From: Chytriomyces cf. hyalinus JEL632
Taxonomy: Eukaryota; Chytridiomycota; Chytridiomycetes; Chytridiales; Chytriomycetaceae
Direction: 5' to 3'
Assembly: GCA_025435555.1 (NCBI GenBank)
Contig: JAIWWG010000099.1
Span: 43,377-107,376 of the forward strand
Length of the DNA: 64,000 bases
Shown one piece after another: positions 1 to 64,000 of the stretch. Under the pieces are notes generated by a model, which had not been told where the DNA came from, did not search any database, and was given only the letters and a program-made list of their open reading frames with translations. The first letter of the stretch is position 1, and each line of letters begins with the position of its first letter. Position numbers and translations under genes: made by a program.

Positions 1-1419
1 CAGTCGTTGCTGCCTTGCCAGTTGGTCCCTGTCCAGACTCATTTTTGGACGTTCGTGTGATGGTTTATTTTTAGCATCCCGGCCTTCTGGAAGGGTGTGC
101 TTTTCTGATTTTACGTAAATTGTTTCGAGTCCGAAATGCCTCAACAACATTCCATGATTCGCCCAACTGCTGCTCACTGGCTCGTGCGCGTATTGAAGAG
201 AAGAACAGAGTGACGAAAGTAGCAGTTGCCCCACCCTTAGTTATCACTTAAGAATACGAGGAAGAACAACTTTTATTTGATAAATACATAAAAACAAGGC
301 ATGTAGCGATCGATCCGGCTCCTGCCACCATTGCTTGATGCCAGGTCGGATGCCGTCATTTCGCGAATTGTTGAGGGAATTGCAACGGAATAAAAAACAC
401 AAAGGGAGAAGACATGGAGGGAGACCGTTTAGATGTGATGAATGATTGTGCGTATCCCGAAAACCTCACAGCAGACTGAGCGTGCAGTATCCCGCCAACG
501 CGCAGCCATCGTCAATTCTACTTGGGAGAGGTGTGGCCAGTGGGACATACATATCTGTGTCTGTCCAACTCAGTATTTTTCTCATCAACTCAGAGCCGGG
601 AAGGCAAGACTATCCCACCTAGACGGATTCAAAAGCGATCCCCATTTAAAGGTATTTGCGTACGAAGCACTCCTCAAACCAACAGCCGAAAAAGCACCCG
701 ATCCTAACGCGTTGAAATGTTGTTACAAGGACAGGTCAAAGTATGTGATGAAAACAGCTGCGAGGGTCGTGGTACCAGAATTCATCCCTTTTCTGCCATG
801 CTCGCTGAGGAATCATAGCGAAACGCAAGAACCTGATGGAAGAAACTGAACACCCCACTCTCTTCGATGAGCACAACAGGTGTGCCGTGACAATATGCAC
901 AATGAGACGCGTATCGAATGTGCAGGCATTGAGTTATAAAGAGTCATGCAGGAAGTGTCGGTTTTCTTTTACAGGAATCGCAATGATTTATTCGTGATTA
1001 CTGATCAACCACCTGACGACTTTTGTCCATTCAGCGTCACTGCTTCCACATACCCATGCGTTGTGCGTACTGCCAAGTGGTCGTTTGTAATGTCGGCAAA
1101 GGGGAAAAACAAGGGTCTCACCTGATACAGCACATGCTTCCTCGGGTGTACAGTGCTGCCCCACACACAGCATCGCATGCAATGCAGACAGACCCTGTTC
1201 CATGTTCTCGTTGAAGCGGATAAACCTTTGAATGCAGAGCAGGAGGCGGAACAACTCGACAAGCGCCATTCCAAAAATGAATTCCAAATACACGCCACCC
1301 CCATGTGTGCACGATGATGGATGGAACAAGAATTGTTCCGCACTCATTTGTAAAAAGCGCCACAAAAAGTTGGAAATATTTTAAAAAAAGCTCGAATTTT
1401 AAACTCGAAAAAAACAAAC
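1..1419. other. Stretch with no recognised gene
   Basis: The first 1.4 kb holds only short overlapping open frames. The longest on the plus strand (442-849, 135 codons) and on the minus strand (988-1365, 125 codons) show no family I recognise, no repeat pattern and no convincing splice structure. The last 30 bases before 1420 are A-rich, as in front of several start codons here, and probably belong to the 5' leader of the SCP2 gene. No tRNA-like T-loop or other RNA gene was seen. Confidence 0.5.
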
Positions 1420-2507
1420 ATGTCTGTGAGTGCCCAACAAAAAACGCGCGCTGTTACGACCACCCCCCCGAATGCTCTCGCTCACCCACCGCCCACCTAA
1501 ACTAGGTCAACGTCGAAGGATACAAGAGCAGCGCCCTCTTTGCCCAAATCAAGGCTAGTCTCGAGACTGCTGCTGCCAAGCAGGACGCCATTAAGAAGGT
1601 CAAGGGAGTCTTCCACCTCGTCATCAAGAACGCTGCCGGCAAAGAGACCACCTGGACCATTGACCTGAAGAACAAGGGCGACGTCCTCCTCGGCGCCGAC
1701 GGCAAGGCCGACATCACCATCAATCTGTCCGACGACACTTTTATTGATCTTGCTGAGGGAAAAATCAACGGTCAGAAGGCCTTCATGAGCGGAAAGGTAC
1801 TTGTCTCTCTCCATCCCTGGTCCCCTTTTTACCGTCGCTTTTTTGGCCGATTGGACACGCAATGTGTTTTCTCCCAACCCATGTGTTTATGTGTTTCTGA
1901 AAACCGTGTCTCTTTTTCAAACAGCTCAAGGTTAAGGGAAACATTGCCCTGGCCACTAAGCTCGACTCAGTTTTGAAGTCCGCTAAGCCTGCTGCCGGTG
2001 CTGCCGCCCCAGCTGCCCCAGCGGCTGCTCCCGTTGCTGCTCCTGCTGCCGCCGCTGGGTCTGTTGCCGTGTCTGGATTCGAGTCCAGCCAACTCTTTGT
2101 GGAGATTGAAAACGGACTCAAGACCTCTCCCAAGGCCCAAGCCGAGGCTGCCGTCAAGAAGGTGAAGGCTGTCTTCCAATTCGACGTCAAAAACGCGGCT
2201 GGCACTGTCCAGACATGGACTCTGGACTTGAAGAACGGCACTGGAAGCATCGTGAAGGGACCTGGTGCAAAGGCTGACGTGACCATTGCTGTTGGAGGTA
2301 ATATTTGTGCGAGTGCTTTGGTCTGAATGTGTCTGACCACCAAGTTTCCGAATGCTTCTAGACAAGGACTTTGTGGACATGGCAAACGGAAAACTGAACG
2401 GACAGAAGGCGTTCATGAGCGGCAAGATCAAGGTGAAAGGACAGATTATGCTTGCCACCAAATTGGACGCGGTCTTGAAGGACATGAGACCCAAGGCCAA
2501 GCTCTAG
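1420..2507 (+). CDS. Tandem SCP2 sterol/lipid-carrier domain protein
   Basis: Four exons fit exactly: 1420-1425, 1506-1796, 1925-2297 and 2362-2507, giving 271 residues. The protein has two SCP2-type lipid-binding domains (about residues 3-125 and 150-268) joined by an Ala/Pro linker made of repeated APAAP-like steps. Both domains carry the same landmarks: a start like SALFAQI or SQLFVEI, a WTIDLKN/WTLDLKN strand, then a GKxNGQKAFMSGK loop, which is the classic SCP2 signature. SCP2 domains bind and move sterols and fatty acyl lipids, often in peroxisomes. The C-terminus (PKAKL) resembles, but is not, a standard SKL-type peroxisomal signal. The first exon encodes only Met-Ser. The family is certain; the cargo and compartment are not. 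Confidence 0.9.
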
Positions 2508-2686
2508 AGCGCGTCAGCTTCTGCATCTTCTCTTTTTGCTTCGTTTTCTTGTAATGATTGTGTAGTTTTTGAGGCTGTGAATGATGGAATGAAAGGTGTA
2601 TGGGCATAACCATGTGCCCCTCTCTGTCGATATTTGTTGACTTTTGTGATTGCATTTCAGGAAAAAAGAAGTGATCGATAAACACG

Positions 2687-4694
2687 ATGTTCTGGACTTT
2701 TGACCGCAAGCACGTGGTAGATCTGGGTGCACCCAAGACGGTGTCCGTTGTTCAGTTCGACGGCGTAACGAGAACCAGCGCCACACTTTTGCAACCACAC
2801 TCAGATGCACTGCTCTCGCTGCCGCATGGAACTCCATTTGCCGACATTGCGCAAAATGCGCACGAAACTGCAATGCGTCTGCACGCATTGGGAATATTTC
2901 AGACGGTCGATGTACAGCTTGATACGGACGGCGATGAGCGTGTAGCCCTCGTTTTCACAGTTGTCGAGAAGCCTGTCTCACATGGTTTCAACAAAACTAT
3001 CTTCCGCTCGGTCGATAATGCTATGGCGATGGTGCTGATAACGTCTCATGAGTGGAGAAAAGGCGTCTTTTTTTTGTTGCTGATCAACATTTCCCCTCCA
3101 ACTTTTGAAGGCGTCTGGAATCCGATATCTCAATGCTATGGGGACAGCAGAGACGATCGAAGCGAGTTATAAATACGGTGTTGACACGGATGTTCCTTTG
3201 TACGAAAATGGCGCATTTACAAGCCAGCTGTCATCAGGCTTCCAGGTATTCTTTCTGGAATTGGGGGTGCGGGTCTGCGCCGACAGTTTTCTCACGCATT
3301 TTGAAAAAAAAAACAAAAAAACAAGGCCCTGTTTTCGAAACCAGTGAATGGGAATGCGGATCACGTTGTTTCTCTTTTGGCGTCAAGAGAAAACGTGAAC
3401 GTGAGACTTCAATCGTCGTATGCTCAGCAAGTTACTGGACTCAAGGCCATGTACAAGGTGTGGGGAATTATATGGCTTTAGTTGATGTGATCGTTCTTTC
3501 ATGACAGTTTCATTTCCTCGCACTGAACAGTTTATCGACAACTTGGTGGGAGCGAAACATGAAGTGGCGTACAATGCATCATGGAGACGTTTGATTGGTG
3601 CTGGAAAGTCGATTTCGCAAACGTGAGTGTGTCGTGTGGTGTTCGAGGGTATCAACTGCTGATTCAATTTCGACGAATTTCAGTGTCGCCAACGATTTGG
3701 GAGAGTCTTTTAAATCAGCCATCTCGTTCGCTACTACTGTCGATACAAGAGACGATATTGGGCTTCCAACTTCTGGGCATTACCTTAAAACCCTGATTGT
3801 TGAGTTTTTTTTTTCCGCCACCATTTTGTGTGCAATGCCTGACTTTGCTTCATTCCCGTTTGTCGGATAGGAGGGAGCAGGGCTTGGAGGTGACATTCGT
3901 CACGTCAAGACAAACGTGGATGCGCAAATGAACTTTCCCCTGGGACATGGATTTGTTAGTTTTTCTTTCGTCTTGAGCAGAAATCGTTCAATGATGTTTT
4001 CGCCCTTGGTCAAAAAATCAGAGTGTCGCGTCTACTCTTAAAAGTGGTGTGCTTTGGTCATTAGGCGCTGGAAAATCCCGAGTCAACGACCGTTTCGCTT
4101 CATCAATCCGCGGTTTTACCCAGAACGGCGTCGGACCTAAAGATGGCAGTTGCGTTCTCTTCTTTGACCTCTTTTTCTCTCATAATGGTCTCTGCCTCTT
4201 CGCTAATTCACCATGTCACTCAATGTTAATTCTTCAGACGACTTTGTGGGTGGCGATCTGCTTGCGTCTGTCGGAATCAGTCTGTACACCCCACTGCCAT
4301 TGCTCGAAAACAAACCAATCAAGGGCCACTTTTTTGCGAATGCGGGCAACATGGTCAAGTACAATTCGATCAGTTGAGTCAACAAGAGCATAGTACTGGT
4401 TGTCTGAAGCTAAATGTTTCATCATCAGAGCCGGACTTTAACGCGTCCACAAGACAGCTCTTCAGCAGCGTCAGCTCAGCAGTTGGAGTTGGTATCGCAG
4501 CCCATTTCAGCTATCTGCGGTTTGAGTTGAATTACTGCCTGCCTGTGAGTCTCAGTGCGACGGATAGAGTCAGGCCAGGTCTTCAATTTGGATTGGTGAG
4601 TTTCTTCTTCGCGTGTATTTATACCCGCCCTTTGTGAATGTATATTTGTCATTCTGACTGTGTTTGTCTTGTTCAGGGCCTCAACTTCGAGTGA
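2687..4694 (+). CDS. SAM50: SAM50, mitochondrial outer-membrane beta-barrel assembly protein (Omp85 family)
   Basis: SAM50 is the core of the sorting and assembly machinery that inserts beta-barrel proteins into the mitochondrial outer membrane. A POTRA-like N-terminal part (about residues 15-105) comes first. The barrel follows in many short exons, with landmarks in order: YLNAMGTAETIEASYKYG, ALFSKPVNG, SVANDLGESF, the conserved NDRF...IRGF...GVGP loop near 4086-4140 (the Omp85 RGF motif), and FELNYCLPV near the end. The final exon gives GLNFE-stop at 4692-4694. Clear splice pairs include 3246-3325 and 3458-3530. The join between the POTRA exon and the exon starting at 3111 is unresolved: residues resembling GDGADN at 3025-3042 lie in a different frame from the upstream exon, so a small intron or a frameshift is hidden near 2965-3025. 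Confidence 0.88.
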
Positions 4695-4821
4695 ATCCTT
4701 CAGTTTGCAGACAGTTTGAATAACAATAAACCGTGTTGGATAAAAATAAAAAAAGGTGCATAAAATCTTTTTGCAACCCAACACACCCATCTCACCCCGC
4801 ACAAACAGCCACAGCCACAGC

Positions 4822-5647
4822 ATGTTCAAGATCCTCCCTTCCTCGCACCACGCCTCTCTCAAAGCCCAAGCGTCTGGTGCTGACGCGCACTCGCAGTACA
4901 AAGTGCATGACACGATGCGTAACGGTATCCACACTGTCCGGTCCGACGTCATTGCCGGTCACCCACTCGAAGCCCACTTGGAGAACGTAAGTGTGCCACA
5001 TACATACACCCGCTATGCCTTGGCGTATAATCCAACAAACCTTGTCGTGGTTTTAAATTTTTAAAATAATTTCTGCGACGCGCGTACCACCACTCTCCTT
5101 TTTTTATTTTCTTTTCCACCTCGCTTGAATTCTCACCTCACCCATGCATAACATTGCCCTCGATACCCGAATCGATTCTGAAATCCGAATGCGCGTTTAC
5201 CTCCCCCTTGAATCCTTTCTTCATGTCACCTTTTTGCTTGGTCCGTTCTCACATTTATGATTTACACTCTGACAGTGGGAACTGACTCAAGAGCAACTCA
5301 AGCTCGATATGGCCCGCAGCATTTATGGTCTGCACCAGCCGCTCCGCCTCCAAATGGAAAAGCACCTCGTCAACCAGGTAAACTCCCGCCACATTTCGGA
5401 ACGAAACAACAAAAACAGTGCATTCAACATCAACAAAAATCCCTTATACACTACATTGGATTTTTAGCCGAAGCGACTTTCCGTGCTGAAGCAGTCAAAC
5501 ATTGCGCAGGATATTTTGAGCGGAAAGGACTCGACGATTGACTTTGAGGACTTTTTGGGAGACCAGGACCCGAGTTTGTTTTTGCTGGATGTGCATGGTT
5601 GCGCGGAGAGGCAGTTTGGGTTGTCGAGAACCGGCGCTCCTTTGTAA
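4822..5647 (+). CDS. UMP1: UMP1/POMP proteasome maturation factor
   Basis: Three exons (4822-4986, 5276-5377, 5468-5647), all phase 0, give 148 residues, normal for this family. UMP1 is the short-lived chaperone that helps two half-proteasomes join to form the 20S core and is then degraded. The family hallmarks are present: HPLEAHLEN followed by WELTQEQLKLDMARSIYGL, then SNIAQDILSGKDSTIDFEDF near the C-terminus, where other members read similarly around ILxGxDxxIDWED. The gene starts 127 bp after the SAM50 stop on the same strand. Confidence 0.93.
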
Positions 5648-5844
5648 AGAAAACAATCCAAAGAAAAAAAAAGGATCAGAAAAAAAAAGCGAGGGATGGT
5701 TGCAAAAAAAAGGCTGTTTGTTGTTGTCTGTCGATGCGGCAACGTGAGCGATGTGAAGAAACAAATAAATTCACTAAAACCAACATCGACGACAACCACC
5801 ACCACTTGATGACATGTTACTATTTTATTCATTCTTTGATGCCA

Positions 5845-7069
5845 TTAGTCCTCCTCCTCCTCCCGCACGGGAGGGTCAATGTACCTCTCTTGGACGTCTT
5901 GAATTTCTTCAAAATATTTCAAATAGTTGCTGCTTCCAATGGCCCAGAGCATGCTTCCTTCCTCCTCATCTTTAGCAAAATAACCGTTTGCTCGATCCAT
6001 CTGCTCAATCAGCCGCTTAACACTTGCTTTATCCTCCACACACAGCGTCGAATACCCAACAATCCCAAACTCCTCAACAAGCTCACACACAGCCTCATTT
6101 AATTTCGCAAAACGCGGTGTGGCTCCATGCGGGTCGTTGCGCAAGGTATCCAGCAGATACGACAAGTCCTGGACCTCCGTGTAAAAATCGAGTTTGAAGG
6201 AAAGCGTGCCATATGTTTGAATAAGGTCGACTTTGGATAGGACGTTGACGTGAGGCTGGCTTAAGTGGAGCATGGTTTTAAGGCTGAGAAGCAGGCTTGA
6301 GATGTATTTGGAGGCGTCGGTGCAGAGGTGGGCGTCAACCATGTGGACGATTGTAATCTGGAGAGAGTGCGTGTTTGCAGGAAGGGCGGGGATAATTGCC
6401 GGTTTAGTTTGCATGCATTTTCATGACGTATTCGAGCCTGCGCTTACCCGAAAATTGTGTTTTTCGAGTTTGTGAAGTATATTTCGCATGGCGTTGTTGT
6501 GTGTGTAAAGCTCAACCTGACCCGGACAGTCAAAAATCAGATACTTGTCTGTTGTTTTTTGTATGCATTTGAAACGCAGAGGTAAGAATGTCTCCCTGAG
6601 GTTCAGCAGCAGTGTCGAGAAAGGAAAGAAACGAAACCTTTGACGTCCTCCAGCCGCTTCAACAGCCAATCCATATTTTTTTCGAGATATTCCATGCAAT
6701 AGATGAGCCCTCCATTTGGTCCGAGTCCGAATTCGGTCATGACGTCGTCGAGAGTAATGAGCTCCGCAATGTCGACATCGCAGCGGTATCTGAAAGCCAG
6801 GGCAGCGTTCGAATTCGGCAATGCTATTATTCAGGGCCAAGCATATGAAACATTGGCATTAAGCGGCCTTACGGTAGTCCGTCGTTCGCGGGGTCCAAGT
6901 TGATGACTGCGTTCTGTCTCTTTGTGAGGTCAAAGAACTGCTGCAGACCATGGCAGGCTGTTGTCTTTCCGCTTCCTGTCAGGCAATCTCAGCATGAGTG
7001 ATTGAGCATCAGTTCAGCTGTATAAAGCTTACCTGGTGCTCCAAGGAGAACACTTCCGAATTCAACCAT
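5845..7069 (-). CDS. GPN2: GPN-loop GTPase 2
   Basis: A minus-strand gene whose Met codon is at 7069-7067 and whose TAA is at 5847-5845. The first exon reads [13 protein letters not shown] and splices into SGKTTACHG, forming the Walker A loop GAPGSGKTT. Then come [11 protein letters not shown], the diagnostic GPN loop in [30 protein letters not shown] (switch II-like) and LLSKVDLI-type guanine recognition (here NVLSKVDLI). GPN proteins are dimeric GTPases needed for cytoplasmic assembly and nuclear import of RNA polymerases. The motif set and C-terminal ANGYF and IQDVQERY segments fit GPN2 better than GPN1 or GPN3. The C-terminus is acidic (REEEED). It is transcribed head-to-head with the SFT2 gene. 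Confidence 0.9.
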
Positions 7070-7110
7070 GGTATGTGTTTATGCCAAAGATTTAAAATCA
7101 ATAAATAAAG
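7070..7110. promoter_or_regulatory. 41-bp bidirectional start-to-start interval (GPN2/SFT2)
   Basis: Only 41 bases separate the GPN2 and SFT2 start codons. They are A/T-rich and contain CAATAAATAA about 10 bases before the SFT2 ATG. Transcription of at least one gene must begin inside the other gene or within this interval. The promoter role is inferred. Confidence 0.5.
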
Positions 7111-8321
7111 ATGGGCGACATCTCGACAGCGTTCCAGGAAAGCCTTCGCAACTTCAACGCGAACAAGACGCCTGCCTCAAACACGGGCGGAATCGGCGCA
7201 TCCATCTCGAATCTGTTTGGTGCTGGCTCGTCGAACGCTGCGGGATCCTCGGCCTCAGTGGGGGGCACTGGGGCCATGGACTCACTGCTCGGTGGTGTGC
7301 GAAGCGCCACACAGAACATATCATCGACCCTTGGATTGTCAACGAGAGAAACTCCGGAGCCAGAGTTTTGTGGGCTGACGTCCTGGCAGGTTGCTGCCCT
7401 CAATTATACTGTTCAACCTTCAATCAACAAAACATCTGATTGTGATACTCCCAGCGATTCATTGGATTCTGTGCCACTTTTGCTATGGCGTCTTTCTGTT
7501 TTATGGTCGCGCTTTTTTCCTTGCCGCTTATGGTGAGGAGCCTTTTCTGAATTGGGGTGTTTTTTCGTGGACCTGCCTTCCACGACGCGCTTTAAAAGCT
7601 ATAATGGCACGACTTGTCTTGCTGATACAATCCTGTCTGCCAGGTCATTTCACCTCCGAAATTCGTGACCCCCTTCACCCTTGGATCTCGTGAGTCCCAT
7701 GCTTCCCATCCATCTTGAAGCCCTCCTGTCTCTGCTCTAATTTTCCTTCGCCGTGTTATCCGGTCTAGTCCTCGCTATTTGCAGTTTTGCTCTCATCAAA
7801 GGACCTCGTGCTTATTTGAAAGATTGTCTGAGCAGAGAACGTATTGCCTGGACAATCATGTATTTTACTTCGCTGGGACTGACTCTGTATTTCTCGCTGC
7901 TTGTAAGTCGATTTACTTCGAATGGTCAAATCTTTTGTACATTTCATTCCGGCTTGATATTTTGCTATCGTTACACATCTTTGCAATTCTGATTTCTCGC
8001 ATTCCAGTTGCACAGCTACCTCTTGACCATTGTCGCAGTCGTGATTCAAATGTTCACGCTTGTGCGCTTTTTTGGGTCATATGCTCCAAGCATGCGTAAG
8101 CTCTTTTTCAATGTTGTTTCGCAATGCTTTCTTGTTGCACGTAAGCTGACTCAAGAATATCCTTCTCTTTTTTATCATTTTGCTGTGTTTCTGTAACGCA
8201 GCCAGCCTGTCGGTAAGTGCTGCTAATCTTCCGGAATACTCTCTGTCTACGCGACTGATTCTCATTGCAGATGCTCTCAATGTTCGGAGGAGGTGGTGGT
8301 GGGGTGGCACTGCCTGTGTAG
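7111..8321 (+). CDS. SFT2: SFT2-type Golgi vesicle-traffic membrane protein
   Basis: The soluble N-terminus (rich in Gly, Ser, Ala, Asn) starts MGDISTAFQESLRNF and runs to LTSWQ. Small exons then encode four membrane helices: RFIGFCATFAMASFCFMVAL, then VISPPKFVTPFTLGSLL, then WTIMYFTSLGLTLYFSLL, then LHSYLLTIVAVVIQMFTLV. The order RFxGF, KF..PFTLGS and the ending SYxP...G-rich...LPV match SFT2/Got1-like proteins, which help endosome-derived vesicles fuse with the late Golgi. Splices near 7389, 7534, 7692, 7903, 8095, 8214 and 8271 keep the frame throughout. The Gly-rich tail ends GGVALPV with TAG at 8319. Confidence 0.87.
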
Positions 8322-8701
8322 GGCCATGCTGGGCCGCAGTGCTGGGTTGCTTGAATATAAACAGTTCAGAGTTGAACGATGGAATTGTGTCTTTTTCCAA
8401 AAATTTCCGCAGCAGCCTTTTGTGCTTAAGCCACCCATTTCCAGCGCAGAGTTTTCGCGTTTTTTCTTTGCCCGCCAAACCGACATCACACGCCAGAAGG
8501 CCGCCTCCCCCTCGAACCACCCACGTTAATATATCCTCGCGCACGGACAAAGACCCGTGGTACTCGAAGAGACTTGTCGAGCTGTCAAGCAACCAAGCCA
8601 CGCACCACGCACACAACTCCGCATCGGACATATCTCTCCCGGAGCACACAATCAGCCGACACATAAAAATACGCATCGGCCGTTAACAAAAACACATTCA
8701 C
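8322..8701. other. Intergenic region, SFT2 to forkhead gene
   Basis: This 380-bp gap lies between the SFT2 stop and the forkhead start. Open frames here on both strands run into the flanking genes in the wrong frame and look like chance. It should hold the SFT2 3' end and the forkhead gene's promoter and leader. Nothing more specific was seen. Confidence 0.5.
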
Positions 8702-11209
8702 ATGCTGTCGACATCGAGGGTCAGACGCAGCGGAAGCAGCGTGGGAAGCGGCGGCGAAGGCGAGGAACCGCAGCAGCAACACCAACACCAACAGCAGCAC
8801 TCACAACTACCACCGCCACTGCAAACTACGCATCACAGCCACCTTCAACATCACAATTTACAGCAGCAGCTGCAACAACAACTGGACGCGTCTTTTGAAT
8901 ATTCATCCGCTGCAGCAGCACCGCATCCAATGAACGCATCCGTCAACTCACTCCAAAATATGGCCATGAGTCTAAACATGGGCATGAGCATGGACATGGA
9001 GATTCACATGCAAAACATGCTCTCCCTCTCGTATCCGAGCATGTCCTCATCCACCTCTGCCCAAGACTACCCAGCATCCATGTACACTCTATCCCGCTCT
9101 CATTCTATGGGCCACTTGCACGACACGGACGACCAGGAGGACCCGGACTGGGACAGCCCGAACGAGTTTGCACGGCGGGATTTGATAGACCCTGACGCGT
9201 CCATGCATCCATACAATGACAGAAAGGCCCGGAGAAGGCCGAGTGTCTCGAGTATCACCAAACGCGTTAAGCGAGGGAGTGAAGGTGGTGGCGACAGCAA
9301 GGACCCCAAATTCTGTCTGAGTGACCAGGTGGTGACGATGGGTGCCTTTTCTTATCAAATTGTGTACCGTAGACCTCCAGTTGAGTCTCCGCTTTTTTTT
9401 TTTTTTGAGCCTCATGCATGGGCACTCGATTTCCGTGCTTTTTTATTTTTTCCGGTGGCCTTTTCCCATCGTTTTATTGAGCCAGGCTGTCAGTTGTACT
9501 AATTTCAAACATTTTCAGATTTCCTATGCCGACCTTATAACTTATGCTATTGCCCAAACCGATGACAAGCGACTTAAGCTGCAATCCATTTACACATTCT
9601 TAACATCCACTTTTGGATACTTTAAGCACAACCCTGCCAAGCGGGGATGGGAGGTGAATCCCAAAAAAATTATTTCCAAACAGCAATACCGTCATCCCCT
9701 GACTCCATCAAACCCCACTGACAGAACTCCATTCGGCATAATTTATCAATGAAATCAAAATGCCGGTTCCGAAAAATCAAGGAAGAAGAAGACAGTGAAA
9801 AAGGATGCTACTGGAGTCTGAACCCGACGCAGCCATTCCACAGTGACAGCATAGACAATGCATGGGATACTGCCGAAAAGCTAGAATTCTGGCAAGGCGT
9901 TTTGTACTACAAGCTGAGTCCTGCTCAATCGGCTCCAGGTGCTCCTCCCCTGGGACCTGTTCTCTTCAGCGAGGATGACCGCAGATTCTACCCCGACATG
10001 TACACATTTGATGAAAGCGGAAACTTCGGAAAATTTAAGCCGAATTCTGTGGAACCGGCTGGATCTGCCGCGAGAAACGCGGCGATGTTTGGGCAAGGGT
10101 CTCGCTTTGGAGCTGGGTTTATGCGTGGCGTGCTGCCCATCCCGACACCGCCTTACCGAAATATTATGGTTCAAGCGCCAGGCGAGGTTCTAGGCGTTCC
10201 TCCTAAAAGTGATAAACCCGCGGGTGGGTCCAACGCAAACGGGCCGAAAAAAGCTCCGGGCGCTTCCAAAAAGGCTTCAAAGCTTGCAGCCGCCGCAGTT
10301 GCAGCACCATCTTTAGCATCATCTGTACCATTGCCGGTCACCAACGCAGAGGAAGCGTCGAGGCCCAGAGCTTCCGCAGACGCTGAAACTGGGGATCGTA
10401 CCGGGTCGCAACTTTTGCGTAGACGGTCCGACGCGTCCTCTACAACTCTTGGCGGGTTGGCAGGGGCGTGGCCAACTTCCTCAGATGATTCGGAGGGGCA
10501 TCACGATGATGATGATGAAGAGGATGACGATGATGACGACGAGTTTCGTGGCCAGCCAAGCGCGCGTGTCCCTTCATGGAGGCACAAGTCTTCATATCAC
10601 GAGTCTTCTTTGGGACGAGAATATGAACACGATGACAAGAAGCAATCCCGTCCACGAGACCAGCCGAATTTTTCAAAAGAAAACTCGGGAAGAAGCCATT
10701 CTTTGGGCTGTGGCAGCGACATGTACGGCACCGACAGCATGATGACTACCGATTCCCCACTTCACGGAGACTCTTCACCGGCGCGTCACAGGTATCGTCC
10801 TGAGAATGGAAACTGGATCCAGTTTGTGTATGACTCTCAGATGGCGGCCTCTTCATTCAGAGGAAGAGAACTTCATGAGCAACTTTCACGGATGAAGGGC
10901 TCCTATTCCCATCCGTCGTCCCTATATCACCGCTCATCTAGCTGTATGATGAATGTTGAACAAGATGGTCGTGAATATGGTGGCGACGACAGTCAGCAAT
11001 ATCTCTTTGATCTCTTTAATGACGGTGGCAATGACGATTCCAGTGAGGAGGCAAGCTTGTTGTTTGGTGACATGGAGCAGCACCAAGGATGCGGCGGACT
11101 TGCACCTTTGATCAATGTGTCCAGTTTGGACATTGAGAGACTGATTGCGGATCCAACTGTGGCAACGGCCGGTGATGCTTCCTCGCACGGGTTTCAATAC
11201 TTTGTATGA
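8702..11209 (+). CDS. Forkhead (winged-helix) transcription factor
   Basis: Three exons (8702-9379, 9519-9653, 9725-11209), all phase 0, give 765 residues. The N-terminal third is low-complexity: Gln/His tracts (about residues 22-60) and a Met-rich patch. The DNA-binding domain is about residues 224-305: RPPISYADLITYAIAQ, then LQSIYTFLTSTFGYFKHN, then the recognition helix ENSIRHNLSM, and GCYWSLNP at the end of the wing. One intron falls immediately before the recognition helix. The C-terminal 450 residues look disordered, with an acidic run of mostly Asp (about 10,500-10,545) and many Ser stretches. Forkhead proteins control cell cycle and development in fungi. No FHA domain is visible, so an Fkh1/2 orthologue is unlikely, and the target genes cannot be told. 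Confidence 0.92.
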
Positions 11210-11744
11210 AAGGGGATGCCGCCCCTTTCAAATAGTTTATTTATTTATCATTATTCACTTATTATGCGTCCCCCCTCCACACCCTACTAGCCTGCCTGCA
11301 CCTGTTCACATGCCTTTGTACATTTCGTATTTAATCCGCTCCCACATTTTGGTTGTATGCATTCCGTCTTTTTATGGAACCGCTCGTTGTTTCGATGAGG
11401 TGTGTTGGAACCGCTCCTTTTTACACACACTGGTGGTGTTTTTCCCATTTCATTTGTGGCCCGCTTTCTTTGTTTATTTTGTATCATGCACGTTATTTAA
11501 GTCAACCCACTACCGCAGCACTTTTGCTTCAGTCCTGGATTTATTGTTTCTGATATGGTAGAGGTGCCGGTATAGACTGTGTGCTGTTTGTTCCTCTTGG
11601 TCCTGTGTGCTTTGTCAATTCTTCCTATAATATTATGGTCTTATTTATGCCTCGTTGATATATTTATTGACAAGTCTGTTGGGAGGGCGGGTCACGGAAG
11701 CTGCGGTTCCGGGATTCCGGCTGAACAGAAATTTCTAAAAAAAA
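11210..11744. other. Intergenic region, forkhead to GH31 gene
   Basis: This 535-bp gap contains an A/T-rich stretch with repeated TTATTTA-type words around 11,235-11,265, likely the 3' end of the forkhead transcript. An A-run directly precedes the GH31 ATG. Open frames here show no family signature. Confidence 0.5.
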
Positions 11745-14095
11745 ATGCTTGAGTTGGTTCTCCCTCAGCTTCTCGTTGCCGCCGCCGCCGCCGCCGCGAC
11801 GATTGCGTCCAGAGGAGATGTGGCTGCTGGTACCGTAAGCTGGTATGCGCAGACATCAAAAACACAAATAGCCTTCAACACATCGACTACTGCGACACTG
11901 CTGGATGTGCTTTCAAGCGACACAATCCGCGTACGAACCATCTTACATAACAGCGCCTTCGTGGAACCTCACGTAACGACACCGATGGTGGTCCCTAACG
12001 GCAGCGCATGCACGGACAAGCATTCGCAGCTTTTCCGCGTCAACCCCACGAACAGGGACCCGCAGCCATGCCAGTCTGTCGACAGCGTTTCTGTCTCCGA
12101 AACGCATGATGCCGTTATTATCGCCTTTGATAGAATGGAAATCCGCGTGTCGCTGTCTCCCATGCTTCTTCAGATTGCCGTTGACGGGGTTCCTGTCATG
12201 CAAGAAACCACGCCGTTGACCTTTCTCACAACTGGGCAAACTGTGCAGACAGTATCCCAGAAAGGCAGTGAACAATACTATGGAGGCGGGATGCAGAATG
12301 GCCGGTTCACTCACAAACAACAACGCATCCAAATCGAGCGGTCCGTCAACTGGGACACGCAAGGCTCGCCAAACGCAAGCCCGTTTTACGTATCGTGTCA
12401 GGGATACGCCGTGTTCAGAAACACGTTTGCGCCGGGCGTTTACGACTTTGGCGGTGATATTGTGAGTGCGACACACAATGAAACGCGCTTTGACGCGTTC
12501 TTCTTTCTGGCTCCCGAGCATGGAGTGAAGAAACTGATTGAAGCGTACACCCGTTTGACGGGCCGCCCCTTCTTGCCGCCAATGTACGGTCTCGAGATGG
12601 GCGACTCGGACTGTTACCTGCACAACGCCAACCGCGGCGAGAGGCAAACTCTGAAATGGAGCAAGCGAGTTGCTGATGGGTATGTCGATAATGACATGCC
12701 TGTGGGTTGGTTGCTCGTGAATGATGGCTATGGATGTGGGTACGAGTCGTTGCCAGAAACAGCAGACATGTTGAGTGCCAGGAATATGACGATGGGGTTG
12801 TGGACAGAGTCCAATTTGACGAACCAGCCCTTTGAGGTTTCGCAAGGAAAAGTGCGCGTGCGGAAGCTTGACGTTGCCTGGATTGGCGATGGGTACGAGT
12901 TTGCATTGACCGGGTGTGAGCAGGCGTATGAGGGCATTGAAGCGTTTAGCGATGCGAGAGGTTTCGTCTGGACCGTCGAAGGCTGGGCTGGAACTCAGCG
13001 TTGCGCTGTCATGTGGACCGGGGACCAAAAAGGGACATGGGAAAACGTCCGTTTCCATATCCCTACGCTGCAAGGCAGCGGCTTGTCAGGTCAAGCATGG
13101 ACGACGGGTGATATTGATGGGATTTGGCTTGGTAGCACGGAAACGTATGTGCGAGACTTGCAACACAAAGTGTTTGCCCCTGTTCTCATGAGCATGAGCG
13201 GTTGGGGTGAGGGCAACAGCTTTATTTTCATTCATGCAGTCGTCTCACAGAAAAGTCTTATGCAAACACAGCGCCGTATGACAAGCAACCATGGACGCAT
13301 GGAGAACCTTACACTTCAATCAATCGAAAATATCTGCGGCTGCGCGAATCCCTTCTTCCTTATTTGTATTCTTTTGCAGCGGAAGCACATCTCACTGGAA
13401 CACCACCCGTCCGACCGTTGCTGCTCGAGTACCCATCCGATCCCGTGACTCACACTACTGCCGTGCAATACCAGTTTCTTTTTGGTACGCAGTTCCTGGT
13501 AGCCCCCGTATATGATAACCAGACAGTACGGGACGGCATCTACTTTCCCGAAGGCACTTGGATCGATTACTGGAACGGCAATCGATACCATGGACCCATT
13601 ACAGTCGATGGATACGCTGCGCCTTTGGAAACACTCCCGCTTTTTGTGAAGGAAGGATCCATTATTCCCATGTGGCCTACCACCGTCAACTCCTTCAAAG
13701 AGCTGTTGCCAGACCAAGAAATCACCTTGGACGTGTTTCCACACCAAGAATCCGGTGTGACCCGGTTTCGTATGTATGAGGATGATAAAGTGACGCGCAA
13801 GCATCGGCAGGAAGAATATTCAATCCAAGAGTTTCGTCTTGAAACAACTTCTGCTTCCACCATTGTTGTTGACATTGGAAGCATTGCTGGTGAATATGAA
13901 GGTAAACCTGCTGCAAGGGGATACTGGCTTGCGCTTCATTTGGCCCCTGGGACAAGAGTTGTGAGAAGCAGTCACAGATTTGTTGTAACTGGTGAAGTGG
14001 TTAAAGCACGAGTGGAGAGATTGGCATGGCAGGAATCTGCGACGGTATCCTTTGAAATTGAGGCAGTGGTAGCTGCATTGTCTTACCAGGAGTGA
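11745..14095 (+). CDS. Secreted glycoside hydrolase family 31 enzyme
   Basis: Two exons (11745-13206 and 13251-14095, with a 44-nt intron in phase 1) give 768 residues. A signal peptide is likely: MLELVLPQLLVAAAAAAAT. GH31 enzymes mostly cleave alpha-glucosidic bonds by a retaining mechanism. The nucleophile should be Asp376 in KLDVAW, and the acid/base Asp427 in WTGDQ. Other family landmarks are GLWTESNL, FHIPTLQGSGLSGQAWTTGDIDG, and the C-terminal LPLFVKEGSIIPM strand of the domain after the barrel. The nucleophile reads LDVAWIG rather than the more common DMNE form, which I associate with a bacterial-type GH31 subgroup. Substrate is uncertain; alpha-glucosidase or transglucosidase activity is the default guess. 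Confidence 0.9.
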
Positions 14096-14182
14096 TGGGA
14101 GGCGGGCAAGATTTAAACGAAGCGCATGAATGAGTAAATGGAACGTGTCAAACAGCAAAAGCAATTTACACTTAAAAAAAAA

Positions 14183-16381
14183 ATGAGCGAAGAGACGCCC
14201 ATCGTGGAAGCAGCGGCGAATGCAACCGCGTCCTTCGGAAGCACGATCGTGCGCACGTTTAGCGAGGATCTTCCGCTGTTTGTCATCTACCTCGTGAGCG
14301 ACCCGCTGAAGGCGCTTCAGATGTCCCACATGGTCGTGCTGCTTGTACTGCTGCCCGCCCTTGTGCTGTGGGTGCAGGGCCAGATGGCTACAATCCGCAA
14401 GGCCAGGAGCATCGATGTGAGTGTTTTACGCTTCTCTTTCTGTTTTGTTCATACCCTCCATATTTCTTTTATTGTGCCTGTGTATCCGGGTGAACTAACG
14501 GTTTCTCGCATGATCTCCAGCGCGATGCATTCATCGAAGAAGATGCGCCCTCTCCCGAGGACATTGCCAAGATGGAAAATGAGGCAAAAAAGTCCCCACA
14601 GAACAGCGCCGTGTGGCAGATTGGTGTGTCCGCAAAGGCCGTTGCCGTATCGGAGGAAGCCTCGTTACTCGGCTTCAACTTTGCCCGCTCCCCGACTGCC
14701 GCTCACCCGGCTGCGCGGGAGATCTCGGACACTATCCTGCTCGTCATGATCAAGCCGTTCGAGGGAGCCCCCCGCAGACCCGCCGTTGTTGCGTTCTTGC
14801 CCTCGCGTGTGTGCTCTCCAGCTGTTGTGGCGGAAGTTGCGAAACGAATCATGCAGGTGCTGCCTGATACTCGTGTCACGACCATGGAGGAGATTCAGGA
14901 CGAGATGCCGAAGATTGTGGAGAAGAGGAAGGCTGAAATTGCAAGCAACCCTGCGTTGGCGGCTCCCTCAGTTGTTCAGCAATCGCAACAGGCCGCTGCT
15001 GCCGCTGCCGCTCAAACTGCGGCTGCGGCGGGCGAGAAGCCAGTTCAGCCAAAGCTTCCCATGAACCCGACCCCTTGCCGTGGCTGTTTTGTTTGCAAGA
15101 AGGAAATTGAATCTAAAATCAAGCAGTGCAGTGCATGCAAGAGTGTCATTTACTGCTCGGCGGACTGTGCAGTATGTGGACTTACTTGCACTGCGCATCT
15201 GGTCGAACTCAATTAACCCTTTTCTTCGCGGCACACAGACAAAAGACTGGCCCAACCATAAAATCATGTGTGGCATCTACAAGGCCAACATGCAGCGACT
15301 TACGGACGAAAACCTCAACAACTTCCCCTTCACCTGGTACACGAGCGAAAAACGCCTCGACAACTACAACCAAGTCCCCTTCCTTGTCGAAAATGAACTG
15401 CACAATGTGGGTGTATACCGTCGTCTTTGTCAATGCTTCCAACAGTTGCAATGGGGTGAGCTCTCTGGTGAGCTTGCCGTTCAGATGGAAGCGGACGCTG
15501 TAAAGGATGATGAAAAGAAACGTTTCTTGCTCACTGGATTGCCTCTGGAACTTTTCCCATTGGGTCGACCTCCGAAAGCGGGTGTTTCGCCTGAAAGCAT
15601 TGCATCTTGGGAGGACTGGTACAAGGCCTACAACTTGCCTCTCACCAGCCCTGTGGCTCTCGTTTTTGAAATGCCCCTCACTGTTTGGTATTTGATCAAA
15701 AAGTATGCCCCCACAAGAACTGTGAATGGTAAATGCAAATGTCGCTATCTTGAAATGTCTTCATCCTCTGATGCTTCCCTTCATTTTACGTGAAACCACC
15801 TTTTAGGCCGCCGCCAACTTACTCTTCATCTTCTCGGTCCCGAGCGCGAAGCGGATCTTGTTCACATTTTCACATATATGCTTCCATTGCTTCCAAATAC
15901 GGACATCATCCTGCACATGGTTGGTCCAACCGTCTCCAAACGTTTGCGCCCCGAACACACAGCCTACTCCTTCACCTCTGGAACCAGCACTTTGAACGTC
16001 ACCCTCACAAGCGCCGAATACAGCTCTGTACACTATGACTCATCCTACTTTGGCAGCGTCAACAAAAAGACACAAGGAGCCACTCCACCCGATCTTGTCA
16101 TCATTCTGAATGGTGGAGTGTTCCAATACCAGACATTTGCGCCAACCATCAAGTTGTTGATGGACAAGGGAGCACGAATTGTGTTTACGGAGCCAATTGA
16201 GACCAGTGCAGTTGTGATGGGCAAGCAGTTTGAAGGAATGAAATGGAGCTTGACTGCGCCAATTGAAGTGAACCCGTTCAGGCAGCCCGTGTTTCAATGG
16301 AAGAAGGAAGTCAATTTGCCGGGATGGAGCAACGGATTCATTACTGGTGCGGGTAAACTTGAAGGAGTCGCACAAGAGTAA
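14183..16381 (+). CDS. MYND zinc-finger protein with MSS51-like C-terminal domain
   Basis: Four exons (14183-14416, 14521-15171, 15239-15728, 15807-16381) give 649 residues. An in-frame ATG at 14138 exists, but 14183 directly follows the A-run typical of starts here. An N-terminal hydrophobic helix (MVVLLVLLPALVLWVQ) is followed by an Ala/Gln-rich linker and a MYND finger whose exons join as CSADCATKDWPNHKIMC. MYND fingers bind zinc and mediate protein contacts. The last 330 residues carry TLHLLGPEREADL and resemble the C-terminal domain of MSS51/ZMYND17. In yeast, MSS51 is a translational activator of COX1. Here the membrane helix and the finger position differ, so a mitochondrial role is only possible. 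It reads convergently with the ANKRD39-like gene. Confidence 0.82.
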
Positions 16382-16547
16382 ACGGTATGGGAAAGAAGGG
16401 CGAGCGATGAGTGGGTTATTTCTTTTGGCTGAGATAAGCTTGTTGGATGGGTTTTTTTGTTGGGATAAGGAAGAGTGTTGGGTGTGGGGAGTGTGGAAAA
16501 TAGCCATCTGGAATGAATGGAATGTAGTGAATGAATGAAAACTATGG

Positions 16548-17009
16548 TCACTTCTTTTGGGTTTTCGGTTGCTTGAAGAACGTCCAATCGGAAGGAGTCT
16601 TGCTCTGTGCGATAAAGAACGCCACATCCCTGCCCTCACCATCCACCAAACCCAAATCAGCGCCTTTCTCCAACAAGATCCTTGCCACATCCACATGACC
16701 ACCCATAACTGCCCGCATCAGTGGCGTAGTCTGCAAGCCACAGGTACGGGAATTGACGTTTGCACCACACCCAATCAGAAGCGCCACAACCTTCTCATGA
16801 CCCCCGCGTGCGGCGTAGTGCAGCGGCGCGTACCCAGCGGCGTCAACAACGTTGGGACCCTTGGACGCCACGAGCTGGGCCACGCGCGCTGCATTGCCCG
16901 ATGCCGCAGCGGCATGTATGGAACGGGAAAAGTCCATCTCGTCCATGTTCTGGTGGAGTGACGCGTTGCGGGTGTTGACAGCACAGGTGCACGACTGTCC
17001 GTGTGCCAT
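16548..17009 (-). CDS. ANKRD39: ANKRD39-like ankyrin repeat protein
   Basis: A single-exon minus-strand gene of 153 residues. A short Cys-containing start (MAHGQSCTCAVN) leads to MDEMDFSRSIHAAAASGN, which matches the EMDFERGIWSAA opening of animal ANKRD39. About three ankyrin repeats follow: DAAGYAPLHYAARGGHEKV, then QTTPLMRAVMGGHVDVARIL, then a degenerate one with DGEGRDVAFFIAQ. The C-terminus is basic (KQPKTQKK). Ankyrin repeats bind other proteins. ANKRD39 has no settled function, but its presence outside animals would fit a flagellated relative. The start codon lies 30 bp from that of the divergent CCCH-SMR gene. Confidence 0.75.
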   Translation of the reverse strand: MAHGQSCTCAVNTRNASLHQNMDEMDFSRSIHAAAASGNAARVAQLVASKGPNVVDAAGYAPLHYAARGGHEKVVALLIGCGANVNSRTCGLQTTPLMRAVMGGHVDVARILLEKGADLGLVDGEGRDVAFFIAQSKTPSDWTFFKQPKTQKK

Positions 17010-17039
17010 TTTTGCAATAAATATAAAATTGGAGTTAAA
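17010..17039. promoter_or_regulatory. 30-bp bidirectional start-to-start interval (ANKRD39-like/CCCH-SMR)
   Basis: Thirty bases separate the two divergent start codons. The interval contains GCAATAAATATAAAA, an A/T-rich TATA-like core close to the one between GPN2 and SFT2. If both starts are right, at least one transcript must have an almost absent leader or start within its neighbour. Confidence 0.5.
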
Positions 17040-18341
17040 ATGCAAGAGTTTGCCCGCATTGACGACTTCCTTGCCAACGATGGCGCCGACAGCGATAACG
17101 GCGATGAAGAAAGCGGAATCAAACATCCGTTCGAATGCGACGCGACTTGGCCGCAATCCGACGAAGAAGACTTTGATTTCGAGAACCCGAACGACGAAAG
17201 TCTCTTTCCACTCGGCCTCGACTTTGCGGACTTGGACGCGCAACTGGAGAAAGTCGGGTACAACTTACAACTGCTCAACTTGAACTGGGGCAGCAGCGAG
17301 TCCAGAGCACCTGCTCGAGCATACTCGTCCGAAGCATCTCATACACAGCAGTCGTCGATGTCCCAAACAATTTGCCGCCATCTTCTTTCAGGCGGCTGCT
17401 ACAGGTCGGACTGTTGGTTCAGCCACGACCTGTCAAATACGGTCTGCAAATACTTTTTGCAAGGGTTCTGCTCAAACGGCGACGAGTGCCCGTTTCTGCA
17501 TGACACACATCGCATTGTATCTTCCGTCTACGATTCAGTTCACCCGGATATGCCTCAGCAAAATGATGATAATGATGGAACGCATCAAGACTTTGACCCA
17601 TCCACATTTCCATCCTTATCCGTCATGGACGCCAAAACAACTGCGAAATTCGATTTTTGGGGCCCCACTTTGGCATTTAACGAAGTCTTGAAACGCGAAG
17701 CTCCGACTTTATCTGACGCTGCACGAAAAGAATATACCGGCGACGGCGGTTTCGCCAAAACCGTGGCAAAAGGAACTGCAGCGCGGTACTTTGACGACAG
17801 CCAGGAAGGCCGCAAAGTAAAACTATCAGGAGTTAAGTGGCTGGGCACGGGTGGGGACATGAATTCACTGTACAAGAAGCATCGTAAAGAAGCCGGTGAA
17901 GCGGCCGTTGAACGAAATCGAATGTTTCAACGCGCCGCGGAAGCATATCGAAGCGGAAATATGGCGGCCGCAAAGACATTTTCTCAAGAAGGTCATCGAT
18001 TAGATGGGATCGTCAGTCAGTACAACGCGAAAGCTAGTAGTGACATTTTTCAAACTCGAAATGCGTCCTCTGCAGTTTCAGACACTGAACGAATGCTGGA
18101 TTTACACGGGCTGCATGGGAATGAAGCCATCTATTTTCTAGACGAGTGTTTGGCTCGTTTAAAGAAGGAGCGATTTGTGGGTGTTGTCAGCGTTGTCACG
18201 GGAACTGGGCACCACTCTCAAAGCTCCATCGCGAAAATTGCACCTCTTATTCGAGATTACCTGAGAAAGCAAGGTTTACGATATAAGGAAGCAACGCTTG
18301 AAGATGGCCGAGGAGGCTTATTTGTCCTGAACCTGTCATGA
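17040..18341 (+). CDS. CCCH zinc-finger and SMR-domain protein
   Basis: A single-exon gene of 433 residues. The N-terminus is acidic. Two CCCH fingers follow at about residues 115-160: CRHLLSGGCYRSDCWFSH and CKYFLQGFCSNGDECPFLH, spaced C-x7-C-x4/5-C-x3-H. A DUF1771 helix comes next (LYKKHRKEAGEAAVERNR, then AYRSGNMAAAKTFSQEGH). The C-terminal SMR domain has MLDLHGLHGNEA and VVTGTGHHS, the LDLHG and TGxG motifs of the family. This order is known in fungal and animal proteins thought to act in RNA binding, with SMR domains acting as nucleases in some no-go decay factors such as Cue2. The start at 17040 was chosen because the upstream in-frame ATG (17001) would lie inside the divergent gene. Confidence 0.88.
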   Translation: MQEFARIDDFLANDGADSDNGDEESGIKHPFECDATWPQSDEEDFDFENPNDESLFPLGLDFADLDAQLEKVGYNLQLLNLNWGSSESRAPARAYSSEASHTQQSSMSQTICRHLLSGGCYRSDCWFSHDLSNTVCKYFLQGFCSNGDECPFLHDTHRIVSSVYDSVHPDMPQQNDDNDGTHQDFDPSTFPSLSVMDAKTTAKFDFWGPTLAFNEVLKREAPTLSDAARKEYTGDGGFAKTVAKGTAARYFDDSQEGRKVKLSGVKWLGTGGDMNSLYKKHRKEAGEAAVERNRMFQRAAEAYRSGNMAAAKTFSQEGHRLDGIVSQYNAKASSDIFQTRNASSAVSDTERMLDLHGLHGNEAIYFLDECLARLKKERFVGVVSVVTGTGHHSQSSIAKIAPLIRDYLRKQGLRYKEATLEDGRGGLFVLNLS

Positions 18342-18450
18342 CAACCCAACTCCGCACCATACCGCCATTTATTTTCCGTCTCTAAATAAAGTACTCTCAT
18401 TCTCATCCATATCAGTACACTTGCTCACACGCAAAGAGTTCAAGCAGTTT

Positions 18451-20903
18451 TTATTTTTTAAATGCTTCAAGCAGACCGCTTACCGTGAGGCCCAGACCAC
18501 CAGCTAGAACCAGTACCGGCCCAATCATTTTCGCGCCAAAACCCATATGCCTCACCTTCATAAGACGAAGTCCGCCATACGTAAGAGCAGCAACTCCGGC
18601 GCTTACAATGACGCCAGGAGTAATGGACCAGTCCGAATTCTCACCCCCATCACGCTTGCTGTTTGCCTTTGCGTTTTCATTATCCGTAACGTCTTCAGTC
18701 TTTGGGATTTGAAAAGTGTCGGGCACACTGAGAACGGTTCCATCGTCGCCTTCCAGCTTCGATGCCTCATCAGCATCAAGATTGACCATTTTCCCACCTA
18801 CGTTCACAAGTTTAGGAGCTCGTCGTCTTTTGACTACGACTCCTTTGCCAAGCTTAACGACCTTCTCCTCTGATGCAACACCACCGTCTTCTAGATCGAG
18901 ATAGCTTTTCTCCAAAGTTGAAGCTGCATCGGGTTCGTCACCACCGATGACACTCAGCAACTTCCCTTCCAAAAAGAATTTCCCAGTTCGAACAATCTCA
19001 ACTTCGACCCATCGCCCCAATAACCTCTCATCTTTCGGTACAAGTATTTGTCGATATAACTTGTCGTGCCCAACATAGAACTTGCCGTCGCTGCTCAATT
19101 CAGTGACGAGCGCTTTCGTCACCAAACCTTCAAGCCCTTCATTCGGTTGATGCTCGTTGAAAAGTTGCGAAACAATCCGACTTCGTGCCTTCACTAATTC
19201 ACTCGGTAGACGTGGAAGAAGTGCTGCAGGTGTACCAGGGCGGCTATAGAACTGGCTAATATGAAGCACAGTGAAGGTATGTTCTCGAAGGAGTTCCATA
19301 GTTTCCTGAAAGTCTTCGTCCGTTTCGGTTGGGAATCCGCAGATAATATCGGTTGCGACGGTGCATCCGTTGGGTGTTACGCGGTCTCGTAGGGTGGTGA
19401 CAATTTGGGAGAAATCAGCGACAGTATATTGACGACGCATTGCATCAAGAACGTTGTTTGAGCCGGATTGAACTGGCACATGGAGGAAAGAGAATACGCG
19501 AGGATGCGACAGGATTTTCACCATTTCGTCCAGATGCTCAAGAATGTAAGGTGGATTTGTCTATCATCGCCGTCGGCCCGTTAAACTTCTGACATTCAGA
19601 GACTGGGGTAAAGGAATAACTGACCATTCCAACTCTCAACATGGTGCCACTGTCGTTGTAGCGTTCTAGAATGGCGACAATTCCCCAAAGAAGCTCTACA
19701 ATGCTTACGCCAATATCGCGACCATAAGCACCGGTATCTTCGCTCGTCAGCCAAATTTCCTTGACGCCTTCCTGAATTACAGCTTCAACGCGGTCCCAAA
19801 TCTCTTGCGGTGAGTAGGATCTGCATGTCGAGACTCGTGTGAGTAAATTAACCCGTCTACTGATGTCAAACTCACCCCAGATCACCACGAGCATGTTTTG
19901 TTTTGCAGTACGTGCATTGATTCAGACATCCCTGTGTCGAAAGTGACTGATTTAGCCGACCTAATTGTGATAATGAAAATGCAAAGGGCACGAACCGTAT
20001 TGATGGGAATAATTTCAACGTATGGGTTTCTCCTGACTTTCGGCAAGTCCAACTTGGCACCGCCTGCTTTACGCTTTTTCACAACAACATAGTCGCCGTC
20101 TGCTCCACTTTCTGTCCCTTCTCTTTCGACTTCGACTTTTTTCTCCCTTGTCAACCGAATGACGTTTCCTTTGAGCGTTTCTTCAACAACTTCCACCACA
20201 CGATCAATTTGCTGCACTCCGACCACAGACAGATTATCCCATTCTCTCCCCTTCCCTTTTCCTCGTCCGATACTGCCCCCCACCGTTCCAGACGCTTGGG
20301 GAACACAGCCTGCAACCACAACCTATCCCAGCATTCAAATGGTGAGCGGCGCGTGCATCGTAATGAACAGCAGTACCTTTTTTCCAGCCCCTTGACCTCG
20401 CTTAATGTCGTTGATGAAAGAAAGCTCCGACGGGCCTTTGACTGTGCAAGAATTCAGCAGCCACAAGTCCGCATCCTCCTTCTTCGCATCCTCAAATACA
20501 ACAGAGTACCCATGTGACGATAAAAGTCCAGCCATGTATTCGCCATCTATGCAATATCGTCAATTTCAATCCGTTTCGATTCAATCGCAACGGAGCATAT
20601 CTCACCAGAGACATTGTGCCCGCATCCCCAAGTTTTCACCCACACCTTTGCTTGCCCCGGCAAGAACAAGTCCGATTCGGTTTGATTGCTGTCCGCATTC
20701 GCATTCACATTTTGCACAGGGGTTTCCTCTCTTTTGCTGTGACTCAGGGTGACTGCTCCACCGATTCGGTCGTCATCGGCGTCTTGGATAGCGGTTGCGG
20801 CTTCGAACGAGACTGCCAAATCTTCGAGGTCTTCTTCGTCGCCGTTGCATTCGGGCCTTCCGTCATATCCGTCTCCCCACAACGATGTTGCTTGGTTGTC
20901 CAT
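18451..20903 (-). CDS. CDKAL1: CDKAL1-type tRNA methylthiotransferase (radical SAM)
   Basis: The gene starts at [12 protein letters not shown] (20903) and ends at 18451 after LEAFKK. CDKAL1 adds a methylthio group to threonylcarbamoyl-A37 of lysine tRNA. All three cysteines of the N-terminal cluster domain are visible: [18 protein letters not shown] and [10 protein letters not shown]. The radical-SAM cluster motif is [18 protein letters not shown] (CxxxCxxC), followed by [16 protein letters not shown] and [18 protein letters not shown]-like region is next ([20 protein letters not shown]). The tail has two hydrophobic helices ([16 protein letters not shown] and [19 protein letters not shown]), fitting an ER-membrane anchor as in animal CDKAL1. 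There are at least five introns, and the residues between the CTYC exon and [11 protein letters not shown] join cleanly. Confidence 0.9.
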
Positions 20904-21209
20904 GTTTTTTTTTTCTTTTTTCAAGCTTGACGTTTGGAAACTCAGTGGAAAAAGTGAACTGCCCTTCACACTTGTTGACACTGGCCCAATAAAACGCGCA
21001 CATTTTCTTTGGAGGAAGGGACTGTGGAACTCATTTTACAGGGAAGCCGAACGGACAAGCTGCGTATTTTACGAAGCATTCACGGCATGTGCCACCGCGT
21101 CAGGCAACTGCATAACGACCATCCCGCTTTGATCCGGGGATGGACGAGCGAAGCATTACCGACTGGCAACGAAAAGAGATGATTGTTCATCCAGACAGGA
21201 AAGTATAAA
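20904..21209. promoter_or_regulatory. Divergent promoter region, CDKAL1 / threonine aldolase
   Basis: The two genes diverge from this 306-bp interval. It has a T-run just upstream of the CDKAL1 start and AAGTATAAA directly before the aldolase ATG. No binding site was recognised. Confidence 0.4.
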
Positions 21210-22846
21210 ATGCTTTCACGCTTTTCCGTGCCCAATTTTATAAAACGCAGACTTATGACATCCGGATCCGCACCTGTTGCCGCCGGGGCCACGTCCATGT
21301 ACGCTGCTTCGGGAAAGAGCATGACTGCCACCGCGGTCATCGCTGATCTTCGCAGCGACACGGGTGAGACAACTTGTCGCATGAAGTTCAACAAACTGCA
21401 TCCTGACTGTGTCCGTCCCTCAAGTTACCACACCCACGCCGGAGATGAGACGCGTTATGGCTGAAGCGATTGTGGGGGACGATGTGTACCAGGTTTGTTT
21501 GATTTTTTGATCCGATGGTTGGTCCGGATTCCACTTCAAAAATCCGTTCTTAACCCGCAAACTCGGCGAGTAGGAAGATACAACAATCCAAGAACTCGAG
21601 TCTTTGGGTGCGACTCTTTCTGGCCACGAAGCGGCCTTGTTTTGCGCAACTGGAACGATGACAAATCAGGTATGTCCCAAGCTTGTGCAATTATCCCAAA
21701 AAAGTTCAATCAGTGCGACAGATTGGCATCCGCACTCTTTTAGTCGCCCCTCCGTACTCCATTCTTGCAGATGCCCGCTCGCATATTTTCAACTACGAGG
21801 CCAGCGGAGTTGCCCACCACAGTCAGGCGCTGATCATCCCCGTCCCTCCTGCTCCCGGCTTTTCGCACTTAACTGTGGAGGAGATTGAGAAGCGCATGAT
21901 CATTGATGACGATATACATCATGCGCCTACTCGAGTTATTTGTTTGGAAAACACGCTTGGAGGAGAGGTGGGCGTTGAAAGATTTCTTGGCAAGCGTCGA
22001 CCCATCTCAGATATTTTTTTCTTGCTTGCAGATCTTCCCTTTGAGCGAACTTGAAAAGATTTCCGAGATGGCCAAGAAGCACGGAATCAAAATGCATCTT
22101 GATGGGGCACGGCTGTGGAACGCGAGTGCTGCAACTGGTGTCGACATGAAGACTTACTGCCAGCTTTTCGATACGGTGAGAATATTGAGTTTTGACCGTT
22201 CCTTTCATGGTAGGAGGTTTTCTGATTTTGAAACTTTATCGTGTATAACAGGTCTCACTGTGCCTGTCGAAAGGACTTGGGGCACCGATTGGATCGTTGC
22301 TCGTAGGATCTCATGCTACCATTAAAAGGGCCAGACATTTTCGCAAAATGTTTGGTGGGGGGTAAGATGACTGCACACTGCGATTCATTTGGCGCAAACC
22401 AAAAAATGGTTTCATTATTCTTCATATTCAGGTGGCGACAAGGTGGAATTTTGGCCGCTGCAGGTTTGACTTGACCTTTTGATGATTTCTTACCCTCACT
22501 GTTTGATACCTGGAGAACCATTTATTTATGCTCAGGCATTCACGTAATCAAACACCATTTCCCACGTTTGAAAGAAGACCACGCGACGGCAAAGTTGCTC
22601 GCGGAGAAACTCACATCGTACGGGTTCAAAGTAACTCGAAAAATTGAAACCAACATGATTTGGTTTGATTCGAGTTCTGTTGGGGTGACGGGTGATGAGC
22701 TACAGGCAGCGCTTGCATCCAAAGGAGTGCGTGTGTTTGGGGGTTCGGGTGGGGAACAGCGCTGGGTTGTTCACCACCAAGTGACTGGGGAGTGCGTCGA
22801 AGCGGTTGGGGAAGCGCTGGCCAACCTGTTTGAGCAGCGAAAGTGA
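21210..22846 (+). CDS. GLY1: Low-specificity L-threonine aldolase
   Basis: This PLP enzyme splits L-threonine (or allo-threonine) into glycine and acetaldehyde. A 40-residue, Arg/Ser/Ala-rich leader ([20 protein letters not shown]) may be a mitochondrial targeting sequence. The conserved core starts [20 protein letters not shown], then [16 protein letters not shown]. Next come [32 protein letters not shown] and [17 protein letters not shown] (PLP-contacting Asp/Ala). The Schiff-base lysine is in [19 protein letters not shown]. Seven exons were followed through six small introns, with the last joining AAAG to GCATTCACG. The stop is at 22844-22846. The start at 21210 gives the only leader in frame. 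Confidence 0.9.
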
Positions 22847-22906
22847 GGTTCTGAATAAATACAGATGCGTCCTGGTGGAGTTTTTTTTTTTATTTAATTT
22901 TTTTCA

Positions 22907-24616
22907 ATGACCAAACGCCGAAACAAGAAACGCAGAGGGGCTGAAGGGGCGCAAGCATCGGAACAGACCAAGAAGCGCATCGCACGCCGCTTTGCTCCCC
23001 TTGAGTCCCTGCCTTTGGAGATTTGGCATCGGATCTTGATCCTCCTTCCAGTCAATATGTTCTTACTGCCAGTAGCGCAAGCAGCTCGCATCTTCTCCGA
23101 CATCCTTCTTCACGACTGGCACTTTGCGCACAGGCATATGAAATTCTTCACAACGATGAAACTACGCGATGTCAACGAGTTTTACTCTTACATTCTGGAA
23201 CTGCGCGAAGAACTTCCGCTTCCCTATGCGGCGAGCGTGATTCGCTCATGCTTCACAGGCGACTCCACCATGTATGTACTGCGGTCCGTCTTTCAGTTGT
23301 CCAGAGTTACGAGGCAGGCAGGAGAGAAGATGATCGCATTTTTGGTAGACTTGCTTGACACAGACTCGCTGGCTCATATGCTTGAATGGATGGCGACATG
23401 GGCCCATATCTCGAAACAACCTGTACTTGACATTCTGAGAAAGCACATGGAATTGGATGTTCCACGAAGTGTCATGTACACTGCTACAGCGCAAGGGTGG
23501 ACCGACGTTGGGCAGCTTATTTTCAGTCGTGGATTCAACGTTACGTCCAAGGATGATGGTGCTCTTGCCCATAAGGGAGTTCTTGCCCATGCAATCCGGC
23601 ATGGCCATAAGGAAATGGTTGCTCTGTTGCTTCAAGACAAGCAAATCGATCTTTCGCCTGGAAATTACAGCCTGTGCCGGTTGTCGAAATCATTGGATAT
23701 TGCGGAGACTTTATTCTTGGACCGACGAGTTAAAGATGGGGAGTTCCTTCTTTCTGTCGCGCGAGGGGATGTCGATGCTGTCACGAAATATCTCCACTTG
23801 TTCGCAAAATCCAATCTTGCCGGTCCAAGGAAAGTGTGCCTACTAGTCGCAATTCATTTCGACCAGCCTGATGTTCTCACAGTCCTGCTGCAAGATAAGC
23901 GTCTGTATCCAACAGATCATCACCACCAAGATTTGCTCAAGGAGTCTGCAGTCGGACAAAGTTGGAAGGTCTTTCGAAACCTCATTGGACATCCGCGATC
24001 CAATCCATTTCAAAAGAAATGGAACCTGTACGAATTATTGTGCAACGGAGATACGTATGAGGATGATAGACTCGAGGCGTTCAAAGCATTTGTGTCACGC
24101 GAGGATGTCAAAAAATGCATGGACCGCACACGATGGAGTGCACCCCTGCAATTGGCTTGCAAGATTGGTGCAAGAAACCTGTTGGAGTATGTTCTCGCTG
24201 AAGCCGGTGATACTGTCGATTTCAACTGTGCAGATGTGATTGGCCCAGCAATCAAGCATGCAAGAACGCAAGACGGCGGGGATCAAATACTCTCAATTCT
24301 TGCCAGCCACAAATCATTTCGCCCAAGTGACACCCTAGTTGCACATCACTTTGTCATAGCAATGCCCGTACCAACATCGCCCCTTGCTAAATATGTTCTG
24401 AGCAAAGACCAGCGCTTTTTTTCGCCTGCTTGCTTGCAGGAGGCTTTTGATGATGGGTGCAACTATGAAATCAAAGGAGTTGTTGAAATTCTCATTCAGC
24501 TACCTTTCATTCAAGTCAGCCCAAGCCAATCTGAAGTTGTCGAGTCTCTCAAACATGAGCGATATGGCATGCATTGTGACCCCGCTCTTTGTGATTGTGG
24601 TATTTCCTCCTTTTGA
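22907..24616 (+). CDS. F-box-like/ankyrin-like protein
   Basis: A single-exon gene of 569 residues. A basic start (MTKRRNKKRRGAEGAQ) is followed by an F-box-like helix pair (PLESLPLEIWHRILILLPVN, then LLPVAQAARIFSDIL). The rest is helical with weak ankyrin-type repeats, best seen at GVLAHAIRHGHKEMVALLLQ, KDGEFLLSVARGDVDAV and RWSAPLQLACKIGARNLLEY. F-box proteins link substrates to SCF ubiquitin ligases, but without a confirmed SKP1-binding core this is inference. The gene is followed directly by a decayed copy of itself, so it belongs to a local tandem family. Its start is 60 bp past the aldolase stop. Confidence 0.7.
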   Translation: MTKRRNKKRRGAEGAQASEQTKKRIARRFAPLESLPLEIWHRILILLPVNMFLLPVAQAARIFSDILLHDWHFAHRHMKFFTTMKLRDVNEFYSYILELREELPLPYAASVIRSCFTGDSTMYVLRSVFQLSRVTRQAGEKMIAFLVDLLDTDSLAHMLEWMATWAHISKQPVLDILRKHMELDVPRSVMYTATAQGWTDVGQLIFSRGFNVTSKDDGALAHKGVLAHAIRHGHKEMVALLLQDKQIDLSPGNYSLCRLSKSLDIAETLFLDRRVKDGEFLLSVARGDVDAVTKYLHLFAKSNLAGPRKVCLLVAIHFDQPDVLTVLLQDKRLYPTDHHHQDLLKESAVGQSWKVFRNLIGHPRSNPFQKKWNLYELLCNGDTYEDDRLEAFKAFVSREDVKKCMDRTRWSAPLQLACKIGARNLLEYVLAEAGDTVDFNCADVIGPAIKHARTQDGGDQILSILASHKSFRPSDTLVAHHFVIAMPVPTSPLAKYVLSKDQRFFSPACLQEAFDDGCNYEIKGVVEILIQLPFIQVSPSQSEVVESLKHERYGMHCDPALCDCGISSF

Positions 24617-24794
24617 CTTCAGCGTTTAAAGCTCCTGTTGGTTGCGACAAGAATTTAAGAACATTCGATTTGACTCCGAGAGCAACATTCTCTTCTCCTT
24701 CAACATGCCATCCTTTGACTGGCCAAATCGAGCCTTCCATTCACTTTTATTTTCTTTCAGAAAGTGTTGACTGGTCAACGAACACTGTTTGAAA

Positions 24795-25948
24795 ATGGAG
24801 TCACATGCAAAGAAGAGACGCCAACAGGATCAGCAAGCTCTGAAACGGAGTTCCGAGAACCACATCGCACGCCGTTGGGCTCCTCTTGAGTCTATGCCTT
24901 CGGAGGTTTGGCGGCTGATCTTGATCCTGCTTCCAATCGATGAGTTCTTACTGCCAGTAGCGCAAGCATCTCGCATTTTCTCTCGATGACTGGCACTTTG
25001 CGCATAGACATGTGATATTCTACATCACCACGTTACGTTATAGCGATGGCTCAACCCTTAACTCCAATTCTCTGCGTCTGCGCAACGTACTTCCGTGTCC
25101 CTACGCTGCGAGCATGCTTCGCTCATACTTCGCAAGCTGCTATTTATCCATGAATCTACTGCGGTTCGATTTTAAGGCGTGGTCGTTAAGCGTTACGAAG
25201 CAGGCAGGCGATAAGACTGTCCCATTCCTGGCACGCTGACTCAAATGCCTGAATGGCTGGCGAAATTTGCTCGTTGCTCCAACCAACCCGTGCTGGATGC
25301 TCTGAGAAACCAAGCGGAATTGGCCGTTTCGGAAAGTTTTATTTACGCTGCTGCAGAGCAACCAAGATTTGCTCAAGGAGTCTGCAGTCGGACAAAGTTG
25401 GAAGGTCTTTCGAAACCTCATTGGACATCCGCGATCCAATCCACTTCAAAAGAAATGGAATCTGTACGAATTGTCATGCAGCGGGGATACGTTTGAGGGC
25501 GATAAAGTCGCAGCGTTCAAAGCATTTGCGTCTCACGAGGAAGTAAAAGAAATCATGGGCCGTGAACGATGGAGATGGACTGTTGCCTTGAATGGGCGTG
25601 TTCGATTGGTGCAAGGAACTTGTTGGAGTACGTTCTCGCAGAAGGCGGTGCCGCTGACAATGTCAACTCTTCCGATGTACGCAAGAATTCCTGACGGCGG
25701 GGATCAAATACTCGCTATTCTTGCCAGTCACGAATCATTTCGCCCATTGGACACGGAATATCCTGGTCACCCTTCTCAACACATTGGTCGCTCCAACATC
25801 ACCCCTTGCCAAATACGTTGTGAGTAAAGACCAGGGTTTTTTTTCACTCGCTTACTTGCAGGCAGCTTGTAATTACGGGTGCGAGCTCGACAACAAAGGA
25901 GTTGTTGTCATTCTCAGTCGGGTGCCTGGCATTCAAGTCAGCACATAA
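24795..25948 (+). pseudogene. Decayed tandem copy of the F-box/ankyrin-like gene
   Basis: The copy opens like its intact neighbour (ARRWAPLESMPSEVWRLILILLPIDEFLLPVAQAS) but stops after 66 codons at 24987. Homology continues in other frames: DDWHFAHRHV, then PYAASMLRSYFA, then QPVLDALRNQAELAVSESF. About 435 bp that correspond to 23486-23918 of the intact gene are missing; the junction is near 25360-25367. The sequence after it (25366-25440) is almost identical to 23927-24001, while further downstream identity falls clearly. Later frames are broken again. Several frame changes, stops and a deletion make a working product very unlikely. Confidence 0.85.
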
Positions 25949-26279
25949 AAAAATGCCCCGTGACATGTGCTGTGGCGGGTATTCTTGCACTTGTGGGTTA
26001 TGGACTTTTCGTTGAACACTCCCAGTACCTGTGCAGTTACAACTCTTTTAACTGAAGAACTCGCGGAGAGCCGCATCTTCGACTTTTAACACGCTACAAA
26101 TGTGAGTGACCAGAACGAATGCTTGTTGGGCCTGTGTCCTTTGTTGCTGCATCGACTTATTGCTGCACGCAACAACCTCTCATTCGGCCTGATGTCAATT
26201 ATTTCATGTCCATGCCGCGGGCCTGACGCTTTGGATATCTGGCCAAGCGTTAAATAAAATCCGAGTTGCTGACAATCAA
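25949..26279. other. Intergenic region before the F-box/LRR gene
   Basis: These 331 bp show no gene. A TTAAATAAAA word lies about 25 bases before the next ATG, like the AATAAAT elements in front of other genes here. Confidence 0.4.
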
Positions 26280-28331
26280 ATGCTGCCTGCCCTTATTCGG
26301 ACGTACTTCAGCAGCGGTCCGACAAGGCCGCAGACGACACCTTCCCGAACAGCTGCATACCGCGACGATGTTAGTGACAGTGACAGCGAATATGAGGAAG
26401 AGGATGACCAGCGGAGTTCTGCTCTCCGTATGCCCCCCATCTTCTTTTCAAGACTGTTTGCGCAATTGGCTGTTGACAGAAGGCTCGCACGTGAGGTAGG
26501 TATTGGAGGGCCAAGTTGGGTTTGGTCTACGTTGTTTTGTTTTCCAGTGCGCCTGATTTGTGTCTCCCCTCCCTCAGCCTCTCGAGTCGGACGAAACATC
26601 GGAGGGCTCATCGCATGCGTCATATCATTCAGATTCATCCCTATCAATTCCCTCAGATGTGGACATCTTGCTCGTGTGCAGGGACTGGTTGGAGAACGCC
26701 GTCCCAGCACTATACGCAAATCCGCCCCTCCAAGGGTCACTCTCTTTTGCAGCCTTCATTGCAGTTCTTTCAGAAAGCGTAGCGCAAGATTCAAATACTT
26801 TGTTTGATTACGCTGCCTTGGTGGAAGGTCTCGAAATCAGCGGTACGCAATCTCAACTTATACAGCGAACCGATTGTCAATATTAAAACTCGCGGCGCAT
26901 CGGTTTTTTTGCAGGAGCGGCTGCTGATAATATTGAAATGGGAGACTTGGAGACATCGCTGGGCCTGTGCAACAACTTGCAGCGATTCAGATTGGCGTCC
27001 TGCTTTCATATTTCCAGCAAGATTGTCCAATCTCTTGCCGACTATGCGCCCTATTTGTCAATTTTGGATCTCGAAGGGTGCCCTGTTGGAGATGGATATC
27101 TATCGTGGGTGTCTTCGACCTGACAATAATTACGTGAAAGCGAAAGCCATTCTAAATGCAGTCTTTTTTACAGCAACTTGGTCACTGGATGCCCAAACCT
27201 CAAATACGTCAACTTCAACAGCACCAATGTAACTTTTAAATCGCTCGATGTCATTTTGACTGGTTTGGCCCATTTGGAGTCTCTATGTTTGGATGGCGCG
27301 CAACCAGACGATGATGACAACAGTGGTAGCGAAAAGAAATTTATCAATGTGGCTCCTGCGCGAGCAAGGCGGGCTTCTTTTATTGCTGCGGCCGCGAATG
27401 CAGATGTTGCTGCGAAACGAGCTGCAGGGATTCGTGGACCCACAGCCCGCATATTGACTCGTGTTTCTCTATCTGGAGGGCAGCCGTCCGTGAAAGATAT
27501 GAAAACGCTGGCGTACAGGTATCTTACTTCTGAGAAAAGAGTACACCTTTCATATTTGAAAATTAATCGTGACTTGACCAAAAACACAGAGCCCCAAATA
27601 TTACGCATATAACTCTTAGCGGTTGTGACAAGTTGACTGATGAACATGTAAAAGCTTTGCTCGATGGTCTCTGTATCCCTTCTGCCGCTAAAAATGGAGG
27701 CCCGAAACTGGCGGACTTGGATTTGGACGGATGCGAACTGTTAACGGATTCCACAGCTTACTATATATCCAACGCACTTGTTGGCGTGGCAAAGCCGGGC
27801 CAAGTGTGTGCACCCCGCGGCAATGAACCTGCGAATAGTATGCTCGAACTCCTCGATGGCGTCGGCCGGCTCAAATTCTTGACGGCAAGCCCGCTCAAAG
27901 TGGTAGGACTGAGTGCGACGCTAGTGAATCCGGCAAGTGTGAGGCAAATTGTGAGGGAATGTGGTGCACTAGAAATGGTTCGACTGGATGCATGCGAAAG
28001 CGTGAGGGGTACTTTTGTGGAGGCAGTCGCTGAAGAATGTTGGGCGCGTTTCTTGGAGGAAAAGAAGGAGAAGAAGCTGGCAGCTCGGAGAAGCAAAACA
28101 GGGGATGTGGAAGCTGCAGCGAGCGGTGGTGTGAGTTTGGCCAGAAAAGGGTCTTTGAGCAGTCGACTACCCGTGCCGTCACGTCGCAACAGTAGTGCTG
28201 GGACTCTTACTCCTCCGCGAAGCCCTGCCGTGGTGGCATTGCCGCGCGTAAAGCTTCCTGCGGATGGATGGTGTCGTTTGGTGGGTCGAACTGCTATAAA
28301 TCGACTGGCAAGTTTTGAAGGGGCGCTATAG
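26280..28331 (+). CDS. F-box/leucine-rich repeat protein
   Basis: Five or more exons. The first part is Ser/Asp/Glu-rich (SDSDSEYEEEDDQRSS). Then DVDILLVCRDWLENAVPALYANPPL resembles the end of a fungal F-box and the start of the LRR array as in GRR1-like proteins. Repeats follow: LQRFRLASCFHISSKIVQSL, then LSILDLEGCPVGDGYLS, then LKYVNFNSTNVTFKSLDVIL, then ITHITLSGCDKLTDEHVKAL, then LADLDLDGCELLTDSTAYY. These match the Cys-containing LRR type (LxxLxLxxCxxLTDxxl). The C-terminus is a Lys/Glu-rich helix and a Ser/Arg-rich tail. Such proteins are usually substrate receptors of SCF ligases; the target is unknown. The stop is at 28329-28331. Confidence 0.75.
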
Positions 28332-28512
28332 ATGACAGTTTTTCTTTTTTGGATTTGTTTTTTTGGCTGCTGCTGTTGTTGCTGCTCTTATGTACTATTT
28401 ACTTTGCTTTGCATTATTAACTACCTTACCATCATTTATGCCAAAGAGGATCCAAGTTTCAGGCGCATGAGAAAAGAAAATAAACAACGAGTCTCATTTA
28501 TCCGCTCCAGCA

Positions 28513-28543
<31 letters not shown>

Positions 28544-28768
28544 GGACTGGGTCGTGACTGTCGTGATCTCGATGACTGTGGATGCATTCCCAGTTGTGAT
28601 CAGGCTCCAACAAGAGCAAGGAAGTGCCTCGAAAGATATCGGACATGCGAATCCCAACAAAAGGCAAACAAAATGAGAAGCATTTTTGCTGGTATTAATT
28701 TGATGTCAATCAGACAAAAAAATCTGCGGCTCAAATACGAGCCCACTCACATTTACAGATAACAAAAC
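28332..28768. other. Intergenic region, F-box/LRR to GH9 gene
   Basis: This 437-bp gap starts with T-rich and (TGC/TTG) sequence, includes a CTGG microsatellite, and ends in the leader of the GH9 gene. No coding signature was found. Confidence 0.45.
28513..28541. repeat. CTGG tetranucleotide microsatellite
   Basis: About seven perfect CTGG units in a row, noncoding. Confidence 0.9.
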
Positions 28769-30849
28769 ATGGCTGAACCAGAATCCCATCGCATCCAACT
28801 CGAGAGTCGCAGCGCCGTCCTTCTCAACCACGTCGGTTTCAAGCGATCCGGCGTGAAGCACTTCCTTGTTGAGGCGGGTCCCAGCGCCAGTCTGACAGGC
28901 TTCGAGCTGCTCAACGCCCTCAACGAGACCGTCTTCACGGGTCCCCTGACGTATGCAGGATCCACGGCGGAGTGGTCTATTGCGCCAAACGTATGGACCG
29001 GTGACTTTACAACCTTCGAAGGAACTGGGATCGGGTTCCGAATCAGGATCCGGGTTGGGACGAGTGAAAGTGTCGTTGGGGCTGGGGAAAATACTGACAA
29101 GGTTGTAACGACAACGACAACACGGTATGTTGTAAGTGAGCGGTTTGATATTGGTGATGCATTGCTCGCCGAGCTGTGTGTCCCAGACTTGTGGCATTAC
29201 CTGCGTTCGCAACGTGTGTCTGGCAAGTACGCCAAGAAGGATGCAGCTGTTTTGTTTGCGGCGGCTGGGGATGGGTCCAGACGGGAAGGCGTTGTGGATC
29301 TGCGGGGAGGGTGGTTTGATGCGTCAGGCGATACTTCAAAGTACCTGAGTCACTTGTCGTACGGTAGGTCGTGTGGGCAATGCACCCAGCATTCCTCAAA
29401 TGATTCTTACGACACTTCTCATTCGCTGCAGCCAACTTCATGAACCCACAGCAGACACCACTTGTGACTTGGTCGCTGCTCGAATCTGCCGCGTTTCTCG
29501 AGCTGAATGGAGGTTCAGACCGACTCACATCGTTCATTGTCCCGCTTCGTGAAGAGGCGCTGTATGGGTGCGACTTTCTTGTCCGCATGCAGGATGCGGA
29601 TGGTTACTTTTACCAGACTCTCTTTGACAAATGGTCAAAAGATGTCAACCAACGCGAAATCTGTGAATGTAAGTGAATGACATATACCGGCTTCATATCT
29701 GACTGCATGACGTCCAAACTAACTTTGGCATCACACAAACAGACGCCACGCAGAAGGGCTTCAAGTACACGACTTGGCAAGCGGGGTACCGACAAGGTGC
29801 CGGACTTGCCATTGCATCACTTGCAAAGGCCAGCGCACTTCCCGCATCCTTCACAGACACCACTTCCGAATACACCTCCCAAGTGTACCTCACTGCTGCC
29901 GAACGCGGGTTCGCACACCTGGAAGCACACAACACGTCATACCTGAACGATGGCACCGAAAACATCATTGACCACTACTGCGCCCTCCTCGCTGCCGCGG
30001 AACTCTTTGCCGCCACAAACAAGACGGAGTACCTCGACGCTGCCCGTGTTCGTGCCGGAAAACTCATGGCCTGTCAAGCAAGCAACGCTAGCTTGTCCAA
30101 CTTCTGGATGGCAAATGGAAGGCAGCCGGACGACCCGCTTTCACGTCCCTTCTTTCACGCGTCGGATGCGGGGTTACCAGTCATTTCTCTGTGTCGGTAC
30201 GCTGAAATTGAGATGGATGCAGCTGCGATTGAGCGTGTCAAGGCCAGCGTTCACCGGGCAATGGAGTTTGAGGTGACCATTTCAAGAGAAGTCAACAATC
30301 CGTTTTTGTATCCAAGACAGTACACAAAGGCCGTCGGAGGGGTTTCGAAAACAGGTGTGCATTCATTGGACCAAAACATGGATATTGATCGTAATCCTCG
30401 TCCTTTTTTTTTTTTTTAAAAAACTCACAGCCTTCTTCTTCCCCCACGAAAACGAGTCCGGATACTGGTGGCAAGGAGAAAACGCGCGTCTCGGATCCCT
30501 CTCCGTCGCCGCCTCCAAAGCTTTACTGCTTCTCTCCCCACCCGCAGAGTCTACATTCAAACAAGACCTCGAAATCTTTAAAACATCCGCCATCGATTGG
30601 GTGTTGGGGAAAAACCCATTCGACATGTGCATGTTGCAAGGCAGAGGCCGTAGAAACCCGGAATACCTTCCACAGTATCCTAACGCGCCAGGAGGTATCT
30701 GTAACGGTATCACAGGTGGTTTTGATAATGAGAATGACTTGTGTTTCAAGCCTGACCCGCATGGTGGGGATATGGCGCAAAATTGGCGTTGGGGAGAGCA
30801 ATGGATTCCTCATGGAGCGTGGTTTTTGCTCGCTGCTGTGTTGCATTAG
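28769..30849 (+). CDS. Glycoside hydrolase family 9 enzyme without signal peptide
   Basis: Four exons (28769-29363, 29432-29668, 29743-30354, 30431-30849) give 620 residues. The N-terminal 120 residues form the Ig-like domain seen in many GH9 enzymes (SAVLLNHVGFKRSGVKHFLV). The (alpha/alpha)6 catalytic domain has DLRGGWFDASGDTSKYLSHL (base Asp region), YFYQTLFDKWSKD, SGYWWQGENARLGSLSVAAS, DWVLGKNPFDMCMLQGRG and NWRWGEQWIPHGAWFLLAAV, with the acid Glu probably in WGEQW. Many GH9 enzymes are endoglucanases, but the motifs and lack of a secretion signal are closer to the cytoplasmic exo-beta-glucosaminidases of chitin breakdown known from Vibrio. Substrate is inferred, not shown. Confidence 0.85.
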
Positions 30850-31005
30850 TGAGTCAAGTCATGTGAAGTTCGCTCTGTTTTTTTGGATTGTGGTTTAGAA
30901 GAGATGTTCGTTTTATATCAATAACAGTCAGTAATGCCACTTTGAAGATTGGAGATGACGCTTGCATATATCACTTATTTGGGCTACTTGGAAAAGAAAA
31001 ACGTT

Positions 31006-32916
31006 TCACGCCTGAAACTCAAGACCATCCCACAGTGGAGCTCTCCGCTTTCCCTCCGCCTTGAACGAATTCTCCATCCACTTGGCAAGAGGCATCAGCC
31101 TTCCTTCACTCCACCATTCACCCATAAATTGAACAGCAACCGGAAGATCCTCGGCATCAAAACCAACAGGACATGTCACGGCAGGATTTCCAGCCAAATT
31201 GGCCAAAAACGAGTATCGAATCACGTCAGATGCCAAAGTGTTGTCAGAGACCCCGAAAGACGTGTTTGCTGGAAGCGATGGGGCTGTCGTCGCAGCGGTT
31301 GGGCTCAACAGAAAGTCCACCTTGTCAGGACCACTAAAGTATTGTTCGAGTACACGAATGGCATGTGTGCGCATTTTCTGTGCATGAACTGGGGTTGCAT
31401 TAAAATGAGAAGTGGGTTACAACTTTTAGACCTTGTCGCTTTTTAAACTAAGGTAACATTCACTCAACTGTAGTCGGTCACGCTCAATTGGCTTAATGTG
31501 CTGAATAGCAGCACTGTTTGGTACATCATCTTGTGGTTGTTCTTCCTGCTGCGTACTGTGCTGTACAACTCGGACGAAATCGTGATTGCGTGGGCGTTGC
31601 GAACAAAGTCAAGGTACGGAAACGCCAAGGGCACGATCGTGGCACCACCTTGGACTAATCTGTTTTTTGCATGTTTGTTTTAAATCAGCGTGTTTGTTTT
31701 TCGAAGCAAAATGAGCAAGTGGTTGCAAAAACAAAAACTCAACTCCATTTCGACACGGGACAAGGCCGCAGAAATGGCAGGATTTCTGACCTGCGCATTA
31801 AATTCGCGAAGAACTCCAATTCGAAGACCGGCAACCGAAGGCTTGAAGTAAAGAGATTTGGGAACGTGGACTGGATATGCCTTCTCTTTGTCTGCGATTG
31901 CAAGGTACCCTAGACACATGTCGTCCACATTCGCACCCATAGGGCCGGTAACTGCAACAGTGGGTGCAGAGCAGAACTCGCCTTTGGACGAAACTCGAGT
32001 ATGAGTTGGTTTGAGTCCGTACAAGCCACAGAAGGCACTTGGAATTCTGACTGAACCTCCACCATCGACACCAATAGCCAACGGTACATATCCAGCAGCA
32101 ACACAAGCAGCAGAACCAGCCGAAGATCCTCCACATGAATGTCCCTTGCGGAAGGGGTTATCAAAGACATGGTGCTGGACACCCCATCCGACTTCTGTCA
32201 TATCCGTCACCCCGAGCACCACGGCGCCCATAGCCTTCAACTGTGCAGCAACTTGACCGTCCTGGAGAGCAGGTTCGCCGTCGTTGACAAATTCAGTTCC
32301 AGCGCGAGTGACGTGCCCTTTGACGTCCACCTCGTTCTTGAGAACAACCATGACACCGTCGAGTGGAGACAGTGGGGCGTTGGCGGCGTATCTAGCTGTG
32401 CTTTCGGCGGCTTGTTCGAGTGCGTCGACGGGGATGATGCTGCGAAAGTACTTTCGGTGATCGCGGTGGGAGACGGACGGGTCCACAGTGCCCACCAGTT
32501 TCGAAAGAAGAGACTTGCAGACCTGTTCATATATTTCGAGGGAATCGATAGAGTTGCGATCATGATGGCCAAGAAATTCAAGTGATCACAAGACAATAAC
32601 TCACCTCGATCGGTGTCAGACCGCCAGACAGGTACGCGCGGTGATACGCTAGAGCCGATGCAAGCGGCGTCTTTTCTTCAGCAGCCTCTGCAAGATGCTG
32701 GGCAGTGAGCGCCTCACCCGCGTCCTTGTGCTGACGCTTGTACCCGTCGAGAGGCAATCCCAGAGTCGTAACGTCCAAGTCGAGCAGAGACTGAGGAATA
32801 TCGCGCAGCTCGAAAAGACCTCCGCTTCGAGCAATGAGCCAAGGCACGAACGGGACGTACTTGAAGACATACGCAAGCACGACGAGGAGGTAGCCGCTGG
32901 CACCCGGCACAACCAT
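31006..32916 (-). CDS. FAAH-like membrane amidase (amidase signature family)
   Basis: A minus-strand gene ending at 31006. The catalytic triad of amidase-signature enzymes is visible. The Lys is in VVLKNEVDVKGHVTRAGTE, and the cis-Ser and nucleophile Ser are in KGHSCGGSSAGSAACVAAGY followed by GVDGGGSVRIPSAFCGLYGL. The C-terminal exon ends with LANLAGNPAVTCPVGFDAED and LPVAVQFMGEWWSEG. An N-terminal hydrophobic helix (GYLLVVLAYVFKYVPFVPWL) fits fatty-acid-amide-hydrolase-type membrane anchoring. Introns were followed at about 32595-32520, 31735-31665 and 31440-31395. The start at 32916 (MVVPGASGY) is conservative: the frame is open upstream, and an ATG at 33134 could be the true start through an intron I could not place. 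Confidence 0.82.
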
Positions 32917-33580
32917 CCGCGCGACCGTGTTGGAGTTTGCGGTAGGAGCACTGGGGAGAGAGAAGGGAGTGTTTAACAAGCAAGGTGGGTCAGGGCGATG
33001 GCTGCGAACCTCATTTCTCAAAAAATTGATTGGTTGGTACTTTTTGCTACACCAGTTTTGATTGAGCTGCAGGTGACGGCATATGAAGGAATACAGTTTC
33101 CACCTTGAGTCTCACCGGGTGTAGTGCTCGTCATTGTTGGCTCACGTTTGAAGCGCTGTGAGAACGAAAGCAGACTTGGCGCGATGGGCCGCCTGCGCGT
33201 CGGCAGCTCGAGAAGCTCAACAGGCCCCGACTAAACAATCGTATGACTCCACACATCAGATGTAATGAGATGGCTTGTAGAAGGAGGTTACGGCTGATCT
33301 TGTTTCTCTTTTGCTTGCTCAAATTTTTTAAAGAGGGGAGGAAATTGTTCCCAACAACGCGAAAGCGAGATTTGCAAACACCGCGTTTTGGCAACATTCA
33401 ACATCATCTGCGGGACCCTTGGCGGACCCTTGGAGACGGCACCTCACTCAGTCCACTGTTTGAGCTATTTTTGGAAGAGCGTAAATTTACAGCATCATGA
33501 CTTCAACCCGTATTTTGTTTTGATCTTGTGGCACGCGCATTGTGAATATGAATTACATTTGGTTACTATTAATATTTATT
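32917..33580. other. Region between amidase start and E2-fusion stop
   Basis: About 660 bp. The part next to the amidase (32917-33134) may include its first exon. The rest (33135-33580) carries no recognised gene; it must hold the amidase promoter and the 3' end of the E2-F-box-TerD gene. Confidence 0.4.
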
Positions 33581-36500
33581 CTAAACAAGTCGCTCGCGCG
33601 TGATAAACTGTTTCACTGGATCGTAATCCATCGCCGTCCCTTTGCAAATCTTGCCGAGCGCCTTCACCGCCCACACCGCACCTTCCCGCTCCCTTTGCAA
33701 CGTACACATCACCACACACGTCTTATCCCCCGCCCGTGCGCATTCATCGAAACTATACTGACACAACTCAGTCATACTCTCGCCATCAAATAACCGAACC
33801 TCAGGCGTCAAAATATTCGCAAGCGTCGTTGTCCATGAAGTCATTGCCACAACCAGAGTTTTGACCGTTTTCGACAGTTTGGTAGTCGAGATGTTGACTT
33901 TGTGAGAACCCCGATCCGCAGTGACGATATCGCCAGAGTGCCGTAATGCTCCATCCTGACCAGAGGTATGTCTATAATCCACCAACTCAATAAACTTGCC
34001 CGAAAAGTCATAAGCAAGAACCGTCGCGTCCAGGTATTGCGACAACCCGCCGCGGCCCCAACTCTCTTCCATCACAATCTGTTTAATGTTCGGTGCACAT
34101 CTGTACGACTGTCCCTTTCGCAGGATTTTCGATACGCCGCTTTTGTGGATTTTGCTGAAGTCCGTGTTTCTAGAGTGGTAACCCTTCGCCAGCGACTGTC
34201 GGACACAGTGTCGCAAGCACTCCGTCATCTTTGCAGGGGAATATGTGGGACTAGCAAAAGGAAGCCGAGGCAGCTGAAAGTGCGGTACGATATCCTGATA
34301 ACTGTTGCAAGCAAGAATCGACGACATGTCCGTTTTCAGGCGCGACAAAAAGTGCGCTGGTGGTCGCCCGTAAAACAAATCATGGCTCTTGGCAAGTTGT
34401 ACAGTTCCTCCAGCCCGACTGATAGCCTTGAACATGGCAACATGAGCAGCCATCAGTTTGAGTGACACCGCCGATCCTGCAAAGGACTCTTGAATTCGCT
34501 CTTCTTCGACTCCTCCTTTCGTGATGGGCGCAAGCTTTGCAAGAGACGGGGTTTGCCGACAAATCCATAGAACCGCCCGCTCCATCGACTCCTTCAAAAT
34601 CAAAGGTCCCACATTTGCCCAGGCAGCTAGCGGATCACCCAGCACAGAAATGATGGGAACCAAATCACCTAATGAAGCAACGGCCTCCTTGGTACGTTTC
34701 GAGGGCAGTTTCGCAAACGTCTTCAGTTTGCTCAAGATTGCGGTCTTCAGTTGGGGATATTCGTAGATCATGGCAAGAAAGAGGCGGTGGATTTGAAAGT
34801 AGTTGCTCAGGAATGCGTCCGAGTTGTGCAGGCCACTATCGCAGAGCAGTACCAATTGGGTATTCATGAGTTTTGGCAAAGTTTCGAGGACGGTAATAGG
34901 ATCAAAGCCGCGACACTTCATGTGAGGACAAAGCCGAACAAACGATTTTCTCAGCAAAGGGAGCGACCTTTGAAAATGATCATACGACAGGTAGAGAGGC
35001 AGCCACTCGCTGTTGATAAAATGCAAAGTGTCAGTTCTTTCGTGCATGTTCAAAGGTATACCAAGAATAAAACCAACCTGAAGGCTTCCGACCAAACTGT
35101 TTTCCTCACTTGATCCACACGAAATGCTGACGCGGATAAAAGCTCCATAGTCGAGTGCATGTAATCGATCGTTTTCTTGACAGGATTCACCGTAAACTCG
35201 ATTGGAATGCCCAAAATATCTTCCTTAAAGGAAACTTTGCGATGGAAGCAGCGGAGATCCTCCACTACGCCCATCATTTGCATTCGGTACACATGCTTCC
35301 AGTCTCCCAACGATGCCGCCTTCAACTCCAGCTTTGCGTCAAGGGAGCTGTAAAGGTGCTTCCACAGGTACCCATCCTCTGTGGCAGTATTGAAAAATTT
35401 GCAGGATTGGGAAAGCACCATGACTGATTGCACAGGGAGCATGTTAAGAATTTGAAGAAGAAGCTCGTACGGAACACTTGCAAAGTGGCCGATTTTGGTG
35501 GTCAAGGAGTCGACTTCTTCTTGTGGCGCTTCCTCTGGTTTATCTGGAACTTGCACCGTAAATTCTTCCTCGATGATTTCCTGGGATGCGGGCAGAGTTG
35601 GATTGAAGTATTTGGCAAGCCGCCGCTTCTCATTTCGCTTTGCGTTTTTCACGGCCGTTTTTGTAAGTTTCGGAGTTGCAAGAGCTTCAACGGTTTTGGC
35701 GACCGGCTTGGTTTTGAAGGCCGTCGAGTTCACTTTCTCAACTGAAGCAGGTTCGGCACTGGGTGCAGCTTGGTACTTTGTCACCGCGGCAGCATCCCAT
35801 TCCTGAACGTCCTCCAGCACAGAAAACATGGACTTTGACAGAAATGGTGAAGCCAAGTCCGCAACTCCTTCAAAAGCAGCAACGGTAGGCACTCCTTCTT
35901 TCTTGGACCCACAAACCACCCATTCAAGTTCATCCTCAGCCATCACGCGTACACGTGCCAATGAAGCCGCTTCCCCTTCGCGCATTCGCCGCACTGCAGC
36001 CTGCTCCAACAAATCTTTCACAAACGGCCGCTCTACATAAACTGGCTCCGACGTTTCGGAAACGCTCTCTACTGCAACAGGCCACCAGCCACCAGTGCCG
36101 TCGCGGGGTGGGGAGTGTGAACATTCTGGGCATTCGTATCGAGCAGCGTGGTTTGAAGCGACGAGTACACGTTCGGACTGGCCGGCGTGAGTGTCGAGAA
36201 GGAATGCTGGGGTTGGAAAGTGTGTTCAACATCCCGGCGCGGTGGATAAAATGAAATCGAATAGACACTCACTTTGAAGCTGCATCATGATGCTTCGAAC
36301 TGTATATGAAGAACTCCATCCACTGTAGGGAAATGTACCACTAGAGTGAGTGCTTGGATCAGCGTACGCGCCCGTTTCGAGCATGTCCAGGCAGATCCTG
36401 TGAAATCCCGGCCGCTTGGGTGCAGCTGAAACGTTTGGATGAGGAAGTGGCGAGCAGAGAAGTACTTTGGGCGGTGCAGTTGGGTAGTTTTCAGGGAATT

Positions 36501-36705
36501 CCAGAGTGAAGTGAAGCGGAGTCACGGCAAATGGACCCTTAAGACCGAGAAGGTTTCCGTGCCACAGGAACAGGTTTTCTTGGTTCAGGGGTTCGGCATT
36601 TGCGCGGGCCACGGGGCTTTGCTTCAGTTCGGCAAAATCGCGGTAGAGGCGTTTTGCGGCAGTGGAGGAGAATGCATTGCTCGTGAAACTGGCTGTGGTG
36701 CTCAT
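33581..36705 (-). CDS. E2 ubiquitin-conjugating / F-box / TerD fusion protein
   Basis: Three exons (36705-36273, 36206-35110, 35077-33581) give 1008 residues. Residues about 14-170 are a UBC fold: FTLEFPENYPTAPPKV, the HPN motif at 89-91, the active Cys105 in FHRICLDMLETG, and YSGWSSSYTVRSIMMQLQ. A CPEC...linker follows. An F-box lies at about 388-432 (VPYELLLQILNMLPVQSV, then SQSCKFFNT and LWKHLY). A 400-residue helical middle part is unknown. Residues about 852-1000 match TerD: LDATVLAYDFSGKFIE, LRHSGDIVTADRGSHKVNI, then KTLVVAMTSW. The E2 would carry ubiquitin, the F-box would bind SKP1, and TerD domains belong to stress-response systems and Dictyostelium CABP1. How they combine is unknown. 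The second intron would be only 32 nt (35109-35078), but it restores the frame exactly. Confidence 0.78.
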
Positions 36706-37062
36706 ATTCCTCTGTGAATGATGGTGGGATCAGCGGTTAACCAGTGCCTTTATATGCTGATTTTTGTGCTGTGTTCATGCAGCGGGAAAGATGTTCATGT
36801 GGATTTTGCGAATGTGGCGCAGCACCAAAATGGCGGCGTGAGACCGTCCCAACCACACAACTCGCGCTTGCGTATACAAGACCCGGTTGGGCCAGGTCTC
36901 TTTTCCTGGCGAATCCAAAATCAGTTGGGAGACAAAAGCAACAGTGTGACCAGGTAGGGTTCAAATACTCTCGAACGTATCATTACACAAGCGCACTGGG
37001 AGGCATTGCAACTGAGGCCAATGCCACTGTTTTTATTTGAATGCAAGGACTTGGCCGTATCC
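36706..37062. other. Intergenic region, E2 fusion to SGNH gene
   Basis: This 357-bp interval lies between the start of the E2-fusion gene and the end of the SGNH-like gene, both on the minus strand. It should hold the former's promoter and the latter's terminator. No coding signature was seen. Confidence 0.4.
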
Positions 37063-38394
37063 TTAAAGACCGAGCAACGCTTTCATGCTTTCAAATTCGC
37101 GCTTTATCAAACTTGTAAGCATCATATCGTTGAAGTCTTTGCTCAGTTTAATGTACGCCTGCAGAAGCAAGCGGTCAATGCGTGAGGAAAAAGAAAACTT
37201 GCGCAATTTTACCTTCTTTGTGAAGTAAACTCCATCCTGGGAGTAGAAGTCGCGCGATTTGAATTCATACGAGTTTGTATCCAGACGAGGCCCCATTTTA
37301 ACCCCGTCTTCGTTTCTGCATCATAATTGCATGGAGAATTTAGTCTTAAGGCCTCAAATCAAAGGCAATCGGAACTCACGCTGTCAAGTACGCAGCAATG
37401 CCGTCCACCCGCTCCAAATTCTCCTCACACTGGGCTGGCGAAAGGGTTGCCTTGTCGCCATTTGTGCACGGCGTGCATACCCATACATCTTTGCCCAAGT
37501 TTCTCAAAACTTTACAAATTGATTTCACGTTCTGCACGGTTTCGGCCGCTGATATGGGTTTCCGTCCCAAGTTTACAGCTCTAAGAAAGGGAATGGTACA
37601 TATTTCAACGTGATGTAACAAAGAATTCATGTGAAAAAAACAAACCGAGCATCGGTGAATCCAATCATCACAATCACCACTTCGGCAGATTCCATCCGTT
37701 TGGACGAAAACACTTTGTCAAAATATCCTTTTGAGTCTGAGGATTGATTCTGGAGTTTGATGTCATTTATGGCTGTAACAGTTGCACTTATGCATCATGT
37801 ATCACCAGTTCACTCCGCGGAAGCCTGGGGTTTTTTTTTTGTGCCAGTTGGGGGTTAGCCAGGATATAGACGCTCATATAGAAATGAATAATCGCACCAG
37901 TCATTCGAAGTAGAGTTAATTCTGCCTTGGTTGAACAGCTCCCACGCGTGCTTCAACTTGACTTCTTTTTTGAATTTTGAGTGAAGATGATGGGCAACGC
38001 CTGTTGTCATGCAAGAAATGCGTCAGACACTCTGGCATCTCGAATGCATGTCTTGCTCAGCATGCGTTAGACAAAATACCTGGAATCATGCCCAGTCTTG
38101 TTGTGTCACCAACACCGTAAGCAAAGTCGTCGCCTCAACTGAACGTTAGTCGTTCGGCAATGCGTCGGACTGGAAAACGATACTTACCGATAACGACGAT
38201 CTTGTGGACAAACTTGCCGTATCGTGACGTGACGAGGGGCGAATCGCAGAACAGCGTCTGGTGAGGACAGTCAGGCATTCGTTCAACATGATATTCGAGT
38301 ACCAGCAGACCTGGTTCAAGTACGCGGTCAGGCGCAGATAGAACGTGTTGATCCACAAGAAGAAGGCGGTGACTTGGGCGAACAGCGTTGACAT
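37063..38394 (-). CDS. Membrane-anchored SGNH-hydrolase-like protein
   Basis: A minus-strand gene with about seven small exons. The first encodes MSTLFAQVTAFFLWINTFYL, a membrane anchor, and joins across a 53-nt intron to TLFCDSPLVTSRYG. Block I of the SGNH fold is KIVVIGDDFAYGVGDTTRLG, formed across an intron. Further blocks are VVIVMIGFTDAR and the exon with SAAETVQNVKSICKVL and VWVCTPCTNGD. The last exons carry RDFYSQDGVYFTKKAYIKLS, like the C-terminal D-x-x-H region of SGNH esterases. The nucleophile Ser of GDS is replaced by Asp (GDD), and the usual His is Tyr (DGVYF), so normal esterase activity is doubtful. One junction near 37900 is uncertain. Confidence 0.65.
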
Positions 38395-38462
38395 GTTTGA
38401 AGTAAAAAGTAAATAAATACAGAGGCAAATATTTAATAAGTGAATAGATAGATTAGACAGTC
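38395..38462. promoter_or_regulatory. 68-bp bidirectional start-to-start interval (SGNH-like/kelch giant)
   Basis: The two divergent start codons are 68 bp apart. The interval is A/T-rich and contains TAAATAAATAC, again an AATAAATA-type word as in the other two tight head-to-head pairs. Confidence 0.5.
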
Positions 38463-41400
38463 ATGCATGTGACCGTTGCGTTGCTTGCCATTGTGCGAGG
38501 AGTCTGGGCTTGCGCTGAGCCAACGCTCATGGCGCAGAGTCTGTACGACTCTTCGACCGGCGCCGCTCTTTACAACGGTGGATTTGCATGCGCATACAGC
38601 GGCGCACAAGCATCCGCCGGAGAATATATGTGTCTGCTGTCTCCAAATGGGAATACGCTGGATCTGATTGGGGGTACGTCTTGCTCTTTGAACTCTCGGT
38701 TTCTGCGCACTTACGTTTCATCGGCGTTCAATAGCCTCACAGCCATCGCATGCACCACCGTTCCAATGCTGTGCGAATGACCCTGTTTCTAACCTTGCTT
38801 TGTGTTTGGGCGGTCTCACGACGGACTCCCGGCTTTTCCGATTCAATTTGACGTCACGCTTGTGGCTGGACGCAATCGATATTCCACCAGTCCTCGCTCT
38901 ACGGTCCGGCCATTCATGTACTGTGTCTAAAGGAAACCTTTTCGTGGTTGGCGGTCTTTCGTCGAAGGGGGACGTGGCGTCTCCCACAATGTTTTCAATC
39001 AGCCTTGAAGCTTATGCTGTTCGCACCGACTACTCTGCCCCACCTTCTGCGGCTAGAGTTGGACATGTCACCGTGACTCTTCCATCAGATGATATTCTTG
39101 TTTTGTTTGGTTCCACAAGTCCGCCAGCAGTCGCACAATTGCCAACCCTCATATTCAGTCTTGAAAACGGTTCCTGGTCTGAGTACTCCAGCAAAGCTGC
39201 AAATTCGCCAGATCTATTTCCTCGAACCTTGGACGGTGCTTCATGCACAGCATGGTCTTCTACTGCGAGTCCTGATGGAGGTGTCTTTTGCTATGGAGGA
39301 AGGGACGTTGCTGCTTCAAACCCTATTCCATACCTCACCTACTTGAACTTATCTTCTGCAACCTGGTCCAATTTGGGCTCCCCTCCTACCTCATCGGGAC
39401 AATATTCTGGTACTTTTGGATCTTCAGTTTCGTTATTGAATGGAGGAAGCGTCGTAGTGGTGAAAAGTGGTGGCTCAGCTCTTTCGACGAACGTCTACAC
39501 ATCAGCAAATGTTGCAAAAAACTTTGCTTGCTCTTCTGGTGATGCGAACGACGGTTTTGGAAACTTTTACGGTGTCCCGCCATTGGGTCCAGGGACATGT
39601 GGAATCGAAGGAAAACCGCAATGCCCTTCTGCCTCTTCCCTTGGCGCTACGAATATCTCTGCTGTTGGTTCTGGGTGGATTACGCCAGCTCCGGGAGTCG
39701 GATTTCCGGTCGTGACTCCAATTATGAAAACGGCAGTAGCAACTGCAGTTCCATCGAAAACTGATATCAACATCAAAACATCAAGTGTAGTTTCAAATCA
39801 GGGCGATAAAGATGTTAATGGGTCGGACGGTAGCGGCCTGTCAGGAGCGCGTCTTGGACTCGCGATAGGCATTCCAATTCTGATTCTCCTCCTATGTTGC
39901 GTTGGAGGTTTTGTCTATGGGAAGAACAAAGCCTCTCGTGCGGATATGAAAAAGCGATCCGAAGTTCCGGCGAGAGCGCCTTTACCAGGAAATTCTGTTG
40001 ACATTGGAATGGCTGCACTACCACCGAGTAATAGTTTGTCTTGTCTTTATTTCCTGTCTGGAAACACACTGAACCTTTTCTTGTTTTTTGCATCCTCAGC
40101 TGATAAAATGGATAGTTCGGGACAAGGACCAACGTACGTGGCTCCCCCAACGACGGATACATACAACTCCATCCTCGATCAAAATCAAAGTCCTGGAGAC
40201 ATTACGAACTCTCACGGCGGTGAAACATTTGCAAAAAGCGCCGTTTTGGGTGCAAGCAGCTTCGCAGCACTGGCGTCCACCACAAAGCAAAAGTTCGCGG
40301 GTGTTCAGAAAAACGATGGCAGCATAAATCTTGTTGACGATTCTCCAAGCAGCGCAGGTTTGATTTTTGGGAGAGTGAATTATTTTTTTAAATCTAACCT
40401 TCCCACATCAACCGCGATTAATATCAGCCATTCAAAGCGAAACCCTTGTTGGTGCAAGCGTGGCGACAGCAATTTCAATGCAAAATGGTGGGATTTAATT
40501 TTCGCTGTGTGTGTGTGTAAACACTCACTCTTCCATTCTGTTCTGATGCAGAAAAACACACTCCATCGGCGGAAATGGGTGCTACTACTTTGTTTGCCGT
40601 TGGTGCAGGCGAAGAGGTTTCATTTGAGTCTGATGGTGTGTCAATAGTTTCGTTCCTCATTTAACTAGCAATCCTGACTCATTATGTTCATGTTAGCTGG
40701 CCATCTTGTCCATGTGCCTCTAGGTGGAAAATCGGCAATCGATGATGTCCAAGCATCAGTTGGCATAACGCCGCCAGTCTCTGATGAAGCTTTGTACAGC
40801 TCGAGACCAACTGAAGTTGAAAACGTTTTTACAGCTCCAGTAGTTGCTCTTGCTGCCGCAGCTGCAGGCGCATCTGCAATCGCCCAAACGAGACGCAAAT
40901 CTGATGCCGCAACGCGTGGTCCAGCGATTCCTGAAAATTCTGTCAAGCCTCTGTCAAAGCCGGAAAATCGCGATGCACCCGCTTCGACTCTCCCCTTCTT
41001 TGGAAGTTTCTTCAGAGGCCCGTCTGCAGATCAGCCTTCCACCTCCGAATCACTCTCTCGCGATGCCGTGGTTGCATCTTCTGAATCTGCTCTCACTCCA
41101 GCGGACATTACCATGCCATCAACTCTTGAGGAGACTTTTACGCCAATCGATCAAAACGGCTTAAATACTGCTGAAGAAGAATTTTTGCCGCCACTGGTTT
41201 CTTCATTCCCTTTGGAAGCCGCCGTTAACGAGGACTCGCATCGCGAATCAGATGTGGCGCTCGATTCGGCAGAAGGTTCGTTACAATATACCCCCTCCAT
41301 TTCGTGAAGTATCCTCATTCAAACTTCTCACATTTCGCAGGAAATCCAACGTATTTCACCCCTATTCCTGAACCCGTGGCCTCAGCTGCTGATGTTGAAA

Positions 41401-44400
41401 ATCCCAATATGATCAGTGTGCACGAGTCAACCCCTCGTGAAATACCGAGCGTGTCGGAGTTATTTGCGGAGGAGAAAATCCACATATCTCCTCTTGTTGC
41501 CCTCTCTGCTTCGAGCATCAGACCTCTTGCTTCCAACTCGGAATCAAGCAACAAAAAAGATGTGGATGAAATCGTTACTTTGCCGCAATCAACTCAAGGT
41601 GCAAGTGCGTCGACTTCGAAGCGATCATTTTTTGGCAGTTTCTTCAAAAGTGCAACAAACGATGAAAGCGAACCTCCGACCAATCAATTGTCGAAAGATG
41701 TTTCTGTTCTGCCCGGGGTTTCTGAGTCAATGACTGTGAATCCGGCAACGAATGAGCGACCTTCGCCTGTGGCAGTTACTGGAACCACTTACTTAAGTGA
41801 CGTCGGTGTTGAAGGCGCCTCAACAGATCTAGAAAATGTTGCGAAAGACGTTGTTTCTCCTGAGCTCAGTGCTCGTGTACCTCTGACAAGCAGTCTGAAA
41901 CCAGGCGCCGCCAGTTTTATCACAACCAATGCTGATGATTTCAATCGAGTCGGATCAAACGTTACTGTAGTGAAAGAAACAATGAATGCACCTGCAACTG
42001 CAGCTCCCTCAACTGGAAACAACGTTTCCGTGGCAAGCTCTCAAATGGAGCGCGCCATCCCTTCCAACACCAATCTTGAACAGGATTCGGATAATACTGA
42101 TGCCTTAATGGGCAGTCAGGACGGACTGCAACCAGAAATGGTTGAATTGCGTGCGGTTGCTCCAAGCGAAAGCGATGCACCCATCGTTCACGTCGCGGCA
42201 GCTCTCCCTTCATCGAATGAGTTTGGTCCGCCTGTTGAAATTTCGGCCGTTGAGGTCGTCCCCACATCAGATATGGAGACACACTCTGAAAAGCCGGGGA
42301 GCTCATTGAACAAAGGCGTGTCCAAGATGGCCACAGTGGTGCCCGTTTTACTCGATTCCCAAAAACCATCCAAGAAACCTGTATTTAAGTTGTTCAAATC
42401 GAAGAAAGCGGTTTTGCCTGCTTCAACCGACACTGCCGCTGCCGATGCGACCAACGTGTCGGCGGCCTTCGGCGAAAATAGCAGTGAATTGCGAAGCTCG
42501 AAAATGACTGATGGGCCAGTGAAAACATCGATTCTCAACGACCCTGAGCTCAGTGCTGGTGTTCCTCTGGGAAGCAGTCTAAAACAAAATGCTCCCATTG
42601 GCATTACGACCAATGATGATTTCAGTCTGTCCAAATCAAGCGTTACTGTAGTGGAAGAAACAATGAATGCAAATGGCGCTGCATCTACTATAACTGGAGA
42701 CAACGCTCCCGTGGCAATCTCTCAAATGGAGCGCGCCATCCCTTCCAACACCAATCTTCAACAGGATCTGGATAATACTGATGCCTTAATGGGCAGTCAG
42801 GACGGACTGCAACCAGAAATGGTTGAATTGCGTGCGGTTGCTCCAAGCGAAAGCGATGCACCCATCGTTCACGTCGCGGCAGCTCTCCCTTCATCGAATG
42901 AGTTTGGTCCGCCTGTTGAAATTTCGGCCGTTGAGGTCGTCCCCGCATCAGATATGGAGACACACTCTGAAAAGCCGGGGAGCTCATTGAACAAAGGCGT
43001 GTCCAAGATGGCCACAGTGGTGCCCGTTTTACTCGATTCCCAAAAACCATCCAAGAAACCTGTATTTAAGTTGTTCAAATCGATGAAAGCGGTTTCGCCT
43101 GCTTCAACTGAACCTGTCGCCGCAGATGCAACCATCGTACCGGCTGCCTTGCCCGAACATAGCAGTGAATTGCGAAGCTCGAAACTCACTGCTGGACCAG
43201 CGAAAATGCCGATTCTTGATGACGAAATTCCTGCCGTCTCGAGTTCATTAGCAGTGCAGAGTCATGAGAGAGCTCTGGAAGGTATCACAAGCATAGCTGC
43301 CACTCCGGCAGCATTCATTCACAAGAATGATATCAAAATTGTCGATTCATGGCAATCTAAATCTGATGAAAAAAAGATTGCAAACGTTGGCGGCGTTACT
43401 CTCAATGAATCTGGCTACGAGATGAAAGATACTGATCAGGGCGAACACAACGCGTCGAAAGAAGCCGAAGAAAAATCAAAACGGCTTGTGGTTGGACACA
43501 GTGAAGGTGGCAAAGATTACCAAACTTCCTTTGCTGGGTCCAAAGCCATCAATTTGGCTGCGCCAGAGGACAAATTGTCGGAAACGTCTACGGCCGCGGC
43601 AAGTAGGGAATTGGAGACCGCCACAGCTGCGTCAAGTAAAATTCTGGAAGCAAATCTGGCTCAATTCTCAGTGGAGAAACGGTTTGATGAAAGTTTGCCA
43701 GGTCCAGCTGTCGATACATCAGCTATTGCTCCCGTTTCATCTCAAAACCGCGGTGAACTGGTCTCCATCGGAAGAAGGCCCGCGCCAAACACTGATGGGC
43801 ATCAGGAGAATGCCACCAGTAATTCTGGCAATCTCATTGCTACATCCATATCAACCGATTCCAAAAAGGCTCCCAAGAAACCTGTATTTAAACTGTTCAA
43901 ATCGAAGAAACCCGTCTTGCCTGCTGAAACTGTCGAGAGTAATGAGAGAACTCTGGATGGTGTCGCAAGCATAGCTGCCACTCCGGCAACATTCATTGAC
44001 AAGAATGACATCAGAAGTTCACTACAAGCTGACTCTGCTGATGAAGCAAATGCAATAGCAACCGTCGGCGGCGTTGCTCTCAACGAATCTGGCTACGGCG
44101 TGAAACAAACTGATCAGGACGAACACGACTTGGCCAAGAAAGCAGAAGAAACATCAAGAAGGGTTGTGGTTGGACAAAATGGAGGTGGCAAAGAGGATTA
44201 CCAAATCGAGCCCAATGCTGCCAAATTATCGGAAACTTCTCCCTCCGTGACAACAAGTGAATTGGAGGCCACCACAGCTGCGTCAAGCGAAATTGTGGAA
44301 GAAAATCCGCTTCAGTTGGCAGACGAGAAGCAATCTGATGAAAGTTTTTCAGGGCCTGCTGTCGGCAGGTCAGATACTGCTTCCGTTTCATCTCAAAACC

Positions 44401-47400
44401 GCGACCTCTCTGGTGAACTGGTCTCCATCGGAACAAGACCCACACCAAACTCTGACGGACCTCAGGAGAATGCCATCAGTAATTCTGGCAATGTCGCTGC
44501 GGCACCGCTGTCAGTTGATTCCAAAAAACCTCCCAAGAAAGCTTTGTTCAAGATGTTTAAATCTAAAAAAGCTGATGCGCCAACTTCAGCAGGGAAGTTG
44601 AACTCCGATGTCGATCCAAAAGCGGTAGTTGTGCTTCCTTTAAATGGGCGCAGTCAGGATGGACAGGATCTTCTGGCAGTGATTGAGGAGCCAACCAATG
44701 GTATACCTCTTGATCATGAAATCGTGGCTATCTCCGCGAGGCCAGTATTTGAACCTGAAGTGCGAGGTACAGACACCAGAGACGCTGAAACGGATAGCTC
44801 TGTTGTTGACCGTGCGATGACAATAGATGACGCCTTATTGAGCGGGGCTAATCGCCTCTCAACTGCAAAAGCAAACACCGGAGTTATGTCTACGGACACG
44901 AAAGCAGCAGACGTTGCAGCAAGTGGGACATCTGCGGAAAACGTTGGAGACCCGCAAATGATGCCTGTTGAACTTTCAAAGATTGTGGAAATGGCGACTC
45001 CCGCACACTCCACGATTCCTGTCGTTGACTTCGCCGCATCACTGAATGTTGCTTCCGTTCCAGTAACGTCATCGGAATTCATCAACTCTGAAATCGATAA
45101 TCATGAACCAGCATCTGGCGTGACGGTGATCGAAGAGGATGTGATCAGCACAACGCTGAATCATGCCGACACTTCAATCATTCAGCAAGCGGGAATTACT
45201 ACAACCAAAATATTTCGCTACTCATCGCAAACGGCTAGCGCACCATCAGCTAGTGCCATAACTTCGGGGGATATGAGCGACTGGACTATAGCTAGTCCTG
45301 AAATTCGATCTTCAACTAAAATTCCTGCGCTTTCAGAAGCAGTCAATATCGATTCCGTAGATGAGGAAGTCAACGCGGTTGTCATAAAAGAGTCGGAGCT
45401 TCTCATTCCAGTTGAATCCACCCATTTAATCGACAATCTGGGCGTCGACACAACATCAAGCACTGAATTGTCTACTGAATCGTCGGACTCATATATTCAT
45501 TTATCCTCTCGAGTTACTGTTATTGCCGAAGCAATCAACACTGCGAAAGACACAAGTCTGCCTGAAGGAATGCCGAATGTTCCTCATATCGAAAATCTAT
45601 CCATCGCAGATGGCGCGTCTCACGATTTATCTCGCGCTGAGAAACCTGTTACTAAGGTTGACAACGAACCTCGCTCTCCAGTTGACTCGTCGGACTTCGC
45701 GGTAACTAAGACTCAGTCCAACAGTCCGGTCACATCTAAACCGAGATCCTTCTTTGGAAGAATCTTGAGTAGTGTATCTGGAACTACCTCATCAGATGCA
45801 TTGAATGGTCCGCTGGAGACTATTGCCGTCACATCTGCTGGAATCAGCCCCGTTCAAGAACAGTCGCCATCAGAAAACAAAACCAGTGCTGCTTGTGAAG
45901 GCAATGCTCGCACAAGTGACAAAATTGATTCAAACGCTCGGAGTTCGACCGTTGTTGTGATGGAAGAAGAAAATGAGGGTGTATTGCACTCGAACGATGC
46001 GGCTGGGTCTGTCATGGCTTCAAACATTCTCAAGGATGTTTCTGTGGCCTCAAGTGACATAGAATCAGCATCAATGAATCCCAGTGTGAAGACAGCCATG
46101 TCTGAGAAGGTTGAAGTTAGTCAGGAAGTGGACATTCCGGCTCAAAACACTTTGTCTTCTGCAAATGTGGCACCAATAACCAAAGACGAGACGGTTACGA
46201 GAAGCTTGGAAGAGGCTTATCCAAAAACAGCGTCACTTGATGTGGCAACGGCTCCCGGTACTGTATCTTTGGACGAATCGAGGAGTGAAAACGCATCTTT
46301 CGCTTCCGATGGGCAAAAATCTTCGAATGCGGAAAGTCATACGAGTGGCATGCTGGCTACAAACAGAGAGCTCCCTAAAACTGCGACTGATGCAGCATTT
46401 GCGATGCAAGGAGCAGTTCCTGAAAGCAAGCCGGCCAAGAAACCAATTGTCAAACTGGTAAAGGTTTCCAAGTCCGAACCGAAAAAATCGTTGGTGCAAG
46501 TAATGCCAGAGACCGATATCGGCAGACGTACTGATCCCAGCTCAAGTATGACTGCCAATGAAAGTTTGCTTGATGACAAGAAGCAAGAATCTGAACGAAT
46601 TGTGTCCAAGGCTGATGAGGAATTGGTAAATGTCCAGGTGGTGCCTCAGAATACTGCCGATTCCTCTTCCACGCTTGCTGCGACGGGAGCGCAAATCAAA
46701 ATTGCGAAAAAACCAATCGTGAAAATGGTAAAAGCCACCAGGGTGGAGAGAAAGGAAGAAACTGGAGAACACTCATCGATCGCCACCTCTGATGCACCAT
46801 TGCCCGACAACGTCCAAGAGGACAGTGCAGCTGTGCCTGCGCAGGTTCCGAAAGGTTCGATACTTGCATCTTCCAAAAGTGATGACGGTGAGAGCACTTT
46901 TGAGTTAACTTCAAGTGATTCTGACCATGTATTTTTTCGCCCCGGACTATCAGTGCTGCCTTCAACAATCATTGATGTCGCCGGTAGTGAGCGGAAAGTT
47001 TCCGTGTTGGAGGGAGTAGTCCCCGTCACCCCAGAAGTATCACATGAATCGGCACCAGTTGCACCCAAGAAAGTCGCCAGAAAGATAGTTATTGCCAAAA
47101 GGAAAGTCGATACCCCCGTCATTTCCCCTCAACTGAGGGTGGCCGAATTCGAAAGTAGTCCTTCCCAGGACTTTTCAGTCGAAAACACGACGGCCAGCAA
47201 CGAGTCAGCATTAACAGACAAGGCAAACGATATTCCGGAAGAAACGATGAAATTTTCGGACAGCATAACGACAGCAGTGGGAGCAGCTTCTCCTGATGGA
47301 GTCTCCGAAGCCAGCGTGTCTGTTTTAATCCCTGAGCCTGGCAGTACAGGGCCTATAGCGCAGAAGGAGTTGGATGCTCTTACTGGTACAGTTTAGAGTG

Positions 47401-50400
47401 AAGGTCTTTAGTGCAACTAATTAGCCTGTATCAGGAGTAGAAGTTCGTTCTCCAACAGTGACATCTCCGATCAGCAAAGCAGACGGACCTCAAATCCCTG
47501 TTCCTTTTGAATTCATCGCTGTACCGGCATACACTACTCGTGTTCGCTCTGACAGTGTTGGTCCTCAATCCATCGACGGCTTTGATTCTGGTATTTCACG
47601 CAATTGGTATTTTGTGTTTCATTCACTCATAAGAATTGCCCAATCAGAAATCGACGACAGATCCGATGCGGGCTCAGCCGCTGCAGAATCTAATGCCGAT
47701 AGCGATGTTACAAATGATGGGGTGTACTTTTCTCCTCGTCGTAACACATCCGTGAGCTTGGCGTCAGAACTTGTGCTGGGTGGCAAAAGATCGTCAATTA
47801 TTGTCCGAGCTACTCCTACTACGGACCTTGTTCGTTCTCCTTCACGCACATCATTGCAGCGACCCAGAAATTCCTTTGTTTATGAGATGACAAGACCAGG
47901 TTCTCGTACGGCAAGTTCGTCTGACATCCGCAAAGAAGCCCGGCACAGACTCTCAACTGTGTCGACTCCTTCAAGACGTGCATCCGCTGCTATTTCCATT
48001 GCGACAATACCAGGTGTTGATTCTGTTCCGTTTGGCAAAAATGCTGAGTCAACCGCTATCGATTCCGAAGATGTAATCGTTCTTCAAAAGCGTGCCTCAA
48101 TGTCATCACTCTCTGGTCGGTCTGTTGACTCTACAGGAAAACGGAAAAGCTTCTTGGAGTCTTTAAATGACGTTTCTTCAATTGTGTCGAGTGTTTCTCC
48201 ACGTCGAGTTACTTCCCCGACAGATACCATTTCCGCAATGAAACTGGTGGATACTTACAGTTCTACTGTTTCCCAAGGATGGTGGACTCGATTTACAGAA
48301 GCTACGAAGGCATTGTTCTCTGGATTTGACGGTTACGAATTCCTGACTAGGAACTCAGAGATTGATGGAGACCGCAGCGATGACGTCCTTATGGCCGTTT
48401 TTGCTGCGTCCGGAGCACCAGTGGATGAAACTGAAATAGCCCGTTGCATGGATCAGTTGAATGCATCCCCAGATTTGGCGCGAGAATTTTTAGGCGAGCT
48501 CGGATCGGTAGTTCAGACCACTTCTCCGCGCCACTTTTACTACAACATACTTCCGATTTGGAATGCCAACGACCTTGCGCCAGCAATGACGTTGAAGGTG
48601 ATTTTTTTTCAATACCTTAAAGGATGCAATCGCTTCAACAATATATGCTTTTAGGACGGATTGGCAAAAATGGCAGAAGCTTATCCAGAATTCAAGCCTG
48701 ATTTGTTTGGTTTTATCGCAGAAGCCAAAAAAATCAGCCCACCGTTTTCCGTGTCCAAGTTTTTGGAAGCATTTAGCACAGTTCAAGGTGACATGAGTGA
48801 GGAAAAAATTGTCTCTTGTTTCAAGGTTCGTTTTCCTTTTCGGTACCTTTTTCATAACGTTGTTGATTGACGCCGTGTCAAGTACTCGGGTGCCGATGCG
48901 ACCGCCGAAGATTGCAAGAAGCTTCTTGCCCTATTCTCTGGCCTTTGGAGTTATGATGGCTTGAGGGATTTCAGCCAGATTGTGCGCAGGGTCGGCGTGC
49001 CAACTTTCCTTTCTGGATACAGAGAGGTTTCGAAGCCGACTGTTGAACAAAGCCGGCCCTCAGCGATGGTATGTTTGAAAGTATTCACCGTCTCTTGGTA
49101 TTAACACCCAGCGCATTCTAGGCGTGGATCTCAAGCATAAGTGACATGGGTCCTAAAGTTCGCTTTGACCCACTAAGCTTTCAAAACGGATGTCGGGCCA
49201 TCAATCCCGTATTTACTATGAACACATTTTTGGTCAATTTAGCTGAAGAGGAAGAGTTCTTGGGAGATGTCACAATTCGAAAAACTCTTTCGGTCAGTCC
49301 AGTTTCGTTCAATATGTGTGTTACTGTTCAATCGAAGAGTATTTCTCACTGACTTTTTCCAGATGAGTGGTCTTGATTTGACGGATGAAGAGTTTGAAGA
49401 AGTGATGGTGTTAAGCTGTGGGGATTTTGAGAGTCGCTTTGATGTGTTCTGTGGCTGGTGGCAGTTCATTCGGTTGTGGGGAGTTGACAGTTACTTCGCG
49501 TCAGTTGAGGGTATTCTTGCGGAGCAACGGAGCAAGAATGCGCTTGTCATGGTGAGCAGACATCACGAATTTCTTACCAAGTTTTTTTTACTGGGGTTAT
49601 TGACATGTCTGTTTCAAGACGTTTTTGTCTCGTATTCATGGCCTTGGAGAGGATGTCCAATTCAATCTTCGCGGTTTCGTGGCTTCTTGCAAAAAGCAAA
49701 ATGCTGACTTTAGCCTTCAGCAATTCTGTGAAAACGTCCGCAGCATCCCTCGCTTGGAATCAGACTCCTTACACGAAGCCTTTGTGGTGAGAGCAGTCAG
49801 CAGCGTGTTGCGATAGCAGTTCTTATTCTAACGTATGTCTCCAGCAAAGCGGCATTGATTTGGACCCAGATTCTGTCGAGTACAAGAATTTGTTGGAAAC
49901 CCTTTTTGGCGACGAAGCGCTTGCAATGGCGGCCATGCGTGAATGGCACTACATCCTTAAGCGACTAGGATCCGAATGGAGTGTTCTATACATGTACGCA
50001 CTGGTTGAACAGCACGAACGCGTACAAAATTCTGTGCAGGATTTCAAATCGGAGATCCAAGCGATTCCAGTGATGATTGACGGAAAGCCGTCGCAAGTTC
50101 GGTTTACGCTGCGCTCATTTGTTGAAAAGTGCAAGTCGCTGAAGTCGGAGTGGAATTCGGACGCGGCCGCAGATTTTGATTTGAAAGCGTTGCTTGAAAA
50201 GTTGACACACATCTCTGATCATGGGAACACGGTTGATACGCTGATTAGTGCTTTCAAGTCTGTCGGAATTTACACGACGGACAAGGAGTATGAGCTGTTG
50301 ATTGGATCGATCGCGGGCGGCGACTATTTGTCGTCTCTGGTTGTGTTCCAGATGCTGATTGTGTTTTTGAAGAAGTGGGGAATGGAATGGAACATGTGGA

Positions 50401-51825
50401 TTATTTGGTCGCTTCTGGATGACAAGGAGCACGATGATGATGTTCTGACTGTGAGTGCCTCTTTTTTTGTCATTCTTCGCAAATTCATCTGAAGGTCTTA
50501 TTTTCCCCATGTTCAGCGCTTTGTTCTTCATGTGCACACCTTTGATCCAAAAGCTAAATTTGACCTGGTCAAGTTTGTTGAACGATGCGGAACGCTGGAA
50601 AACTCTTGGCAGGCGGAGAGTTCGTTTGATTTGGAGAAATTTATGACTGGTTTATTGGCCGTCGAAGGAAAGATATCGCTCGAAGCGGTTGAGCCTGTGT
50701 TCAGGGTATCCTCAATTTTGTTGCTGTTTGATCCTCAATCTTTTCGAAACTAAACATGCTTCTCAGTCTTGCGGTATCAGAACCACGTTGGACGAATACT
50801 CAGATCTCATCACCACGCTCACTGGAGGAGACTTTGACGACATTGCTGCGTCAGTGCTGGCTTATTGGATATCGCTTGTGAAGCTCTGGGGTGTTCAATG
50901 GTTTATGCGTTGCGGTCCAAGTTTCTTTGAGCGATTCAATAATGCCCAAGCAGCAGCAGACAAGCTTGACACGGCTCTTACAATTACTGATAATCGATTG
51001 GATGTCCGCACGTTCGAATGGTACTGTCAAATCAAGAATGGAGGATTCTCCCTTCCCAACTTCCTCGATGCCCTTGTGCAAAGCGCAGGAAAGAATAGCA
51101 GCAGTGGAAACGATTTCATGACTGAAGACATGCTGCTTCTTTTGCTTTCGGAGCAAAGGGTGGAACTTTCGAACGAAGAACTGACGAATCTCGTTGGCGT
51201 GCTGACAGGAGCCGACGGGAATGATGGAATGCACATTATTTGGGAATGGGTGTTACTCTTGCGAGCGATTAGTGTGCGATATTTCATGCTCGCGTACCAG
51301 GTTGAGTCTATGTGGGCTTCTGTGAATGTAGACACAGGGTTGGCGATCAAGGCGTTTCATTCACGAGCGTCATATCGATGCGAGCGATTCAGCGTTGAGC
51401 GGTTTTTGACGAGCGCGCAAGGTTTGAAGGAGGACTGGGATGTTGAGCTGTTTTTCAATTACTTGGTCGAAATCCATGGGGACGTTTCGTTGCTTCATAT
51501 TCAACAGGCGTTCAAGGTGAATTGTTGTTGATGTGTTTCGATGAATGGTTGCAAACTAACCCGTCACTGATTTTAGGCAACTGATGTCGATGTTACCAGT
51601 GATCAAGCGATGGACCTTTTGACAAGTCTGACGGGTGATGAGGAACATGCACTTTCAGTTGCGCAAGATTGGATATCAACGGCATGGGTTGTTGGCATCA
51701 GAACACTTTTAGAGGCTGAGAATGCAATTCAAGTTGAGAAGGTACCGGAAGAGAGCGGTGGCTGGTTTTTTAGCCGTGTGATTCAAGCGGCGGAAAGCGC
51801 TGCCCGTGCCGTCGGTGGGGTGTGA
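38463..51825 (+). CDS. Giant kelch-like single-pass membrane protein with C-terminal helical repeats
   Basis: About 17 exons were joined in frame, giving roughly 4,050-4,100 residues. A signal peptide (MHVTVALLAIVRGVWACA) leads to an ectodomain with kelch-like blades (HSCTVSKGNLFVVGGLSSKG, then ARVGHVTVTLPSDDILVLFG, then GGVFCYGGRD). One membrane helix follows (LGLAIGIPILILLLCCVGGFVYG, near 39,850-39,915). The cytoplasmic side is a very long Ser/Thr/Glu/Val-rich region (to about 48,300), mostly in the single exon 41340-47385, with tandem repeats. The last 1,100 residues hold an unfamiliar helical repeat in about eight copies. Splicing at 38674-38734, 41275-41339 and 47386-47434 links the parts. 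The upper part might be a sensor or adhesion receptor; the function is unknown. It could be two genes if the 47386 splice is wrong. Confidence 0.65.
41864..44600 (+). repeat. Tandem coding repeats of about 226-227 codons in the giant protein
   Basis: At least four successive units lie in one exon. Units one and two are offset by 681 bp and share about 370 bp (42041-42413 and 42722-43094) at roughly 98% identity. A second pair (from about 43266 and 43944, offset 678 bp) is more diverged but shares ITSIAATPAAFI/VASIAATPATFI and NESGYxxKxTDQ. Each unit contains a basic-hydrophobic motif like PKKPVFKLFKSKK. The repeat keeps the frame. Confidence 0.9.
48380..51720 (+). repeat. Unfamiliar helical protein repeat, about eight copies
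   Basis: The consensus I read is F-x3-G-[IV] ... [ED]-[EY]-x2-L-x3-L-x-G-[GD]-D ... W-x2-[LI]-[LIVK]-[KR]-x-W-G-[VM]-x-W-[FY]. Copies centre near 48,420, 48,890, 49,370, 49,850, 50,250, 50,770, 51,150 and 51,580. Examples are GGWWQFIRLWGVDSYFA-like, LIVFLKKWGMEWNMW and ISLVKLWGVQWFM stretches. Each copy is preceded by a phenylalanine-rich linker such as FTLRSFVEKC or FDLVKFVERC. Introns recur just before the G-[IV] turn, all phase 0. Confidence 0.7.
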
Positions 51826-51868
51826 AGAAAGTCGTGAAATATATTCATTTTTAGAAAACGTCAACGGA

Positions 51869-52741
51869 ATGAGACCAAGAAATCTGACCAAGCTTGTACT
51901 TGGATGCACTGTCTCTGCAATAGCCACGGCAGCACTGCTCATGTGGTACCAGAGAAGGCAAGACGAGCACGATGACGAGGTGGATGATAATCCCGCACCC
52001 CAAGCGTTGCAGGAGTGGTACCAGCCAGACGCCCGAACTGTGGCCCAGATTGACGGACTGCCGCTTTCCCAGCGTCTTAAGGACTCTCACGATTGGGTGT
52101 CATTCTCGTTCCGGCCGCGACTTGTCTCAGCGGATCATCATCATGCGGTGTCGGAGCACAAGGAGAAAGCGTCGCTGCAGCCATATGGAAAGGGTCTCGG
52201 GATCATCCGCAACAGCAGTGAGGAAGACGTGGCTCGGTTTGAGGCACACCTTATTCGCGGCAATGCTCTCTACGGACCTGGTCGGATCGAGTACAGCACA
52301 ATTGCCTTCAACCCTGATCGACGCGCTATTGTGAAAGTTGTCCGCTTCGGCAGCAAACTAACAGGGCACGAGGGTGTCCTGCACGGAGGTTGTACAGCGG
52401 GCTTCTTTGACGATGCATTTGGGACCCTGTTCTTTCTCGAGGCACGCGGCGAGTTTGACGGCGTCACAGCCAATCTGAGCGTCAACTACAGGGCACCCAT
52501 TCTAACGCCAGCGATCGTGGCTTTTGTGTTGTGGATCGACCGCATCGAAGGAAGGAAGGTTTTCATGAAGGGTGAGGTGCGCAGTGTTGCGAACGATGCT
52601 GAAGATCTGACGCTGGAGGGTGTTGCTGAAGTGGATGTCGGTGCCTCGATTGCTGGCGCCAAGAGCATCAAGCATGCGGAGGCAACCTGTCTCTTTATTA
52701 AGCTGAACCATGAGCAGATGGCGAAGATGAAGCAACAGTAA
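51869..52741 (+). CDS. Hotdog-fold thioesterase (PaaI/THEM4-like)
   Basis: A single-exon gene of 290 residues, starting 43 bp after the giant gene's stop. A basic N-terminus and one hydrophobic helix (LVLGCTVSAIATAALLMW) suggest an anchor, possibly in the mitochondrial inner membrane. The hotdog domain has VRFGSKLTGHEGVLHGGCTAGFFDDAFGT, in which the HGG and following Asp are the typical catalytic segment, then ANLSVNYRAPI and the strand GVAEVDVG. The family hydrolyses acyl-CoA thioesters; substrate unknown. The Met at 51869 (MRPRNLTK) is chosen because the in-frame codon at 51806 is non-ATG and lies in the previous gene. Confidence 0.85.
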   Translation: MRPRNLTKLVLGCTVSAIATAALLMWYQRRQDEHDDEVDDNPAPQALQEWYQPDARTVAQIDGLPLSQRLKDSHDWVSFSFRPRLVSADHHHAVSEHKEKASLQPYGKGLGIIRNSSEEDVARFEAHLIRGNALYGPGRIEYSTIAFNPDRRAIVKVVRFGSKLTGHEGVLHGGCTAGFFDDAFGTLFFLEARGEFDGVTANLSVNYRAPILTPAIVAFVLWIDRIEGRKVFMKGEVRSVANDAEDLTLEGVAEVDVGASIAGAKSIKHAEATCLFIKLNHEQMAKMKQQ

Positions 52742-52790
52742 AGCTTGAATACCAATTTTAATTTGTGTTCGCATTTGAACAGGCTAATAC

Positions 52791-54694
52791 ATGTACGCAC
52801 GCGCACTCAGCAGAGCTCGCAGACTGTCGAGCATGCCACAAAGCAACAACAACAAAGGCCTAAAAGGCAACGGGACCATGCTTGCGACGGGTCTTGTTCT
52901 GAGCGGAGGTGCTGCCGCGTATCTGCTGAGCGGCGAGAGCGCTCGGCCACTCTCGACAAAGGCGGCGCCAGTCTCAGTTGGCGGCTCAGGGCTGACCCCG
53001 GCTGAGGCAGAGTCCGTGTTACGGCATTATCAAAAATCTATCCTGACCGACCTTCCAAGACATTCGGTTGTGAGGTGCGTTTTTTATTAAACGTGTCGCC
53101 TCTCATGCCACTCTCATCGGTTCTCCATCGCAGATGCGACCTTTCATCAGTCGCATCAAACGACCCGCGCGAAGACTTCCACTCCGAGCATCAATGTGGA
53201 AAGGGACTTCTTTTTGCTGTTATGGATGGTCACGGAGGCACGGGTGAGCTTTCCCTGTTTTCTTGCTGCTTCTGTCGTTTGTTTGTCATTATTGTTATTA
53301 TTATTGTTATTATTCTATTTATTGCAATGGTTGTTCAGTAACCAAGGTCGCCTCTCCAGAATGCGCTGATGTGGTTCAGAAGCACCTTGCTGCGTACGTG
53401 GCAAATGCTCTTGACGTTGCTTTGGGTGGTGACACTGCCAAACGCAGTTCATGGATTCCCTCATTTGCCACTTCTGTTTCACCTATCTCGTCCACATCTG
53501 CACCTTCAATCTCCTCTGATCCGCGCATCTTATCGAACATCAGTATGCAATCAACCAACGATCAATCAGACGGGCCAGATCCTGTCCGCAAACAGCTTAT
53601 CATGGATGCGCTTGTATCCGCCTTTGCCCGCCTGGACGATGACATTTGCAACGGTGGTATTGACATTGAGACACCTGTTTCAACCACGGACGAGATGATT
53701 CGTGCTCATTTGCGGCCTGCTCTTGCCGGCTCCTGCACACTGCTGGCTTACATTGAAGGTCGCGATGTTTATGTCGCATGCACAGGCGATTCTCGCGCCG
53801 TCCTTGGAAGGCGTTCAACAATCGATTCAGTTTGGCTGGATCCACTTGATTTGTCGGTGGACCAGACAGTTAGAAATCCTCAAGAGTACAACCGATTGCT
53901 GGATGAACATCCGGGGGAGTTGGAGACTGTTGTTGTGAAGGGAAGAGTTTTAGGAGGTCTCATGCCTACCCGAGCATTTGGTGAGTGAAGGTTGTTGAGT
54001 TGACGATTGCTGGATAAGTTGTTGGCATCGGAACATCTGACAATCTTGCGTTTGGATATTAGGTGATGCCAGATACAAATGGCCAACTCAGCTTTCTTCC
54101 ATTCTCTTGCCACATGTGACAAACCGCAATCCACCCAAAAACTACAAAACTCCGCCATATGTGACGGCGAGGCCAGTTGTAACTCATTATCGCATCACAC
54201 CATCGCGCGACATGTTCCTTGTTCTTGCCACCGACGGGTTATACGACGAACTGTCGTCGCAAGAAGTTGTAACGGTCGTTTCTGGATTTTTACAGCACCA
54301 CCAAGTCGCAGCAAAGCCGACTGTGGAATGGGGCACTGATCCGCTTTCGAACAAATCCTTCAAATTGACCAGCGATACAAATGCAGCCACCTGTTTGATT
54401 CGAAACGCGCTCGGTGGAGCAAATGAAGACAAAATGCGGAAACTGATGGGAATTCCCGCCCCGTACTCTCGCCGATTTCGAGACGATATCACTGTGAATG
54501 TGCTGTTTTTTCAACACGATTCCAAAGTGTCACAGCATGTGGGACTGGATGGGGGCCGTCTTGTTAAGGAAGCGACGGATGCTGTCCATGGGTTGCCTGG
54601 GGTAGATTTGTCTCTTGCCAATGTAAAGCAACATCGCTTGCAGAGCTGGGTCTCGTATTTCGCAAAGAAGGATCAGCAGCAATCTAAGCTGTGA
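52791..54694 (+). CDS. Mitochondrial-type PP2C protein phosphatase
   Basis: At least four exons. The N-terminus is basic with a short hydrophobic helix (MLATGLVLSGGAAAYLL), fitting mitochondrial targeting. PP2C motifs appear in order: EDFHSEHQCGKGLLFAVMDGHGG (metal-binding Asp in DGHGG), ALAGSCTLLAYIEGRDVYVA, CTGDSRAVLG, MFLVLATDGLYDELSSQEVV, and RRFRDDITVNVLFF (the C-terminal DD). The insertion between DGHGG and GSC, and the ARAGxxxP-like region GGLMPTRAFGDARYKW, are like the PDP/PTC5 group that dephosphorylates pyruvate dehydrogenase. The target is inferred from this similarity. Confidence 0.88.
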
Positions 54695-55244
54695 TTTCTT
54701 GCCTTCCTTAATTTAAGTTTACACGCGCAATATGACTGATGTTACGTTGCTCTTGTTGATGTCATTCACCTGACTGAATAAAGATGAAAGCACGAACAGC
54801 TTGAGGTTGCTAGTGTCAAATTCAAGGAACAATCACTCGTGAAGCAGCACAGGATGGTTGTGGCTGCATTTGAGGAGGAATGTAAAATCGGCGCATGGAG
54901 GTATTTTCCCGTTCTTTTTTTTTTTTTCTTTTTTTTTTTGGTTGCTCTTCTCTGACGCTAACAAATTCACTGCCTTCACACCATTCAGTCCAAATCAAGA
55001 CGAAGTAGCTGAGGACCGATTTCCCCCCATTGACACGCCCACCATTTCTGTGGAGATTCTATAATAAAATTTTGAATTGTTGAAGCTGCGGCTGCGGCAA
55101 GTGACAAATCAACTCAACTTTGAATAGTGTGAGGATTGTTCACTAAAAGTCAGTGACGAGTATCGTGTTTGATTTGAGTGACAGTTTTCGCTGAAATGTG
55201 AAGAGCATTGTGTGGTCAAATAAAAAGTTCAGTATTGACTAAAA
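54695..55244 (+). other. Intergenic region with a possible tiny two-exon gene
   Basis: AATAAA at about 54,776 likely ends the phosphatase transcript. From an ATG at 54854 a short frame (MVVAAFEEECKIGAW) could splice (GT near 54899, AG near 54988) to SPNQDEVAEDRFPPIDTPTI and a stop at 55064, directly followed by an AATAAA-like word. This would give about 40 residues. I do not recognise it, and it may be the last exons of a larger gene. The intron contains long T-runs (54917-54941). Confidence 0.25.
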
Positions 55245-56211
55245 ATGGACCCAACAAATGCTTGGACAGTCAACCCAATGATTGAAGAGGGCAAATTCGC
55301 AGAAGTTGTGACTCTCTTTGGCTACATGTACGGAACCAGTATGGAAGCTATTGATAAAGTCACTGAGGAAGGCAAAGTGTGCATCACGGCGTTTTTTTTT
55401 TCTTGAAGGGAAAATATCGATTGCTAACGCCTACTTTGGGTAAACAGGGAGTCCTAGCCCTGAAAAGATCCCACCTAAAACCTCTCTACATTTTCATAAC
55501 AGTCCCATCATTAGAAGTACTCAAAAATCGACTGGAAAAGCGTTTTCGCCCTTCAACTGCACATCGGACCAGTGAAACACCGACAACCTATGCCCACACC
55601 GGAATCACAATTCCAGAAAACAGCACAGCAGGTTCATCACCGGATCAGTCTCGTCCATCTTCAGGCCTGGATCGACCCTTGTCAGGGCTGCCCCCTGGCA
55701 TCTCAAACTTTTCACGGCCCATTAATGATTCATCCATGACTGCTGGAGGCTTGCTAGATTCTAGACCCATGTCTGCGGCATCAAATCGAAGCTCAAAGAC
55801 AACGGCGGCCTCTTGGGCGATGATGGGATTCGTCGAATGATATTGCAAAAAGGAGACGGAAACAGTAGCTTGTTGAACTTGGTGACAGGAGGGTACCCCA
55901 ATTCAGGAATGGTAGCATTGCCACCTTTGGTAAAGACGACCATTGGTGCTGCAACTCAGGTAAAGCCAGCCAATTCCGTGGATGGAACTGGAGCAGCTGC
56001 CCCGGCACCACCATCCTTGATGACGGAGGAGCAGTTTCAAGAAAACGTTCAGAAATGGATGGCAAAGGCACCCGGCGTACAATCCTATGCGGACTTGCAA
56101 GACTTTTTTGACCTCAAAATTATGAATGACGACCCAGAGCGCGCATACGCGGAGCTGAGGGATTTCTGCTTGACGACTTACATCAAGTGCTACAATGAGT
56201 CTGACAATTGA
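55245..56211 (+). CDS. Guanylate-kinase-like protein lacking the P-loop
   Basis: The first exon (55245-55376) reads PMIEEGKFAEVVTLFGYMYGTSMEAIDK, matching the GMP-binding part of guanylate kinase (family: EGxFLEWAEFxGxxYGTSxxAV). GVLALKRSHLKPLYIFITVPSLEVL follows, and the C-terminus has YADLQDFFDLKIMNDDPERAYAELRDF, as in LRGUK-type proteins. The N-terminal third, with the Walker A loop, is absent, and a Ser/Pro/Gly-rich insertion replaces the lid. Two places need attention: the first intron is either 32 nt (55377-55408) or 71 nt (to 55447), and between about 55,765 and 55,840 the frame must shift by one without a usable splice site. It could be a non-catalytic binding protein or a decaying gene. 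Confidence 0.5.
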
Positions 56212-56523
56212 TTGAAATACAGTTTAGTTGAACTTGTTTGATTTGCATGCGTTGTCACGAAAACGGCTGACAAGTTCCTTGACAAATTCCGTGACTTTCA
56301 CGCGAGTCTTGCGGGGCACCTCATTCTGAAAAAGTGTGGACACTCTAAATAAAACGGCAAGGAAAAGTGTGGATGAGTGACTCTGTCGGATTTAGGCACG
56401 CACCTGTGGCTCAGGTCGTATGCAGCGCCCTCCTCCTTTATTAAGACGCATCCCAGCACCTTGACCCACACTTGCACCGCACTCACAAACCCAACTTTAC
56501 CCACACCGAATTTGTCCAACAAA
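56212..56523. other. Intergenic region before the eEF2-like gene
   Basis: These 312 bp hold no recognised gene. The last 100 bp are C/A-rich (repeated CACAC and ACCC words), as in promoters and leaders of highly expressed genes, and end at AACAAAATGG. Confidence 0.4.
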
Positions 56524-59500
56524 ATGGTGAGACTCTGGGCAACACCCCATGGCACCATCCGCTATTGTGCAGAGAAGCAACTGGAGTTGTTCAAAAGTGG
56601 ATGCAGCGCTGGAACGGCGTGAGACGCGGTTATGATGGGACAGGAGGGGAGTAACATTGGGCCTGTTATCGATTGCTTGAAACTGTCGAGAGGAGCTCAG
56701 GCTGACTGATGAGTTGGGCTCTCGCCTGCGATGAGTGGAGCCGTCCGTCTTGAACATCCAAGTTAATTAACCATTCCATTTGAACTCAACGCATTACAGG
56801 TTGATCTCCCGATAAATGGTACTCACAAACATTTGACTCTTCTTCCAACACTTGACACCAACCCGCACAACCATTTTTACCCTTGCCTTCACCATTCTCG
56901 GACGTACAGAGGTAATACGCTTCCTTATTGATGTACTGACGTTTCACTAACAGCGCTATCTTGCAGCTGAGAACTCTTATGGACAAGAGGACTAACATCC
57001 GTAACATATCCATCATTGCAGTGAGCATTGTTATGCACCACGCGTATGCTGGCTACTCTTCTCACAGATATATTATTTTTCATTTTGCATCAGCATGCCC
57101 ACCACGGAAAGAGCACCGTCCACGTGAGTATCCCCCTGCATGACATCATCACAATTCAAATTATACTTATGCGACATCCAGGATTGTCTCGATTCCAAGG
57201 CGAGTTTAGTTACTGGAGCTCGTATCGGACATAGTGGCTATCGCCAGCAGGGCCGTGATTATGAACCTGAAACGAGTATCATAATCAAGGCCAGTACTAC
57301 CCCCTTGCACTTCACCATGCCTGGACAAGACCTCGGTGAAATTAAGCAACCGACAGCTGGTGAGTTACTTGCCTTTTAGCAGTCAACGAGTGACATTCGC
57401 ACCTTTCTTCAGGATCAAATTTCTTGATCAATTTGATCGACTGCCCAGGTCACGCCGACTTCTCCCCTGAAGTCACGGCATCCCTTCGCGTCACTGACGG
57501 TGCCCTTGTCGTCATTGACACCATTGACGGCGTGTGTATGCAAACTGAAACTGTGCTGCGTCAAGCCCTTGGAGAACGTGTCAAGCCTGTCATCATCATC
57601 AACAAGGTCGACCGGGCCCTGTTGGAGTTGCAAGTTGACAAGGAATCGTTGTACACTGTAAGTATTCATATTCTACCATTCTCCGGCTGTGAATCCTAAG
57701 ATTTGTTCGAATCAAAATAGAGCTTTCGTAACATTATCAAAAATGTCAACGACATCATTTCGACCTACCATGTGGATGCTCTTGGTGACATGCAGGTGTC
57801 CCCAGAGAATGGTACTGTCTGCTTCGGGTCTGGTCTCCATGGATGGGCCTTCACTCTTCCCCAGTTTGCCGCTCTTTATTCCAAGAAGTTTGGCGTTTCC
57901 AAGGAGAAGTTAACGGCCAAGCTCTGGGGTGACAACTACTTCAACCCAGCCACCAAGAAGTGGACCACCAAGGCTCAGGATGCGAATGGCAAAGACCTTG
58001 AGCATGCTTTCAACATGTTTGTTCTTGACCCCATCTACAAGCTCTTTGACTCTATCATGAGCTTCAGGAAGGAGGAGACTGTTGCCCTCCTGGAGAAGCT
58101 CAATGTTGTCCTCGAGCCTTGTGGGATTGAGTTGGAAGGAAGGTCACTTCTCAAAACTGTTATGCGTGCGTTCTTGCCATTTGCCAATGCCATTTTGAAG
58201 ATGACATGTATCCACTTGCCCTCCCCAGTCACTGCTCAAAAGTACCGTATGGAAGGCCTTTACGAAGGTCCCCTTGATGACGAGTGCGCCATTGCCATCA
58301 AGAACTGCGACCCAGACGGTCCTCTCATGGTTTACGTCACCAAGATGGTTCCCACTACCGACAAGGGTCGTTTCTACGCGTTTGGTCGTGTCTTTTCTGG
58401 TACTGTTCGTGCTGGACAAAAGGTCCGAATCCAGGGACCCAAGTACATGGCAGGAAAGAAGGAGGACTTGTTTGTCAAGAGCATTGAGAGTACTGCTTTC
58501 ATGATGGGGCGTTATGTCGAAACAATTGAGGACTGCCCGTGTGGAAATATTGTTGGACTTGTTGGAATTGACCAGTTCTTGCTCAAGTCTGGCACTGTCA
58601 CTACCTCCGAGTCTGCGCACAACTTGAAGGTCATGAGGTTCTCTGTGTCACCAGTCGTGCAAATTGCAGTTGAGGTCATAAATGCCAAAGACTTGCCCAG
58701 GCTGGTTGAAGGTCTCAAGAGTCTGTCAAAGTGCGACCCGGGTGTTCTTTGCTACACATCCGAGTCAGGCGAGCACATTGTTGCTGGTGCCAGCGAGCTT
58801 CACTTGGAAATCTGCTTCAAGAAACTTAAGGAAGACTACTCTGGCGTCTCGTTGAGAAGGGGAGACCCGGTCGTTCAGTTTTGTGAAACTGTTCAGGCTG
58901 AGTCCAGCATCACTTGTTTATCCAAGTCCCCAAACAAGCACAATCGAATATACATGAAGGCGCTCCCAATGGCTGAGGAGCTTTCTGTTGCCGTTGAGTC
59001 CAGAAAAGTCAACCCCAAGGATGATTTCAAGAACCGAGCTCAGATCCTTGCTGACGAGTTTGAGTGGGATGTTACTGAAGCTCGCAAGATTTGGTGCTTT
59101 GGTCCAGATGCAACAGGTGCCAACATGCTGGTTAATCTTACAAAAGGGGTTCAGTACTTGAACGAAATCAAGGACTCTTGCGTGTCTGGATTCCAGTGGG
59201 CCACCAAGGAAGGATGCCTTGCCGATGAGAGCATGCGTTCCGTCCGTTTCAACATTCTTGATGTTGTTCTGCTGTCTGATGCCATTCACCGAGGTGGAGG
59301 TCAAATTATTCCAACTGCGCGTCGCGTCTGCATTGCATCATTCTTGACTGCCAGCCCAGGTATCCAGGAACCAGTGTACCATGTTGAGATCCAGTGTCCC
59401 GAAACTGCCATTGGAGGAATTCTCACTGTGCTCAACAAACGTCGTGGTGTTGTTTTCCAACAAAAATCTGGAACCCCACTCTTCCAGGTCCGTGCCTACC

Positions 59501-59715
59501 TCCCGGTCATGGAATCATTTGGTTTTGCTGGAGACTTGCGCGCTGCCACAGGTGGACGGGCCATCCCCCATTGTGTGTTTGATCACTGGCAAATCATGGA
59601 AGGAAACCCACTTGAGGAAGGTACGATGACCCATGATCTTCTTCTCCGCACTCGTGCAAGAAAGGGTCTTAAGGTTGAAATGCCGGTCCTTGAGGACTTT
59701 TACGACAAACTTTGA
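56524..59715 (+). CDS. Divergent eEF2-like translation elongation factor
   Basis: From [25 protein letters not shown] (switch II region) through [13 protein letters not shown] (NKxD), [15 protein letters not shown] and the diphthamide loop [17 protein letters not shown] to the end LEDFYDKL, the protein matches eEF2, which moves tRNAs on the ribosome. The N-terminal G domain is unusual. The P-loop reads AHAHHGKST instead of AHVDHGKST. Switch I, normally containing RGITIKS, reads ETSIIIKAS, losing the Mg-binding Thr. Exons from 56962 onward were joined at about 57020-57088, 57125-57181, 57361-57414 and 57661-57720. The first exon is probably just ATG (56524), but the second (near 56799) does not join in phase. 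The C-terminal two-thirds keep eEF2-like codon use. Confidence 0.82.
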
Positions 59716-60149
59716 AGTTGACTCTGGCTTTCTGTTTTCGTTTTTGTATTTATTGACTTGTGATGGCATCGCTCCAATGGGCGTGTGCCGTTGTGCTGAA
59801 ATGTTAAATTAGAAGAGGCGCGTTTGAGAACATTTTTCCTTGGATTCGTTTTATTGAATCAGTTTGCGGGCGAATCCTGCTGTCAGCATGAAAACCACAC
59901 TGTCCTTGCACAGCAAGGGAAAGTTATACAATCCCTTGAAATCCCGCGCCCGTCCGTGCAAACGTGGATTGGAAAACAAGTGCAGCGAGTGCAAAAGCGA
60001 AGACTTCATTCGGAGGATTTCCATCCTCAAGATCGTTATGCCTCGGAATGCCCCAATTCCTTCTGTGCGATCCAGTCACTCGGCGAGCTTTCATGAAAAA
60101 TTATTCAGAGCTCGCACAAGCACCATAGTTCTTGCAGTTGCTCGCCAGA
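59716..60149. other. Intergenic region after the eEF2-like gene
   Basis: About 430 bp between the eEF2-like stop and the LRR relic. The start should hold the transcript's 3' end. Frames beyond it on either strand show no clear family match; the minus-strand part may be further decayed LRR-gene sequence. Confidence 0.35.
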
Positions 60150-60415
60150 ATTTAATTCTTCGAAATTCTGAGGTCAGAGATATTGATCAAGTTTTTGATT
60201 GCGGTTGGGAGGGAAGAGCACTGATTGTGCTCTGCGCGCGTCTCTTCGAACTTGCTGTGGTTTCCGACGTTTTGCTGGGAATGGACCAGCGAGTTTACTT
60301 CAAGCGCGTTCATGTTTGAAAAGTCTGGGAGTTGCTCCGTGAATCGGTTGTTGGAAAGATGGATTGAAACAGGATCACCGTCCAAGTGATTACCTCTCAG
60401 CAACACGGCCGTCAA
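60150..60415 (-). pseudogene. Leucine-rich repeat gene fragment
   Basis: On the minus strand the frame reads LLRGNHLDGDPVSIHLSNNRFTEQLPDF and then LPTAIKNLINISDLRISKN before a stop. These match the LxLxxNxLxGxIP type of extracellular/plant-like LRR. The middle part (VNSLVHSQQNVGNHSKFEE) no longer fits the repeat, there is no start or end, and the frame is short. A decayed fragment is the simplest reading. Confidence 0.5.
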
Positions 60416-60430
60416 TTCAGTCGTCTTTCA

Positions 60431-61280
60431 AAAACATCGGGAATCACGCCCGTCAATGCGCATTGCGACAAAAGAAAAATTCACGACCACAGCAACTGCT
60501 ATTGAACCCTCAGTTATTGTCAAAATTCAGTCGAGACGGCCCAGGATCGTCGCAAAAGTGGCAAAGCGCATTTCAAGGCTATTCACAAGAACAAGAGTTT
60601 GTTAGTTCTGGAAAAAATAGTGGTGCTGTCACTGGGTCTTCTCCTGCCGTTGTAACACGTGTGCAGCCGGCACCAATGCAGCAACAGCAGCACCACCAGC
60701 AACAGCAGTATCCATCACAGACACACTCCATGTATACAAGTGCGCAGCAGCAACAGCTACAGATCAGCACGGATATACGAATGACATGTACGCTTCATAT
60801 GGAGACACTAATGGATCCTCATATGGAGGTTACGGAAGTTATTCAGATGGGCCTGCGTATACAGGCGCATATGATGGGTATTATGAGCCAAATACTCTTG
60901 GGGCTGGGGTGAATGGCAGTGGAGAACTCGGTTACGCGATTTACCAGCAATTTCAAGGATCGACTGCCGCAAGTGACCAGAGTTATTTTACTAACAGCAG
61001 TCTCAGGTCAGGATTTGATGAGAATGGTTAAGTGTATGATGCTGTGACAATGTCTGGTATTCCTGAATATGGAAGCAAAGGCAGAGGTGGTCGGGGTTGA
61101 AGAGGCGGAAGAGGCGGTGGAGGATTTGCTGGTGGATGAGGTGCTCCAAGGGGAGGAGGAGGAGGAAGAGGAGGTAGAGGAGGGCGTGGAGGTGGCAATG
61201 GTGGAAGAGGTAGCTCGCAGGGGGGTCAATCAAGCTCCAAAGGATATGTACCAACTGTAACAATGACCAAAAATGAATAA
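60431..61280 (+). pseudogene. Decayed Gln-rich, RGG-box RNA-binding-type gene
   Basis: The upstream part is Gln-rich (PAPMQQQQHHQQQQYPSQTH). After about 60,770 the coding signal moves by one frame to a Gly/Tyr/Ser-rich stretch (MYASYGDTNGSSYGGYGSYS), as in FUS-like and other prion-like proteins. A stop at 61029-61031 is followed in frame by GIPEYGSKGRGGRG and a long RGG box up to VTMTKNE and TAA at 61278. The RGG box is broken by two TGA codons (61098 and 61137). With a frame change and three stops, it is most likely a pseudogene. No RRM domain is visible. Confidence 0.65.
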
Positions 61281-63112
61281 ACTGTCCTCTCCCTTGCTTC
61301 GACAAGGTGCTTTCAAGGGATTAAATTGTACAGTGTAAATGGTGGCATGCAGTGCGATGGTTCGCAACTTGAAGACAAAGTGCTGCAGAGATAATTTGTA
61401 GTCTTAAGATGTTTTGTTTGCCTGTGCACAGCTCCACCATTACAGCCAATTTCATAAAGAGTGCCATCTTGATATTTTTCTTGTCCACATTATGGCCAGA
61501 TTCTCCTCACCAGAAATCAACAGATTTGTGCAAAAGAAATGTGTGCCTGTGGGGCGGGTGCAGTTAACGCAGGTTTCTTTGATGTATAAATCATGCGGAT
61601 GAACTTGTGCTTTCTTTAGTTGACAGGCCATTTGCATTAGTAAGCTTAAAACAACAGGGTGAATGCAAGGCACTTGTCAGAAATCCAACTTTGATGCTAA
61701 TGTCTAGGATTGTAGGGAATCTGTTTTGGATGGGAGAAATATCTGAGGTGGTCCAAAGTCCTTGAGGAACATTCACTGTACTCAGTGTAATGTAGAGTTT
61801 ACCACGGAACAGTAACACACCATCAAGCACATTGGAAGGTACCAAAAACCTTACAAGCACTCAGGTGTCATCTACAGCAAACCAGCACTGCCATGTGAGA
61901 AGTTATAAGGCATGCGCCAAGACCCCAATAAGCTCTATTTACTTATTAAGGAGATCATAGACCAGTCAAAACAAACCAAACACACATCTTTAACTGAGAC
62001 CCTCACCAAGTCATCAGAAGATGTCCAGGAACTATAATGGTATACCACTCAAACCATACTATGAGACAATAACAGGCTACAACTGAACTTCAGCAGAAAA
62101 CACACCAGTACATAGCTTGTGCAGTTGAAACAAAGTGGGAGCCAGGACAGGCATTAATTGAGGACCTATGAATTGCAAACATGCAGTGATCAAGTTAGCA
62201 CACCATAGGTGCAATGACAAGCTGGCCAGTATACTGTCACTTGGTCTCATATTGTCACTGCCTGCTCAGGTTCATGGCAAATAAACAATCCTTATAAAGA
62301 TACAATTTATCACTGTAGCAAGTCCTCAAGTTACACCACTCCATACTGGCTGCAACAACAAAGCCAACAGCCTATCCTGGCTCAGACAATCATTTCAGCT
62401 ACACAAGCTATGTACTAATGTGTTTCTGCCAAATGGTTTGGTGGTGTTGCCTGCAGGTTGTCTTTGATGGAGTCTGACACCTGATGATGAACTTGGTGAG
62501 AGTTGTCATGTGGAGGAGTGGAGTTGTGATGAGACATGTAAATTTCTAAACTTTGTCAGAAATCCATCTTGATCCTACAACATAGAATAGTAGATGGTGC
62601 TGATTTGGATGGGAGAAAGGTCTGAACACTCAAGGTGGTCTGAAATCCTTGAGGAAGGTCTGAGGAATAGGTGGCTACATTTGTTGGTGAATAAAATCAA
62701 GGTAGATATAGGAATCAACGCATTTATCTAAGAGATCAAAACAAACAAAACAACGCATAAAGTAAACAACATAAATAAAAACCATCACTTGCCACTATGA
62801 TTTTACTGCGTTGCGCTCTATGCTTCACAGTGCACCGCCTTTCAAGAACTGCACAGTTCCCATTTAAGTGCAGTTCAGTAAATACTATCTTCTTCCATCT
62901 CGGCATCTGACCATCTTCCCCCAATGGCTTTGCATTAGTAAGGGTTAACATAGCATTACGCATCCTGGCCTGATTGTAAACCAATTTCACACATGGTCGG
63001 TACTCTTCTTCCCTACACTGTTCCACTGGTAAGTGTTTGTCCTCTGATAGCGTCGTAGTATCCTTGTCCTGCCTGCTACACCACAGGGACATGAATGGGA
63101 TAGCTTCTGTTT
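61281..63112. repeat. Gene-poor region with diverged direct repeats
   Basis: A 1.8-kb region of different texture, with no convincing gene. Two related segments run in the same direction: 61,674-61,790 and 62,554-62,680 share GTCAGAAATCCA, TTTGGATGGGAGAAA and TCCTTGAGGAA in order, roughly 70% alike. GCATTAGTAAG occurs near 61,634 and near 62,932. A minus-strand frame of 134 codons (62736-63140) matches no family I know. It looks like the remains of old mobile elements. Confidence 0.5.
61336..61446 (+). repeat. Diverged copy of the copia 3' end/LTR-like segment
   Basis: This segment aligns at about 70% with 63,511-63,622 in the same direction, sharing AATGGTGG, ACTTGA and AAGATG...TTTGCCT in order. 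In the second copy the match covers the end of the copia frame and the sequence directly after it, so both may contain a 3' end or LTR part of one element family. Confidence 0.45.
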
Positions 63113-63550
63113 GTGAGAAACAGGAAAAGTAGCACAACACAAGCCTATGCTGGTGCTAGTTACGCAGAAGACACAGGCAGAAAGTCCAGGTCTGGCCACG
63201 TGTTCATGATGGCTAACACTGCAGTCATGTGGTACAGCAAGAAGCAACCTGTGGTCGCCCTCTCTTCCACTGAGGCAGAGTACTATGCACTCAGTGAAGC
63301 TGTTAAAGAGGCCCTATGGATACGCCAACTGCTAGATGAAGTCAGTGTCAAACTGAATGACTCAACGACCATCCACCAGGACAACATGTCAACCATGGCT
63401 ATAGCACTAAACCGTATACAACACCAGCATGTAAAACACAAGGATGTAAAGGTACACTTCCTACGTGACCACTTAGATAAGCAGGACGTAAAGATGGTCT
63501 ACTGTCCTGTCGGTACAAATGGTGGTGGCACGCAGTACGAGGGTTTGTGA
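63113..63550 (+). mobile_element. Ty1/copia retrotransposon fragment (RNase H end of pol)
   Basis: From about 63,140 the frame matches the C-terminal RNase H of copia polyproteins: GRKSRSGHVFMMANTAVMWY, SKKQPVVALSSTEAEYYALS, EAVKEALWIRQLLDEV, then HQDNMSTMAIALN and KHKDVKVHFLRDHLD. The first catalytic Asp, normally in a YxDADWA-like context, is Gly here (AYAGASYAED). No reverse transcriptase, integrase or gag was found upstream in the window, so the element is truncated. Confidence 0.88.
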
Positions 63551-64000
63551 CTTGAGGACTAGGTGCTACAACGATGATTTTGGTCTAAGAAGATGTTTAT
63601 TTGCCTTGTGGAAGCTCTACCATTTATACCCTTTGGAATGGAACATGAAAGAATCACTCATGGGTGGAAAATCATGGGTATCTCCATGGTTTTCTATTTT
63701 TTCACGGTAGAAATTATAAAGAACCGAGATGGAAATCCCCCGAACGTCCCCAAAGACTGTTGGGCCTTTACCAATCCAAAAAGTTACGATTTGAATAAGA
63801 AACTATCCAACCAACGTCCAAAGTGCATATGACTGTATCCTTGGACCTCTGACGGGGACTCTCCCACCTGGGCAGGGAGCCATGGGTCCAAGTGACGGTG
63901 TACAGGTAAGCAGCGCTGCCTGCTGTCCATGTACGTTTCAGCGTGTCAGTTTGACTGTGGTGTACTAACTTTGAACTTTGCTTATGCAAGATCTAGGTCC
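63551..64000. other. Sequence after the copia fragment, probably LTR-derived
   Basis: The first 70 bases resemble the segment at 61,380-61,446. The rest has no coding signature and may be LTR or flanking DNA. The window ends without a visible element border. Confidence 0.35.

Follow-up and report, generated by a model that had tools for sequence, protein, structure and literature searches.

In the textbook view of SCF ligases the E2 enzyme is a molecule distinct from the F-box protein and the two can exchange freely, the F-box serving to recruit Skp1, Cul1 and Rbx1. Large hybrid E2/E3 proteins are also known, such as UBE2O and BIRC6, in which an E2 domain sits within a long chain that may itself take part in choosing targets; to our knowledge neither of these carries an F-box or a TerD domain. 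A eukaryotic protein of the TerD family is found in Dictyostelium (CABP1). In published accounts the usual partners of the F-box are LRR, WD40 or Kelch repeats (PMC4327156) and the TerD domain of bacterial and jumbo phage Ter systems is proposed to bind or sense ligands (PMC7824862, PMC7159879).

Within the 64,000 nucleotide stretch of DNA analysed here (the window) we identified a minus-strand coding region (33581..36705) predicted to combine these elements in one chain. Three independent Pfam matches, each over its cut-off, fall within one spliced frame and we regard it as confirmed, at the level of the predicted protein, that a single gene encodes an E2, an F-box and a TerD domain. As in the substrate receptors of SCF (Cul1-Rbx1-Skp1) ligases an F-box of about 44 residues is followed by a long and possibly target-binding part, however its partners here are an E2 and a TerD domain in place of the repeats described for F-box proteins.

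Gene model and surrounding frames

The coding region runs on the minus strand from an ATG at 36705 to a stop at 33581, through three exons (36705-36273, 36206-35078 and 35009-33581) and two GT-AG introns, with a spliced translation of 996 residues. An earlier note on this DNA had given the same start and stop with a length of 1008 residues, which is corrected here since we prefer another second intron. Intron 1 (36207..36272, 66 nt, GTGAGT...CCCCAG) is unchanged from that note and has the best donor (GTGAGT) among the 12 GT-AG candidates, 40 nt or longer, joining exons 1 and 2 in frame within the stretch tried. The second intron had been placed at 35109-35078, which at only 32 nt is shorter than we would accept, and it was dropped, our enumeration of junctions having started at 40 nt. 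The preferred intron 2 (35010..35077, minus strand, 68 nt, GTTGGT...CTGAC...CAACAG) was picked by its signals, namely length, donor, a branch-like CTGAC and acceptor, from 60 GT/GC-AG candidates of 40 nt or longer that join exons 2 and 3 in frame, so that its exact site is a best candidate and not proven.

Joining exon 2 to exon 1 extends the UBE2G2 match to residue 148, as against residue 140 with exon 1 alone. The best score against UBE2A rises from 52.5 to 54.7 bits and that against UBE2G2 (2cyx) from 43.9 to 45.6 bits, while the Pfam E2 match gains just 0.1 bit (61.5 to 61.6). Compared with the region of UBE2K past its active site, the stretch spanning the junction gave a weak alignment of 6 bits, which is not significant. 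With a codon-usage score for which 11 other open frames of the window served as training set, the modelled frame came out on top in 7 of 8 scoring windows of exon 1, 21 of 23 of exon 2 and 21 of 30 of exon 3, with the exon-2 frame scoring highest in only 2 of the 30 for exon 3. The exact position of intron 2 cannot be read from this score, since at 35110-35021 the exon-3 frame (frame 0) is already in the lead. A TATAAA at 36754-36749 upstream of the gene and an AATAAA directly after the stop codon are putative elements of its expression.

Elsewhere in the window, in which no tRNA genes or Rfam families were found, the frame at 57721-59715 encodes eEF2. Its best PDB matches were 7old (998.7 bits), which we take to be from Chaetomium, and 1n0u, the eEF2 of yeast (990.8 bits), ahead of entries at about 907-925 bits that are presumably from animals. 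The ranking for this one gene fits a probably fungal origin, within which the chytrids suggested by the earlier note are a guess. Two further plus-strand frames were observed. The first (41229-47396) has 2055 residues, among which Ser, Ala, Val and Glu are abundant, and contains long internal repeats that are almost identical, including a block with VELRAVAPSESDAPIVHVAAALPSSNEFGPPVEISAVEVVP present twice. The second (22898-24616) has 572 residues and ankyrin repeats, ankyrin being its sole Pfam match with E <0.001, and begins with a sequence that by eye is F-box-like (SLPLEIWHRILILLP).

Domains of the predicted protein

The E2 domain (Pfam PF00179, UQ_con) occupies residues 19-151 (36187..36651, minus strand) and spans intron 1, with residues 145-151 encoded in exon 2. 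Its match (E 7.9e-17, 61.6 bits against a Pfam cut-off of 27) lies almost wholly in exon 1, which alone gives E 8.5e-17 over residues 19-144, and covers profile positions 1-112 of 140 with the last 28 (113-140) unmatched. Solved E2 chains match from E 9.4e-14, the nearest being UBE2A, UBE2D and UBE2G2, and a match to RWD, which is related to the UBC fold, fell under its Pfam cut-off. The HPN motif and active-site cysteine claimed previously were both found, with the translation and its alignment with UBE2A placing HPN at residues 89-91 (36441-36433) and Cys105 at 36393-36391, followed by an E2-like ICLDML. The domain thus shares with UBE2A/Rad6, UBE2D and UBE2G2 a UBC fold by profile, the HPN and cysteine and the matches to solved chains, and differs from them in its fusion to an F-box and a TerD domain, in an insert between HPN and Cys105 (6 residues relative to UBE2A), in a longer stretch after the cysteine (25 residues to the next W, against 8 in UBE2A) and in its unmatched C-terminal helices. 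Because of the insert, the longer stretch and the unmatched profile positions the E2 may be inactive, and its catalytic activity is plausible but not secured. Right after the E2 part the translation reads CPECSH (residues 170-175, 36115..36132, minus strand), which resembles half a zinc knuckle and is a possible remnant of one; the corresponding zinc-finger match was sub-threshold (E 0.06).

The F-box (residues 387-430; 35350..35481, minus strand) had also been called in the earlier note and is upheld by two Pfam families over their curated cut-offs, PF12937 (F-box-like, residues 387-430, E 1.2e-9, 38.3 bits against 24.3) and PF00646 (F-box, residues 389-427, E 1.5e-5, 25.1 bits against 20.5). 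Such an F-box may alternatively act in a Skp1 complex without cullin.

Between the F-box and the TerD domain lies a middle part (residues 431-816; 34124..35349, minus strand) that spans intron 2 and in which no Pfam family was found over its cut-off. Two weak matches, to Transposase_21 (E 0.19) and to a pilin (E 0.56), were judged to be due to chance. This part had been described as unknown and helical; the lack of a family match agrees with the former, whereas the helices come from low-confidence models and are only suggestive. AlphaFold2 block means ranged from 28 to 49 in its exon-2 portion and from 27 to 72 in its exon-3 portion. Overall the exon-2 model (mean pLDDT 32.7) is of no use and the exon-3 model (mean pLDDT 56.8) is fair only across the TerD domain, and the models are too weak for naming a fold in the middle part.

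The TerD domain (PF02342; residues 817-978; 33638..34123, minus strand) is significant at E 2.9e-11 (43.6 bits against a cut-off of 25.3), so that the domain assigned previously stands while its match begins at residue 817 and not 852. The same part matches phrog_5698 (E 3.6e-12). When exon 3 was searched against plasmids by tblastn 587 records were obtained, the 20 matches listed all lying over the TerD part, and similarity to plasmid TerZ/TerD-family proteins was seen at E 4e-3 and 30.6% identity. The protein resembles the TerD family (TerD, TerE, TerZ; KpTerD 2kxt) in profile and fold and is set apart from it by its eukaryotic fusion, by an identity of 20-29% to the aligned bacterial rows and by loss of the acidic loop. 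In contrast to the bacterial and jumbo phage Ter systems no other Ter protein was found among the 9 ORFs of the window scanned with Pfam.

The acidic loop of the family, GDNxTGxGxGDDE, is replaced in the alignment by GDIVT--ADRGSHK, the degenerate loop comprising residues 880-890 (GDIVTADRGSH; 33902..33934, minus strand). By eye the GD-N...G-x-G-x-GDDE loop is kept in all 28 bacterial alignment rows. A motif scan found the full motif in 79 and GxGDDE in 80 of 80 fetched bacterial TerD loci, counts that refer to the closest 80 of 575 relatives of canonical TerD, a choice favouring the motif, and to three forward frames per locus in which a neighbouring ter gene could supply the match.

A Foldseek search with the exon-3 model retrieved the TerD structure 3ibz (E 5.4e-10), a match that is not independent of the sequence comparison because bacterial TerD rows went into building the model. 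Also among the 7 matches below 0.001 was 7jtk_A (E 8.3e-7), a 749-residue chain in the radial spoke 1 entry of Chlamydomonas, a hint that eukaryotic flagella may make structural use of TerD-like folds. The fold search further returned long proteins of viruses with a TerD-like fold, among them an uncharacterised one of 1248 residues from Tetraselmis virus 1 (E 3.5e-6), and viruses like this algal virus could be carriers of TerD between bacteria and eukaryotes.

Alternative readings of the locus

The close-relative scans found none for exon 3 in viral_contigs or genome_contigs and none for exon 1 in viral_contigs, and tblastn with exon 3 and residues 1-537 gave no match in phages. A PF00179 search of one bacterial genome gave no match either, but its positive controls were also silent. 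Absence of relatives says little here because the collections searched comprise phage, plasmid, viral-contig, bacterial and archaeal sequence and were not built for eukaryotic genomes. A literature search of partial coverage, with few subscription journals, found no paper on TerD together with F-box (also combined with ubiquitin-conjugating and fungi) and none for any of six ways of spelling the fusion.

It is conceivable that the locus is expressed as two or three transcripts, with intron retention or separate starts giving an E2 (159 residues) or E2-F-box protein (529 residues) and a separate TerD protein. When read unspliced the first frame indeed stops after 159 residues and that of exons 1-2 after 529 residues, and the exon-3 open frame, which overlaps the end of exon 2, has its first ATG at 35047, in the TerD frame and three bases past the stop at 35052-35050. 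However the 159-residue product would end inside the E2 helix past the active site, the exon-2 open frame starts one base past the first stop (36226/36225) with its first ATG 240 nt in at 35985, both introns have usable signals and there is no room between the frames for a promoter or 3' end if the genes were separate. Because intergenic space for separate genes is lacking splicing is the better reading; we infer that the exons are joined by splicing into one gene and consider split transcripts improbable. Still further down in our estimation, as very unlikely, is a chimera of assembly or annotation, a view to which the single genome record and the lack of relatives in the collections listed above lend themselves, but against which stand the even composition (GC 0.48-0.52 throughout the locus) and the fact that a chance join would rarely yield both long open frames and two splice junctions in frame.

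If the fusion is real the E2 could nevertheless be a non-catalytic module, UEV-like or autoinhibitory, that serves an otherwise ordinary F-box receptor as an interaction domain of E2 fold. The HPN-Cys105 insert, the 25 residues to the next W and the unmatched end of the profile all point in this direction, against which HPN and the cysteine are kept with an E2-like ICLDML, while classical UEVs have lost the cysteine. Taken together we regard this as an unlikely reading though one of real weight. Much harder to sustain is the proposal of a ubiquitin ligase sensing metal or calcium through TerD, which goes back to the suggestion in the earlier note of a response to metal or stress. The fold match to TerD is in its favour, as is the solved KpTerD entry 2kxt with its calcium-binding title, and the acidic loop of TerD reportedly holds calcium in work on KpTerD. 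As this loop is lost in the window protein, however, metal or calcium binding through it is unlikely and we give the proposal scarcely any credence; what remains as a candidate role for the domain is binding of a ligand or protein, in line with published proposals.

Proposed role within an SCF-type ligase

The reading we favour, tentatively and at a little under an even chance, is that of a fungal substrate receptor of the SCF type which brings an E2 of its own and whose middle and TerD parts bind a target or ligand. By docking on Skp1 the F-box would bring the protein into a Cul1-Rbx1 ligase. By analogy with the established SCF pathway the N-terminal E2, tethered to the F-box through a linker of about 235 residues, may then be held near the RING protein Rbx1 or near the substrate, where it would deliver ubiquitin as a priming E2, as an extending E2 or by transfer in cis onto the bound target, with the middle part and TerD domain holding that target or a small ligand. 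Binding to Skp1, activity of the E2 and the role of TerD are thus all presumed from domain content. The suggestion of a self-contained ubiquitin transfer unit is borne out in so far as the domains lie in one gene with HPN and the cysteine kept, although an SCF receptor bringing an E2 along is more likely than a self-contained unit, because an F-box recruits Skp1, Cul1 and Rbx1. We are more doubtful of a stronger form, in which the protein's own E2, charged by E1, and its own F-box would act within SCF to hand ubiquitin over to a target, or to a ligand-linked partner, on the TerD or middle part with no outside E2.

A natural tether between an E2 and an F-box would allow a direct test of whether tethering alters how fast a cullin ligase works, which type of chain it builds or which targets it chooses, and the E2-F-box-TerD protein may serve as a natural model for protein-degrading tools made of a single chain. 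It would also represent the reuse of a domain of the bacterial Ter systems within the ubiquitin system and, should the stronger form be true, an SCF receptor independent of any outside E2 that has recruited a bacterial stress-ligand domain as its recogniser.
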